A DNA stretch of 64,000 bases from Bryum argenteum (Eukaryota; Streptophyta; Bryopsida; Bryales; Bryaceae), in the NCBI GenBank assembly GCA_037043015.1, contig CM073328.1:731409-795408 (forward strand), read 5' to 3'. Below, piece after piece: positions 1 through 64,000 of this stretch. The notes under the pieces were generated by a model. It was not told where the DNA came from. It worked only from the letters and a program-made list of their open reading frames with translations, and did not search any database. The translations under genes and the position numbers were made by a program. Every line of letters starts with the position of its first letter. The stretch's first letter is position 1.

Positions 1-318
1 ATCACACAAACCTCACAACCTAAAAATTCATATCAAAGCTCTAACTTCTTATCAAAAGATTCATGAACGAAGTGACAAACATGAACTGTTGTTGCCTGAG
101 ACTCGTTGAGTAGAATAGTCAGTTGTTGACATGTTTTTGTATTGTCTCCGTAGGCGGTCGGCCTAAGCTGCTTGCCGAGAATATTGTGTCCACCTATATA
201 TATAAACCTAGCTTGGGCCTTTCTCTTGGCACTCGCAACATTTTCCTTGCACATTGTTAGAGGGCTTGATGTCCACCGTAGTTGCATATAGCGAGAGAGA
301 GAGATTTGCTTTTTAGCC

Positions 319-1123
319 ATGTCGTCACGGCTATATTTCCATGTGGAGTTGAAGGAGGGTGAGACGACGATTGTGTCGTGGAAGAAGTTGGTGCGTGATG
401 ATGAAATTGCAAAAGGATTGTATCACGCTATGGAGCAAATGCCTTGCAAACCCCTCTTCAAGAGCACTCTTGTGCCTCAACCAATAGTGAGGAAGATGCA
501 CAACAAGTTAAGGTCAACTGCTTTAGCTCAGTTCTAGAAAAGATCGAACGTATGTACTACGGTGTAGATAGCAATGATAGCGATAATGAGGGTGAAGGTG
601 GAAGGTTGGGTGGAGATCAATACGATAGTGATGATTCATTCATTGATGACGAGGGGTTAGATGAGTATTTCGGAGCCAGCAATAGAAAGAACAAACATTA
701 TGGGTTTTTCATCAATAAAGGCCATTTGAGATTGAAATTGAAATTGGACAACCCACGAAGCGGAAGTTGGAGGCATTATCTAAGGTATCAAAAGAGGCAA
801 AAGTTATGGATGAGGCAACCACCAACCTTGATGGATGCAACCCATCTCAAGAAGGAGACGAGGCCAATCGGTCTTTAGTAGCAAGGATTTTGAGCAAGGG
901 AAAAAAATGCACCATGCCAAAGGCGTCTAAAGCGCCTAAGGCACCGAAGATCCCTAAGGTCCGCAAAGAGCCAAAGGTGCCGAAGGCGCCAAAGAAACTG
1001 ATAGTGGGAGGAGTAACAGATAAGCCCAAGGAATGTGCGGACATATCGCCATGTCTCAACAAAAACCTCCATGCATACTACTTGACAATCTCTCTCAAAA
1101 CTCCAATCATTGCGTTGCCCTAA
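319..1123 (+). pseudogene. Ubinuclein (HIRA-complex subunit)-like pseudogene, N-terminal part
   Basis: Ubinucleins are subunits of the HIRA complex, which deposits histone H3.3. The first frame opens with an ETTIVSWKKL stretch typical of plant ubinuclein N-termini. A second frame (about 500-720) carries a Ser/Asp/Glu-rich stretch and then YDSDDSFIDDEGLDEYF followed by HYGFFINKG, which matches the Hpc2-related (HRD) core. A third frame (about 722-1120) continues with QPTKRK and a Lys/Pro-rich tail of PKAPK-like repeats. Reading through needs frame changes near 440-500 and near 720. There are no visible introns in a region where plant ubinuclein genes normally have them, which suggests a decayed retrocopy, although an ancient fragment is also possible. 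A second Lys/Pro-rich stretch lies at about 1140-1250. The C-terminal part of the protein is not present. Confidence 0.68.
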
Positions 1124-1323
1124 AATGCACAACCATGCAAATCACAAAAATAGTGCCCAAGGAGCCAAAGGGGCCAAAGAAAGTGAAAGGGGGAGGAGTA
1201 GCAGAAAAGCCCAAAGCAATGCGAACAAATCAAGCCGAAGGAGCGTGAGCAAATCGAGCACCACAAGGAATGAAGTGGTTCCAAGCACCTTAAAGCGGCC
1301 AATGTTTTCATTAGTGTGAAGAA

Positions 1324-2477
1324 TAAGAGAGGAGCGCGATAATCATTCATGGATTGGAGAAGGCTGTCAATGCTAGCTATTTTTGAAACAAATGCTTTAC
1401 AAGTTTCTACTTGGATCCTTTGACTTTTACATTTTTACCATCTTGCAAATCCAACTAATGAATTATGAATAAAGGACATGCATTTTTACCTCCAATTTCA
1501 GTATTGTTGTGCAATATATGCACAATACAAATTGTTTGGCAATTTCTAAACGCGATGTTGGTTTGGTGCGCACTAAGCAATTGCGAAGTGTGAGCATCTT
1601 GATGTATGGGAACTGTAAGTCTGATGTTTGAAATCTTTTAATGCATACCGAACTAGCACTAAGACTTGCTAGATGCAATTATGATGAAGGCGTTTTAGTT
1701 AGCACCTTGCAACTTAAGGCAATGTTTTGATTGCGTTTTCTACTTGACATTCAATGTGGATTAATCAGATTCTTTTTAAAATTTATTTATTATTATTATT
1801 ATTAACGAGAATAGTATTCAAAATAGTGTAGTAGTGGTAATTGAAATTCTAGTGCGAGTAGGTATGAGTAATTGGGATTAAGAAGAGATTGTTAAATATC
1901 ACAACTTGGCAGATTTGCACTTGAGTTATTATCAGATGTGCAAATCACTGTTAAAGGAAATTTGCAAATTAATAGAAAAGGCATGGCATCTTGTAAGTTT
2001 ACCATTTCTCGACAGTTACCTTTTATGTTGGATGTTTCTTAAATATGCATCACAATACTACGAGTGTTATACAATCATTAGAATTATTCAACATAGATAT
2101 CATAATCAGAAAGCATTACACTTATGAACTCTTGGTGGTATTGAGTAATCTTGGTACTACTTTTGACTTTTGAGACATTTTGAATATCATATTAGAGCTA
2201 TTTTGAACAAATGAACAATTTTTAAATTTTCCTTATTATAAATTATCCTTGGGTTAAGGATGACTTCCATCTATCTTCAAAATGTCAGTAACAAATATAG
2301 CGTTGATAAAGAAATTAATGATAATTTTAAAATCAAGCAATAATTGTAATTGTAATTGTAAATATTCTCAAATATGAGCCTTCATAAAGCTGTTCCATAA
2401 CAAACATATCAAAAATACAAGTTTGTAAGAAGCTATATAATTTGACTTGTATGCCCTCGCATCATTGGCACACCCAC
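1324..2477. other. AT-rich intergenic stretch, nothing recognised
   Basis: Only short chance reading frames and simple AT-rich sequence (including an ATT run near 1786-1802) are seen. I find no gene or element boundary here. Confidence 0.5.
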
Positions 2478-2847
2478 TTAACCCTTAAACGCCCAAGCAA
2501 GCCCGAGGGGCTTGATTCCAACGGAATCTTCCCTGTAGCTCTCACTGTACTCCACTTTTCACTTATATTTTGATGTCAAACTGGTCACCTTCTTATGATG
2601 CATTCAAAAAGTGAAATTTCAGAATTCAAATTACAATTTGTATGAATGATTTTGTGCTTTGAAAGGATTGTGGTAGGTAGGTTGAGGTTGTACATAACCT
2701 TGTAGGAGGTTGCAAGCTCATCATTGATTGGTCTATTCATGATGCCCAAGTTCAAAAAGTGTACTATTCATGATGCCCAAGTCCAAAAGATGCTGTGATC
2801 CAATTTTGGGCTGCCCATTTCAGACCCCAAGGGCGTTTAAGGGTTAA
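2478..2847. mobile_element. TTAA-flanked MITE, copy 1
   Basis: The element starts TTAA-CCCTTAAACGCCC and ends GGGCGTTTAAGGG-TTAA, so it has inverted termini and TTAA at both ends. It is about 362 bp inside the TTAA tetranucleotides. It is closely similar along its length to the element at 4988-5356, sharing for example the stretch with ATTTTGATGTCAAACT and the duplicated ATTCATGATGCCC motif. It has no coding capacity. TTAA plus a CCCT start resembles piggyBac-type ends, but TTAA could equally be part of the inverted repeat. Confidence 0.72.
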
Positions 2848-3822
2848 CCCCTAAACGTCCCTAGTGTCGAAAAACGACATTTTGGATGAAGGGCAGAAAC
2901 TTTGAAGAGCCATATCTTCCTCATCCAAACTTTGTTTTTGACGAAATCACTTGAGTTAGGTCACAAATCAAGTCTAGTTTATGTGGTGAAAATTGCAAAC
3001 TCATAAAATAAATTATGAATAAATGGCATGGATTTTAGTGAAGGCAGCTTTTGTTTTTGGGTTTTCAAGCATTCGGCATGTTTTACCATTGCAAGCCAAT
3101 TATGTGAAAAGTAAACTAGTTTTTCATGAATTTATTTTCATAGGTTTGATATTAAAATGCATCCCAACATTGAAAGTAGTTGGAAGTTTTTTGATCTAGA
3201 TAACTTTGGTATTGGCTTTGCAATGATGTTTCTATGATGAAGAAAGTGAAAAAATGGATGATTTTTGAAGAGCTAGATCTCCTTTATCCACCGTTAGATT
3301 TTGACTTTATTTTTTGGGATGGATTCCAATTATAGTCTATTTTTAGTGGTAGAAACCTTGACCCTATCGAGGATATATTGAAGAAAAGGCATGGATTTGA
3401 GTGCGAGAGGTCTAGTTTTGGACTATTTTACCTTTGTAAAAATTTTGGCAATTTTCACGACTACAAGGCTACTATTTGAGCCAAGATTTTTGTTTGATGA
3501 ATTTTTTGGTACAAGAGTGTCTTTGAGATGAAGATGAACAACTTTCTAGTTGTTGAGTTTTTGATTGCAAATTTCATGTTGGTAGTATTTCACTTCAAAG
3601 TGGAAATGATGGTATTTTGTAGCCTGTTTTGCACACTAATATGTTATGATCTCGCAATCTATAAGGTCCCATGAGTCAAGTTTTGGTCCACATGATCTAC
3701 TACAAGCCTATTAGAAGTTTCTACAATTGAGATCTGAATAGCTTACCTTTATTTTCATCTATATCACTTTTTTTGAAAATGAGTCTTTGGCTAAAAATAC
3801 CCCAAGGCCGTTTAGGAGTTAA
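2844..3822. mobile_element. Larger TTAA-flanked non-autonomous element
   Basis: It starts TTAA-CCCCTAAACG and ends CGTTTAGGAG-TTAA, about 971 bp inside the tetranucleotides, with one mismatch in the terminal 10 bp. Its left TTAA is the right TTAA of the preceding MITE. The interior holds two related stretches (about 2890-3060 and 3240-3410: GAAGAGC..ATCT.CTTCATCC-like text, then GGCATGGATTT) that look like an internal duplication. It also carries an ATGATCTCGCAAT motif shared with other elements of this family. No open reading frame is convincing. Confidence 0.6.
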
Positions 3823-4407
3823 ATACTTTGATAATGTCTCTCTTGTTTTTTTTTTTTTATAGATATAAAATGAGGTAATTTTTGTAATTTTTGATGACAT
3901 ATGGTCCATAATTACTTGGAAATTCAATATCTCAAGATACATCTGTCCAATTTGCAATTCAATCATTTCCTACATTCATACAAAAATATTAACTTCCTAT
4001 CATGACACCGATCCGATTGGCGATTCCCAAGATTATAATGTCACTTGCAAAACAAAATAAAAGCAAACTATCTGCCTTATATGATAGATGCATATTGCAC
4101 TCATACTAAACCAATTCTAATTAAATATCATATCACATATAATGAATTTTTTACAATAAAAACAAACCTCTCCAAACTTTCTCACCTCATCATAAAATGG
4201 GCATATTTCATAACTTGGACAATGAATTGTCTACTATCCTTTTCCAATCGTACTTAGTTCAATCGCGAATGTAATTAGAGGCATTTTGGAAGCGATGATT
4301 TATTGCAAGACTAAGTATCGTGAACACTTGGAACCTAATGCATACATGTGGTTGTTGCATGAAAATTCAAACTCGTGAAATATCTATGTTGATTCCATAG
4401 AAAGAAG

Positions 4408-4775
4408 GCAACGCCTCACATTTCCTTGGAGATGACATTTTGCAAAACGCCAAATAGATCCTAATCTTCCATGTAGTATACCGAGCGTTGGTGACTAAGA
4501 AAGCATCTTACATTTCCGTGAAGATGACATTTTGCAAAACGCCATATGGATCTTAATCTTACGTATAGGATACTGAGCGTTGGTGACTTAGAAAGCGCCT
4601 CACATTTCCTTGAAGATAACATCTTGCAAAACGCCAAATTGAACCGAATCTTCTGTGCACGATACTGGGCGCTGGTGACTTAGAAAGCATCTCATATTTC
4701 CTTGAAGATGACATTTTGCAAAATGCCAAACGGCTAATCTTTCGTGTAAGATACTGAGCGTTGGTGACTTAGAAA
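4408..4775. repeat. Tandem repeat, 92-bp period, four copies
   Basis: The phrase CATTTCC..GAAGATGACATTTTGCAAAACGCC recurs with starts at 4419, 4511, 4603 and 4695, an exact 92-bp spacing. Each unit closes with ATACTGAGCGTTGGTGACTTAGAAAGC or a close variant. Copies differ at scattered positions, so the array is not very recent. No reading frame continues through all units. Confidence 0.85.
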
Positions 4776-4987
4776 GCGATGTCGAGTTTAGTGTGCCCTT
4801 CCGAGTACCATAAGGTCTAAAATAAATGAGCTTCGAATTTGCATATTTATCGACCGTTTCACCCTTCGTCAACTACGGTAAAAGAAGGAAATATTTGGAA
4901 GAATAGTATACTCTACTATGTTTCAAGAAAGCTCGTTAGGTACACATTCACATATAACAATGCACTAAAAAAAACTTCACGAAGTCA

Positions 4988-5356
4988 TTAACCCTTAAAC
5001 GTCTAAGGTGACCCGATGGGTCATTTTCCAACAGAATCTTCCCTGTAGCTCTCAATGTACTCAACTTTTCACTTATATTTTGATGTCAAACTTGTCACCT
5101 TCTTCTTATGCATTCAAAAAGTGAAATTTCACAATTCAAATCACAATTTGTATGAGTGATTTTGTGCTTTGAAAGGATTGTGGTAGGTAGGTTGGGGTTG
5201 TACAATACTTGTAGGAGGTTGCAAGCTCATCATTGATTGCATCATTCATGATGCCCTAGTTCAAAAAGTGCACTATTCATGATGCCCGAGCCCAAAAGAT
5301 GCTGTGATCCAATACTGGGCTGCCCAAATCCGTATAGCCTGACGTTTAAGGGTTAA
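4988..5356. mobile_element. TTAA-flanked MITE, copy 2
   Basis: It starts TTAA-CCCTTAAACGTC and ends GACGTTTAAGGG-TTAA. The interior aligns throughout with the element at 2478-2847. The flanks also share a longer match: CACGAAGTCATT lies directly before the left end and again one base after the right TTAA. This could be a 10-12 bp target duplication of Mutator type instead of a simple TTAA duplication. Confidence 0.75.
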
Positions 5357-5522
5357 GCACGAAGTCATTGGAATTTGCACCAGATGTGGTAACGCACTGC
5401 TGCCGATGATGTAAGCAAGCACGATTGAATTTTGTGCTTGTGCTTGCACATTTACACGATCGAGGAGGAATGTGTTTTTTGAAATTTGGGATCTTCGAGC
5501 TTGCTGATTGCACTGCTAAATG

Positions 5523-5619
5523 CAGGATTTCGCACGGGTTTTGGTGTGAAATGCAGAATTGCAGTCGAGGCCCTCGGCTGTAATTCTGCATTTCACACCA
5601 AAACCCGTGCGAAATCCTG
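5523..5619. repeat. Near-perfect 48-bp inverted repeat (hairpin)
   Basis: The left arm starts CAGGATTTCGCACGGG and the right arm ends CCCGTGCGAAATCCTG. The arms pair over about 48 bases with only about two mismatches and almost no loop (centre near GAGGCCCTCGG). A transcript in either direction would fold into a long perfect stem. It could be a young microRNA-like foldback or a very small palindromic element. No TIR or target duplication is evident. Confidence 0.8.
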
Positions 5620-5890
5620 AACCTACATTACAAAATAATGCACAGTTCGGTGAAAGAAGGAAAGCGCAAACCATGAGAGACATAAACTGGTGGAAGAATT
5701 TGATCAGTCCACAAAACCCACCCACCAATGTAAGCAAAAAATAATAGTCGTGTACCAACAAAAAATAGCAAAGAGTGCATGAGTCATTGCCATCCAAGAC
5801 TTGCTAAAAAGTGCATGCAGAAGCAAAAGGCTTGGAAAGGCATGCCTGCCAAAGTGCGTTCTGTGGGGGAAGCTCTTTCACCGAGTGAGG

Positions 5891-8034
5891 CTAGTCGTCT
5901 TGTGAGTTGCCGTGGGACGTTGCCGAGGTGAAGGACAAGTAGAAGCTGCTGGACATGGAGGACGGTGGAATGAGAGCGGCGTTGAAGGCGGCCTCGCTGT
6001 AGGTAGGAGGGACGGGACGATCCGGCAGCGGCGGCATGGGGAGCTGCAGATTCTCCAGCATGCGCAGCACGGCCGTCATTGACGGCCGGTAAAATACCTG
6101 CAGCATAGTTACCATGGCCGGTTCAAAACATAGTTTAGAACATTCGTCTGTTGGATTAGTGGCCTCATAGATAATCTTATTATGGAATTTATTCTGGAAG
6201 GGATTCCAAGGTTTGACCCTTTTCAGCTGGGGGGCCTCTGACAGGCGCGGACGAATGTTTATGCATTCGACATTCGCACACTGTATCAGAACCTTCCCGG
6301 CTGCAAAGGGTTGATTCTGTGAGGTTTGTATGGGAAGTATTATAGATACTATGCAAAAAATATACGAATTATTGTGACTATGACCTGCGGATGCGCGCAC
6401 AGGAGCGCCAGGATCACGAACCGCTCCATGTCGAGCTCGGGCTCCGCGCCCAGCCGCGGGTCCACGATCGCGGCCCAGCGTCCCTCCTTCATCAGGCGCC
6501 ACGCCCAGTCGATGAGCAACTCCCCTGTCTCCGCGTCCGGCGCCATGGCTTTCCGCCCGCTGATCAGCTCCAGCAGCACAATCCCAAAGCTGTACACATC
6601 ACTACGGTCCGTGAGCTGGTTGTACATGGCGCACTCTGGCGCGACGTACCCGAAGCTGCCCGCCGCGCGCGTGGTCACGTGCGACATCCCCTCGGGCGTA
6701 AATTTCACCAAGCCGAAATCCGCCACCATAGCGTTGAAATCCTCGTCGAGCAAGATGTTGCTCGGCTTCACATCGCGGTGTAGGATTTGCACTTGCGCGC
6801 CCGCGTGCAGGTACTGCAAGCCCCTTGCTGTGTCCGTCGCGATCTTGTGCCGCTGCGGCCAAGTCAGACCCGGCGACGAGAATAGATGATCATGCAAGCT
6901 GCCATTCTTTACGTAATCCAGCACGATGATGCGCTGGTGGCCTGAAAACCCCTCCTCCACGAGCTTGGCAATGCAACACCCACGAAGCGCATTGAGATTT
7001 TTGTGCCGCACCGATGCGAGCGCTTGCACTTCGTGCAGGAAGCCCGCGTCGCCCTCCGCACTGCAGTCCTTGAAGCGCTTACAAGCCACTTCGTCGCCGT
7101 TACGGAGAATGCCTTTGTACACGTTTCCGAAGCCGCCTTGGCCGAGAATCATCTCCATGTCGAAGTTCCGGGTGGCGGCTCGAATCTCCTCGATGCTGTA
7201 CCATGTCAACCCGCCACCCAGCATGCTTTTCATCTGGTGCTCGAACTCGTCGTTCCGATTACGCTTTCGAATGCGACGGAGGGAAATGAACACGATCCAC
7301 GCACAGAATGAGCAGACGAAAATGGCCGCGGCGCCGATGACAAGGTACAGCCACCACTGCCGTTCCGACGACTTGGTCACCGACAAGAGATCCCACAGGC
7401 ATACCAATGTGGTGGCGTCCAAGGGGCCGGCGTTCAGGACCTCCGCGGCGGTGTACATGTCCGTATACTCCAGGCACAAGTTGCTGTCGCTGCCATCGCT
7501 GGAGCGCAAGCTGTTGGCCACGAGCGAGATCGCCTTGGTGCAAGCGGCGCATGCAGCGGACTTGGCGTTGCCATTGGCCAGGACGCCGTTGTTGCAAGTC
7601 TGGAGCGACGACGCCACGCCTGCAGTGGTCACGACGCTGCGAAAATCCTCCCGCGTTGCGATACCTTGGCACGACCTGTTGTTGGTCATCGACAATCCAC
7701 ACAGGCTCGTGACGTTCTCGACTCGGAAGTAGCGCTCCACGGCTGCGAGGCACGATTGCGCGTCCTCGGGCGGGGGCAGGAAGTTCCCTGTTTGCTTGAG
7801 GTACACCGAGAGCACAACGTCCACGCCATGGGTGAGGGTCAGACAGCGCTTGTCTTGCGCGCCCACCGCGCGCACTTGCTCCGCCACGAGGGGGTACTCA
7901 TCCAGCACAGTAAAATTCAGTGGACATAGCTCCGCTCGCGCTCCCGTCGTCGCCGCCGCCACCACAACTAATACCCACCATAGCCACATCGCTGATTCTC
8001 CCTCCACGAACCATCTTCCCATTCGAACCAACAA
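5891..8034 (-). CDS. SPARK-domain receptor-like protein kinase (At1g11050 type)
   Basis: Two exons, 8034-6385 and 6097-5891, join at CCGCAG/gtcata..ctgcag/GTATTT and give about 618 residues. The most likely start is the internal Met at 7989, which places a signal peptide (hydrophobic WLWWVLVVVAAA, then GARA) at the N-terminus. Counting from 8034: a Cys-rich extracellular SPARK-type domain occupies about 37-220 (CPLNF start, CxxCT near 161-166), a membrane helix about 227-252, and the kinase about 295 to the end. The kinase has G-loop GQGGFGNV (298-305), Lys in VACK (319), HRD (419-421), DFG (439-441) and CAPE-like VAPE. The second exon supplies the end of the kinase (FYRPSMTAVLRMLE) and a Ser-rich tail. 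It should be an active serine/threonine kinase at the plasma membrane; the ligand is unknown. GC content is higher than in the surroundings. Confidence 0.9.
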
Positions 8035-8044
8035 GCAAATTTAA

Positions 8045-8941
8045 ACCTCCACAATTGCCTCTCCCGCAGCCCATTCCGCCCAGCTCCACTCTTACAAATT
8101 GAAGCATACCCGGACCCCCTACCCACACTACCTATCCAATCAAAACTTATTGCAATCACTGCAGCTCCTGACAAGTGCAGGTGACAAGACCCGCAACTCC
8201 GTCGCTGAAATTAAAGCTCGAGGAACTGCAAAATGCCAACTTTCGAATAGCACGAAGCCCGTCAACAAAAGGGAAAAGAAAGGGAGAGTTTCCTTATCGA
8301 CACGGCACTTGGACTGACAAAGGGAGATTCATCATCCATCAGAGAGACTCCCCCTTGGAAGTTTAACTTGAGTTTCATGATTTGAAAAACGAGGAACATG
8401 AGTTCTACAGATTGAGGCGTGGGCAGCTTTTATGATAACTGTTGGTACGGGATAGCGCAGAATTTCTCAACCACGTGTTGGCAACATATCAATCAATGTT
8501 TAAAATATTGTTTCGTAACGAAGGCGGGCCAGCCGAGTATGATAAAAATCCAAAGACTGTGAGGCAGCTGGTTAGAAGTAGACGGCAGTTGAAGATGACT
8601 CATTTCTTTCATTTCGTTGTGAAGTGAGTTCTTTTCTATGTGAGGCCGGGCGTCAATCATCTTGCCAAAACTTATGCCTTCATATCATATATAGGTCAAA
8701 CTTGTACTCGTATTGGAATGATCAATGTGAATTAATGCAAGACTTTGATGATGTTTGCACGTAGGAGTTACTAGATGAGCTACCGCCACAAAGAGAGGTT
8801 GATTACAAGATCGAGTTGGTGGTGGGAGCGGCATCACCATCCAAGGCACCTCACAGGATGAAGTAAAGGGAGTCGGTGGAGTCGAAAAACAACTCATGGC
8901 CCTCGTAGATGAGCGTGGGGCGTCAACCATCCCGAGCCCCG
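8045..8941. other. Intergenic, upstream of the receptor kinase
   Basis: This contains the presumed promoter and 5' leader of the minus-strand kinase gene. No TATA box could be assigned with confidence, and no other gene is recognised. The short frames here are fragmentary. Confidence 0.4.
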
Positions 8942-9050
8942 CCAACCATTATTAGATGTCGCATGCTCCTAGCCATTATTAGATGCCGCATGCTCCCAAC
9001 CATTAGTAGATGCCGCATCTCCCAGCCATTATTAAATGCCACATGCTCCC
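8942..9050. repeat. Short tandem repeat, about 29-30 bp, four copies
   Basis: The unit AACCATTATTAGATGYCGCATGCTCC recurs four times with small changes (AGTAGATG, ATTAAATGCCACATG). It is a non-coding minisatellite. Confidence 0.75.
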
Positions 9051-9417
9051 GATTGTACGCGGTTGGACCGTCGCTCAAGCGACCGGACTCATGCTCCGAC
9101 CAGGGGGCTGTTACTCGTATTATCCAACCTCGTCAACTCTAATCTCACCTCGCTAAACTGCAGCCCTTACATTGTAATTGTAGCCTTGAAGGTTAATCCT
9201 TTCAGTTTCTTCAATGCCTATAATTAGCGTAAGGTCAAATGTTATCAACTTAGACTTGAGTGATTCTCTCAAACTTGAGTAAAAGTTGAGATAGTTTATA
9301 ATCATGGCATAAAAAACTAATGTACTTCTACATCAATTCATATGTCATAAAAATCATTGTAATTTTCCAAAGTGTATTCCATTACCACTTTATTTAAACA
9401 TTACTTTTGGAGTTACT

Positions 9418-10309
9418 TTAACCCCTAACTCTCCTTGCAGCCCAAAATGGGTTTTTGCAATTCCGGGCAGCCTAGATGAAGGGGATAAAAGTAATATTTT
9501 TGCCTAAGAATTTTATCGGGTCCTCCTTATACTGCAAAGTGTATGTGGTAAAATTTGCAAAGTCAAATTCCAATTTTTGAGTCTTCTAGGACGTTCCTTG
9601 GGTTGCGAGCCGAGATGGGGCAGCTCAAAAAAGTAACGTTTTTGAATTTTTTTTTTGGAAACATGATCATTACTTAATCACTACTCAAATTTCAGAGTGA
9701 CTCAAGTCAAAAAGTTTACCAATTTTACGAGGGCAGCCTCCAAAAATTTTCAAACCAATCTTCGCAATACCCAAAAAAACTTGGGAGACAAACTTTGGAT
9801 GTTATGATCTCTCAAATGGTAAACATCCAACGGTCAATTTTTTGAAGAGTAATCAAGCATATTCTTAGGTACAAGATCTTACGGTTGGAAGTTTTAAAAA
9901 AAGAAAAGAAATCGGTTTACACCCCCACGAGTGCTAAGAGGTAGAGAATTTCAGTTTTGAGGTTTCAAGCTCCCAAAATGTTTTTGGAGGCTGCCCTTGT
10001 AAAATTGGTAAACTTTTTGACTTGAGTCACTCTGAAATTTGAGTAGTGATTAAGTAATGATCATGTTTCCAAAAAAAAAATTCAAAAACGTTACTTTTTT
10101 GAGCTGCCCCATCTCGGCTCGCAACCCAAGGATCGTCCTAGAAGACTCAAAAATTGGAATTTGACTTTGCAAATTTTACCACATACACTTTGCAGTATAA
10201 GGAGGACCCGATAAAATTCTCAGGCAAAAATATTAATTTTAACCCCTTCATCTAGGCTGCCCGGAATTGCAAAAACCCATTTCGGGCTTCAAGGAGAGTT
10301 AGGGGTTAA
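9418..10309. mobile_element. Foldback element with long inverted arms, TTAA ends
   Basis: It starts TTAA-CCCCTAACTCTCCTTG and ends CAAGGAGAGTTAGGGG-TTAA (one base differs just inside). The left arm (about 9418-9750) and right arm (about 9965-10309) are near-identical inverted copies of about 340 bp, separated by about 215 bp of unique spacer. There is no coding capacity. The spacer and part of the arm are related to diverged fragments at 24.05-24.30 and 24.72-24.95 kb. The termini place it in the same family as the shorter TTAA-flanked elements of this window. Confidence 0.85.
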
Positions 10310-11240
10310 CATTGACTTGAAGTTACTTTGAACCTAATTTGTTAGCGACAAAACAAAATTGAATTGAAAACAATCAATATATAGATTAAAGGCATATAAC
10401 CAAACAACATGTAAGAATTGGATTCGTAATTCATACTTTTACATCTTTTATGTATAAAACTTAGATGTGATAAAAATGTAAGTTCCCTAACACTTTTATA
10501 ACTATTCTCTGAAACAAATATATTGGCTTTATTCCGTGGATTAGATAAAAATGGCTAAATTCCTTAATAAAAAAATTATTTATTTTCTAATGAAATATTG
10601 AAACTAAATTTTGAATCCAATAGAAATTATACTTTTTCATTATTAGTATTTAAGATTTAACATAATTGGCTGAAATCAATTGATATATGGTAAATTAGAA
10701 AAGATCACTAATCATTTAAGATACTATTGATTTTCCAAAGTAGTACGTTTCCTAACACAAAGTTACTACTTGAAAACTACCTATATATGAGTAAAAATGC
10801 TCAACATGAGTAATTTTACTTGTCTTAAACTTTTAATTTCAATTTTTAAATGAATCTGACATTAATTAATTGAAAGGGTGAGATTGATAATTATAAACTT
10901 GAAATAAAGAAACTAAGTGACTATTGAATTATGTTCCATGGGGTTTTGAAATTAGACAATGAATAGGAAGAATGGAAAAATTGTTACTTGATTGACACAA
11001 AATTGAAATCAAAACAAAAATTATATTAAAATTAGTTGTTATTTAGTGAAAAGGGAATCTATTATGGTGGAGGTAGAAGAAGAGAGGGAAAGTAAAAGGA
11101 TGATGGGGAATAAATTGAGGAAAAAGTATAAGAAGGTGGGGTCATAAAGGTGGGGTAAGTTGTAGTTAAGGGGTGGTGACAAATGGTGAGGCGCTTTTCA
11201 TTTTTTTTAGTGTTTTGGGCAGGATATGGCAGCCTGCGGC
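10310..11240. other. AT-rich intergenic stretch
   Basis: Very AT-rich, ending in a purine-rich run (about 11060-11160). No gene, element end or RNA gene is recognised. Confidence 0.5.
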
Positions 11241-11249
11241 TTGACTTGG

Positions 11250-12665
11250 CTGATGAGCCCTACTGTCGACAAGAAAGAAGGGAAAATATGAATCTGCGTA
11301 GATTGTTGAGCGCTAAACAAGATCACCATTAAGAACAAATATCCATTGCCTCGAATTGATGATTTCTTGGATCGGTTGGTGGGGGCCAAGTATTTTAGCT
11401 AGATTGACTTGAAGTCAAGATATTATCAAATCTTGATTGCAGCTCATATGTAGTGATAACCATTTTGAGGATTAGATATGGGTTCCATGAGATTTTGGTG
11501 ATGTCTTTCGGATTGTGCAACGCTTTGTCAACGTTCACAATGTTTATGAATACGTCGTTCCATCAAGAGATGGATGTGTTTATCATTGCTTACATATATG
11601 ATATAATGGTTTTCTCCAAAACGATAGAAGAGCATGAACAACACCTTCCAATTGTGCTTCAAAACCTTAGGCACAATAAGTTGTATGCAAATGGGGAGAA
11701 AAGTGAGATTGGCTTGCAAGAGATTGACTTGCAAGAGATTGACTTCTTGGGACACATTATGACGGGATAAGTGTCAAACCAGACTACAAGAAAGTGGAGG
11801 CAATCAAGAAGTCTAGCCGACCCACTTTGCAAAAAGAAGTGAGGTCATTTTTTGGGTTAGATAATTATTATAGGAGGTTTATAAAGAACTTCTCCGAGAT
11901 TGATAAGCTCATGTCCGATTTGCTTGAAAAGAACTTGACTCTGGTGTGCCCTAAAATTTGAAGTATTGAAGTTCTCAAAATTTCATAAGCCTTTTGAAGT
12001 GCATACAGATGCAAGTGACTTTGCCGTCAAGGAAGTGCTCATGAAAAAGGGAGGCCAATTGCATTTGAGCGCAAGAAATTGGACGGGAGTCAAATAAATT
12101 AGCCAACGTGCAAAAAGGACAGGTTTGTCGTGGTGCATTGTTTGAAGACATGGCCACATTACTTTGGTCTCCAGTTCTCCACAAGACCAAGGTGTTCACG
12201 GATAATGTTTCATTGATGTACTTTGAAACACAAGCCAAAGTTACACTAGAACAATTGACGTGGTATGAGATTTTAGTTCTTATGAATGTTGAGTTGATTC
12301 ACAAGCTGGGCTGAGCAAATACAGTGTCGGATGCACTAAGTCCGAAGAATGAACATAGGCCAAGCACTACGGAAGTCTTAAAAGTCATGTTTGCGGGAGA
12401 AGGTAATTTGGTAAAGCGGGTAAGGGAGGCGTATATGAAAGACCATGAGGCTCTAAAGTCCTTAAGTAAACTTAGGTGAGGCAAGAAGCCCAAAGGTATT
12501 CAACTTCATCAAGACATAATCAAGTGTAAGCAAAATAGGGTGTATGTTCCAAAGGCCAAGTTGAGGTTGAGTGTGCTCAAGGAGGAGCATGACAACTCCT
12601 TGGTCAGGCACAGAGGAGAAGTACACCATATGCTCGGACTCCGGAGAGGTTTTATTGGCCTCAGA
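11250..12665 (+). pseudogene. Degenerate Ty3/gypsy pol (RT, RNase H, start of integrase)
   Basis: Frame-broken but ordered pol motifs are readable. [22 protein letters not shown] followed by a stop and IDLKS lies near 11330-11420. RT text (RYGFHEILVMSFGLCNA, then AYIYDIMVFSKT in place of the usual YLDDILVFS) lies at 11470-11620. FLGHI lies near 11745 and SFFGLDNYYRRFIKNFS near 11850. The RNase H region follows (FEVHTDASDFAV near 12000; TDNVSLMYFET near 12200; ELIHK near 12295), then the zinc-binding start of integrase (LKEEHDNSLVRHRGE near 12570). The RT active-site box is altered (YDD-like YIYD) and many stops and shifts are present. No LTRs were located, and the integrase core and gag are absent. 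Confidence 0.8.
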
Positions 12666-12758
12666 TGATACAAAATCATACGGTTGAGATTTAAATAATT
12701 AATTTTTACTTTTGTTTAGAAAGCTTTGAAAAAATTATCCAAAAAAATGATAAAGATG

Positions 12759-13025
12759 TTAACCCCTGAGCGCCCCTGCGGACTAAATGTGTCCGCCAGG
12801 AATTCCGCCAGTCAGAAGTCAACCATATTTTGACCATTATAGAAACCAGATCCGTGCGGTGAAATCCATCCCAATTTTTCCCACACCTTCGCATCCCTGT
12901 TCTTCATGTTTCTCAACGGTGAAATTGAAAATAATCAATTTCTGCAGAATTGGCACCCAATAAGCTTGGGCACGGTCTGCACACCTTGATTTTCGGGCTT
13001 TTTGGAGGGGGCGCTCATGGGTTAA
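12759..13025. mobile_element. Short TTAA-flanked MITE
   Basis: It starts TTAA-CCCCTGAGCGCCCC and ends GGGGGCGCTCATGGG-TTAA, about 259 bp inside the tetranucleotides. The inverted termini match over about 14 bp with one mismatch. It lies about 100 bp downstream of the gypsy remnant and has no coding capacity. Confidence 0.75.
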
Positions 13026-13182
13026 GGGGATGATACTCTTGATTTCATAATCAATATCTTAATACTACTATATCTATATTTTTTTCTCGTAGCTTGTCCA
13101 ACTAAAATTTGCATAAGGTAATTCTCTAGAAATGACTTTGCACATGCTTTTATAGTTGTTAGACATCACATGTAGTACTTAC

Positions 13183-13670
13183 ATGTGATACATTTCATCC
13201 AAGTAACTCCAAATGTATGCGGTATATCCACTAGTACGAGTATGGTTCCAAACGAGGAGCTTTTAGAGCCACCACTACACCCCAGGTGGTGGGCGTGGAC
13301 AAGACATCCCTCGAGCTGGGACTTACCCCAGCGCCTGCCCGCCCATACTCCCTGCCGAGCCAAAAATGGCATTTTTATTTTTTTTTCCTTTTTTCAAGAC
13401 CTTCAACTACAGCTTTTGAAATTTTGAGTTCGGAAATGGGATCTAAGACCCCATTTTACCCTTGGAAGAGTTTACCATGATATGATGGGTGACATCAATT
13501 AAAAAATAGAGGCCAACTTTACTCCCAAATTTTTATATGGCCGGGCAAGGTTTGGGGGGCATGGAGGCAGAGACGCTCGTAAGTCCCAACTTGGGGGATG
13601 TCCTACCAAATCGCAAGTGGGTGGGTATATCACCTTAATTATACTCAATACACTTGGTGTAAAACGCCTC
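13183..13670. repeat. Degenerate inverted repeat of about 490 bp
   Basis: Left-arm text (TCCAAGT..GGTATATCC, GACATCCC..GAGCTGGGACTTACC, then CGCCTGCCCGCCC) returns inverted on the right (GTAAGTCCCAACTTGGGGGATGTCC, GGTATATCACC..ACTTGGTGTAAAACG). Arms are diverged. It is probably an old foldback or MITE whose precise ends I cannot define. Confidence 0.5.
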
Positions 13671-13839
13671 GAGGCCTCATTAATACATGTACTATTAATG
13701 CAGGGTGGCGGACCCGAGTAGGGACATGTGTTAGCGACTCCAGGCATGGTAAAAACATATCCAAAAAAGTCAAGGTTATAAGACCTGTCTCGAAGAGAGT
13801 GGCAAGTCTCGAACCTTCATCTTCATTGCATTAAGAGCC

Positions 13840-14398
13840 CTAAATTCACAAAACTAGAGATTTTACTTCTTTTCAAGTTTTGTTTATTGTTTTGTAGAAG
13901 AGGTATCAAGGCATGATCTCCGTTTGGATTTCTAGTCCTAATATTCTTCACATGCCTCTTTTATCGTCAAAAACTGGCCTTTGAATTTGTATTTTTATAT
14001 ACTTCCATGTGCATTTCTATAGGTGGCATACGTCCTATAAGGGTTAGAAACTATATAGATGTAATCCTAACTTGATGAGAAACAACGATTTGAAGAGACT
14101 CTTTTCAAATTTATTCTTAAAATTGGTGATTTTGGCTCGTGAAACACTTCAAACCCATCTGACAACCTGGAGAAAACCCTTGTTTCTCAACTTTGAATAT
14201 TATGATCTCACAATGGGTGAGGAATTAGAATCTTAACGACACATGAGAATCTAAGATTTATCACACACGTACATGCACAAGTTTGGTACTACATCCTATG
14301 GTTACATACTCAAAAGCTAAAAATTTGCATCTTTCAATATCCGAAGGTTGTTTTGAGATTTTTTGGTAGTTTTGGGACCTTACGACATTAGGGGTTAA
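13840..14398. mobile_element. TTAA-ended element fragment (family member A)
   Basis: The right end is CATTAGGGG-TTAA at 14386-14398. The preceding 550 bp aligns, with many differences, with 54850-55406. Shared phrases include GAGATTTTACTTCT, TCCTATAAGGGT, TTTTGGCTC, AACACTTCAAA and TACATGCACAAGTT. The left end could not be found, so the copy may be truncated or its left terminus may have decayed. Confidence 0.6.
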
Positions 14399-15665
14399 TT
14401 ATGGAGCAAGAGGATCAAGGGAGGGGCACTATATGGTCAAGTAATCCATGCAGTCTTGTGTAGTGTTGGGTATACTTGACCTTGTTTTGTTCTTGTGCTC
14501 CTTTGACTACACTACTCACTACACCAATGATGTAATCCGTTGTCCTTGAGTCGTGTAGTCTACCACGTTTTGCACTATACAAGAGTTGTCAGTTAGTGTA
14601 TAGATTAGTGTGACAAGTAACTTTTGATAAATAATTATCATTTCTCAACTCCCTTGAGATTAGTGTTTGGTTTGGGTTGCACTTGCAGTCAATATCTCTT
14701 GTCTTTTCTTCATACCACATTAGTGTTGTGGTTTATTTATTAGTGTCATAACAATATGGTGATGTGTATGATTTAGTGTTACGTTTCACAATTAATCTTT
14801 ATAACTTTAGTAAAGAACTCTTGTCTAGTGATTGTTATAAAAATACATGTTGTTCTTATGAACTATTTTACTTTTTCACCAGATCATTGTAATCTCAAGA
14901 TCAGTAAGAAAAAAGGACATGATCACGGTATTATGATATAACCTCAAATCAAGGGGATCACACAAATATAATTACCTTGTTTATTCTTGAAGTATCCTTC
15001 AATATACACTACATCAATTAAAATATAGAGTGTAATATTTGAACTAAAGTCAAGATTCGAGGATAAGATGACTAAAATTATATATTGGTTTTGTACTTTA
15101 GTCTATATTTTAAATAAGGATTTTGAAAAATTATGTACGTATGTATATGTATATATATATATATATATGTATGTATATATAGGTAGATATGTATGTATGT
15201 ATTTATTCATTTTTTATCAATTTTTTATCTTTATTTTTTCTGTGTGAACTCAATATAAGAAGAACACTCGGTGCTTTAATTTTTCCTTATCGCATAAATA
15301 AGTGACAATACGTTACTAAACGTCATATATGATAAACACAAATTAACACTTAAAAGCCCTTGAAAATTTATTTCAAGAACTAACCTCTATTATAAATTTG
15401 TATGTAAAGAATATGTAGTTATGGTTCACATTGATACATGTAACTTATGGTTCTCTATTATCTTCAATACAATTGCAATTATGAAGTATGGAAAGTAAAC
15501 AAGAGAAAACCTTTGGCATTCCAAAAAGTGCTCCTAGAAATAAAGTTTTTTTATATTCTTAATTAATTAATTTATTTTTATTTTTTCATTTTTTCATGAT
15601 AACCCTTCTATGTGTAGTATTGCGTCCAAATGGTTTTACACATTTTTGAAAGTTTGCAGAGAAAT
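14399..15665. other. AT-rich intergenic DNA with a TA/TG microsatellite
   Basis: Positions about 15132-15200 form an alternating TATG/TA microsatellite. Elsewhere no gene is recognised. Confidence 0.55.
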
Positions 15666-16124
15666 TTAGTCAATACCCAAGAAAAGGTAGCTGAATCCTT
15701 TATTGTGAACAAATAAATAAATAAGAACACCAAACCCTTGTAGGTCTGGCGTGAATAAAATGCCCGTTCGACCTACCTTAGATGATATGCCCAGGGGACT
15801 TGCGATGTGCTCAATTTTGTTGTGCCCTTTGAAATGCAATGCAGAGGAGGCCTCCAATCTTGATTCCCGGTGGAGATGCTCCGATCTGTTGAACAGTACT
15901 TCCCGCACGACCTCAACCCTTGAACGGGTCACTGTCCAGATGCGCTTCGTGCCGAGGCTTCCCGCCCGCCCAGACTCTGTCGGAGCTCTTTCATTGCGAA
16001 GCGCAAGGGTTTCAGGGCTTGTGAGATCTATCGAATCACCTGTTTTGCAGACGCGATTTTGTAGCCTACCGATGCCGTTTGTGGCTACGGCATTCTCCTG
16101 ACCATTCCGGTGCATCAGTGACAT
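15666..16124 (-). CDS. Unrecognised ORF, about 152 aa, doubtful
   Basis: A single open frame reads from the start codon at 16124 to the stop at 15666 in a segment that is more GC-rich than its surroundings. It is Arg/Ser-rich in the first two thirds and hydrophobic at the end, with no domain that I recognise. The antisense frame (15751-16101) is open as well, and adjacent sequence belongs to a non-coding repeat. The open frame may therefore reflect base composition or a gene relic. Confidence 0.2.
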   Translation of the reverse strand: MSLMHRNGQENAVATNGIGRLQNRVCKTGDSIDLTSPETLALRNERAPTESGRAGSLGTKRIWTVTRSRVEVVREVLFNRSEHLHRESRLEASSALHFKGHNKIEHIASPLGISSKVGRTGILFTPDLQGFGVLIYLFVHNKGFSYLFLGID

Positions 16125-16790
16125 GGTGATGGCTATGGCGGATCTGTTTCTTTACTAGCGGTGAGTGAGATTCTTCCCCCTACTCATGCCGTTTGTAGTA
16201 GCCATCACCATTCTCTAGACTATTCCAGCGCTGGTCGACGAAGCCACTGCCATCACTGACATGGTGATGGCTATGGCAGATCTGATTCACTTACATGGTG
16301 ATGGCAATGGCGGATCTGTTTCTATATTAGCGAGGTCCTTCCCCCCACCGATGCCGTTTGTAGTTGCAGTATTTTCTAGACCTTACCAGCGCTGGTCGAC
16401 GAAGCCTCTGTTTCACTGACATGGTGATGGCGGATCTGCTTCTTCACTAGCCGCACGTGAGATCCTTCCTCCTGCCGATGCCGTTGTGGCTGCGGCATTC
16501 TCCTTAACATGCCAGCGCTAGTTCACCAAGCAACTGCCTCACTGCATGGTGATGGCCATGGCAGGTCTGTCTCTTTATTAGTTGTAAGTGGGATCCTTCC
16601 CCCAACCGATGCTGTTTGTTGTTGCGGTATTCTCTAGACCATTCCACCGCTGGTCGACGAAGCAACTGCCCCACTGACGTGGTGATGGCTATGGCGGATC
16701 TATTTCACGTACATGGTGATGGCTATCTTGGATTTGAATCACTTACATGGTGATGGCTATGGCGGATATGTTTCTTTAATAGCTGTAAGT
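16125..16790. repeat. Imperfect tandem repeats with ATGGTGATGGCTATGGCGGATCTG motif
   Basis: Units of very roughly 130-180 bp each contain CACTGACATGGTGATGGC, GATCTGTTTCTT..TTAG, GATCCTTCCCCC.CCGATGCCGTTTG and CCAGCGCTGGTCGACGAAGC. At least four units are recognisable, with deletions and extra half-units. The last unit leads directly into the presumed 5' leader of the kinase-type gene starting at 17134. A related unit lies at about 26480-26560. Confidence 0.75.
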
Positions 16791-17133
16791 GAGACCCCTC
16801 CCCCTAGAATATCGATCTACATATATGTCGGGTGTGCTGATCTCGACTGTGCCATACAGTTTCATACGATTCCTTGGGTTTCAGAGATCTATGATGGCTT
16901 ATGTTCAGTAGCCCTTGTTCGCGGAGTTTCAAGCTAACTTCGTGCTCTTCCGGATTCCACAGATCGATTGAGTTTACACTTTTTTCTTTCACGATTCGAC
17001 AGTTTTCTACACGACCGGAACCGTCAGCGCGTGCAAGGGAACGATACGAACGTAGGCAGCGGTTGCAAAGGTTACGCCTCTGTATATCAGTAAGCGTCCA
17101 CCGTGTGATCTAGAAGAGCTTTCTAGACGGAAG

Positions 17134-20104
17134 ATGGCCCCGAAGCAAAAATCTGGAGAGGAGCTGCAAGGCCTTGGGGCTGGAACTGCTTCGAGTAGCA
17201 GTGTGCTCCAGCAATCAAATCTTGGAGACTTTTCGCACACCGATGACGAGCTTTGGAAGAGTAATCCTGACGAGGGACGAGACTCAAGTACGTGAAGCAG
17301 TGCTCCTTTTACATGATGAATTGTAACATTGTTTGTGTTGGTTGCATGAGTGGAGTGGAGAAGGATGGTATTTTCACCACGTGAAATGACTTGTTTCAAA
17401 ATTTTTGTGCAACTTGTTAGAATGAGACTTTCTTTGTGGAAATTCTAATGAAGAATTTTATGGAAATTTCATACTTTCCACTACACGAGATGTTGATTAG
17501 TGTTACATGCACTACTTGAGCTGTTGATTAGTGTTACATGCACTACTTGAGCTGTTGATTAGTGTTACATGCACTACTTGAGCTGTTGATTAGTGTTACA
17601 TGCACTAATTTGTATTAAGATGTTAGGAGTTTTTATTATTTATTATTTATCAACATTTTTACCCACCATATTGGTCACAATGAGGATCTTTTAATAGTAT
17701 TGGAATCAATAGTCTTGGAAGATTTTTATTGAAACAAGTACAAACTTGTAACATTCTGAAATCTTAGAATAACTCAACACTAGTCAATGACTCTTGTGTT
17801 ATATTGACGTTTTCATGTTGAAGTTACCATCCATGGATGTAGTTTCTTTGAGAGATGGCTGGTGACGATTGTGTTCCGAACCCAATTTTCTTGTGTTTTG
17901 GTTCTTTTTCTAAATGAATTTTAATGTTAGTCGAACACCTCATTTCTATCTAGCCTTACTAAAGTAGACTCAAATCATAACTTCAATTTTTGCAAGATGT
18001 TACATACATCAACAACTCATAAAAGTTTCGTATGACTCAATGAAGTCTTCATATCAAAACTTCTGGATTTCAGAGGATGTAATCTTAACCCATTCTTGCA
18101 AGTGTATTTTATTTTGGTCGGGATCGATTTACATGTCTACAATTAAGGTCAATAGTGTGCATCAATAAATCACAATCAATGATACCTATGTATTTCCATT
18201 GTATTTTAGTACATATGAAAATGGGTATCTTTATGTATCAACGAGGAAGATTTGAATTGGAGGGGAGATCACTGAGGGTTGTATCGATATTAAAGCTTGA
18301 TCAAAATTTTTAACCAGTCATTGTGTGCACATACAACATAGTGTGTTGAATGGAAGTCATTGAATTTTAGTGTGTTCAGTGTACTTTGTGTTGTATTTTG
18401 AATCATTCCAAGAGTTACAAAACTTCAAGTTCTGACTAGATTGTTGGAGATTGATTGTTTAAGATTTGGGCTCATATGTAAAGAGATCTTCAAAAGCTGA
18501 TTCGCAATGGATTTGATGAAAACTTGAGCAACTAAAGATGTTCACTTCTTCCAATTGCTTTTTCTATTGTGCAGGAAAACATGTTGTTGTGACGGAAAAG
18601 CTTCGTGAATATTTGAAGATTTCTGAATGTGTGAAGCTTTTAAAGGAGTGTCTCGATAGAGTACAAGCTATGCCATCTCCGAAATTCAACAATGAGCAAT
18701 GTGCATACCTACTTGAGAAACTTAAGACTACCTTTGAGAGGGCAATGATACTTGTAGTAGGGTGCCAATTCCAACCAATGAGAATGCTTTTGAATGTAGA
18801 CATGGAAAGGTGGGCACATGCATTCAAGCTTCTTGTTGTGCTAGGAAAGCAAGTTGAGGATTTCTTCCAAGAGTGCTCCAAGGATGCATGGATCCAATCT
18901 GCGGTGACTCAAGCACATGTGGAAGAGTATGTTTCATCAATAGGTTTCAACTTAGAGTTATTCAAATCAGCCTATTCAACGGAGGGAGATGTCACTCAAA
19001 CTTTAACCATGGAGGAAGTGGCCAAATTGAATGCAAATGAAGTGGAGATTGTGGAGAAGATGGAACTGATTGATGCAATGACCTTACAAAAGAGATTTGA
19101 GGTTCAACAAACATTGAATGTGGAAGATAAGAAGTTGGCCATGTACCTAATGTCAAAATCTATTGACGGTACGACGACTTTAACTTTAGATGGACACGAT
19201 TCTGAGTTGTATGAAGGGGTGAAGAATGTGGACGGAAAGGAAGTGCGAATTGGGAGAGGAGCATCCGGTACAGTATACATGGTGTTTTGGTTTGGCATCC
19301 TCGCAGCAAAGAAAAGATTTTATAGACCACCTGATTAAAGCTTCATGACAGAAGCGGGCATCTTGTCTCAACTACATCATCCAAACATCATATCTATGTT
19401 TTGTTATGGCATGAACAAAAAAGAGTGTTCAATTGTAATGGAATTAATGGATGGTAGTCTTACTGATCTATTGGGAAGTAGAAAAGGAGTATCTGGCGAG
19501 TTTCTCCCGTTTTCAAATCTCCAAGAATTGGGCCTAATGCTTCAAGTTGGTGAAGCTGTTGAGTACTTGCATCGCAAGGAAATTGTGCATAGGGATCTAA
19601 AGTCTTCATCTATTCTTGTTAAGAAGATGAAAGTATTGGAAATGGAGGATGAAATCGTAAAATTGAAGGTGGCAAAGTTTGGACTTTCACAGAGAAAGGA
19701 ATCAAGCATGACGCAATCAATTGTGACTCGCAATGTTGGTACTAGCAGGTGGACGCCGCCAGAAAGGATACTTCAGAGAAATCATGAAGAGCCATGGAGA
19801 AATTATGAAGATTCTGGTGAGCGCTCTCGTATGTTCTTATATTACAACTTTAAGGGCGACATCTACAACCTTGGGATGGTCTTTCTAGAGATATTGACAG
19901 GGGAAGTTCCATTTCAAGGAATTGGATCAACATCTATTGTGCGGAACATGATCTTGAAGGGCAAGCGTCCCATGCTACCTCGTCATTGTTCCGCAGGGCT
20001 AGCGAACTTAATCCAAAGATGTTGGAGCCAAATTCCCGAGGAGCGACCATGCATAAGTGATGTTTGTTTGGAGTTGAAATATCTTAAGTACTCATTATTG
20101 ATTG
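17134..20104 (+). pseudogene. MLKL-like kinase module 1: leader exon plus helical-bundle/pseudokinase exon, one internal stop
   Basis: Exon 1 (17134-17287, MAPKQKSGEELQGL.., ends A/gtacgt, phase 1) joins exon 2 (18575-20104, after ttgtgcag). Exon 2 first encodes a predominantly helical region (about 18590-19150) with an NNEQCAYLLEKLK motif that resembles HeLo/MCAfunc-type bundles of plant MLKL-like proteins; this is an inference. A kinase domain follows: G-loop GRGASGTV, AAKK, HRDLKS, LGMVFLEILTGEVPF and a C-lobe ending CLELKYLKYS. HRDLKSSS lacks the usual Asn, and DFG is replaced by KFG, so it should be catalytically dead. An in-frame TAA at 19336-19338 sits between beta-3 and helix C. The exon ends ATTG/gtaagt in phase 1, so more exons follow. 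It may be a pseudogene, a truncated product or an assembly error. Confidence 0.65.
17491..17609. repeat. 31-bp tandem repeat, four copies, in the first intron
   Basis: TGTTGATTAGTGTTACATGC begins at 17491, 17522, 17553 and 17584. Copies are essentially identical, so the array is recent. It lies inside the intron of the kinase-type gene. Confidence 0.9.
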
Positions 20105-20132
20105 GTAAGTCATGACAAAACCACCTATCTAC

Positions 20133-20406
20133 CTAATAATTTAATTTATCAGCACCATCTATCGGCATAATTGTCTAAGCTCAATTTGTATGACAAATTT
20201 TATTAGATATTGCTATTTCACAACACCAATGAAAATGGTTCACACTGCAAAAGAAACATGACAACCTTCCTAATAATTTGATTTATCAGCACCATCTATC
20301 GGCATAATTGTCTAAGCTTAATTTGTATGACAAATTTTATTAGATATTGCTATTTCACAACACCAATGAAAATGGTTCACACTGCAAAAGAAACATGACA
20401 ACCTTC
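20133..20406. repeat. Recent direct duplication, 137-bp period, two copies
   Basis: The phrase TAATAATTTRATTTATCAGC starts at 20134 and 20271, and the two copies differ at only a few positions up to AACATGACAACCTT. It lies in the intron after kinase module 1. Confidence 0.9.
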
Positions 20407-20744
20407 GTTAGTCAGATCAGATGCATTGGTGCCTTAATTTATGACAACATGAGGACATTTACTCACTTATTGCTAATAAGTTACTGCGATTGATTTGTGT
20501 TGAGCATTGGAGACCATATTGAAGTATTGTAATATGCCTCTCATTATATTCGTTTCAACATTATGATTTAACTCTTGCATACGTGACAAATATTAAATCA
20601 TTGTTCACTTGCTTGTTTAAGGAGTTCAAAGTGGGAACTTATGGGCTGCAAAAGCATCTCTTCATTGCCGATACACGTCAATAGAGAGCGTAAGGTTGTA
20701 AGTAATTTTGTACTTTCTAAACGATTGCATTACGTATTTTTCAG

Positions 20745-21419
20745 ACCCCATTGGAGTGAGTATAGCCATGAAGGAAAAAGCGTTAGTGGAGTCGCAAGTT
20801 ACTGAGGCTGGAGCTTCTTCGCAAACTGATCACAAAGATCACATCCCAAGTATGAAGATATACTCCTCACATAGACTAATGATATGAAACTTTGTCTTTC
20901 TTGTGTCGTTTATTCTCATGTCGGAGTCGGTGATGTTTGTTGAGCACGTGATGGCCTTCGCAGGCTTCAATGGAGTGAACATGGCCATGAAGGGAAAAGT
21001 TGTAGAGGAGTCGCAAATTGCTGAGGGTAGACCGCCTTCGAACACTGGTGTGCACCGGGCTTTGCTCCCGCAACCGAATATGGAAACCCTTTCGCAAACT
21101 GATTACGAAGGACAAGTCCCAAGTATGAAGAGTTACTCTTCGCACAAAATAATGAGTTAAAGCTTTGTTTTTCTTGTGTTGTCTATTCTCATGTCGGTGA
21201 CATTTGTTGAGTATGTGAATGCCTCTCCAGACTTCAATAGAGTGAGCATGGCCGTGAAGGGAAAAGTTATAGTGGAGACGCAAGTTGTTGAGGCTGGACC
21301 GTCTTTGAGCACTGGTGTGCAGCAGGCCTCGCTCCGGGAACCGATCATAGATTCCGAACCCACTCCGCACACTGATCACGAGCTTCCGAAGAGAAATCCT
21401 CTCAAAGGGCAAGATCGAA
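20745..21419 (+). CDS. Three duplicated phase 1-1 leader-type exons between the kinase modules
   Basis: Exons 20745-20849 (105 nt), 20964-21122 (159 nt) and 21231-21419 (189 nt) each have an AG acceptor and a GT donor, are multiples of three, and are open when entered and left in phase 1. All encode variants of M-A-x-K-x-K, a Glu/Val-rich stretch, an AG(P/A)S-type segment and a T-D-H/Y end. The third aligns with exon 1 of the first kinase module (HTDHELPKRNP against HTDDELWKSNP). Intronic text before exons 2 and 3 is duplicated too (TCTCATGTCGG.., GTTGAG..). They could be alternative first exons of kinase module 2 or internal exons of one long gene. The encoded peptide looks disordered, and no function is recognised. 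Confidence 0.6.
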
Positions 21420-21674
21420 GTAAGCCCAAACTACTCTTACACAAATTAATGATATGAAAATTTGTCTTTCTTGTGCCGCCTATGCTGATATTGGTGACGT
21501 TTATGTTGACTGCGTCATTGCTTCTGCATGTGTAAATAGAGTAATTTGGAACATTCGTTGTAATTCTTTAAGCTTGTGGAAGTTATTCGAATGTATGAAA
21601 TTATTGCATTTCTTCTTTCCTCGTTGGGTAAAGGAAGATATTTACCATTTCAAATTGTATTCAATATTGTGCAG

Positions 21675-23204
21675 AAGAAGATATTATGAATATGCTTATG
21701 GAACAATATAAGCTTACAAAGAGTTGTGTGGAGGGTATTCCGAAGAGGGTGTTCGAAAGGCAACAACTTCCAAAATTTAACATTGAGCAATGTAGATACC
21801 TTGTTGAAAAGCTTGTGGCTACTTGTGAGAGTGCAAGAATATTTATGGAGATATTTCGAGATCAACCGCTTAAAAAGATTTCAGTTATGGAGATGGGAAG
21901 GTGGGCAGAAACATTCAGATTTTTGTTGCTGTTGGGGACCCAAGTGGAGGTTTTTGTGCAGGAGTGTAGGAAGAATGCATGGATACGAGCAGCAGTGGCA
22001 TTAGGAACTTGTGAAGGAGTATGTTTCGGCAGTAGGGTTTAACCTTGAAGTGTGCAAAGTTGTCCTTTGCAAGCAAGAAGGTGGAAGTTATACTCTGGAG
22101 AAATTGAGCAAATTAAACGCAATTGAAGTAGAAAGTGTGAATAAGAAGGCTATCATTGATGCAAAAACCTTACGCAAGGCAATTGAGGAATGGAACACAG
22201 GAGATGCCGACAAAGATGCCCAAGAAGTAGAGTTGGGCAATTATCTTATGTTCAAAATTGGAGGGGAGGCAGGAAATCCAAGGATTCTTCATCTTCAATA
22301 TCAAGATAGATCCATTGCAATGTCAAAATTCTTGAAATTGGTGAAGAATGTGACTATAGAACGGAGCAATTAGGTAAAGGTGCCTCTGCTAGAGTATACA
22401 AGAAGACGTAGTGTGGTGTACCTGCTGTAATGAAAACATTTGAGGGTGCAAATAACCTAATATTCTTGCGGGAAGTGCAGATCTTGTCGCAACTCCATCA
22501 TCCCCATATTACATCCATCTTTTGTTGTACCAAGGACAACATTGATTGTTCATTTACAACGGAGTTAATGGATGAGAGCCTCTTTGATATGTTGCGAAGT
22601 AGAAGAGGGGAAGATGGCAATTTTCATCCTTTTTCCTTGTTGGATAGCATCAACCTCATGCTTCAAGTTGGGAGTGGTATTGAGTATCTGCATGATTGCA
22701 AGAAGATTGCGCACAGAGATTTGAAGTCTGCAAATGTTCTCGTAAAGAAGGTAGAAGCATTGGGTTCAAAGATTGTGTACTTTCAAGTGAAATTGGTGGA
22801 CTTTGGATGGTCAAAAACAAAAGAGACAAGTACTGCATCGTCAAATATGAGCTACAATGTAGGCACTTCTAAGTGGATGGCCCCAGAAGTCATGAAGGAA
22901 AGCTTTGGTCACTTGCCAAAGTTCAACAAATTTAAAGGTGACATATACAAGGCTGACATATATAGCTTTGGTATGGTTTGCTATGAGATCTTGACTGGAG
23001 AAGTACCATTTCTTGAATGGAATAAGGTTATTAGAGAGGGGGTATCAGATGGCAGTAAACGTCCTAGGTTACTAGACTACATATATTGGATTCCACAGTT
23101 TAAAGAGTTGATCGAGAGATGTTGGAGCCATTCGCCTTCGAAACGCCCCTCTATGAAGGAGGTTTGTTTGGAGTTGAAGTACTTCATATATTCAATATTG
23201 ACAA
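21675..23204 (+). pseudogene. MLKL-like kinase module 2, frameshifted
   Basis: One exon after ttgtgcag, entered in phase 1 and ending ACAA/gtaagt in phase 1. It is 1530 nt, exactly the length of the kinase exon of module 1. The helical N-region (FNIEQCRYLVEKL, RWAETFRFLLLLG) changes frame near 22005 and returns to the original frame near 22355. The G-loop region (LGKGASARVYKKT) is followed by an in-frame TAG at 22409-22411. From 22430 the kinase is open with HRDLKSANV, VDFGWS, APEVM and YSFGMVCYEILTGEVPF, so the catalytic residues HRD, Asn and DFG are kept. As sequenced it cannot give a full protein. The mutations compensate in length, so sequencing or assembly error should be considered. Confidence 0.65.
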
Positions 23205-23960
23205 GTAAGTGACCTCTACCTAAAAACAATTGAAGCCTCGTATTTGATTGAATAGTAATCAACCTATGACTTTTAAAACATTTGTTTAAGTTGTTTTTGG
23301 GTAGATTATGCTAAATTTCTTTAAGGATGATTGTATGTAGCATTTGACCATTCAACATTTGAATTTATGCCAACTAAGGAGATAAGTGGACTTCCTGATT
23401 TTGTTTTTTTTTTTGAAGGTGAAAAAGTTCAAGAAAGTCCTAATTTTTGTGTGGAGAGAAAGGCACATGAGGATTGTAGGTGTGTGGGGAACATTTTACA
23501 GTTGTTCAAGTTTAGGAGTTCCTAAATAATTTAGACATCATATGTGAAACATTTCACGTAATGCATGTTGGATAATTTAGTACAATACACACCATTAGAA
23601 AACTCAATGGAGATTATAAGATTGAGTTGTTAGTGTTATATGTATGCATTGTGCCCACAGTGAAAGATGAGTATGTTTAATTTGTGCGTTTTGTTTGTCT
23701 ACACATATTGCAATATTTTTCACCTTAAATAAAAGTTGAATGCATTACATGTAACATTTATATTAGTCAGAGCAAATTGTTTATTCAAGCAAATGTTGAT
23801 TAGGAGAGCATTGTCATCCAAAAGCTACATGAAACATAATTTGGGAATATTTGAAATTCATTTAGTGTGTGTTTTTTTTTTTTCTAAATTTTAAATTTTG
23901 ATTAATCTGTTTTATCATTTTTTCATCCTGGAGACTTCATACCACAATAACATCAACATA
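23205..23960. other. Intergenic or intron, nothing recognised
   Basis: If the gene continues after the donor at 23205, its next exon is not obvious. AT-rich sequence with homopolymer runs. Confidence 0.4.
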
Positions 23961-23968
23961 TTTAAAAA

Positions 23969-24001
<33 letters not shown>
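23969..24001. repeat. (ATT)n microsatellite
   Basis: About eleven ATT units in a row. Confidence 0.95.
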
Positions 24002-24039
24002 TTTTCAATATGAAGTAATTTTTTTGAGGCAACAATTTT

Positions 24040-24950
24040 CAAATTCCCCTTTGCACCATGGAGATAACGTCCCCCAAAGAATACCCAAAAGTGTTTTTGC
24101 ACTTGGATGTACGTTCTTACAAATGGAAAACACCCAATCGTCAAATCTTGTAGTAGCCCCTAAAAGTAGGTATTAGATCCTACAGTTGGATGTTTTAAAA
24201 GGGTAAAAAGATTGGTTCACACCCTTGGGAGTGTATAGAGGTAGAAAATTGTGGTTTAGAATTTTCAAGCTCCCAAAACATAAGGATCTCTAGGGGTAAA
24301 GTGTATTTCCATATATTTTCTTGTTTCTAGAAGTAATTATGTAATCATTTTTTCTTCACGAAACCACATGCACATGCATGATTTTTCAAGCGTTGAAATA
24401 AGACTTCCTGGCGAAAGAAAGAATCTAGACTTTGATCTCATGTTTAGGTATTTTCATATTGCAAAACTGTTAACGAAATTGAACTACAAATTTGGCTACA
24501 ACAACGTTATTTGAGCTAGAGAAGATCCCTTTTGAGTAAGATATATTACCTTAGGCATGACTATTATTGCGGTAAGAGATTGTAAGCCCTATATTGATTA
24601 AAATTAACTTAGTGAACATGAAGTTGAATGAGAGAATCATTCGTGACTCTTAATCCTATCTTGCTCCTCCTAAAAATTATATAGTTGGAACATTTATCTT
24701 CTTCCTTTTAACCTATAATCAACTAAGGTTACCAATTTAGTTGTTTTGCTATTTTGGGTAGCCGAGATGAAGGCGTTGAGATCATTATTTTTGCCTCAAA
24801 TTTTTACTCAATGTTCCCTGTACTACAAGATGTCCCCACCATGAGCAACACATTGAGCACCTTAGAAAAAAAATGCCCACCTTTCCCATCATTTGACTTT
24901 CAAAAATTAGATCATATTCAAGTATGCATCCATAGAAAAGAATGATATAC
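24040..24950. mobile_element. Diverged fragments of the TTAA foldback family
   Basis: The stretch 24050-24290 parallels the spacer of the foldback element at 9418-10309: a taggtattagatcctacagttggatgttt-like phrase, GGTTCACACCC, GAGGTAGAAAATT and CAAGCTCCCAAAA. A terminus-like CTAGGGGTAAA lies at 24289-24300. A second stretch (24722-24920) parallels an arm: GGGTAGCCGAGATGAAGG, then TATTTTTGCCT. The pieces are not in an intact element. Confidence 0.5.
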
Positions 24951-26419
24951 ACTGGTGTTTGGATTAAATAAACATTTTTGTATAGACAAAAACGTTGATC
25001 TTATCCAAGTGTTGACCATAACGAAACAATACCTCTTTGCATAATAAAAGAACATGGACAACGTTCTCAACTAGAGGTTGATCTTAACGAAGTTGATCTT
25101 ATCCAGATACCACTGTATATGCCTAAAATATTCCTTGCATCCCTCCTTTGAATGGCCTCCATCAACCTGCAGCCTCACGCGATGCCCATCTTCTTCACTA
25201 CCTTCACCTCGAGGTTGCCTTGCGATTAACTCCTCCTTCCAGGCTTGTACTTTGGGGAGGTTTGCATGACTTTTCATTCTCTTTTATTCTCCATTCTATA
25301 CCAAGCGCTTAGTAGTCTTTCTTTCTCCGATCCATTTTATGCCAAGCGCTCCAATTTCCTGGTGTTGCTCTGAACGGTTGCGTTAGTTTTTCCATTCCAA
25401 TTTGAGTGGTTTGAGTTGGAGTCCTCTTGCGTGTGAGTTCGCAGATTCACTCACAGTCCGCAGAGCGCATAGGAATCGTCAGGTATTTCGATGATCAGTT
25501 TGAATATATCGAGTCATCATTCTGCAATTTGATGATTGAGTCAATGCAACGATCGGTCTTCAGAGAGATTGGAGGAGGTACAAATGTGGACCTAACCGAA
25601 CTAGAGGAATTTCGACCTTGTAACATGAAAAAGCGGATGACTCATTCCTCTAGTTGTTCTGCGCTTGAGCTGAGGAGGTAGACGCTGCCGTCGACGTTCC
25701 CTTGCTACCTATTTCCTCTATTGCCCCTCTTGCGATGACTTACTATCCGCGTACGCCTTGTAGTCGCATTTACGATTCTTGTTAAGTTTTGTGTCCAAGT
25801 GTACTTGTGTTGAGTTTCAAAGCAAAGCTGTAAGATGTCATGGCACGAGGAAGGGTGGTTTTGTGGGGAAGGGTGGTTTTGTAGGGTGGTTTTTGTGTAT
25901 TGTTGACTTTGAGGCCATAAAAATAGTGGGAAGTGGAGGAAGGAATAATGGGCCACCCTCGAACCCTTCTTGCCCCCTCCAATTTTTTTGAATGTGCAAG
26001 CTTCAAGCTGCTGCCGATTACATGGCAAGGCCCAAATCTGATTGGTTCTCAATTTTGACCTAAGACTGCCCAACTCAAAATCCTTGCCCTGTTTGTGTCA
26101 GAAGCTTAATAGAAAAAACTATGAATCCAAATGAGAATCTGTAAATTACATTCAACTGGTAACTTCTCAAATTTCTAGAGGAAAAGAAATTACTTTTCAA
26201 AAAAATTTATTTGCAACCGCGATAGCTCCTCAAAATTCGGCATTTGTGCAGCACCCCGGAAGTTAATATACCCATATGGTCGTCGCGTGCTTAGACGTCC
26301 GCGTCCCCCGACTACATTCGACGACTCTTCCTGTCGGAGCTGTATTACTGTTCCAAAGGGTTTGGAGCTTGTGCCATACATCGAAGTTATTTTCTAGATT
26401 TTTCTGCAAACGCGCAATT
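24951..26419. other. Intergenic with scattered short frames
   Basis: A minus-strand frame at 25071-25277 and a plus-strand frame at 25427-25681 are open for 60-84 codons, but neither has a recognisable domain, neighbouring exon or partner. GC is somewhat higher at 25130-25280 and 25640-25760, so gene relics are possible. Confidence 0.35.
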
Positions 26420-27007
26420 GCGACTTCAGGATACACTTCCTGGCTGTGACGATCTCCTCAGCTTTTCAGGGCTGATCGGTCAAGCAGACGCCTCACTGAC
26501 ATGGTGTGGCTATAGCCATGGCGGTTTTGATTCTCCCCACGCTGTAGGTAAGATCCATTCCCCTAAGATATCGATCGATCTCCATAGACGTCCGCTTCCG
26601 ATCTCCAGTTTGCCATGCGATCTCATGAATTTTGGGCTGCAGAGAAATTCAGAAGTTTTTGTCGGGGGCGATTCGAGCTAACTTAGTGCTATTCCGGATT
26701 CAGCAGATCGCTCGGAGAATCTGTCGGTTCTTCAAACTAACTGCTCAGCTGTAGCTAGTGAATGAAGAAGAGCAAGCGCCTACACCGGCATCCCAAGTCT
26801 CCATCCCTCCGTAAGAGCCTCGATCTTGTTGAGGCTCACCAAGAACGACGAGATCGCTTGTCTCTGCAGGTGACAGCTCAGAATCCCTATCATGTGGGGG
26901 CGCTAGTCACAACCCAGAAAGATCCACTGACCGATGAGTTTGCATTAGTTGCTGTAGTTGGTTCGGGTTGCTGGACAAGCTCTGAAGTGTCAAGGAATGG
27001 AGGTTGA
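26420..27007 (+). CDS. Hypothetical small protein with kinase-gene-like 5' leader
   Basis: The stretch 26480-26760 is a diverged copy of the sequence just upstream of the kinase-type gene (16690-17000). Shared phrases include CACTGACATGGTG, TGTARGTRAGAYCC, AATATCGATCGATCT-like, and CGAGCTAACTTAGTGCTATTCCGGATTC with CAGATCG. An open frame begins at ATG 26762 (MKKSKRLHRHPKSP..) and runs 81 codons to 27007. Its N-terminus is basic and no domain is recognised. A possible acceptor (TTTGTCAG) follows near 27030. The CACTA element starts 480 bp downstream and may have truncated the locus. Confidence 0.3.
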
Positions 27008-27486
27008 CTAGGTCATGTGATTTGTCAGGGAGGTATAGTCCTTCACAACTTACCTTGTGGTCAATGTGAATTATATGCCAATCATTTGAGGTTATTAGCT
27101 AAACTTAGGAAAGTTTAGGTTAGAAAAGTGTCAGGTTAGCATAGCCCTTGTCTGTAAGAAGGACCTTCAAGTTTGTGCTTGCTGTGATGGCACATTCAAG
27201 GTCAGCGTTGCATATAAATTCGTTCTTGGGCGGAGGATATCGTCGGATTAATTCATGTCTTTCTCTAGCAGTCAAGGCCATTCAGTATCGCATTTCTGAG
27301 AAGACTGATAACTCGGGTTCTAGATACAAGTGGAACCGGGTGGTGTCGACACACAATATGAATGATGCAGAATACATTGTTCCTGTGGCTGGGCCACTTT
27401 ATACACAGGCTGGGGTCGGCTGGAGAGCAGGCCGGATTCAAGGGCCATCGTTCGGGCCCAAGTTGGGAAGTTCAGGCCAAGATAAC

Positions 27487-27660
27487 CACTACTAGGTTTC
27501 TGCACTAAGGGCTACAGCAAAATCGTAGCTAAATACACTGGACCACTCTGAATTTGGTCCCCCGAAATCGTCGTTTTCGTGACAGGCGTTCGTAGCTATT
27601 TAACAAGCTACGTTGGGGTGTAGCATCCGTTACACGAAAAATCCCTGCTGGGTACTACTC
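27487..27660 (+). repeat. Left TIR and subterminal repeats of the CACTA element
   Basis: The TIR is followed by ATCGTAGCTAA (about 27520), TTCGTAGCTATTTAACAAGC and GCTACGTTGGGGTGTAGC (27588-27625). These GTAGC units occur in both orientations and resemble the subterminal motifs bound by TnpA in En/Spm. Confidence 0.8.
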
Positions 27661-28524
27661 GTTCCCGGACAATTCGTGTCCCAGTGTGCAAAAAAAGCAC
27701 GTGGCAGGGGAGGGGGGGGCCCCACTTCTGCATCATCGGTCATCGAGATATGTAACTTCTATCCGGGATGCTGAGTGTTTCAACTCGTGAGGAAAATGGT
27801 TTACCCTTGCGTTAATTGAGAACGAAGTGATTTTTTTTGCCCGCAGTGGTAACTTTTAGAGATTTCAGTAATTACTCGTTTTTGGAAAAATGAATAAGTT
27901 GAATAGGTGAAAAGAGAACGGGAAAGTAACCGCGTGAAAATCTGAAATAGATTTATGTTTACTAATAAAAGAATTTTCTGAGGAATTATAGATTGTCGAT
28001 GATATTATTGTGCCTTATATCTGCGAGTAACGAAAGGCTGTGATTTTGGGACGTGGATATTACAGATTCATCGATTGGATTGTAAAAATAGCAATTTATA
28101 ACCATTCCCGGATGGAGGATCGACATACCCTGCTTGCGGACCTTTTACATACAAGGAAAGGCAGGTTCTCTGAGGACTTTAACCATATGTACATTGCATC
28201 CGAAAAACCTCGGTTCTGTCCTATCCCAAAGAAAAGATACATATGTTAACTTCGATACGCATTCCGAAACGTACAATTCCCCAAAATCGCTACCTCGTTA
28301 GTAGGACGTTAAACCTGTTGACTTCAGAAATGGAGCCTGTTCCGCATACTTCTGCAGTACACTACACAAAATACAGCATGCTCTGCAAGGGTCTAAGATT
28401 AAAACATAATAACACATACATATGTCTGTGTCAATAGTGTATATAGTATTCATAACATGTACAACAAATACCTACCACGAGTGAGAGGCAACATAAAATG
28501 GGAATTCGTCTATCACATGCCGAT

Positions 28525-31500
28525 TCAGTCGCGATGATCTGCACTAGCGTCCTCCGACGATGACCCTACTTCCTCCTTCTGATTTCCTTCGTCTTCCTCC
28601 GAATCGTTGGCCTTGAACTCAGCTTCGGCCTCCTCGACGTCCTCCTGTCCCTCCTCCTCGCTGCTGGCGGTTTTAGAGGAACTTGATCCGCACAACTTCT
28701 CCTCCTTAGAGGCCTCACCCTCGTCTTCATCATCTGATGAGGTCCTCGCGCTCTCCTCGTCCGTGTCAGCTGACGCCAGAGACTGATGCTTCTTTTGGGC
28801 CGATTTCGACGCGGCTGCTTGGTTTATCGCGAGAACTCTGTCCGGCTCCCCTGCCTTCCTGTTGTACCGCCTGTGAGTCATTTCGAAGAGGCTCCGAATT
28901 CCATCACGCTTTCCTATAGCGACCTCGTCCTCCGTGGGCACCCGCTTGAACTCGTCTTCTTAGAGCCGGGGTCAGAACATCGCATATCAAAGCTGAAAAC
29001 ATAACATTTGCAGCTAACGTACTTTCAAAAGTTAACGGTTACAGTCATGTACTACTACGGTCCCAGAAAATCCCACTTCAGAGATTTCCGCACTCTATCT
29101 AAATTGGTACAAATTCACTGAAATCAAAACTGGAATTGCAAAAGTTATTTGAATACTTACAAATTTTTTGATCAAACCTGCCACTCCCAGCGAACCGAGT
29201 CGGTGAGTATATCCCCTTCGCTCAGTTCTTGCATCCGCGGCTACTTTGCATTTGTTAGATTTTTCTTGGTATGATCGGTTAGAAATGGAGGCCCAAATAT
29301 TATTCCAGGCCTTGACTGTAACACCATGAGCGATGGGGGTATACTTTTTTGAGTTATGTCTCTTCATATGATTCCTAGTTCTCTGTCTCCTCTGCCTAAT
29401 ATTCGTCGCTACATCTTCTAATACATAGTCTATGTCATACTTCCCCGGATACAAGGACTGGACTCTACTCGCAAAAGCTCTCTTGAGTGCTTTGTCTTGA
29501 TGCGGCCATGATACGTCCCATGGGAAAATCCAGGGAGCTCGCGCATGTGTGTAACTCTGCATATGTTTCCAGAACGTCCCTATGGGCTGGCCCAACTCAT
29601 TAACCTCACATGGAGGGACGTCCTTAACTGTATCCCACATGCCTATGGAATGCACATCGCTTATTATATTGCTCTCGCTAGGCAAACTTATTGCTGAGGA
29701 TTCTTTGGAATTGGTGTTCATCCTCGTCGCTGGGATTTGGCTTACCTTGAGGCCCTTCGATGCCTCCTTTGTATGCAAAGACCGCTTAGAGGCTTGGCCC
29801 TTGCTGCTCTCTTGAGGTGAGGGCACTTCACCTTTGTGTTTCTTCTTACCTTCAGCCTCGAGTGCCGCCTTTTTTTTCGCCAAATCCCGCATTGCCTTCT
29901 CTATCTGTTCCATTTCGGCTTGCTTCTCGGCCGCCCTCTTCTGCCGCCTTAGCTCCTTCTTGGACAGCTGTGGACTTTCCGTCCTTGTTTCGTCATCCGA
30001 CATCTTGTCCTTCTTTTTACTCCTCGACTTATCACCGATTTGGACAGCGCCAGGAAGGCCATCTCGCACTCCAGTTCCTCCTAACTTTTCCTCCAGCATC
30101 TGTATTTGCATGTACGTGAACTGTTAGTGCAGGAGGAACCTAATCTACACAACCACATATTTCGACTACATGCAGTGGCTGTCTAAACAGGAAAGAAATC
30201 AGCTGTCTAAATAGGAAAGAAATTAGGAACCGTTGTCACTTACCTCCGCTTTCGCTCTGAGGTACTTCGCTTGCTCTGTTGGTGACAGCTTGCTCAGGAT
30301 GGCGTCCAGGTACAGCTTTGGCTCTTCCTTAGTCTTCGCTGCCTTAGATGCGGTTTTACTTGGCGACACCACAGGCACTAATGTCATAGGTGGTGGAGAG
30401 GACTGTCTCCGCGGCTTGCTTTGTCGTGGTGGTCTCGAGCTAGGAGTAACCTGCGTTTGAGAAAGGGGAATGGGAGATGGGCTTCATGATCGTACTCTAA
30501 ACTCGGCCAAGCAATCTGCTACCGTTAGCTGACATGGCCTCTTCTCTGTCTGAGGCTCCGGGCTGTGATTATCTCCATCAGTTTGAGGGAATTCAGTCCC
30601 AAGTACAACCGGCGGTGTCGTAATTGGGCTTCCTGTCTCTGCATCAGGCGCTGTGGAAGTGCTCCGAATAAGTGCAGGAGTCGGTGCTTGTTGGCTTTCG
30701 ATCTGTGCATGACGCGGTGCGATCGACCTCCCTTGCTCTGCATCTGGCTCTTGAATTGGGCTTCCGTTCTCAACAACAGCTGCGACGAAATGGCTCTCCA
30801 TATCTGCATCGGCATGGGGGAACTCAATCCCCCCTGAGGTGGGCGCTGCTTCATCGACAGGTCCTGAAAGCAAACCCAATTCCCCTGCGCCCATCGTACC
30901 CGCGTTAGTCACTTCAATATTTGAAATGAATGATGGTTCAGGTGGAATTGGAAGTGCGGTTTCCATAGTTGTAGACGCCCTGCCGCAAACCACTTCGTGC
31001 TGCGCGCCTCGGTGAGTGGTGTCGTCATCGCCAATCAGTACAGCCTCGGTGATCGCCATTGCGTTCGAGGAAGTGGCGTACACCTTCAACGACGGCTCTT
31101 CCAAGGACACTCTGCATTCTACAGCACTCGGGGCACCCTCATGAGCACTTCCGTTGGTGACATCCCCGGCTGGTACTTCCCCTCTGTCCTGTGCAAATTG
31201 TGGAATCCCGCCATCCGCATTGTGTGGAATTGGGTCGTCCGCATGCTCTGCATTCTGTTCGTGTACACTTTGCAAGCTGAACCCTGCATGAGAGCCGAAA
31301 ACCGTCATGTATTAATATATTCACAGAATTCATGAAACGCACATGATGTTTAGGAAAATTTACGATGTTTCATACCTTGGCCGCCTGCTGAACATGTTGC
31401 GATTGTCCCCTGTTGAACCGGCTGCTTATCTGCTTCCAGGTACTGCTGCTGCAGACTCCTTCGTGCTCTCTCCGTCCCGGACCTTCTGCTGCTGCTTTTT

Positions 31501-32126
31501 AGCAAGTGCGTCCTCGCCGAGTTATCACCGTTGTCGTCCACGAGATGAATCACCATCGCCGGATCGTTCTTCTTCCTTGAGCCTCCTGACTGTTGCAACT
31601 CCTGCATAGTTTCGGAGGAACCTGTGCATTGTTGGTTGCCACCAATTGCTGGTCCGGTGGAGGTGGCAGAGCCACTGACTTTTGCCTGGCGCCGGCTTGT
31701 CTTCTTCCTCTTAGCTGGCGATTTGATCGATACATCGATCACTGTATCTGCACTCCGCAGGTACATCGAAATTGTTTCCTGCTCTTCAAACCCTCCGTTC
31801 TTCTTCCGCAGGAATTTCTTGGTCCACATTTGCTGCTGCCCTCCTCCAATCTTCTTGCGTTTCCCTCTCTTTGACTCCATACGCGCTTCGGTACCTCCTG
31901 ATGTGCCCGTCTCTATTGCTAGTGGTGTAGGTTTCAAACTCCTTGTCACATACGGTTGCTTCGGATCTGTCTTCTTATACAAGGTATCCACCTCTTTCAC
32001 TCTCAGATTGTAAGTGTCATCTCCCTCGCAATTCACACCAGTGTCATAAACACTCCTGCATTGCCGGGAAGGCGCATCCGCACTCCCTCCGCCACTTGCG
32101 GCCATTTCTACCTCTCCCATTAACAA
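28525..32126 (-). CDS. TnpA-like / Transposase_24 (Ptta/En/Spm) accessory protein of the CACTA element
   Basis: Suggested exons are 32126-31376, 31283-30496, 30450-30244, 30099-29161 and about 28950-28525; junction phases agree. The predicted product is about 1,030 aa. Order: a basic Lys/Arg-rich N-region, a long Pro/Ser/Glu low-complexity region, a charged coiled-coil-like segment (KKELRRQKRAAEKQAEMEQ), then a conserved part (MWDTVKDVP..GTFWKHMQSY, NHMKRHNSKK, VTVKAWNNIW, THRLGSLGV, then LFEMTHRR). The end is a very acidic tail. The THRxGS..LFExTH layout matches Transposase_24-type proteins of plant En/Spm elements. Its likely role is binding the subterminal repeats. The intron 30495-30451 is only about 45 nt, so that junction is uncertain. 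The start is probably an ATG near 32120 or 32105. Confidence 0.7.
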
Positions 32127-33259
32127 GACTATGGTAACTCAGAAAGACAAGACAGGTGGAGGCGGGGAATGAGGATATCTTTAGCACAACAAAAACAGAG
32201 CTGAGTAGACAGGACAATGGGAGAACATATACCCTGCAAAAACTAATCCCACAAAACTAACAAGCAAAACAGAAGGAAAAATTGGAAAGGAGTGTTTAGA
32301 GACCTCCGGAGTGCATAACAGCAAAGGAAAAAGGCGTGGGCATCCCGGCTAGAGCGAACCAAGACAACAGCAAATTGTACAGTTGATGTCAGCAATAGTT
32401 AGTACCACTAAGTCCTCTCTTGCACTGTGCCACTAACCTCCGATGTCTGCACTCACAGGTCTCAGGACTTAAAGCTCTCCCGACACATAATTCCCTGCCC
32501 TCCCGACAAAGCCCTCCCGACACAGCACTCGCGACAAACGACTAAGTGACTCAAGAACTCCACGACTCCTCCTCTAAATACTGAGTGTCTCACCGACTAC
32601 CGAGACGCGCTCTCCCCACACAAAACTCCCGCGACAGAGGAAGCCGACTCACGAGACATCGACTTCAGAGGGAGTGGACGACTCCTCGACTCCGAGACAG
32701 TGTAGACTGAGCGACACACCGACTCCCGAGACAGCACTCTCGATACAACAGTTGTCACACAGCACTCCCGCCTCACGACTCTCACGACTCAACGACTCAC
32801 CGACTCGAAGACTCCTCCACTTAGCGCTCTACAGACTCATCGAGTCGACGACTCACAAAAATCAAGCAGTTTGCAGGGTGGACAACCACGAACTTCAAAA
32901 CCAGAATCGCTCGCACTCGCACTGACGGAACTCAGCTCAATACGGAAAAAACGACATCGTCGGACACTGAACGGTTTAGCGACGGCCTCTGCAGCGGTGG
33001 AGCTTCGAAAACACCTGAACACACACTCTCCCTAAACTCCGCAACGACGCAAAGACGAGAGCACCCGGATCACACGGAGCGTATGCAGGTGGGGAGGTAA
33101 CAAAATGAACTTGGAAAAACGACCCCTGCAGCAGGAGTGGCGCCGTCGGTAACGGCTATTGAATGCAAAGTCATCATAACGCGAACTCTGTAAGTCGCAT
33201 CCATCGCCAGGCCCTAGGTACGTACTCCAGGCATTATATTTGTAACACTTGTTAATGAT

Positions 33260-34660
33260 TTCGAAATCTTACGCAATCATTGAAATTTGATTACGTTAAT
33301 CTGCTGGTCAAATTAGGATATATTGAGGGTCAAAAGTGTTTTGCTATATAGTTATCTAATTAATACGTTCTGATTTGTATGAAGTCGTATGTGAGCTTTA
33401 TGATACGTATTTCCTGGAAGTCTGTATTATAGTCTTTGAATAGAATATAATAACTAATTTGCTTCTCAGTTTTTAAGTAATGTTAATGAATTTGGTCAAA
33501 TTGTTGGTTCAATGTTTGGTTAAAATTTGTTGTTAAATTATGGTTAAAATTGTGGAGAAATTGATGTGTTTGGTTTTTGTCGACATTGGGCCTGTACACT
33601 AAATTTCCCTTCCACAAATTACATTCTCGCTAGGCTCATAGTTATGCCTGAACGGAGTTCTATGGGTGAAATAGGTTTACATAGAACTAGGTTATCAAAT
33701 TTTTTAGATTGACTTTTTAAATATTTTATCAAGATTTATAAAGTACACGTAGTCGGTTTTGCGACACAACATTTTAGAGGATAAACGAAAGTGGGTTCAT
33801 CTTACGCACTCATGAAAATTTGATTAGGTTAATCTCCTGGCCAAAATAGGATATTAGGATATTAGGATATATTGAGGGTCATAAATGTTTTGCCAAGTAA
33901 TCATCGAATTAATACATACTGATTTGTATGAAGTCGTATGAGAGTTTTATGATACGTATTTTCTGGAAGTCTGTCTTATAGTCTTTGAGAATAATATAAT
34001 AACTAATTTGCTTTTCATTTTTTAATGAATGTTAATGAATTTGGTCAAAGTGCTGGTTCAATGTTGGGTTAAAATTTGTGGTTAAATTTTGGTTAAAATT
34101 GTGGATAAAATGATGTGTTCGGTTTTTGTCGAAATTGGGCCTGCACACTAAATTTCACATCCAGAAATTACATTCTCGCTAGGCTCATAGTTATGCCTGA
34201 ACGGAGTTCTATGGGTGAAATAGGTGTACAGAGAACTAGATTATCAAATTTTTAAAATAGATTTTATTAAATATTTTCTCACGATTTATAAAGTACACGT
34301 AGTCGGTTTTGCGACACAACATTTTAGAGGATAAACAAAAGTGGGTTCATCTTACGCACTCATGAAAATTTGATTAGGTTAATCTCGTGGTCAAATTAGG
34401 ATATTACCATATTAGGATATATTGAGGGTCAGATATGTTTTGCCCAGTAATTATCGAATTACTACGTACTCATTGGTATGAAGTCGTATGTGAGTTTTAT
34501 GATACGTATTTTCTAGAAGTCTGTCTTATAGTCTCTGAAAAGCATATAATAACTAATTTGCTTTTTAGTTTTTTAATTAATGTTAATGAATTTGGTCAAA
34601 GTATTGGTTCAATGCTTGGTTAAAAGTTGTGGTTACATTTTGGTTGAAATTGTGGATAAA
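33260..34660. repeat. Tandem repeat of about 540 bp, 2.6 copies, upstream of the transposase
   Basis: The phrase TTTGATTASGTTAATCTCSTGG begins at 33286, 33819 and 34369 (spacings 533 and 550). Units include GAGGGTCA..TGTTTTGC, ACTGATTTGTATGAAGTCGTATG and GGTTCAATG.TTGGTTAAAA. The last unit is incomplete and runs into GGTTAAA/GGGTTCAA short repeats up to 34800. It lies between the two divergent transposon genes. Confidence 0.9.
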
Positions 34661-34878
34661 ATTTTGGGTTCAATTTGGGTTCAATTTCTGGTTCTATTTT
34701 ATGGTTATATTATGGTTTAATTATAGTATTAATACTTAGGATACATTTTGGATAAATTTTGGGTTAAAATTTTGGTTAAATTTTGGTTAAATGTTTGGTT
34801 AATACTTTTCCTTTTTCATTGTAACATGTCTCACATTAACCATGTTTTGTATCATGGATGTATTGTAGGTCTTAAAAA

Positions 34879-37800
34879 ATGCCTCGCCGACATAAATTTG
34901 TTGGGGTTTCTCAATTCACTCCTCCGGCTCCTCCACCTATACTCTCAATTACTGAGGACATTCCATCCTCGCCCCCCAGAACAACGTACTCTAGAAAAAA
35001 AAGAAGAGGGGGGGAAACAACATTGGAAGATGCACCCGATATACCGGAGTTCAAGGTCTACTGCCCGTGCTGTAAATGTGCACAATTGGATAAGCCAAGT
35101 ATGAGATATATATCTATTGTTGATAATCATATTGATCTCTATAAGATGTCTGATAAGTATCAGGTGATTCTTTCGGAACTCTTATCTTCTTTTCTTGAAT
35201 AGCATGTTACAGTATTTCGTGAATAGTATGAATCCTCTAGTTATATAATTATACAAACACAATATAATAGGTAAAAAATTGAACTATGTAGTGAAGGGGT
35301 AGGCTATGCCCTTCGTATTTCATTCTCGTTCACAATAACTTCAAATATTCATGGTTTTTCCCTCAAATCCTAAATTAGTATAAATTAGATCACATTGTTT
35401 TTAGGATCTATTGTCAATTTTTAATTCTAATGAAATACGTTATAAATTTTTTTGCTATCGCAGGGGTTGTATGAGGCTCAAAGGTTAAGTGTGGACCCTT
35501 CCGGTTTGGATCGGAGTTTCGATGGCACACAAGAAGTGGGAGGAAGTGAAGAATTTGTTGAGGAGCATGATATATATCGAGAAGACAGGTTTGTATTAGA
35601 AGAATACATGGATCTTCTTCGTGATTTCGATGCACATGGTCTTGAACGGAATGACCATTTTCCTCAAGACATGGACGCCAAACTTTCGATACTAGAACAA
35701 GAAGCTTCCACCATGATTTTCGATGGAGCAACATCAAGTTGTTTATCGATTATCTTCTTGTTCCTAACCATCCAGGCTGATAAACAGATCTCAAATGTGG
35801 CCATGGATGCCATTTTCAGAGCAATTTCAGAGAAAGTAATCCCTGTGAATCTAAACTCCAGAATGCCTACAACAAGAGCTGAAGCACGCAAGATAGTAAG
35901 TGATGTGGGTTTTGACTATATCGTCTATCATGCATGTCCTTGTGACCAAACCCTTTACTATGGCCCTATCAAGAAGGACTGGAATGTCTGCCCCAAATGT
36001 AATCTTTCCCGGTTTACTGAAACTACACAAAGCAAAACAGTTCCTCGTAAGGTATGTTTCTCTGAACCTTCTTAATGATTTATCCTACTATTTTAATCTC
36101 TCTTACTAATTCTTAGTACTTTGTATTTATCCCATATTACAAGACTGCATAAATACACAGAATTTTTCACCACATAATACATTTTAATTTGTGACTAAAG
36201 TTTCTGTTATCATAACACCGAACCTGTGTAGAATCCTGACGACTGTAACAGCTAATTCACATGCATTACTTGTTAGTAATTTGATATGGGGTATTGTTTT
36301 TGTAGTCACATCCTACCCAAATATGTGCAAGAGCATGCGTCATGGATACTTCAGAATTGTTCATATTAGTAAATTGCCTGAATACAATGCAGAAATGTTT
36401 ATATTAGTAAACTCCCGAAATAAAATGCATGTACAAAATCATCAAAGTGGAAGTACTATAACGATGAGTATATTATGTGGAGAGAAAAAAATTTAAAAAA
36501 AATGTTGCAGTTTGTTACTATTTCCGTATGCTTTTGTACACAGTCAGTTCAATCAGAGGGAATGAAAAATTCTAAAAAATAAAATAAACAACACCACAAG
36601 TTTTAATAACAAATACCATTAGAATGCTGAAGTATAACTTGAATGCTCTTGGATGTATCCACAGTGTTATTTACAATTTTCGTTAATGTGCAGAGAATGT
36701 GGTATTTCCCTATAATACCACGCCTTCTTGCTTATTACCGGAGCCCGAGTCTGTCTCCTCGCATGATATGGCATCGTGACAATAGAAGTCTTGATGAGGT
36801 GATGCGAATACCGGCTGATAGTCCTGCTTGGAAGGCAATGGAGGATACGTACGACAAAATGAAGGATGCCCGAAGCGTTATGCTACACATTAGTACGGAT
36901 GGTATCAACCCCGCTGGGTTGAATTCAACAAGCAATTCGCTATGGCCTATTACATGCACTTTGCTTAATTTGAACCCTAAGCTTGGAATGCATAAAGGAC
37001 ACATTCTATTGTCCACTATCGTACCAGGTATTACTCCCAACCTTAATCTTTTGTCCATTACCTTTCATTTTGGTAATCAATATTTTTTTTCTTCATGATA
37101 TTTGTTAGTCACTATTAAATGTGAATCAGTTGTGACTATAGTCATCGTGTACCGAATTGAACTACACCTCCATGACGTGGCATATGTCAATACTTGCTTT
37201 GTAAACCTAGTATGGGTACCTAGAATAAAGGTACTTATAATAAGGGCCAACATTTAGAGAGAGCCAAACTTCAGTTCAATAAGGATTTGTAGACTAATTG
37301 AATGTGACCTTTGTGCAGGGAAAAGAAAAGTTAAAAATTTTAACACATACATGGAGCCGTTGATAGATGAGCTTCTGAGGTTGTGGGTGGACGGAGTTGA
37401 CGCATATGATGCCAACACTAAACAGAATTTCAAACTTTATGCAATGATGCTATGGTCATTGCATGACTTCCCAGGGTATGGAGTATTTTCCTCTTTACAA
37501 ACTCAAGGATTGAAAGCTTGCCCCCCATGTGGTCCAAATGTGATAGAGTCAAAATATTGTACGTTCCTAAGAAAGGTAGTATATATAGGGCATAGGAAAT
37601 ACCTCCCTATGAAGCACAAGTACCGGGCAATTAAAAACCGACACAAATTTGATGGTTCTTCATATAATAAAGTTCCTAAGCCGGAGAGAACAACAGCAAA
37701 ATTTTGGCTCAAACAATGGAGGAATGTCGAAAGAAATAAAGTTCTCCTCAAAGACTCAGGCATGAAGGATAAGCCAATCCTATTCCGTCTTCCTTACTAC

Positions 37801-40800
37801 AAGGTTAGTAACAGGGAGTTCTCTACTTTTTCCATATTTATCGCTTACTTGCAATGCTATAATTTATAGTACAAAGTTCCTCAAATAAAAGAGTAGTATT
37901 AATCAAAATATGACGAAAATATATCAGTAGCAAATAAATGACAAAAGTACTAGTGAGATTTGGAATCTATAAAAAAGGTACGATCTGATGTCCAATATAT
38001 ATTTGAATGCAACCTTTGTAGTTCTTTAACATCTTGACTAATTGTAATCTAAAGTGTTGATTAGATAGTTAAACCGATAGAGAATTACTAATGAGAGATG
38101 ATATAAATTTTTTAATACCGTGGAAATAGGCATACAAGATGAAGAAATACCTCACCAAAACAATACACAATCTTAAGAAAATAAATAGTACATGTAATAT
38201 TTACAGGAAGAAATAGGTGTCATTACATCGAAGACATAACCATTTACCATATGATACATAGATATGTAAGAAGTGAGTATAAAAGCGAGCAGAATTTATA
38301 GTATTCCATGTAACACTCCTATATGTAATTTACCATTTTTCACCAAGGTAGTAGTATATTAGTTGAGTTCTCAGAATAAATTATTAGATTTTGTACATTC
38401 ATGTTGAAGTTGAATTAGTGTCATGGGCCAAGGCCTCGTTGATAAGCTCGGATGTTCACTCGCTATTAATTTTATAAATAGAACTTCGGCAGTAGAGCTA
38501 AAGTATAGCCTCGGCAGTAGAGCTAAAGTATAGCCTCGGCAGTTGAGCCAAGAGATTAGTATATAAGGGACTCTTATTCATTGTAAACCTAAGTCTTGGA
38601 TCAATATATTTCTTTTGTAGTTTTTGCTTGTTTTGACAGCTAGACTCTTACAATTAGTTAGGACATTTGTAGTTTATAAAATAAGATTAAAATAAATAAT
38701 ATTGATGGGATTCAATAGGTACTGTATGCTTCACTTTTCGTACTCATATAGTGACCATAAATAATGTAGAATATGCATGAAACCATAAATCTTGTTTTGA
38801 CATAGTTTTACATTGGTTTTTTCCTCCTCTATCAGCACCTGCTCGTACCTCATCTGCTCGATGTGATGCATACGGAGAAGAACGTTTCAGCTTCATTACT
38901 GAAAACATTCTCGAATTGTAAAGGGACAAAGTCCGATTCACTTGCATTACGCAAATCTTTACAACAATTCAATGTACTGCAACGATTTCACCCGGTAGAA
39001 GATGGAGTGGATGAGAAGGGCCTAACAAGGTGGACATATACGCCAGCCGATTGGATTTGGAAGGCTCAAGAGTACGATAATATCATCCACATGATATCAT
39101 CAACCCATACTCCTTTTGGCTATGGATCAAGCTTCCGCCACAAGTTCAACAATCGTAAGCTAGTAGGTTTCAAAACCCATGATTATCACAATTTGCTCCA
39201 TGATTTACTACCTATTGCCGTTAGAGGTACTCTAACACTCGGTATTCGAAGTATTGTATACCGGTTATCGGCCCTTTTCCGTTGGGTGTGCTCGAAAGAA
39301 ATTAAGATATCGGATTGTCCGAAGATGAAGAAGGAAGCGGCAGAGATATTGTGTGAAATGGAAATACATTTACCTATTTCTATTTTTGACATACAAGTTC
39401 ACAATATCTTGCGTATAGTAGAAGAAGTAGAACTTGCAGGCCCAGTTTCTATAAGATGGATGTATCACATTGAGCGCTACCTTAAAGTATTAAAAGACTT
39501 TGTCAGACAGCGAGCACGACCAGAAGGGTTGATCGCCGAAGGATATATATGTGCAGAATCTATGTTCCATGTAAATGAATATACTCAAAGGTTGGATAGG
39601 TTTGCAACCCGATTACAAAAACCAACGGAGGAGGATATACGATCAAAAGGGATAGTATTGCCAAAGTTATCATCTCCTAAACCTTTGGATCCCATTTTCA
39701 GGGAACAAGCCCATAGGTTTTTATTACTGAATGCTCCCTGCATGGAACCTTGGAGGGAGAGATATGACTTAGAGTATGGGGACTTGGTACACAAACCTTC
39801 ATTCAAGGATTGGGTCCAAGGTACGGTTCGGGATGACATATCTAAAAATAAGGCAGTGTCCCAAATGGTCTTAGATATTATACTTGGGCCTGGAGACAAG
39901 GGCCATTTCTACAGTATGTGTTGGGCTTACGGAAGTCACTATCGCATAATGGCAAGGGATTTAACCAAAAAAACTACGTTTGACAGTGGGGTCTCGGTTC
40001 TATACGACATTGGAGGGGAGAAAATAGAGTTTTATGGCTACATAGACAACATTGTGAAGTTAAACTTTGATAGCTTTGAATCAGTTTTGTTCCGGTGCCA
40101 ATTCTGGGATTCTATCATTAGGCAACATGGCTCAAATGCCACAGTATTAGAAGATGAATGTGGTTTCGACCGCGTTAAGGCAGGGGAATTTTTAAGGTCA
40201 TCAGGTGTTGAAGATGATCCCTTCATTTTTCCAAAGGACGTCAATCAGTTGTTTTACGTAGATGACCCTATGAACCAAGGCTGGAAGTTAGCTATTAAAG
40301 TGAAACCGAGATCAAATCTCATAGTATACAAAAGGCCAGAGTTGTTGCCGACAGCATCGGAAACAGGGACAGTAAACACTTTACCTTTCCAAGGCAATTT
40401 ACCAGGACCCATCCCGGGCGAAGGAGGTGCACAATTGTTTCTTCCGGATGCAACATTATCGGAGTTGTTGACTATTGAAGCTGATGATGATGCCGGCGAA
40501 GGAGTGGGCGTCTACGAAGAAGATGACGAAAGGAACACTATCCCCGAGGACATTACTGTAGAGGAATATTACTCCGATAACGAAGGAACACCGGCTGCCT
40601 TCTTAGATGACCCAGAGGACTTCGAGCAATTTGCTAGCGAAGATGAATTACTAGACATCGAAAGTGATGGCGAAATGGAGAACGACACACCACTGCATCG
40701 TATGGGTACTGCAGCTTCCGTGTCGACTCAGGTACACTATCAGAAACTCACAAAAATTCCATAGGCTTCTAGTCTCTACGAAAATGTTTAATTTCTACGT

Positions 40801-40833
40801 TTTCATTCTTCTGTAAATTAGGGCGGCGAATAG
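34879..40833 (+). CDS. Tnp2-type (TnpD) transposase of the CACTA element
   Basis: Six exons (34879-35163, 35464-36051, 36694-37027, 37319-37803, 38836-40731, 40822-40833) join in frame with GT-AG introns to about 1,199 aa, without any lesion. Domains in order: N-terminal zinc-ribbon-like CPCCKCAQ; a CxxDxxLYYG..CPKCNLSRF segment; WYFPIIPRL..YRSP; the catalytic-core motif STDGINPAG (Asp at 36898-36900) followed by the WP..NLNP..MHKGHILLS-type block; ID.LL.LW..G..YDA; MGHRKYLP-like YIGHRKYLP; HLLDVMHTEKN; then DUF4218 (LPIAVRG, FDIQVHNILRIVEEVELAGPV, RYLKVLKDFVRQRARPEGLIAEGY) and DUF4216 (FYGYIDNIVKLNF..VLFRCQFWD). The C-terminus is acidic. It should cut and paste the element in the nucleus, and the intact frame suggests recent activity. 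Confidence 0.93.
38402..38652 (+). mobile_element. Possible Copia-type solo LTR inside a transposase intron
   Basis: A 251-bp segment starts TGTTGAAG and ends CTTACA. It contains GTGTCATGGGCC, a TATATAAGG box and a polyadenylation-like stretch before the end, as in plant Copia LTRs. A 25-bp unit (CCTCGGCAGTAGAGCTAAAGTATAG) is repeated about three times inside. The flanks ATTCA and ATTAG match only in part, so a 5-bp target duplication is not proven. Confidence 0.5.
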
Positions 40834-41638
40834 TGAGAACATTCAGGCGCGAGGTACACATTATCTTACTCAGCTATGGTGGCGGCGTGTTCTCATGGAG
40901 GCCCCTGTTTGTCGGCAATCGACGTGCAGTCAAGGAGCGGGACCACTCATGGGGCTAATTAACAGAACGGAACCTCCACATGTTGCCGAAAAGGGTGTGA
41001 GAACGTAATCGGGAATATCCATCCTCCAATGAGGTTCTTCCAGAAAATACTCATGTAAGCCGAAATGAGGTAATCTTTCAAGTTACTAAGTAGCACCGTC
41101 GTTTGCCACATTCGGCATCTTGGCTTGTCTCTCTCTAGAAACAACAAGGTGGTTGCTGAGCCATACGCGCGGGATAGGGAGTTGGTAGTCCCCGTTGCAG
41201 GGAATTGACTTCTTGCTTTCAGAACCAGAAGTGGAAGGAGTCGGAGAGTAGCCAAAGACTCTGTCAGGAGAACCGCATATTAGCTGGCCACATACAGAGA
41301 TTTGCAGGTATTACTCAATCACACATCTACTGCTGTAATCCGAATTTGTACAGTTATCTGGACTGTCTATCGGCAAATGTGATTCGATTTATTGTGAGAA
41401 ACTGTACGGTACGATTCATGATGGATTGGAATTCCGTTTTGTAGTTGTGCTCGTTAAATACATACACACAGGGAATGGAAACAGTGTGTGCTGGAGTTTT
41501 CGAAAACATGTTTCTGTAGGATTTTCTTACGGCAATCACCTTCCCTTGAAATGTACACTGCATGAGTTCAGAGCCTTGTGTCGAACATGAATACGATGGG
41601 TACTAACGTGTACTCTCTGTATAAGGAGATCTCGACAT

Positions 41639-42067
41639 ATGGCGGCACGTAGGAAATCTGGTATGCATCATGTAGCGACTACTTGCAGAACGACAGTCCG
41701 TCACTTAGGAACAGAGTACCAAATTCATGGTGGCAGCAAGACAGTAACCGTGGAGCAGACACTGAAGCGGGCGAGTGGAGACGTGGACTTTCTTCCAGAC
41801 CATGGATTTGAAGGAAATGAACTCCTTCCAAAAATCCCTAATGTCATAGTGGCTGAGGAAGTGTGGCCCAAGATCCGCGGAGGTAACCATGCTAGTCAGA
41901 TACAGAACATGTTCAAAATGAGATTAGTCTCTAAGTTTTGGTGCGCATTCATTGATAATACGGAGCTCATGGACCGCCATCAAATTTCCAAGTATAATGC
42001 GGTTGGTCCATGGAGATATAAATATGCTCCAGGCAGGTTTCAGATTTTTGCTCGACTCTTAGAGTAG
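41639..42067 (+). CDS. Hypothetical ORF (142 aa) at the 3' side of the CACTA element
   Basis: It is open from ATG 41639 to 42067 and encodes a basic N-region and a central part with PDHGFEGNELLPKIPNV. No domain is recognised. It lies between the transposase stop and the right subterminal repeats, so it could be a captured host fragment, an extra exon or chance. No splice partner was found. Confidence 0.3.
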   Translation: MAARRKSGMHHVATTCRTTVRHLGTEYQIHGGSKTVTVEQTLKRASGDVDFLPDHGFEGNELLPKIPNVIVAEEVWPKIRGGNHASQIQNMFKMRLVSKFWCAFIDNTELMDRHQISKYNAVGPWRYKYAPGRFQIFARLLE

Positions 42068-42699
42068 TGTAGAATGCTGTCTTCCTTCGTCATGATGCAT
42101 TAGCCTCCTGAATGCCAGTCCATGATGCAAGTTGGAATCTTTTCCGAATAGGTACAAGCCATGATCGGAGAGGGCTCGTTCTCAGGAAGGCAGTAAATGG
42201 TGCAGTAGGAATAACCCAGTGTTCATCCAAGGTCTTACACAATCTACTTACCAGAAGTGGTGATTCAAGCGATGGTTTTCTACCTGCGTGGGGCATTCGT
42301 GATACTATCTGATACTGATATTTGGTTTCTTACAATTACTATGAATTATCCGGATTTCTAAGAATTAGTGCGGCTCAAACCGAATTAGTGCGGCTCAAAC
42401 TCAAATATTTTCATTTACATCTCCCGAGTATAACCCAATCCTCTAATTAAACCACTCACTGAAATAGGCATCTATATACAAGGAGGGATTATATTTTTTC
42501 CACCTGTTGTCAAAGATCCAGGAGAAAATTACTATAAGAACCCGCTTTCCAGATAAGCAGATAGGTCACACAAAGTTTACTCAGTTTAAAAGGCTCCAGT
42601 AACTGTATCATTGCACCGGCTCAGGTTGCAGCCCGTCCCTTAGTGGACACGTGTATTTACAGTTCATGTAAGGATGGCGCTTACAGTACTAAAGCCGCG

Positions 42700-42894
42700 C
42701 ACTAAGGGAATCTCGTCGTAGGGAACGTCGCGTTCTCAGGAAATTGAGCAGTTCCCCACGAACGTAGTGCAAACGTAGCGCCGGACAGCGGGTTTTCGAC
42801 ATTTTGGCAAACGTAGCCCACAGCATCCGTAACGTAGTGAAAACCGGAAATGTAGTTGAAAAAACGTAGCTACGGGGGCAGTATTCTAGTAGTG
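42700..42894 (-). repeat. Right subterminal repeats and TIR of the CACTA element
   Basis: AACGTAG/CGTAGC units recur at about 42716, 42758, 42772, 42808, 42828 and 42862, ending in the TIR at 42894. The same motif as on the left side is present in higher density. Confidence 0.8.
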
Positions 42895-42897
42895 AAC

Positions 42898-45456
42898 CTT
42901 GTCCCAATTGCATCACTTAGGCCCGAACATTTTGGCGCCAAAACAATGTCATACTAGGATAAATTGAAGTTGCAGTCGGGCCCTGGTATAAAGCCCTTGG
43001 GCCTGATCTGAAAAAATCGACCCATCCTATTGGTTGTAATTTAAAATACTCGGGCCGGACCTCAATCCGGCCCCAAGTAATAAGTTCTATCTTATTCGAG
43101 CTTGTTAAGTTAAAGATGCCTAAAACTTTTTTGCAATAAGTTCTGGGCGTAAGTTGATGTTGTATGTGGAGGGTGCTTACGTGTGTCAAAGCACACTAGG
43201 GTGGATCAAATAGTACGTCACAAATTTTTTTTGCGACGAGTAATCTTTTTCAATAGTGGGTTTAGGATAAATTTATTGAAGTTTATGATGAGGGACCCAA
43301 TAAACTTTCATAATCAATTGTCTTTCTTTTCCAAAAGTATAAGGAACCATGTGTACAACGTATTTTTGATATTTAGGAAAGTACTTCCAGAAATGCCAAA
43401 ATCCACATAAGTACAAAAATCATGTCAAATAATCAAAAATAGTATTAACCAAAGATAGTAAGTGTTCGAGAGCATCTTAAATGCCTCAAGAATCCACATT
43501 ATTACATTGAAAAAATGACAATGTTTAGTGTGAATTTTGCTGTCAAAGTGCTAAACTGTGACATACCATAAGTTGGTCCAATGAATGTTTTGTTTCAACT
43601 TCATTGACTAATTTTAATACATTAAATACTAAATCATAAGGGCTATACAGTAATACAACTATATTGGTCAAATTGCATAAAAAGTTCATATGAATTCATT
43701 GTTTGTCAATTAATGGTCTAAAACCTTAGAACCCCATATTTGTTTAATTGGGACTATTTCATAAATTTGGGACTATCCTGGTTGCATGTAAGTGAAGGTT
43801 TTTAGGCTTCCACAAGTAGAAATTCTTGGGTTCAAGGTCCGTGCTTGTATCGATTTGTAAATAGACTTAGGGTGTATGGAAGTTAGGGAGGGCTGGACAA
43901 CTCCTTACTTTTAGTTTGTTATACCATTTTTCGATACCGGTAACTATGGAAAGAACTCCACTGTTGAAACGCCCACTCATGCTCTTCACTTCTATTGCAA
44001 ATTAAGACTCATGGTAAAAAAAAATCAAAGAAGAGTGCAAACCGACGGCCATGCTACGAATATGTTGAAGGTGTAGTATAGTAGTACTATAATTGGTTGC
44101 GGTTTACTACGTTACAAGGGATGGGACTCATGGGAGCTGCGAAACTCATGTCTTCACATTGCTTGAAGACAACAAAGTGTTACACAAACTGTTTTGTAAT
44201 TATGTAATCTATAATTGTGTGATATTCATATCACTTACTAGAAGTTATAGGTCTTAGATTTTTTCTTATTATACACTCATGCTGCACTTGGAGCATTTGT
44301 ACGCTTGTAAAGAACTGCAATGTATGGACCTATATTGACCTCAATTAGAAAATACATATGTATACAATGCTTCCGTAAATACAATGTAAAGCTATATTGT
44401 GAAGTCTAGGCTTATCTTAGAAAAAGTGATTTTCATATGGTTGTCTTTCCTAGTATGCATGCAATTCTTAGAATATGAGGTTTTCCTTGCAGTAATTGGA
44501 GCTCTTCAATGAAAATTATTAAAGTAGAACCTAGCAACAATCATATATAAGTGGAACTTGCTCTTGATTTTTAAAAATTCTTCTTGCAACGAGGTAGATG
44601 CTGTAACTGTTGTGAGAAATTTGTATATGTATTACATGATTGTGCTTTTCAGATAGCTCTCCTATAAGTATCATTTCTTCCCACCTATATTAACTATGAC
44701 AAGATGAATACAAGATCTTAGAGCAATTATAGGTTACTCCATTGGTTTTTTTTGTGCCTTCCCTATCTTCATTCCGATAATCGACATAGATCACATTAAG
44801 TTCCAACAATCATTAAAGATTAGATTAATGATAATAACCAATTTCACATTAAAATATAGATGTACTATTCGATTTTACTTACATCTATCATTGTACCAAG
44901 CATGGTATAATATTATTGCAATAACCACATTGTGAACAACTGATCACATTGTACGTCCCAAAGAATAATTCGGCAACGTACCACTGTAATCATCGCTTAC
45001 AATGCCTATTATAAGTTAAATTCATGTATTGTAAAATTAATGTCTCTACTACATTCTAACTCTTAATCTCGATTTTAGTTATTAGTTGTATGGACATTTT
45101 GATTTACTATTCATGAGACAATATTAGCTCTTCGAGTAGTTGACTACTAATGTATGTTCAAGTGTTAGTAAGATGATCGACATCAATTTTGTAATCAAAG
45201 TTAAATGATATGGTTTAGGATAATCAGATACATTGGACAAGTCATGGAAGACAAAAATTGATTATAGTACATTTGAATGTATCAATGAGGGTATATTCAG
45301 AGTGCATTGAATTCGTAAAGATGTGGATGGAAATTCAAACATTTATTGTAAATTCATAGAAAATTGTTACAAAAACAATGGCAACTTCGTCTACACGCAC
45401 TAGAGTTTGCAAACTAGTACAAGCCTATTCGCTATCCGATGAGCTAGCTACTCTGC
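42898..45456. other. Intergenic, nothing recognised
   Basis: A GC-richer patch at 42900-43080 (GGGCCGGACCTCAATCCGGCCCC palindrome) gives way to AT-rich DNA. No gene is visible. Confidence 0.5.
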
Positions 45457-45861
45457 TTAGACTAACTCCTTCAAAAAGTACACATTTTCATTAGGCCAAC
45501 GTTGAAGTGTACGAGGTTTCAATACTGTCTGCATCTGTACAACTTCACAAACGACAACTCCGACATACTCTTTTCCAAGTTTCGTTTGACCGTCAATAAT
45601 TTGCCACTCCTTAGCGAACTCCACATACGCTGAGGCCACCACGAATCATGTGTTCTCAACAACAAACACTTGTTTTTTACACCAATCGTCTCTACTAATT
45701 CCTCTACAATTGAGGATTGGCCTCTCTTCCTCTCCAATATTGTACGCAGCATCAACATCATCATTCTGAATCCGATTGTATTCTCTGCATATATTCAATT
45801 CACGTATGATGAATGAGTCAATTGCTAAAACCGGCCGCCTTCCTATTATACAATCATTCAA
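45457..45861 (-). pseudogene. Unrecognised relic ORF interrupted by one stop
   Basis: One frame runs from 45861 to 45457 with a single TGA at 45646-45648 and protein-like composition on both sides (AYVEFAKEWQIIDG, GKEYVGVVVCEVV). No domain is recognised. It may be a fragment of an old gene or transposon. Confidence 0.3.
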
Positions 45862-45869
45862 ATTTCAAC

Positions 45870-48070
45870 AGACTACATTTACAATTAGGGCCATAATAGC
45901 CACCATAGAGTGTTGAGTATCACATGCGATTAGTAAAAAAAATTAGTATTACGGTGATTCATGTACATGTCCTATGACTACAATCTCACAAGGTCGCTTG
46001 CACTTGCATCACTCTCTATAGTAGCCCGCCCTTTGTAATGTATATGGTCCACCCCGCGTAATCTTCAAATTCCTACACCACCATCAATTTCTGACTGATT
46101 TGTCCGAGATCTAAATTGCCTCTGTAATGTACGTTTAAGAATTTAGAGCACAAAAGTTGTGTTCACTTACATTGCCATACACTCTAGTGTTGATGTCAAT
46201 GGGCAGTTGCCCACTGGCTCCCTCCAGGACTTGGGCCGAACGTTTACCATGGTACTAATAACCGTTGTGCTTTACGACGCTGCCTAGCTCGATAACTAGT
46301 CATCATTGTAAAGACCGCTACACTTGATGTTGCCATTTTCTCACGGCACATAACTATCAGCCATGTCCAATTGAACAATTGCCTAATTATTTAAAATGTG
46401 GACAATGCTTGGAAATGTAGAACGAGTTTGACTCACTTGAGCCTAGTATTGAGTACTCTTCTCGTTAGTGTTCAACAACTGACATCAGTGGTCAGCTCTA
46501 ACAACCCCTTACAAATCCACACATACAGTGAAATTGGTGTTTGTCTGTGGGAGACGATTCCATGGGGCAATTGCCCACATGCACTTTAAAGATTGTACGC
46601 TCATTTTCAGACGATACTGTGCGTTAAGTTTTAGTCACTTGGTCGACACGAACGAAACAGTACTTCTAGCAAAAGTTTTCCACAACTTAAAATAGTTGTT
46701 TGTTCTAACAACTCAATATGCATCAATACATTCGCTCTACTCGTTGGATACTCGTGACAGATCTAGTGGACAACTGCCCATTGGCAGTAGCGTTCTGCGT
46801 TAATTTCTAACCCGTACTATATGATCACTTCTGATTGGGTATCACTAGTTTTAATTTAGTGGGATGCTGAAACTAGCCTCTATGCAGACGATGCACCTGT
46901 GTAGTTTGGGATGTGAGGAATCAGCAAGCGTCAAACATATACCTGATGTCCACTTCCTTTCACCGAGTCCGCCGCGATAATCCGCAACCTGCCAACGCAA
47001 TAATCCGCAACCTGCCAAGACATAAATTTGCTTCCACTTGTTGAAGATTACAATACTGCGCTTGTCTAAATACAATGTCTCTCCATCGCACATACAAAAA
47101 GTTAAGAACATGACGGATTAGCGTCGCCGTCCAATTCGCTGTTCCCATAACCAATTGAAAGTGTTTCTAAAATTTCTCACTCAGTGTCCTCTACTGTAAA
47201 GCATGGATTGATTAGAATCCTCTTACTACAAGATTTCTACCAGACCACTATATGAGGCTCTGACTTTGTTTGCACAGTTATGCTGTACCTAGCAAAAGCA
47301 CTTCCATTTTTGCTTATATGAGTTCTCCAACCTATCAGTCAATCTATGATGTGGGAGTTCGGCGACTATCGCATCAGAATAAGTGATCCACACATTTGAT
47401 AGTGCACCGGTCTGACCACTCAGTCAAAGATTGGTTTTTATAAATAAGAATCATGAAATCTGAAAGCGGGGTCTGCTTCATAGACTCTCGGTCTGATAAT
47501 AAGACCGGGCAGTTTCAAAAATAACTTCTTGACTTGTCTACTGCATCACATACCAGTGGTGCTCGCTCACTCTACTTTCTCTAAACGCCCTTCCCACTAG
47601 TCAATTGCCCACTCGCAGTACACAAATTTCGCCCTTGGAATATACGAATTCTGTATATACGGATACAATATACAAATTTTGTATATACAAATTTTTTCCG
47701 TTGCAGTCTATGAATTCTGTTCTATACATGCTATACTATACGACGTCCAATTTAATTACTTATAAAAAATTCTACAATTAAAATACAACATTCGTGCTCT
47801 TTCGGCAAAAATATTCATACACAATAAAGAAATACAATGTGTAAGGGAGCGTCCTGACGGCGTCTAGACGTAAACGACATTGACAATGGACACAATGAGG
47901 TTCTGCATGGCATCGACACAGACATACGGACGTTCTTTGTATATACAATCATGTTCAATATGAACATTCAAGTTGTGCAAAACAAACAATGAATGTATGC
48001 AAAACATACAATGAGAAAATAAGAAAGGAACTTATAGTGTAGTGACTTTACAAATGTTGTGGTCGTCATC
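45870..48070. other. Intergenic, nothing recognised
   Basis: Only short frames. A patch of ATATACAAATT words occurs near 47640-47700. Confidence 0.5.
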
Positions 48071-48079
48071 GACTTCCAA

Positions 48080-48425
48080 TGGCGACCACGACGATTGCAA
48101 CGTCCAACTTGGCGCCTGCACCCTCCAGCCTGCCGCCAATGCCCTGAAGCCTCGCATGTGGGCTCTCAAATTTCCTGCCTATGCTCTCAAAACTGCAGCC
48201 TCTAGTCGAAGACCTGGCGCTTGTGCTCTCAAACGTCGCTCCTATGCTTGGAATCCTCCCGCCTATGCAAGCAAAAGTTCCGAAATGTGTTGTCAAACCA
48301 CCCGCCTGTGCTCTCAAACCAACAGGCCTGTGCCACCTCTGCTCTCAAACTGTTGGTGCCATGAATTACAGAGTGACTCAAGTGCATTAATTGTTGCCGC
48401 CTCTGCTCTCAAATCCTCGATGCCA
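48080..48425. repeat. Degenerate minisatellite with a GCTCTCAAA core
   Basis: The core CCTRTGCTCTCAAA or a close variant recurs about every 21-45 bp (near 48150, 48180, 48220, 48310, 48340, 48400). Both strands are open for 80-130 codons because the unit tends to be a multiple of three. On the minus strand it gives a FESIG/LEGAG-like periodic peptide, which might be a relic of a coiled-coil gene. Confidence 0.5.
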
Positions 48426-48429
48426 TAAA

Positions 48430-49845
48430 TACAACAGTGACTCTAAAAGTACATTAATTGACCTGACATAGCCTCCAAGAAGATGAAAGGAACCGACCAT
48501 TTGGGAGCTCTCTTTTGAGAGGCTTGGGGCCATGTAAGTGACATTTATTTGCTCATAACAAACCAATTTGGTATAAGACGAATATTTTTAAATATCATTG
48601 GCCCCCACTCCCAATGTAAACTCCTTGGGGCTAGCCTTATCTCCTACATCAATGAGGGAGCTCTATTTCTATGGCTCCAACACAAAAGTCACCCTCCACT
48701 ACTTCTGTAAAGTGGCCCTAACCATATGTTTTCATCGACTTTCCGTTCATGGAACCCGGCCTCAAAAGTGCAAAAAAAACATCAAACCTTCCGTACTTTT
48801 AAACTTGATCTAATTTGAGTATGTGACAATAATATCTTGTACCTCACTTGTATTTGCATATGTAATTCAAGTCTTAAATTCATATTCCTTACAAATTGTG
48901 AGATCGGAATGTTTAAAGTTGAAGAAAAAGTTCTAAGTATTCCCTTGTTGGACAAAGGGTAGTGAATTTAATCACAACCAAATGAATAATTTCTTCTGAA
49001 AAATGCCTCAAAATCTTATTTACTCGTACATAAATAGTACAAGAATGTATAATAAAAATCTCAAGTTCCGGTGAATTGTAGATGCGTCAGCATTTTCTAG
49101 GATTTTTGGCAGATTTTGAAAATATATGAGCATATACCGCAATTCTTGGCTATTTACGGCACATCCCTAATAGTGTTTTGAAACTTTTACCGTAAATATC
49201 TCATACATTATGATGAATTTCGAATCATCATATGACTTTCCCAAACTGTCATATATATTTGTAAGTGCAAAAATCAATTTTCAAATACATATGAAATAAG
49301 GATGTCATCAAAATGTGTCTAATATGACAACCTGATTTCATGCATAAGGATGTCATCAAAATTTGAAAGACTGAGAACATTCTTACACTTTGGTAATATA
49401 AAGACAAAGTTGAAAATTGTAATAAAGAACTATTGACACCCTATGCATCAACTAATTATGAAAATTAAAACACAATCATGTATTGTAACATACAAAAGTG
49501 CGCTGACCCTAGGTGCGCACCACAGTTGTCAAACCGGGCGCGTTTAGGTAATGGGGCGGGCAAACCGGGCGGACTAGATGTCTGAGACAGGCAGGCGTGC
49601 CTGTCCACCTTGATTGTAGGGGGTGAGTAATTTTTCGTGGATAACAAACTTTGAAGTAAAAAGCCTGTGTGGCGTCACACTTGGCCCCTACATAGCGGCC
49701 AAGTGGCTTAGTTTTCACCTAAACCCTTGCCACATTCTCGTTTTTTTACCTAAACTAAAAGTCAAGAGCCGTTGGACCCTATCGGGCGAGCGAGAGCTCA
49801 ATCGGGCCGGCGGGCGGGGCGCTTGCCCAGTATGAGCACCTTGGT
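48430..49845. other. Intergenic, nothing recognised
   Basis: AT-rich DNA; a GC-rich patch at 49495-49620 and 49760-49830 contains no identifiable feature. Confidence 0.45.
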
Positions 49846-49849
49846 CCGC

Positions 49850-50272
49850 AGTTGATAAGGCTATGAGGCTAAAGCGGACAACTCAACTATGAGTGACACG
49901 GACACGATGAAACAAGACACAAGAATAGCTAAAACTAAAAGAGGGAAATCAAGACACAAAATACACAACAACACCAAAGGGAATCACATTCACAAGAAGA
50001 ATACATAATAATGTTCACCAAGAGGTGCGAGCTAGAGCTCGATGAGATGCGTTGTCGAGACTCAGGTTGCCCTCAACCTCAACTTCTACATATACTAGCT
50101 CAAAGGTTCTCAAAAACCTTCCACGACCTAAGACCTTCTAAGACCTTCCAAGACCTTTCAGGACCTTTCTCAACTTCCAAAACCTTCTAGGACCCTTTAG
50201 GACCTTTCACGAACTTCCGCACCTTCCAGGAACCTTCCTAAGTTGTTCCCTTGGTACATCGCCGTGACATCA
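49850..50272 (-). mobile_element. Probable 3' LTR of a Ty3/gypsy chromovirus
   Basis: Read on the minus strand, a purine-rich tract (AAAGGGGGAGG) is followed by TGATGTCACGGCGATGTACC, the classic layout of polypurine tract and LTR start. The LTR contains short AAGGTCCTNGAAGG-type repeats (50100-50225), TATATGTAGAAG and a downstream T-rich segment. The far end is estimated near 49850; I could not fix it to a CA terminus or a target duplication. Confidence 0.6.
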
Positions 50273-50389
50273 CCTCCCCCTTTAGCTTCGAGCCTTCGAA
50301 AAGCTTAGAGCCCAATCACCTTCAACCAACGATCATGCCCAACGCTTTCGAGAAGTTTCGTTTTGGCTTTTCAGGATATTGACATATTG

Positions 50390-50870
50390 TTCATGAAATT
50401 CATGTACCTTTAACTACGCATTTTGCCAAATTTGCGACTTGCTTCCACGTTTGTTCACTGATATCATATCCTTGCCAATGGATAAGATATTGTAACTTCC
50501 TCCTCTTCCGTGAATCAAGGACCTCTTCTACTTCATACTCATTGTGATTTTCTACTTCAACAGGTGGTGGTATTGGTTGAAATCATCCAAAGATAGTAGA
50601 TCCTTTATATACTTCTAAAAGGGAGACATGGAAAACTCGATGTACCTTCATGTCTAGAAGCAGATAACTTCAACCGATACGCAACCGGATTAATTTGCTC
50701 TAAGATACGGAATGGGCCAAGTCATCTATAGTCCAATTTGTCGCACGGTCGATTAGTCTTGATGTTTCACCAAAGATGCCATACCTTATCACCACCATGA
50801 ATAGCAGGGGATTCTTTCTGAAGTCTTATACAAATCTTGGGCTTGTTGTAACTACAAATTTGAGGCAGAA
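50390..50870 (-). pseudogene. Gypsy integrase C-terminus with chromodomain, decayed
   Basis: On the minus strand, readable motifs include GDKVWHLW..NIKT..RPCDKLDYR near 50720-50800, then INPVAYRLKL near 50690. A chromodomain follows (EYEVEEVLDSRKRRKLQYLIHWQGYDISEQTW, 50400-50560, given with its key Tyr, Trp and Glu residues). Frames are broken. It continues into the polypurine tract and LTR, so this is the 3' end of one chromovirus copy. Its pol upstream (beyond 50870) is missing. Confidence 0.7.
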
Positions 50871-51513
50871 TACCAAAACTTCGATGGACTAGAACCGTCT
50901 AAAGAACACAAAGACTCAAGCAATGAGGGACATGATACTAATTTTAGAGTGTATAAATCTAAATAGGTGAAGTCCAGTAGGATTAATATTGGTGTTAGCA
51001 ATCATTGTCAAGCAATCCATGTCACAGCCGACAATGGATGTGGTGTCCTTTTGTAAACGGCCACTTTCAAAATTTACCTGTGTTGATTTATTGGAAAGTC
51101 TTGATGTCAAATCATTATCACAAAATGATTTTTGAATGTTGCATAAGTTTTGAAACTAAATTTTGTACCATTGGTAATAAATATGTATAAAAAATAGACC
51201 TATAATAGATAGGATTGACCAGTAACCACCCATCTACTACCAACCATTAATGTACATGTGGAGCGTGCCTAGTCTTCATGACCAATTAGAATACTTCAAA
51301 AGTAACACATGTCGAAAAGAAATTCACCGTGTACATCGTAAAATTTGAATTACAAGAAGAAAATAGCATCAATTGAATAAATGTTATATTTCAGTAACAT
51401 AAGCAAATTTCCTCCATGTCAAGAATAATTGCTACCGATTCGTCAAACTAAACTAACATGGGACAAATTATCACTAAATCAACAAGTTATTTACACAATA
51501 ACAAATCTAATGT

Positions 51514-51573
51514 AACCCAACGCAACGAAACCCAACGCAACGAAACCCAACGCAACGAAACCCAACGCAACGG
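51514..51573. repeat. 15-bp tandem repeat, four copies
   Basis: AACCCAACGCAACGA is repeated four times with a single final change. A TA microsatellite follows at about 51597-51618. Confidence 0.92.
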
Positions 51574-51901
51574 AACAAAACAAAACTACCTCCTCTAATA
51601 TATATATATATATATATAGTGCAAGGCCATTTTTTTCCCCTTAAAATTTCATATATTACCTGCGAACCTGCGTTCAGTCCTAAACGAGGAACAAAATCAT
51701 ATTGAATGAAGCGACTGAATAGTGTGCAGTGAACCATTGGAAGAGTGGTTTGAACAGTGATATATCAATATAAAACCTGGCAATTATGAGACTACCGCCA
51801 GTTCTCTGTGACGAGGCCCAGAATTTGTCAGACGCCATTTGCATTTCGATTGAGATTTCAGGGTTTCACAGTTTCTGCCGGCGGTCCGACTGGTGAAATA
51901 C

Positions 51902-53946
51902 ATGCAGAGTGGCTCCGGCAGGCACAATCGCCTTGTGCGACCGCTGTTGCGCGTGGTAGAATTGTCCAGCCACGGACCGAGCTCTTCCTCAAGGGTCCGC
52001 AGCGTCGCGCCTTCGGTCACGGACTCCTATCGTCGTGCGCCGGATCGAGTGTTGATGCAACACGGAGAGCACCTGCGCCAGCCCGCGCCGGACATGGAGC
52101 ATCAGGTATGCATGAGTTCAGCACATAATGGCAGTTAGTTGCGGATCCTGTTCTCCTTGTGACTCTCGTTGAAGTCGCGCCTGCACAGATCTCCTATCAC
52201 ATGTGAACCAAGTCTGACAGGACTTTGTCTAGTGACTGGATTGCATGCCTGACTGTTTCTAATGATCTAGAGTTTGTAATCTCTGGGTAGGTCTTCCTAA
52301 CCCGTGATCTGATCCGGGCGACTTACTTGTGATTCAACTCTGGCCAGGTCGAGTCGCTAGAAGTATCCGCAGCTGAGCTGCTCGCAATTGCCCGTGACGG
52401 TGGAGAGCTTTCAGTGGACAGCATCGACGATGCCCATGTGCTTGAAGCCCAGGGTTTTGAGATCAAGGGCTCCTCGAGCAATGAGGATGGCTCACAGACC
52501 TATACCCTTCAGGTCAGAGGAGATCAGGCTAGCGATGGGAGACCCGAGGGAGGAAGAGCGCGTTCACCAACACCGGTTGAGGTGGAATTGGTGTCGGATG
52601 ATGAGGACGACGATGACACCATGAAGGGTGTTTACGCCGAGTTTCCGCCATCAGGTCGTCGCGATTCTTTTCTTCTTGTATGATGTTTTACTTTGATTCC
52701 TCAACTGTTGTCGCGGACGTGCTTGAGAATATTTTGAGATCATTATACTTGTGGCCATGGCGGGCTGCGGGATTTTGTACAATTGTATGATAGTTATCAT
52801 GACCTTTTTTTTTTTTTGCCCTCAATGTGCTTTCCTGGTGTCAACAGGGAGCCGATTAGTGTTGCCTAACAAAGATTTTGAGCCGTTCTCGGCTTGTGCA
52901 GATGACGAGCTAGTGAGAGGTAGGGGATATGTCTTAAGCAGTTCCGATGACAAAATTGGTTCGCTAAAGGTTATCGAGAAGCCGAAGGGCAAGGAGCCCA
53001 AGGAGACTGTCCAGACGGTATTTGTTACTGTTGGTTTCGTACCCGGTGTTACTAGGTAATTATTCTGAGTTCCTGAATCTTTTACTGCAGACTTGGAATG
53101 CATTGTCTTGTGCAAACTATTCGGATTTGGATATGATGCTATACATTTTAGGAATTGGGTTTTATTTTTAATTTGAACCCCCTTTTTTGAACAAAGTTTT
53201 TGAGGATTCATTTAAATGATGTTCTGGAATGTTCTATTCGCTTGCACAGGCCGAAGGCTGGTAATGACGCGAAGGTCCATCTGGTGCTAAAGGAGGCCAT
53301 GTTTGGTGTAAAGAAGTGCATCAACGAAATCGATTTGCGTGGCCATTTTGTTCACAAGTTGGAAATTGAAGTCGTTCCAGCCGAGGATTGGATTTCGTCA
53401 TCTAGCCTTTCCACTGTCAGGCCAGGCGTTAACTCGGACCCTGTGCAGCGCAGCCTAACTCAAGGGAGCACCGCCGCTCTTAGTGTGGGCGCAGCTCCAA
53501 GTTTTCAAGTCAATGCAACCTCCAGCCAAACAACTCAATGCAACTCAACAAAGTGTGGGTGGCTACCAGCCTATGCGGTGCAGCTGGACAAATCAGTGAC
53601 CTGGGTGTGGAAAATGAATACATGGAAAAATGGTGAACCCTTTGATGCGAAGTCCACAAGGAAGAATTACTTCAAACTTCCGGAGCTTCCATTTCCAATT
53701 CCCTCTTATATTAACTTCCCTGACCTATGTGACAGTTTTGATGCGACATGGATTGTTCCCAAGCATAAGGCTGACGATTTGAATAACAATTTCAAATGGA
53801 ATGGTCTAGTGCGCGTCCACACTACCATCGTGCGGCCATTTATCCGACGTCGTTTTGGAGGTATACCTGTGACGATCTACCCGAAATCTGAGATTGAACC
53901 TCCAACTGAGATTAGGTTCAAAAATCTTGAGATGAGAGAAATCTGA
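51902..53946 (+). CDS. Unknown protein sharing its N-terminal module with the CHAT-PITH gene
   Basis: Exons 51902-52105, 52348-52654, 52848-53055 and 53250-53946 join in matching phases (0, 1, 2) to about 471 aa. Exon 1 is Arg/Ser-rich. Exon 2 encodes a short helix-like segment (SAAELLAIARDG), DSIDDAHVLEAQGFEIKGSSSNEDGS, a TLQVRGDQASDGRPEG linker and VELVSDDED, an acidic, SUMO-interacting-like motif. This exon is closely similar to exon 2 of the minus-strand gene ending at 59177. Exons 3-4 encode a unique part of about 300 aa with probable beta strands (VRGRGYVLSSSDD, AKVHLVLKEAMFGVKKC, HKLEIEVVPAEDW), a Ser/Thr-rich linker and a C-terminal domain rich in aromatic residues (WVWKMNTWKNGEPFD, FKWNGLVRVHTTIVRPF). 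I do not recognise this part. No signal peptide or membrane segment is visible. The gene is intact. Confidence 0.7.
52137..52620 (+). repeat. Inverted segmental duplication, arm 1
   Basis: This stretch (intron 1 end plus exon 2) matches 63520-64000 in inverted orientation. It starts AGTTGCGGATC.TGTTCTCC and includes CACATGTGAACCAA.TCTGACAGG and GATCTGATCCGGGCGACTTACTTGTG in the intron. Introns are almost as similar as exons, which means a fairly recent event or gene conversion. Confidence 0.9.
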
Positions 53947-54845
53947 TTTCATTCCAGTGGCAGCGCTATTAGGATCAGATTATGCAATGCAGACAGACCA
54001 GGTTGTTGGTAAACAAATAGCTGAGGCTCTATGATTGATATCTTTTATGTATATGAAACGTGTAATGCATTCTTCATATTGCTATGCTATTTTCTACACA
54101 CTAAAAGTGCACATTGCACTCCTTCACTAGAACAAAAGTTAGGTTTTAGGGTATTTGCCTTCAAAGTTATACGCCTCCTAAGGGGCACTTCACACCAAGG
54201 GACAAAGTTCGAGAGGCCAATTGATTCTAGTAATCTGATAGGTCTTGAGCACAAAAATCAGCATCTGGGCTTGTAGAGAGCTTTGGTGCCTAGGGTTTGG
54301 CCCTTTGAGAAGAAGTTCGTATCCAAGAAGAACTGAAATTCAAACTCTTGCTGAGGGGCCCGACTTATATTCATAAATATATTCAATTGAATATTCTATT
54401 GCTTTTCCACGTGGCCTCTAAGCATAATTTGATCTTCAATGGAGTTTGGTCTGTGCTTGAGTGTATAAAGCCCCTAAACCACAATTCCACTGCTGGATGT
54501 GAGCTTGGTCTGTGCTTGAGTCTAGAGATTTGATTTCAGGAGAGTACAGTTGAGTTCTGAAAGGAGCAATTGGTATTTGAGGGTGGGTTTTCATTTCTTA
54601 TTCATCCATTTCAATTAATTATAGGTGATGCTTAACTAAATATAGATCGCATGAAGTTGAAACCTTTTGCAGGTTGTAGAGTTTTTCCATAACTTTCCCA
54701 AAAGTCATCACATGCTCCGAAATTCCTCTTACTTTAGGAGACGTTCGCAGTCAAAGTTTGAAAACACTACTCAAAATCTGCCCAAAACTGTCCAAACCGT
54801 GGTATATGCTCTTTTATTCTCAAAATCTGCCCAAAATCAATTAAA
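53947..54845. other. 3' flank, nothing recognised
   Basis: AT-rich sequence after the stop at 53946. No further exon or gene is visible. Confidence 0.5.
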
Positions 54846-54849
54846 TTGC

Positions 54850-55406
54850 AGTAACTTCAAAAATTCACCAAGAATTGAGATTTTACTTCTCTTCAATTTT
54901 CGTTTTTTGTGCTTGTAAAGTAGGTTCTAAAGCATGGTCCCATTGCTCGGATTTTCAATTCAATAATTCTTCATACTGTGACTTAATTGTCAAAGATTAG
55001 CCTTTGTATTTGAATTTTAGCATACCTCCATGTGAAAAATCAAGCATTTCTATAGGTTTTATATGTCCTATAAGGGTAAAACTTGTATAAACATATTCCT
55101 AACTCACTTAGGAGCAAGGAATTGAAGAGGCTCAATTCAAACTTACTCTTAAATTTGGTTCTTTTGGCTCACAAAACACTTCAAATCCATCTTGCAACTA
55201 GTGAACTTTGAACATTCTGTTCTTACAATTGGTGTGGAACTTGAATGTGAAATTTGGCGTACACATACATGTACAAGTTAAGTAGTAGATCCTACGGTTT
55301 CATACACAAAAATCTCTCAAAAGTTAAAACTTTCCACCTTGTAATAAAGGAGGGCAAGTTTTGAGGCTTTGTGACGGTTTTAAGGCCCGGGAGCATTAGG
55401 GGTTAA
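54850..55406. mobile_element. TTAA-ended element fragment (family member B)
   Basis: The right end GCATTAGGGG-TTAA lies at 55393-55406. The preceding sequence is a diverged homologue of 13840-14398. The left terminus was not found; conserved text starts near 54870. Confidence 0.6.
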
Positions 55407-55508
55407 AATTCGTGGGGAATGGATTGTGGATTCTTTCTTGCCTCATTCTAATGTTGTAAAGAAATTTCAAAGGACTGGAGGACACTAATCAGTGAATTGA
55501 GGGAGTAA

Positions 55509-55926
55509 AGGCTTGTTCGCACCTGACCTTTGTAAAAAGCGTGCATAAAAATTTAATACCCCCACAATTTGGGGAGGAATACCTTCTTTTAAGGAAAGTT
55601 GTCATCAATGAGGTTCGTTAAGGTGTAATCAATAGTGAGGGGATTACGTAATGACCCCTCAAGTGGGACAATACATAAGACCACTCTTAAGTGAGGAAAA
55701 TTTGAGAATCTTTCCAATATTGGTGCTCCCTTAAGTATTGCCTACTATTGCTCAAATCTATTTTGTCCTCCTAAATGTTTACAAATACCCTACTCTTTAA
55801 AGTGTGCCATGTCGACATCCATGTAGGATTGGTAATTACTAATCAATGCAGGTGGGAACCCACACTTTTTAATAGGGTTAAGACCCCCTCCTAAGACCTT
55901 CTCTAAGGCCAGGTGCGAACAAGCCT
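55509..55926. mobile_element. Tourist-like (PIF/Harbinger) MITE
   Basis: Terminal inverted repeats AGGCTTGTTCGCACCTG..CAGGTGCGAACAAGCCT are perfect over 17 bp and extend with one mismatch (GRCCTT). TAA flanks both sides (55506-55508, 55927-55929), the target duplication typical of PIF/Harbinger. It is 418 bp without coding capacity. Confidence 0.9.
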
Positions 55927-55929
55927 TAA

Positions 55930-58290
55930 TAATAAGAGCCTTCCTTTGCTATTGAACTAATCATGTGACAAATCAAGACACATCAATATCCGTTTGAGTT
56001 GCACTCATGTATTCCCTCATGTATATTTGGATTTTGTCCCTTCTAACCCTACCTCATACACTCCACTTTCCACTTAAGGGGTAGTGCTCAAAACTCGAGC
56101 AGTATCAATAATGGGGGGCTAGGCTTTTTACACTCACATGTATATAATAGTTTCAGACTTCAACAATATCTTGTACTCACCCCAAACATTTTAGGGTGTC
56201 AATTTAGGGCACCATTTTAGAAACACCTATAAGTCTAGCTTCTAAAATTCATAGCAAATTGTAAAAGAAACCAAAAATGGTGAATTTACTTTGACTATCT
56301 TTCCATTTATTTTCCCCATGCATGAAAATTGCCTACATAATATACTTCACTACAAATTAGGAAATTTGAAATTTGAGCCGTTATTGAGCACTCTCCCTTA
56401 CGCACCCTCCTAACACTCTAATAATTAGCAGCTGTACATGGTATGGTAAGTGGCTCAAAACCCACACAGTAGTGACAACACCTCAAACCGCTCAATAGAC
56501 CTATTCAGGCAAGAGGTAGCTTTCAACTTTAGATTTTGATGTACCCATGGTGTACATTATAGGTTGAGCAGTTTTGGGTACACCTATGGATTCTACTGCT
56601 AAAATTCATAACTAAATTATTTTCCACCCAAAATTTAATAATTCTAATTGATTCCCTCTAAATATTTTGCACATTTTCCAAAATTAACTAACTTGGCTAC
56701 TCCCCAATCAACTTGACAAGGTCGAAATAAGAAGGTAATATCTCTTCAATCGTTGTGGTTAATCTCTTTTTATGTTATGAATATGGATGGTTTGGACATA
56801 TTTGTGGTTTATATTATGAATTTATAAATTTTATGAATCAATACAAATGTATTCCTATGAACAATGAAAGCAACCCTCTCAAACCAAAAAGAAACACCTG
56901 GGCAAAACACCTAGATTATCCTGATGAGAATATTGCAATTGAAAAATCTGGTACCCATTTGAGATTTAAGAAAAAATGAATTTCTAATGTAGAGGGTGCT
57001 CCATGGACGTATGGAAAGAGTAAGTTTCAATTAACCATGCATATTTTTTAGATAGTAATGTTTGTCTTCTATTCCCAAATTAGCAACAAGAGGGTATTCG
57101 AGAGATGTTGGATGCATTGGAAGTTTGCTGAAGATGCAACTATATCTTGGAAAATATGGTACCTGAAGTTTATAGAGGTCTCAACTATTGTGTGATTATA
57201 CAGGGCATTTTAGAGGTGCTTTGTAACACTAGAAGTGAAAAGTCAAGCAAAAATATATTTAAGCCAATGTGAGGCTAAGGAATTGAGAAGCCAAAGAAGT
57301 GAGGCTATTTAGAAGCGAATTTGAGTCCAGGGACAAGAGGAGGATAAAGTGACATGGACAACACTTTTGTCCTCTGTCGCAACAAAAGTGCACAATGGTT
57401 AGGGCCCCCAAAATGGTAATTAGGCCTACCTCAATGATAAGTAGAATGTGATGTGATGTGCACCAGTTAGGTAGGATGTGGCTTCACGATAGTACTCAGT
57501 TGTAGAAAAGACAGAAAAATTCTCACCGAGCATATTGTACCTTGGTTCATGCCTTTATTGACTGCTCAAATAATTAATACATTTTTTCAAAATAAATAAA
57601 TAAATAGTTATAATTAACAAATGTGAGGTGTAGCTTCCAAACAATTGGTTCTCCAAAAAAAGGTTGTCCTATGACGCATCCAAACACTTTGTGCCACCCT
57701 TGAAACGCCACCGCCTTCCACCTGTCCATGATGGCATACATTATAGTCATGGCACTATAATGTTGGGCCAAGGCCAATTGTTGCAAAATTGCAACCATGG
57801 AAAAAACGTGCCTAAAGGTCATGAAGAAAACAAGTGCAATCAACACCTTATGCCTTCTCTCATCCATCTTTACCAAAAATAAAGAGAAAGATGAAGATAC
57901 ATTTATTTTGTCAAAAAATCCTCTTATGGCCTCTAAAAATGGCCCCAAGGGCTTTACACATGGTAGAATTGGGCTCTACTTTATTGATTTTATAATGTGT
58001 TCTCCAAGCGGCCCATGGAGCCAATTGGGCTCAAAAAGTGAGAGAATAAGCTTGTTGGTAATTTGGCCTCGACTCCCCATGTAAAGCGTCCCTAAGACTC
58101 GAGATGCACAGTCTGGTTTATAAAACACTATAGTATCACAGAATCTACAGTAGTAATTTAGGTCGATTAGCCTGTTATTAGAATTTACCTTTGCTACCTC
58201 ACAAAAACCGGACGATCAAGAATGGAGTGAAGCACACAATCTATATATCAAGGGAGGTAGTTTGTTTGGTTTTGAACATACTTTGTTTGT
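55930..58290. other. Intergenic, nothing recognised
   Basis: Short frames at 56755-56979 (plus) and 57574-57948 (minus) have no domain, promoter or partner exon that I can defend. A GTTAGGGC patch occurs near 57400. Confidence 0.45.
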
Positions 58291-58294
58291 TTGT

Positions 58295-58980
58295 TTTGGA
58301 TGTGACCTCTATCATTTACTTTTACGTTTGAGGTTTTGCTTTGTGACATTATGATCTTGGGGACCACCGGTCAGATTGGGCCACAAAAGATGTGGTTGGA
58401 AACGAGTTTGTTTTAGAGATGTGGAAAACAATCGGATCGCAAAACGGGTCGACGGGTCCCAAGACATGGAATTTTGAAATATTTCTGGCCCCCAAATCAC
58501 CAAATGTTACTAATTATCGGCGGCAACGCCGCGAGCTATACTAGTCTAAATTCTATACACTAGAGGAGGTGGTTTGTTTTGTATTGTTTGTTTTGTTTGT
58601 TTAGTCTGTTTTGTTTTTTTTTGTTTTTTTTGTATTGATTGTTTTTTTGTTTTTTTTGTTTCGATTGTTTTTTTAAAAAATTTGTTTGGGTTTAGGGTGT
58701 TATGATTGCTTTGTTTGTTTTATTTGTTTTGGTTGTTTTGATTGTTTTGTTTCTTTTGTTTTTTTTGCTTTGTTTGGATGTGACCTCTATCATTTGTTTT
58801 GTGACAATATGATTTGGAGGACTGGTGGTCACGTCCGGCCGTATGAGATGTGCTTGGATGCGGGATTTTTTGTGGAGTCGTGGAAAACAATCGGATCGCA
58901 AAACGGGTCAACCGGTCCCGAGATATTGAATTTTGAAGTATTCATGACCCCCAAATCACCAAAAGTTGCTAATGACTAGT
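58295..58980. repeat. Direct repeats of about 210 bp separated by T/G-rich low-complexity DNA
   Basis: The phrase TGTGACCTCTATCATTT starts at 58301 and 58779 (478 bp apart). Both copies continue through GTGGAAAACAATCGGATCGC, AAAACGGGTC and CCCCCAAATCACCAAA. Between them, 58560-58775 is almost purely TTTG/TTTTG. It may be two diverged copies of a small element. Confidence 0.8.
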
Positions 58981-59149
58981 CACCTATTGAATAGCACTTG
59001 AATTTACTTACACTTGAATGAGACTATGAACATCACTATGGCATAATCATCCAATACTCTTGTTATGTGCGTCTATCACATCACCCACGTCAATGTTTTG
59101 GTCATACAAGAGACTGAACATGTAACATTTACAATAGAAGGTTGTGTCT

Positions 59150-59182
59150 TGAAGCCTAAACCCTAAACCCTAAATCCTAAAC
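59150..59182 (-). repeat. Short telomere-type tract (TTTAGGG)3 at the end of the CHAT-PITH gene
   Basis: Minus-strand reading is GTTTAGGATTTAGGGTTTAGGGTTTAGGC. The TAG stop codon of the gene (59177-59179) is part of the first GTTTAGG unit, so the tract begins at the stop codon and forms the start of the 3' UTR. Confidence 0.85.
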
Positions 59183-62100
59183 CGGGTTACCAATAAAAAC
59201 GAGTTCTTGAAGCTGGGTTGAATCGCAACCTTCTTGATTGTCTTCAATAAACAGAGTCACACTTCTCACTTGCTGAAACGTGACCTGTTCGAGTGGAATG
59301 GGGTTCCCCTTGAGGTTCTCAAGCGACACAACCACCGTGTCCGTAGCTGGATCTTTAGTAGCGTTGTCGAAATCCATGTCTGTTTTGTTGACAAAAAGCT
59401 TCACTGATCTTGGACCGTTTTCTGGAGGACCTGTGATCATCAAGGAATGGAGCTTAACCACCACCCCGAAGGACACAGTGAGAAGTAGCTGCGGACCATC
59501 AGCAGCGCTCTCCAGAAATAAAGCACTATCCTCTTTAAACTCGTCCTTGAGAGCGTTTGCAAAGGTGCGGACTGGATTCTCATTCAGGCATTGCACAGAA
59601 TGCCACTCAATAAAAGGAGCTAGATCACCCCGACCACTTGGTAGCTGAGCTTGGGTGCCAGTAGGAGTCGTATCCTGTCGTTGTGGAACCAACACGAATT
59701 CCCCACCCGAACCTAAGTATCTGACAGAAAAAGCTCTTCTGAAACTTTCTTCATAGAGTCGTTTCTCGTCATCGGAATGACGAGGCAGTTTGACCCCTGG
59801 ATATCCAATACATGTAAAAGCTGCCCAGTCCAAGACCACCCACTTCGGTTCGTTGGTTGGTATTTCGTGGGGACGATTGGGCCGTGGCTCTCTCCGTTTC
59901 TTCATCATGAATACTGTCGACTTTTGCATGGCATGTGCCAGATCGTCTCCATCATGCAGATGTTTGTACAACTGTTGCATGAATTCTAGACAAAAAGTTT
60001 CATGAACATTCCACATGCTGAGGACGCAGCTTGGTACTCCAGCTCTCACCAGTCCTCTCGCAAAACCTAGTACTCCTTCTCCTGAAAGCCACAGACATGA
60101 ATAAGATGTTGCTATTCAGTTTGAATTATATATGTTATGCATATTATGCTCACATGAGACGTAGAGGTCTGAGTATTATAAAGATTCGCAGGTTCAGGCA
60201 CGTTCACAGATACCTCCAAGTATACCGAGGCCTGACTGACAAGCACTAAGCACCACGGAGCGAGCACCTAGTGATCCAGCCGTGGTGATTTCATCAGGAG
60301 TCAATCGATGCATTTCTTTGTCACCGAGCAGCAAGGAGCCCTGAGGATACTCAGAAGAGACTTCGCCATGTACAGCAAAATGAGCCCAAGATGCTGTAGC
60401 TGCATGTTCCAACACTCTATCCTTCATGGGCTTCTCTGAGGGATCGAGGGGCTTCTGTAAAGAATCGAGTACCTCGATGGCATTTCGCCCACACATTTCT
60501 CTGACTGATGCAATCTCCTCATGTGCCTTCCGTAAATCTTTCCATTTAGGTTTAGGATATCCGGTTACTCTTCCAACAAGTAATTCTGGTCCAGTAGGAA
60601 TACAGAGCTGTAGTGCCGCAAGCCATTCAGAGGGACACAAGATCATCAGTGCACAAGGAGAGTTAGTGACACTGGAACGGGGCCCATATATTCGACCTGC
60701 GTATAGGCCTTCAAATCCTAAGTAAGGGACACTATCTACTGGGGTGCGCTATATATTCGATTCTAGAAGCTAATGTACTGCTCGCATCTCAAACACAGAA
60801 GGAACCGTGATATATTTCATAAATCAGAAGGTTTTCTTATCCACCTTACTTGCAGAATGCGAATGTCGTATCTAAGGTTTACATTCTAAATCACAGGTGA
60901 GTAAGGATTCGCACCTTTTCGTAGTAAAGATGTTGACAATGGCGAGTGAGCCACATCGATGGAGACACACAAATGGGATACCTTTCAATAAGGCATTTCC
61001 CATCTTCTCCGACTTTATCGCGTAACGCTGAAAAAGGGACAACAGATAAATCCTGCGCCACCCCCAAATTCAAGATACTTGCATGATTTGCGAAAATAAC
61101 CATTCCAATAAGTCTGACAAATCAATAGAAGCACCAATAGTTCAAGAAAGTTACATGACTGAAAAGTTTGATTGACGCAGTATGAGAACTGTGGTATACA
61201 CTAATCAAGCTCACCAGTGTGGTGACTGACAGCTTATGGTTGACCAGCAAACCAGTGTATGAGCTGTAGAATCATACCTCATGGGGCACAAATACAATAG
61301 TGAGGTCTGGACGCCTCTCAAACTGGTAGCGGAGATATTCTCTTACAGCAGCTGGAAGGAGGACATCGTGTAATTTTACAAAGAGCCGATTGATTTCTGC
61401 TGTTTTCTGCTAGTATTTGCAATTCAAAGCACCATGGTTTGTAAGATGGACCGTCCCAAACACATGGAAAAGAACTAGCGAGACACTTGACGTTTGAGTG
61501 TAATTTGAGATTTCAACAAAATGAGTGATAAGTGTACCTAGTTACTTACCTCGCAAATCGCCTTTCTACTTCTTTTTGACTGAGCCTCAGAAGCTAGTCT
61601 GTGGATTCGAGCAACTGTACCAGTTATCGAAAAGTTGGTAATTTTCGTCCGCAATGTATTCATAGCATGCAGTGAGGACGGAATTGAACCCTTTGAGTTC
61701 TCATTCTGCAAACCTTGAACGAGGTTTTCCATCTCAAGTTTTGCAAGCCTTTGGTCTTCGTCCTCGAACTTAACAGTGTATTGAGTAACCAAATCGATGG
61801 TGCCATTCTCTCCATCAACAATGAATACAAGTAAACGATCTGTACCCGTCATTGTGTAGACGATGAACAGCATCTTTGATACGTGGTGGGGAAACTTTTC
61901 ACCCCTGAAAAGGTAATCCTTGGCCCAGTCATCGTTTTCTTGAAACAGAGTCTCCGAAAATTCCTTGGAACGTGGAGAAGGGTGGGTGGGAACTCTGTCA
62001 GGAGGGGTGCTGGTTGGTGCTGGTGGATCAAGAAGTTTCGCGAGTAGCCTTCCCTTTGAGCGCTCTGCCCATAGCAGCGATTTCCACATGTATCGAATTT

Positions 62101-63790
62101 CTTTTTCAAGATCAATCTCTGTTTTCGGTTGCTTAAGCTTGTGCCTCGTGGCTAACAGATAGTAAGTGTACGTAAGAGTTTCATACGCATGCTTGTGCAT
62201 CTCTTGAAACCTGAGAGCATGCTCCTCACTCATGCTGGCCAAGTGTCTTAGCTTCTTTTCGAGAACTCCAATAACCTCTTTAAAGAGCACCTCCGCCATT
62301 TCATACTCGTTGATTGCAGGTTTTGAAGCAAAGGAAGCCATATATAACCGATGATACACAGCGTCCATATCCTGATCAACACTTGAATACAGTAATTTCG
62401 AAAGGCGAACAGCCTCGTTGAAGGACTCCTTCATTTCCCTATCATGTCCCCCAATTTTATCTAAGCATGCGATTTTATCAAGATTTGCGATTAACAGCAG
62501 ATGCCTATCCCTTGTCTCAATAGGCCTTGTAGGGACGATACTCTGAAAGTCCCCTAAACATTTCCTGGAGTTTTCCAAAAGACGATTCCAATCAACACGA
62601 TCATCACGCTTGGGAACTTCACACCTTTTCAAGATGTACTCATTATACCAGGAAGCTACAGGATCCGGGCCTGGACCGCTGGATGATTGGCGCCGGTCAA
62701 TGCATTTCTGCATGACATTCGATAACTTCAGGGGGAGATTGGACGCCGACAAACTATAATCGCCTTCATAAAATGTTCGGGTAATATTCGATTGCCGGGT
62801 TAGAATTTGAACAATATCCGTCTCAAACCTATCATTCACACTCCTATCACGGTCTTCACTTGTTAAGTGCCAGCCTTCCGTGAGGGTCTCCAAAGCAGCT
62901 TCACTAGACCAATACTGTCTTTGCAGCCGAGCTTGATGCAGTAAAATTGCCAGAAAAAGGCTATGGCACGGACATAAGATGGACACTCTATGACCACGTT
63001 CGTCAAAAGCAGGGTTTAACTGATTACCGGATATCAAAGGATCTTCACACTGGCATTTCTCGATTTTTGCGTAACGTCTCGCATCTCCCCAAAGCTCAAG
63101 AGCACGCTTGTAATTATCAAAACTCTCGCACAAGGAAGCACATATCCAGTATTTCATAATAAGCCTACTCCCGCTCATGTTGCGATCTGCACGGGCCGTT
63201 ATTGATCCAAAATAAATGCAAGGCACAAAATAGCCAGCTTATTGTTGCTACCATGAGGAGACTTAATAAGGTACTCATTTCCAACATAAAACGAAACCGC
63301 AAAAATTACAAAAACGACACTCAAACCAGCAGCTAGCCAGCAATGGCTATACGGGGACCAGATAAAATTATAAGCACGACCATGAAAGCAGCTGCGTAGG
63401 AATCAAAGTACCGCTAGAACGTGCAAAAATCCGATACCGACCAGACGCCCGAGACTTGTTGTCCACGACCGAAATGACTGACAACCGCCCATCGGCACAC
63501 AACTTCAAGATATTCATGACTTCCTCATCATCCGACACCAATTCCACGTCAGCCGCCTCAGCCGGTGTTAGTGGACGCGCTCTTTCTCCCTCAGGTCTCC
63601 CATCGCTGGCCTGATCTCCTCTGACCTGAAGGATAAAGGTCTCTGAGCCATCCTCATTGCTCGAGGAGCCCTTGATCTCGAAACCCTGGGCTTCAAGCGC
63701 ATGTGCATCGTCGATGCTGTTCACTGAAAACTCTCGAAACTTACGCGCAATTTCGAGCAGCTTAGCTGCCGATACATCTCCCAAATCGAC
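59177..63790 (-). CDS. CHAT-domain (caspase-like) protease with TPR-like region and C-terminal PITH domain; 5' end outside window
   Basis: Exons 63790-63412, 63186-61550, 61409-61278, 61052-60915, 60607-60214 and 60081-59177 join in consistent phases to about 1,194 aa; exon 1 lies beyond 64000. The first visible exon holds the module shared with the 52-kb gene, ending VELVSDDEE, plus a further segment. Exon 63186-61550 is helical and TPR-like (YKRALELWGDARRYA.., MAEVLFKEVIGVLEKK). The CHAT domain spans 61409 to about 59900: IVFVPHEDLSVVPFSAL, catalytic His in HFAVHGE (60368-60370), Cys in LSACQSG (60239-60241), then GEGVLGFARGLVRAG..VLSMWNV and WAAFTCIG. After a linker, a PITH domain closes the protein (59626-59180): FIEWHSVQCLNE, LFLESAADGPQLLLTVSF, VKLHSLMITGP, VKLFVNK..MDF, VTLFIEDNQ and FIGNPV. 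PITH domains bind the 26S proteasome in TXNL1. The frame is intact. The predicted protein is a cytosolic or nuclear cysteine protease. Confidence 0.88.
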
Positions 63791-64000
63791 CTGGCAATTA
63801 TTGAATCACAAGTAAGTCGCCCGGATCAGATCACTGATTAGAAAGGCCTACCCAGAGATTACATACTCTAGATCGTTATGAACAGTCGGGCAATCCAGTC
63901 ACTCGACAAAGTCCTGTCAGAATTGGTTCACATGTGAAAGGACGATCTGTTCACGCACGACTTCCACGAGAGTTCACAAGGAGAACACGATCCGCAACTA
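63520..64000 (-). repeat. Inverted segmental duplication, arm 2
   Basis: The inverted partner of 52137-52620, covering the first visible exon of the CHAT-PITH gene and most of its preceding intron. It continues past the window end, so exon 1 may be duplicated too. Confidence 0.9.

Follow-up and report, generated by a model that had tools for sequence, protein, structure and literature searches.

A moss CHAT protease gene whose last exon carries what looks like a processed copy of a PITH domain

A gene of the moss Bryum argenteum, located on the minus strand of a window of 64,000 nucleotides (the whole stretch of DNA analysed), joins a CHAT domain with its His/Cys dyad to a C-terminal PITH domain. 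CHAT proteases have been studied chiefly in bacteria and fungi. On balance, we consider it somewhat probable that this is a chimeric retrogene, in which a CHAT protease gene has gained a copy of a PITH mRNA and PITH would act as a partner-binding module, stable docking on the 19S particle not being expected. The searches made returned no plant CHAT protease carrying a domain derived from the gene of a proteasome cofactor. No paper in the literature searched brought "CHAT domain" and "PITH domain" together, and when the PITH region was searched against proteins of about the same overall length, none of the 397 candidates matched at E<=1e-3, in agreement with an earlier note on this DNA that knew of no described fusion of the two.

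The earlier note had proposed six exons coding for one intact protein. They lie on the minus strand at 63790-63442, 63186-61550, 61406-61278, 61052-60915, 60748-60214 and 60081-59177. GT/AG borders, agreeing phases and 1230 stop-free codons support this model, but the likelier start of exon 5 is 60607 (CTACAG/CTC) rather than 60748, with unchanged phase, and a first exon with an ATG lies beyond the window. The start at 60607 is preferred because it deletes 47 residues that are absent from the relative in Ceratodon purpureus, raises the match to that protein from 277.8 to 293.9 bits, and turns the main alignment into a single stretch of 260.7 bits, as against two of 51.9 and 194.7 bits with 60748. 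A short ATG-bearing first exon (MQHGEHLRQPAPDMEHQ) is readable at C8:795489-795439, whereas the window ends at C8:795408; the gene is thus predicted to extend past the window end, and the full predicted protein including this exon has 1200 aa. The features of the gene within the window are as follows:

63442..63790 (-): exon "N-module", in phase with the following exon
61550..63186 (-): large exon with 545 full open codons and no Pfam match; its N-terminal region is followed by the pre-CHAT region
61278..61406 (-): exon with the start of CHAT, phase 0 at both ends; TIVFVPHE, compared with TLVFIPHE in Ceratodon
60915..61052 (-): CHAT exon (DLSVVPFSALRDK...), phase 0 at both ends; matches Ceratodon DLGLVPFGALYEK
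60214..60607 (-): exon with the His and Cys of the dyad; preferred start 60607, not 60748
59177..60081 (-): last exon with the CHAT end, the linker and PITH; open through to the stop, no intron needed
59179-59177 (-): stop codon TAG, the end of the last exon
52136..52607 (+): duplicate of the 5' segment, made up of the "N-module" exon and the non-coding DNA ahead of it; 87% identical over 483 columns

The five exons that follow the N-module have 1067 open codons in the corrected model. The end of CHAT, a stop-free linker of 49 codons and the entire PITH domain share one unbroken exon, with no splice junction between CHAT and PITH. The 152-codon PITH stretch remained open in only 1 of 2000 base shuffles.

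The 5' end of the gene is less clear. The N-module had been described as shared, and a second copy does exist, but it belongs to a segmental duplication that includes non-coding DNA (419 of 483 columns identical), and the two copies differ with a dN of 0.14 and a dS of 0.13, a ratio of about 1. Its donor CTG/GTCGGT looks weak, so the N-module may be absent from the mature protein. The first codons of the large exon and the intron before it are likewise 89% identical to a place on contig C9 (222 columns). The TPR-like helices claimed for this region were not borne out, as no TPR was found in the 545-aa large exon by Pfam at E 0.1. The predicted structure of this exon (pLDDT 37, from 2 sequences) is unusable, so that a diverged TPR repeat may remain undetected; in the Ceratodon relative Pfam gives three TPR hits, weak and all under its cut-offs (best E 4.5e-4). 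The fold of the N-terminal region is probably helical.

The CHAT domain itself, reported earlier with both catalytic residues, was recovered by Pfam (PF12770) at E 9e-34 with 117.7 bits against a cut-off of 24, and with 118.2 bits for the corrected exon 5. The His codon of the dyad lies at 60370-60368 (FAVHGE) and the Cys codon at 60241-60239 (LSACQSG), and in alignments these correspond to the motifs HG and SAC in the Ceratodon protein and in P0008. We take this His and Cys to be the catalytic residues of CHAT. By profile and dyad the fused protein can be placed among the CHAT proteases, with predicted protease activity. At E 0.1 Pfam found no family besides CHAT and PITH in the fused protein, none of the NCBIfam and PADLOC models matched the CHAT domain, and its three matches among PDB sequences were all at E 1.5 or worse. 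The closest CHAT relative found is also from a moss, Ceratodon purpureus KC19_11G119400 (P0001; E 2.7e-69, with 37% identity across 62% of the region searched), which aligns from about residue 410 onward of the 1230-residue model. The same genome holds at least six further CHAT loci, as grouped by us from the matches; the genome searches scored first-look candidates only (7 PITH, 11 CHAT), and locus counts are therefore lower bounds. At these other loci no PITH match was seen, either in the one frame read about 300-400 codons past CHAT or, for a PITH behind an intron, in the genome PITH search. The view that CHAT is mainly bacterial is thus too narrow, given these loci and the fungal TPR-CHAT protease that activates a gasdermin (PMC12881547).

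The C-terminal PITH domain was confirmed with similar clarity (PF06201, E 4.7e-37, 127.7 bits against a cut-off of 23.7), and both domains are therefore significant by profile. It matches At3g04780 (E 3e-41), and its fold was matched by Foldseek to 1xoy (1.7e-15). The features bearing on its origin are as follows:

59180..59635 (-): PITH domain, intronless (Pfam PF06201); akin to the stand-alone PITH gene on contig C7
59636..59668 (-): linker end, resembling the way the stand-alone PITH protein begins, TPTGTQAQLPS(GR) vs TPASTPVQLPL(GQ)
59155..59183 (-): telomere-like repeat of the TTTAGGG type, a two-copy 14-base repeat; it provides the stop codon at the point where a PITH tail would follow

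The stand-alone PITH gene on contig C7 of the same genome has eight exons as modelled. The fused copy is 57% identical to it (85/149), covers its first six introns without having any of them, adds one residue of the last C7 exon and then stops. In addition, none of 2000 linker shuffles reached the score of the linker against the stand-alone PITH N-terminus. An intronless copy beside an intron-bearing relative in the same genome is the pattern of a retrogene, and, judging from the absent introns, the PITH part appears to be a processed (retroposed) copy. Searches of bacterial or viral contigs for PITH yielded 102 and 43 pattern matches, of which none was confirmed, and no phage record was found with the last exon.

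Divergence from the C7 gene (dN 0.28-0.31, dS 1.07-1.41 and thus near saturation above 1, ratio about 0.2-0.3) is suggestive of an old copy on which selection has been relaxed. The PITH comparison comprised the fusion, At3g04780, TXNL1 and the four PITH proteins that the database search yielded in all (one of them named, from Adiantum), to which the tree added the C7 gene. The protein branch of the fusion is 0.75, compared with 0.10 for the C7 gene; their placement as sisters is weakly supported because tree support is low (33 to 69). Within the seven-sequence comparison TXNL1 shows more unique changes (14/47) than the fusion (8/41). The structural model of the last exon, for which 14 of the 27 proteins found entered the structure-prediction alignment (15 sequences), has a mean pLDDT of 67, with a mixed CHAT fragment and a PITH part reaching 50-72 in blocks 161 to 200 and 75-93 in blocks 201 to 300.

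The earlier note had placed the protease on the proteasome. TXNL1 and PITHD1 do bind the proteasome through PITH (PMC12700817, PMC12700798, PMC12324443), and the matched fold is in line with a reading in which PITH anchors the protease to the 19S regulatory particle, near the substrate entrance, to work there as a switchable processing enzyme. Of the three charged contacts published for TXNL1, only D162 is kept, with a G inserted next to it; E136 is replaced by Q and R234 by E, at a position where each of the seven other PITH sequences in the comparison has K or R. N139 is kept. The C-terminal, Rpn11-binding tail is missing, as the fusion stops after GNPV, and a single regular expression, run along the minus strand as far as 53950, found no tail-like peptide or tail exon downstream of the stop. 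The fusion lacks two of the three charged contacts, as well as the Rpn11 tail, of TXNL1/PITHD1-type docking. According to PMC12700798, the TXNL1 mutations R234D, E136R and D162R and those at the PSMD14 interface severely impair proteasome binding, and TXNL1 with D162 changed to R no longer pulls down proteasomes. The E136 to Q change seen here is milder than the tested E136R. With several TXNL1-type contacts lost, stable 19S docking is not expected; the retained D162 and N139 may allow weak docking, and resting proteasomes are bound by TXNL1 at low affinity without the tail contact (PMC12700817). A proteasome tether is therefore doubtful, and we regard the docked processing enzyme as unlikely.

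A copy related to a host gene that keeps its fold, has lost some native contacts and evolves faster could also be an integrated decoy, in which a docking-impaired PITH retrocopy is bait for factors directed against cofactors of the proteasome, and a CHAT death protease is activated when that bait is disturbed. Decoys of this kind are known as a concept for plant immune receptors. We know of no pathogen factor for PITH, and Pfam finds no NLR-like switch domain in the protein; even though a fungal cell-death system employs this kind of CHAT domain (PMC12881547), we hold the decoy to be distinctly improbable. The mosaic 5' end of duplicated pieces, the near-equal dN and dS of the N-module with its weak-looking donor, and the long PITH branch would suit a dying or non-functional chimera, a gene that looks intact yet is unused in a repeat-rich region. 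The long run of open codons after the N-module, the retained dyad and the low pairwise dN/dS of PITH, though at high dS, speak against such decay, which we judge very unlikely. That two separate transcripts merely resemble one gene is scarcely credible, given the open exon common to CHAT and PITH and the stop-free linker between them.

We therefore return to the chimeric retrogene. A plant CHAT (caspase/separase-like) cysteine protease gene would have taken a reverse-transcribed PITH mRNA, derived from the plant's own stand-alone PITH gene, into its last exon, close to where the stop used to be. If expressed, the product would comprise about 1050 to 1200 residues, with the N-terminal region, CHAT and its dyad, and the C-terminal PITH. 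By analogy with TPR-CHAT proteins, the N-terminal region may restrain the protease or sense a partner, and PITH may serve as a protein-binding module that chooses partner or substrate. This suggests a way in which a protease can gain a binding module through an RNA copy. The other CHAT genes and the PITH relative of the same genome are ready controls.

Among known proteins, Ceratodon KC19_11G119400 resembles the fusion in having an N-terminal region ahead of a dyad-bearing CHAT domain and a similar CHAT end (GFPGVKLP), but it has 1684 aa, lacks PITH by Pfam, and ends 32 residues past GFPGVKLP. Csx29 of the bacterial TPR-CHAT system Craspase and the fungal TPR-CHAT gasdermin activator likewise have another region before CHAT; PITH is not among their parts described in the sources consulted, and no TPR is detectable in the fusion. 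At3g04780 (PDB 1xoy) and the C7 gene share the PITH domain with the fusion but are stand-alone, the C7 gene being split by introns and having a C-terminal tail and a K at the R234 position. TXNL1 resembles the fusion in its PITH domain by sequence and fold, and differs in its thioredoxin domain and in a tail that reaches Rpn11, while PITHD1 is a PITH protein without thioreductase activity whose tail is predicted to reach Rpn11 (PMC12700798).

The fusion gene (minus strand, window positions 59177-63790, used throughout) is predicted to encode a CHAT protease joined to a PITH domain. In the window sequence, six exons bounded by GT/AG and matching in phase yield 1230 stop-free codons, in which Pfam places CHAT at residues 673-1022 (E 9e-34) and PITH at residues 1075-1229 (E 4.7e-37) and finds no other family at E 0.1; the profile check proposed in the earlier note is thus significant for both domains. 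The last exon and other features of the window are as follows.

60081-59177, minus: last exon of the fusion gene, an uninterrupted frame that begins in the CHAT end, crosses linker and PITH and runs up to the stop
6349-8040, minus: receptor-like kinase with a SPARK domain, single 563-aa open frame
38806-40764, plus: frame with DUF4218 and DUF4216 matches, presumably transposon-type
405-875, plus: HUN/ubinuclein domain match

Neighbouring kinase-like genes lie at 18520-20115 and 21632-23212 (plus), with N-terminal regions alike by eye; the kinase part of the second was scanned and has a Pfam Pkinase match.

Since the last exon is open across the CHAT end, linker and PITH, no splice junction is needed to join both domains, and the 152-codon PITH stretch stayed open in 1 of 2000 base-shuffled versions. 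The phases and open frame fit the claim of one intact six-exon protein, but exon 5 more likely has a different start, and that of the protein is outside the window. Beginning exon 5 at 60607 (CTACAG|CTC) rather than 60748 leaves the phase unchanged and removes 47 residues that a CHAT protein of the moss Ceratodon purpureus lacks; the match to this relative rises from 277.8 to 293.9 bits, its main part merging from two stretches (51.9 and 194.7 bits) into a single one of 260.7 bits, and the Pfam CHAT score is then 118.2 bits. Upstream, the frame from an earlier ATG hits a stop. A short candidate first exon with an ATG, MQHGEHLRQPAPDMEHQ, is readable at C8:795489-795439, the window ending at C8:795408, and with it the corrected protein has 1200 residues.

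The 5' end is the least certain part of the model. Positions 63522-64000 (minus) match 52136-52607 (plus) at 87% identity over 483 columns, non-coding part included, and a genome search (two candidates) placed the N-module segment at these two sites only. Purifying selection is not seen, because dN and dS are similar over the 89 codons of the two copies (0.14 and 0.13 by NG86; 0.15 and 0.10 by YN00). The "shared N-module" of the earlier note belongs to this duplicated segment. Contig C9 has a place (L029) with 89% identity, across 222 columns, to the beginning of the large exon and the intron before it. Given this duplicated segment and the C9 copies, the 5' end is a mosaic. A protein search found three copies of the large-exon start on C9 (L029-L031; 6.14, 6.23 and 6.31 Mb), the intron being compared in L029 alone. 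A second gene, 51900-53946 (plus), also carries the duplicated 5' segment; its 251-aa frame (53191-53943, plus) has no Pfam match.

The CHAT domain retains, as claimed, both His and Cys of the dyad, which we take to be the catalytic residues. Its best relative is the Ceratodon protein (E 2.7e-69, 37% identity across 62% of the searched region). Scoring 7990 candidates gave 23 matches in all; the remaining 22 fall well behind, none better than E 1.9e-9, and the sole further organism-named one is bacterial. Within the genome (258.8 Mb, 25 contigs; 11 candidates scored), 12 CHAT matches were grouped by us into seven loci: C10, C6, C4, two on C3, C7 and the fusion locus. The C10 locus (C10:3795500-3805000) holds a 2068-aa open frame bearing two CHAT domains. 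Three loci are closely similar, namely L022 (~552 kb) and L023 (~604 kb), which are oppositely oriented on C3, and L024, close to the contig end of C7 (13-21 kb); the CHAT matches of L022 and L024 have one in-frame stop each.

Of 7 candidates scored in the genome, four were PITH matches. The fusion copy lies whole within a single frame; the others are an exon on C7 and a pair of exons on C9, the pair being probably one gene. The fusion locus is therefore alone among the CHAT loci found in showing PITH. None was seen after CHAT in the six others (one frame each, ~300-400 codons), the C4 frame ending in a stop seven residues past the aligned CHAT end, and Pfam found none in the Ceratodon relative. 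The earlier statement that no described CHAT-PITH fusion was known stands as far as searched: a PITH-region query against proteins of similar total length gave no second fusion (0/397 candidates at E<=1e-3), and no paper with "CHAT domain" and "PITH domain" was found in the literature outside subscription journals and public domain-architecture databases. Papers joining "CHAT domain" with "moss" and "TPR", or with "green plants", were likewise not found outside subscription journals. PITH alone as query returned four stand-alone relatives (48 candidates).

The simplest account of the fused PITH, judged from sequence, is a processed mRNA copy of the stand-alone PITH gene on C7. This gene, modelled with eight exons, reads ADLVDCIEW...KIAIIGSTVETTNMKDLKKISETEG over seven; for the first exon, a pattern scan of the upstream side gave a single candidate, which contains MATTATPVSGTPASTPVQLPLGQ. 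The fused copy aligns with it from TPTGTQAQLPSGRGDL to IGNPV with no intron, spanning six C7 introns and one residue of the last exon. The linker alone scored above 2000 of 2000 shuffles against the C7 N-terminus, a result to be taken with caution because the stretch has just 13 residues and is rich in T, P and Q. At the point where the tail of the C7 gene follows, the fusion gene instead has a telomere-like repeat, and this provides its stop. The copies share 85 of 149 residues, with dN 0.28-0.31 and dS 1.07-1.41 by three methods; branch lengths are 0.75 (fusion) and 0.10 (C7) in a protein tree with node support of only 33 to 69. From these figures we infer, roughly, that selection on the fused branch is relaxed yet present.

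Proteasome placement, as the earlier note had it, would make the fusion a protease tethered by its PITH domain. TXNL1 contacts PSMD4 through E136 and D162, PSMD1 through R234 and PSMD14 through its tail, and R234D, E136R, D162R and PSMD14-interface mutations severely impair binding (PMC12700798). The fusion retains D162, N139 and the matched fold, and the binding of TXNL1 to resting proteasomes is weak and involves no tail contact (PMC12700817). Against this, the E136, D162 and R234 positions read Q, D and E in the fusion but E, D and K in the C7 gene and in five stand-alone PITH proteins, two of which come from named plants; in the fusion D160 is replaced by A and E163 by P, an extra G is inserted beside D162, and the C-terminal tail is absent. 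Of 73 columns on which the four other database proteins are unanimous, the fusion differs at 19 (2 to 6 of 56-60 for those others); with the plant protein At3g04780 and TXNL1 added, the counts are 8/41 for the fusion, 14/47 for TXNL1 and 0 to 4 of 33-37 for the rest. TXNL1 binds zinc through a terminal His that is missing from the C7 tail, so docking in plants may in any case not be the same as in human. We regard a tether as possible, at lower odds than recruitment by PITH of a partner or substrate for a regulated CHAT protease; a decoy role of the fused PITH would be the boldest of the possible readings.

This preferred reading, a regulated protease with PITH as recruiter, is drawn by analogy with TPR-CHAT systems, in which CHAT proteases with a preceding region can be partner-activated. 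A bacterial CRISPR-linked TPR-CHAT protease is reported to be switched on by RNA (PMC9729208, PMC10028731), and a fungal TPR-CHAT protease activates a gasdermin (PMC12881547).
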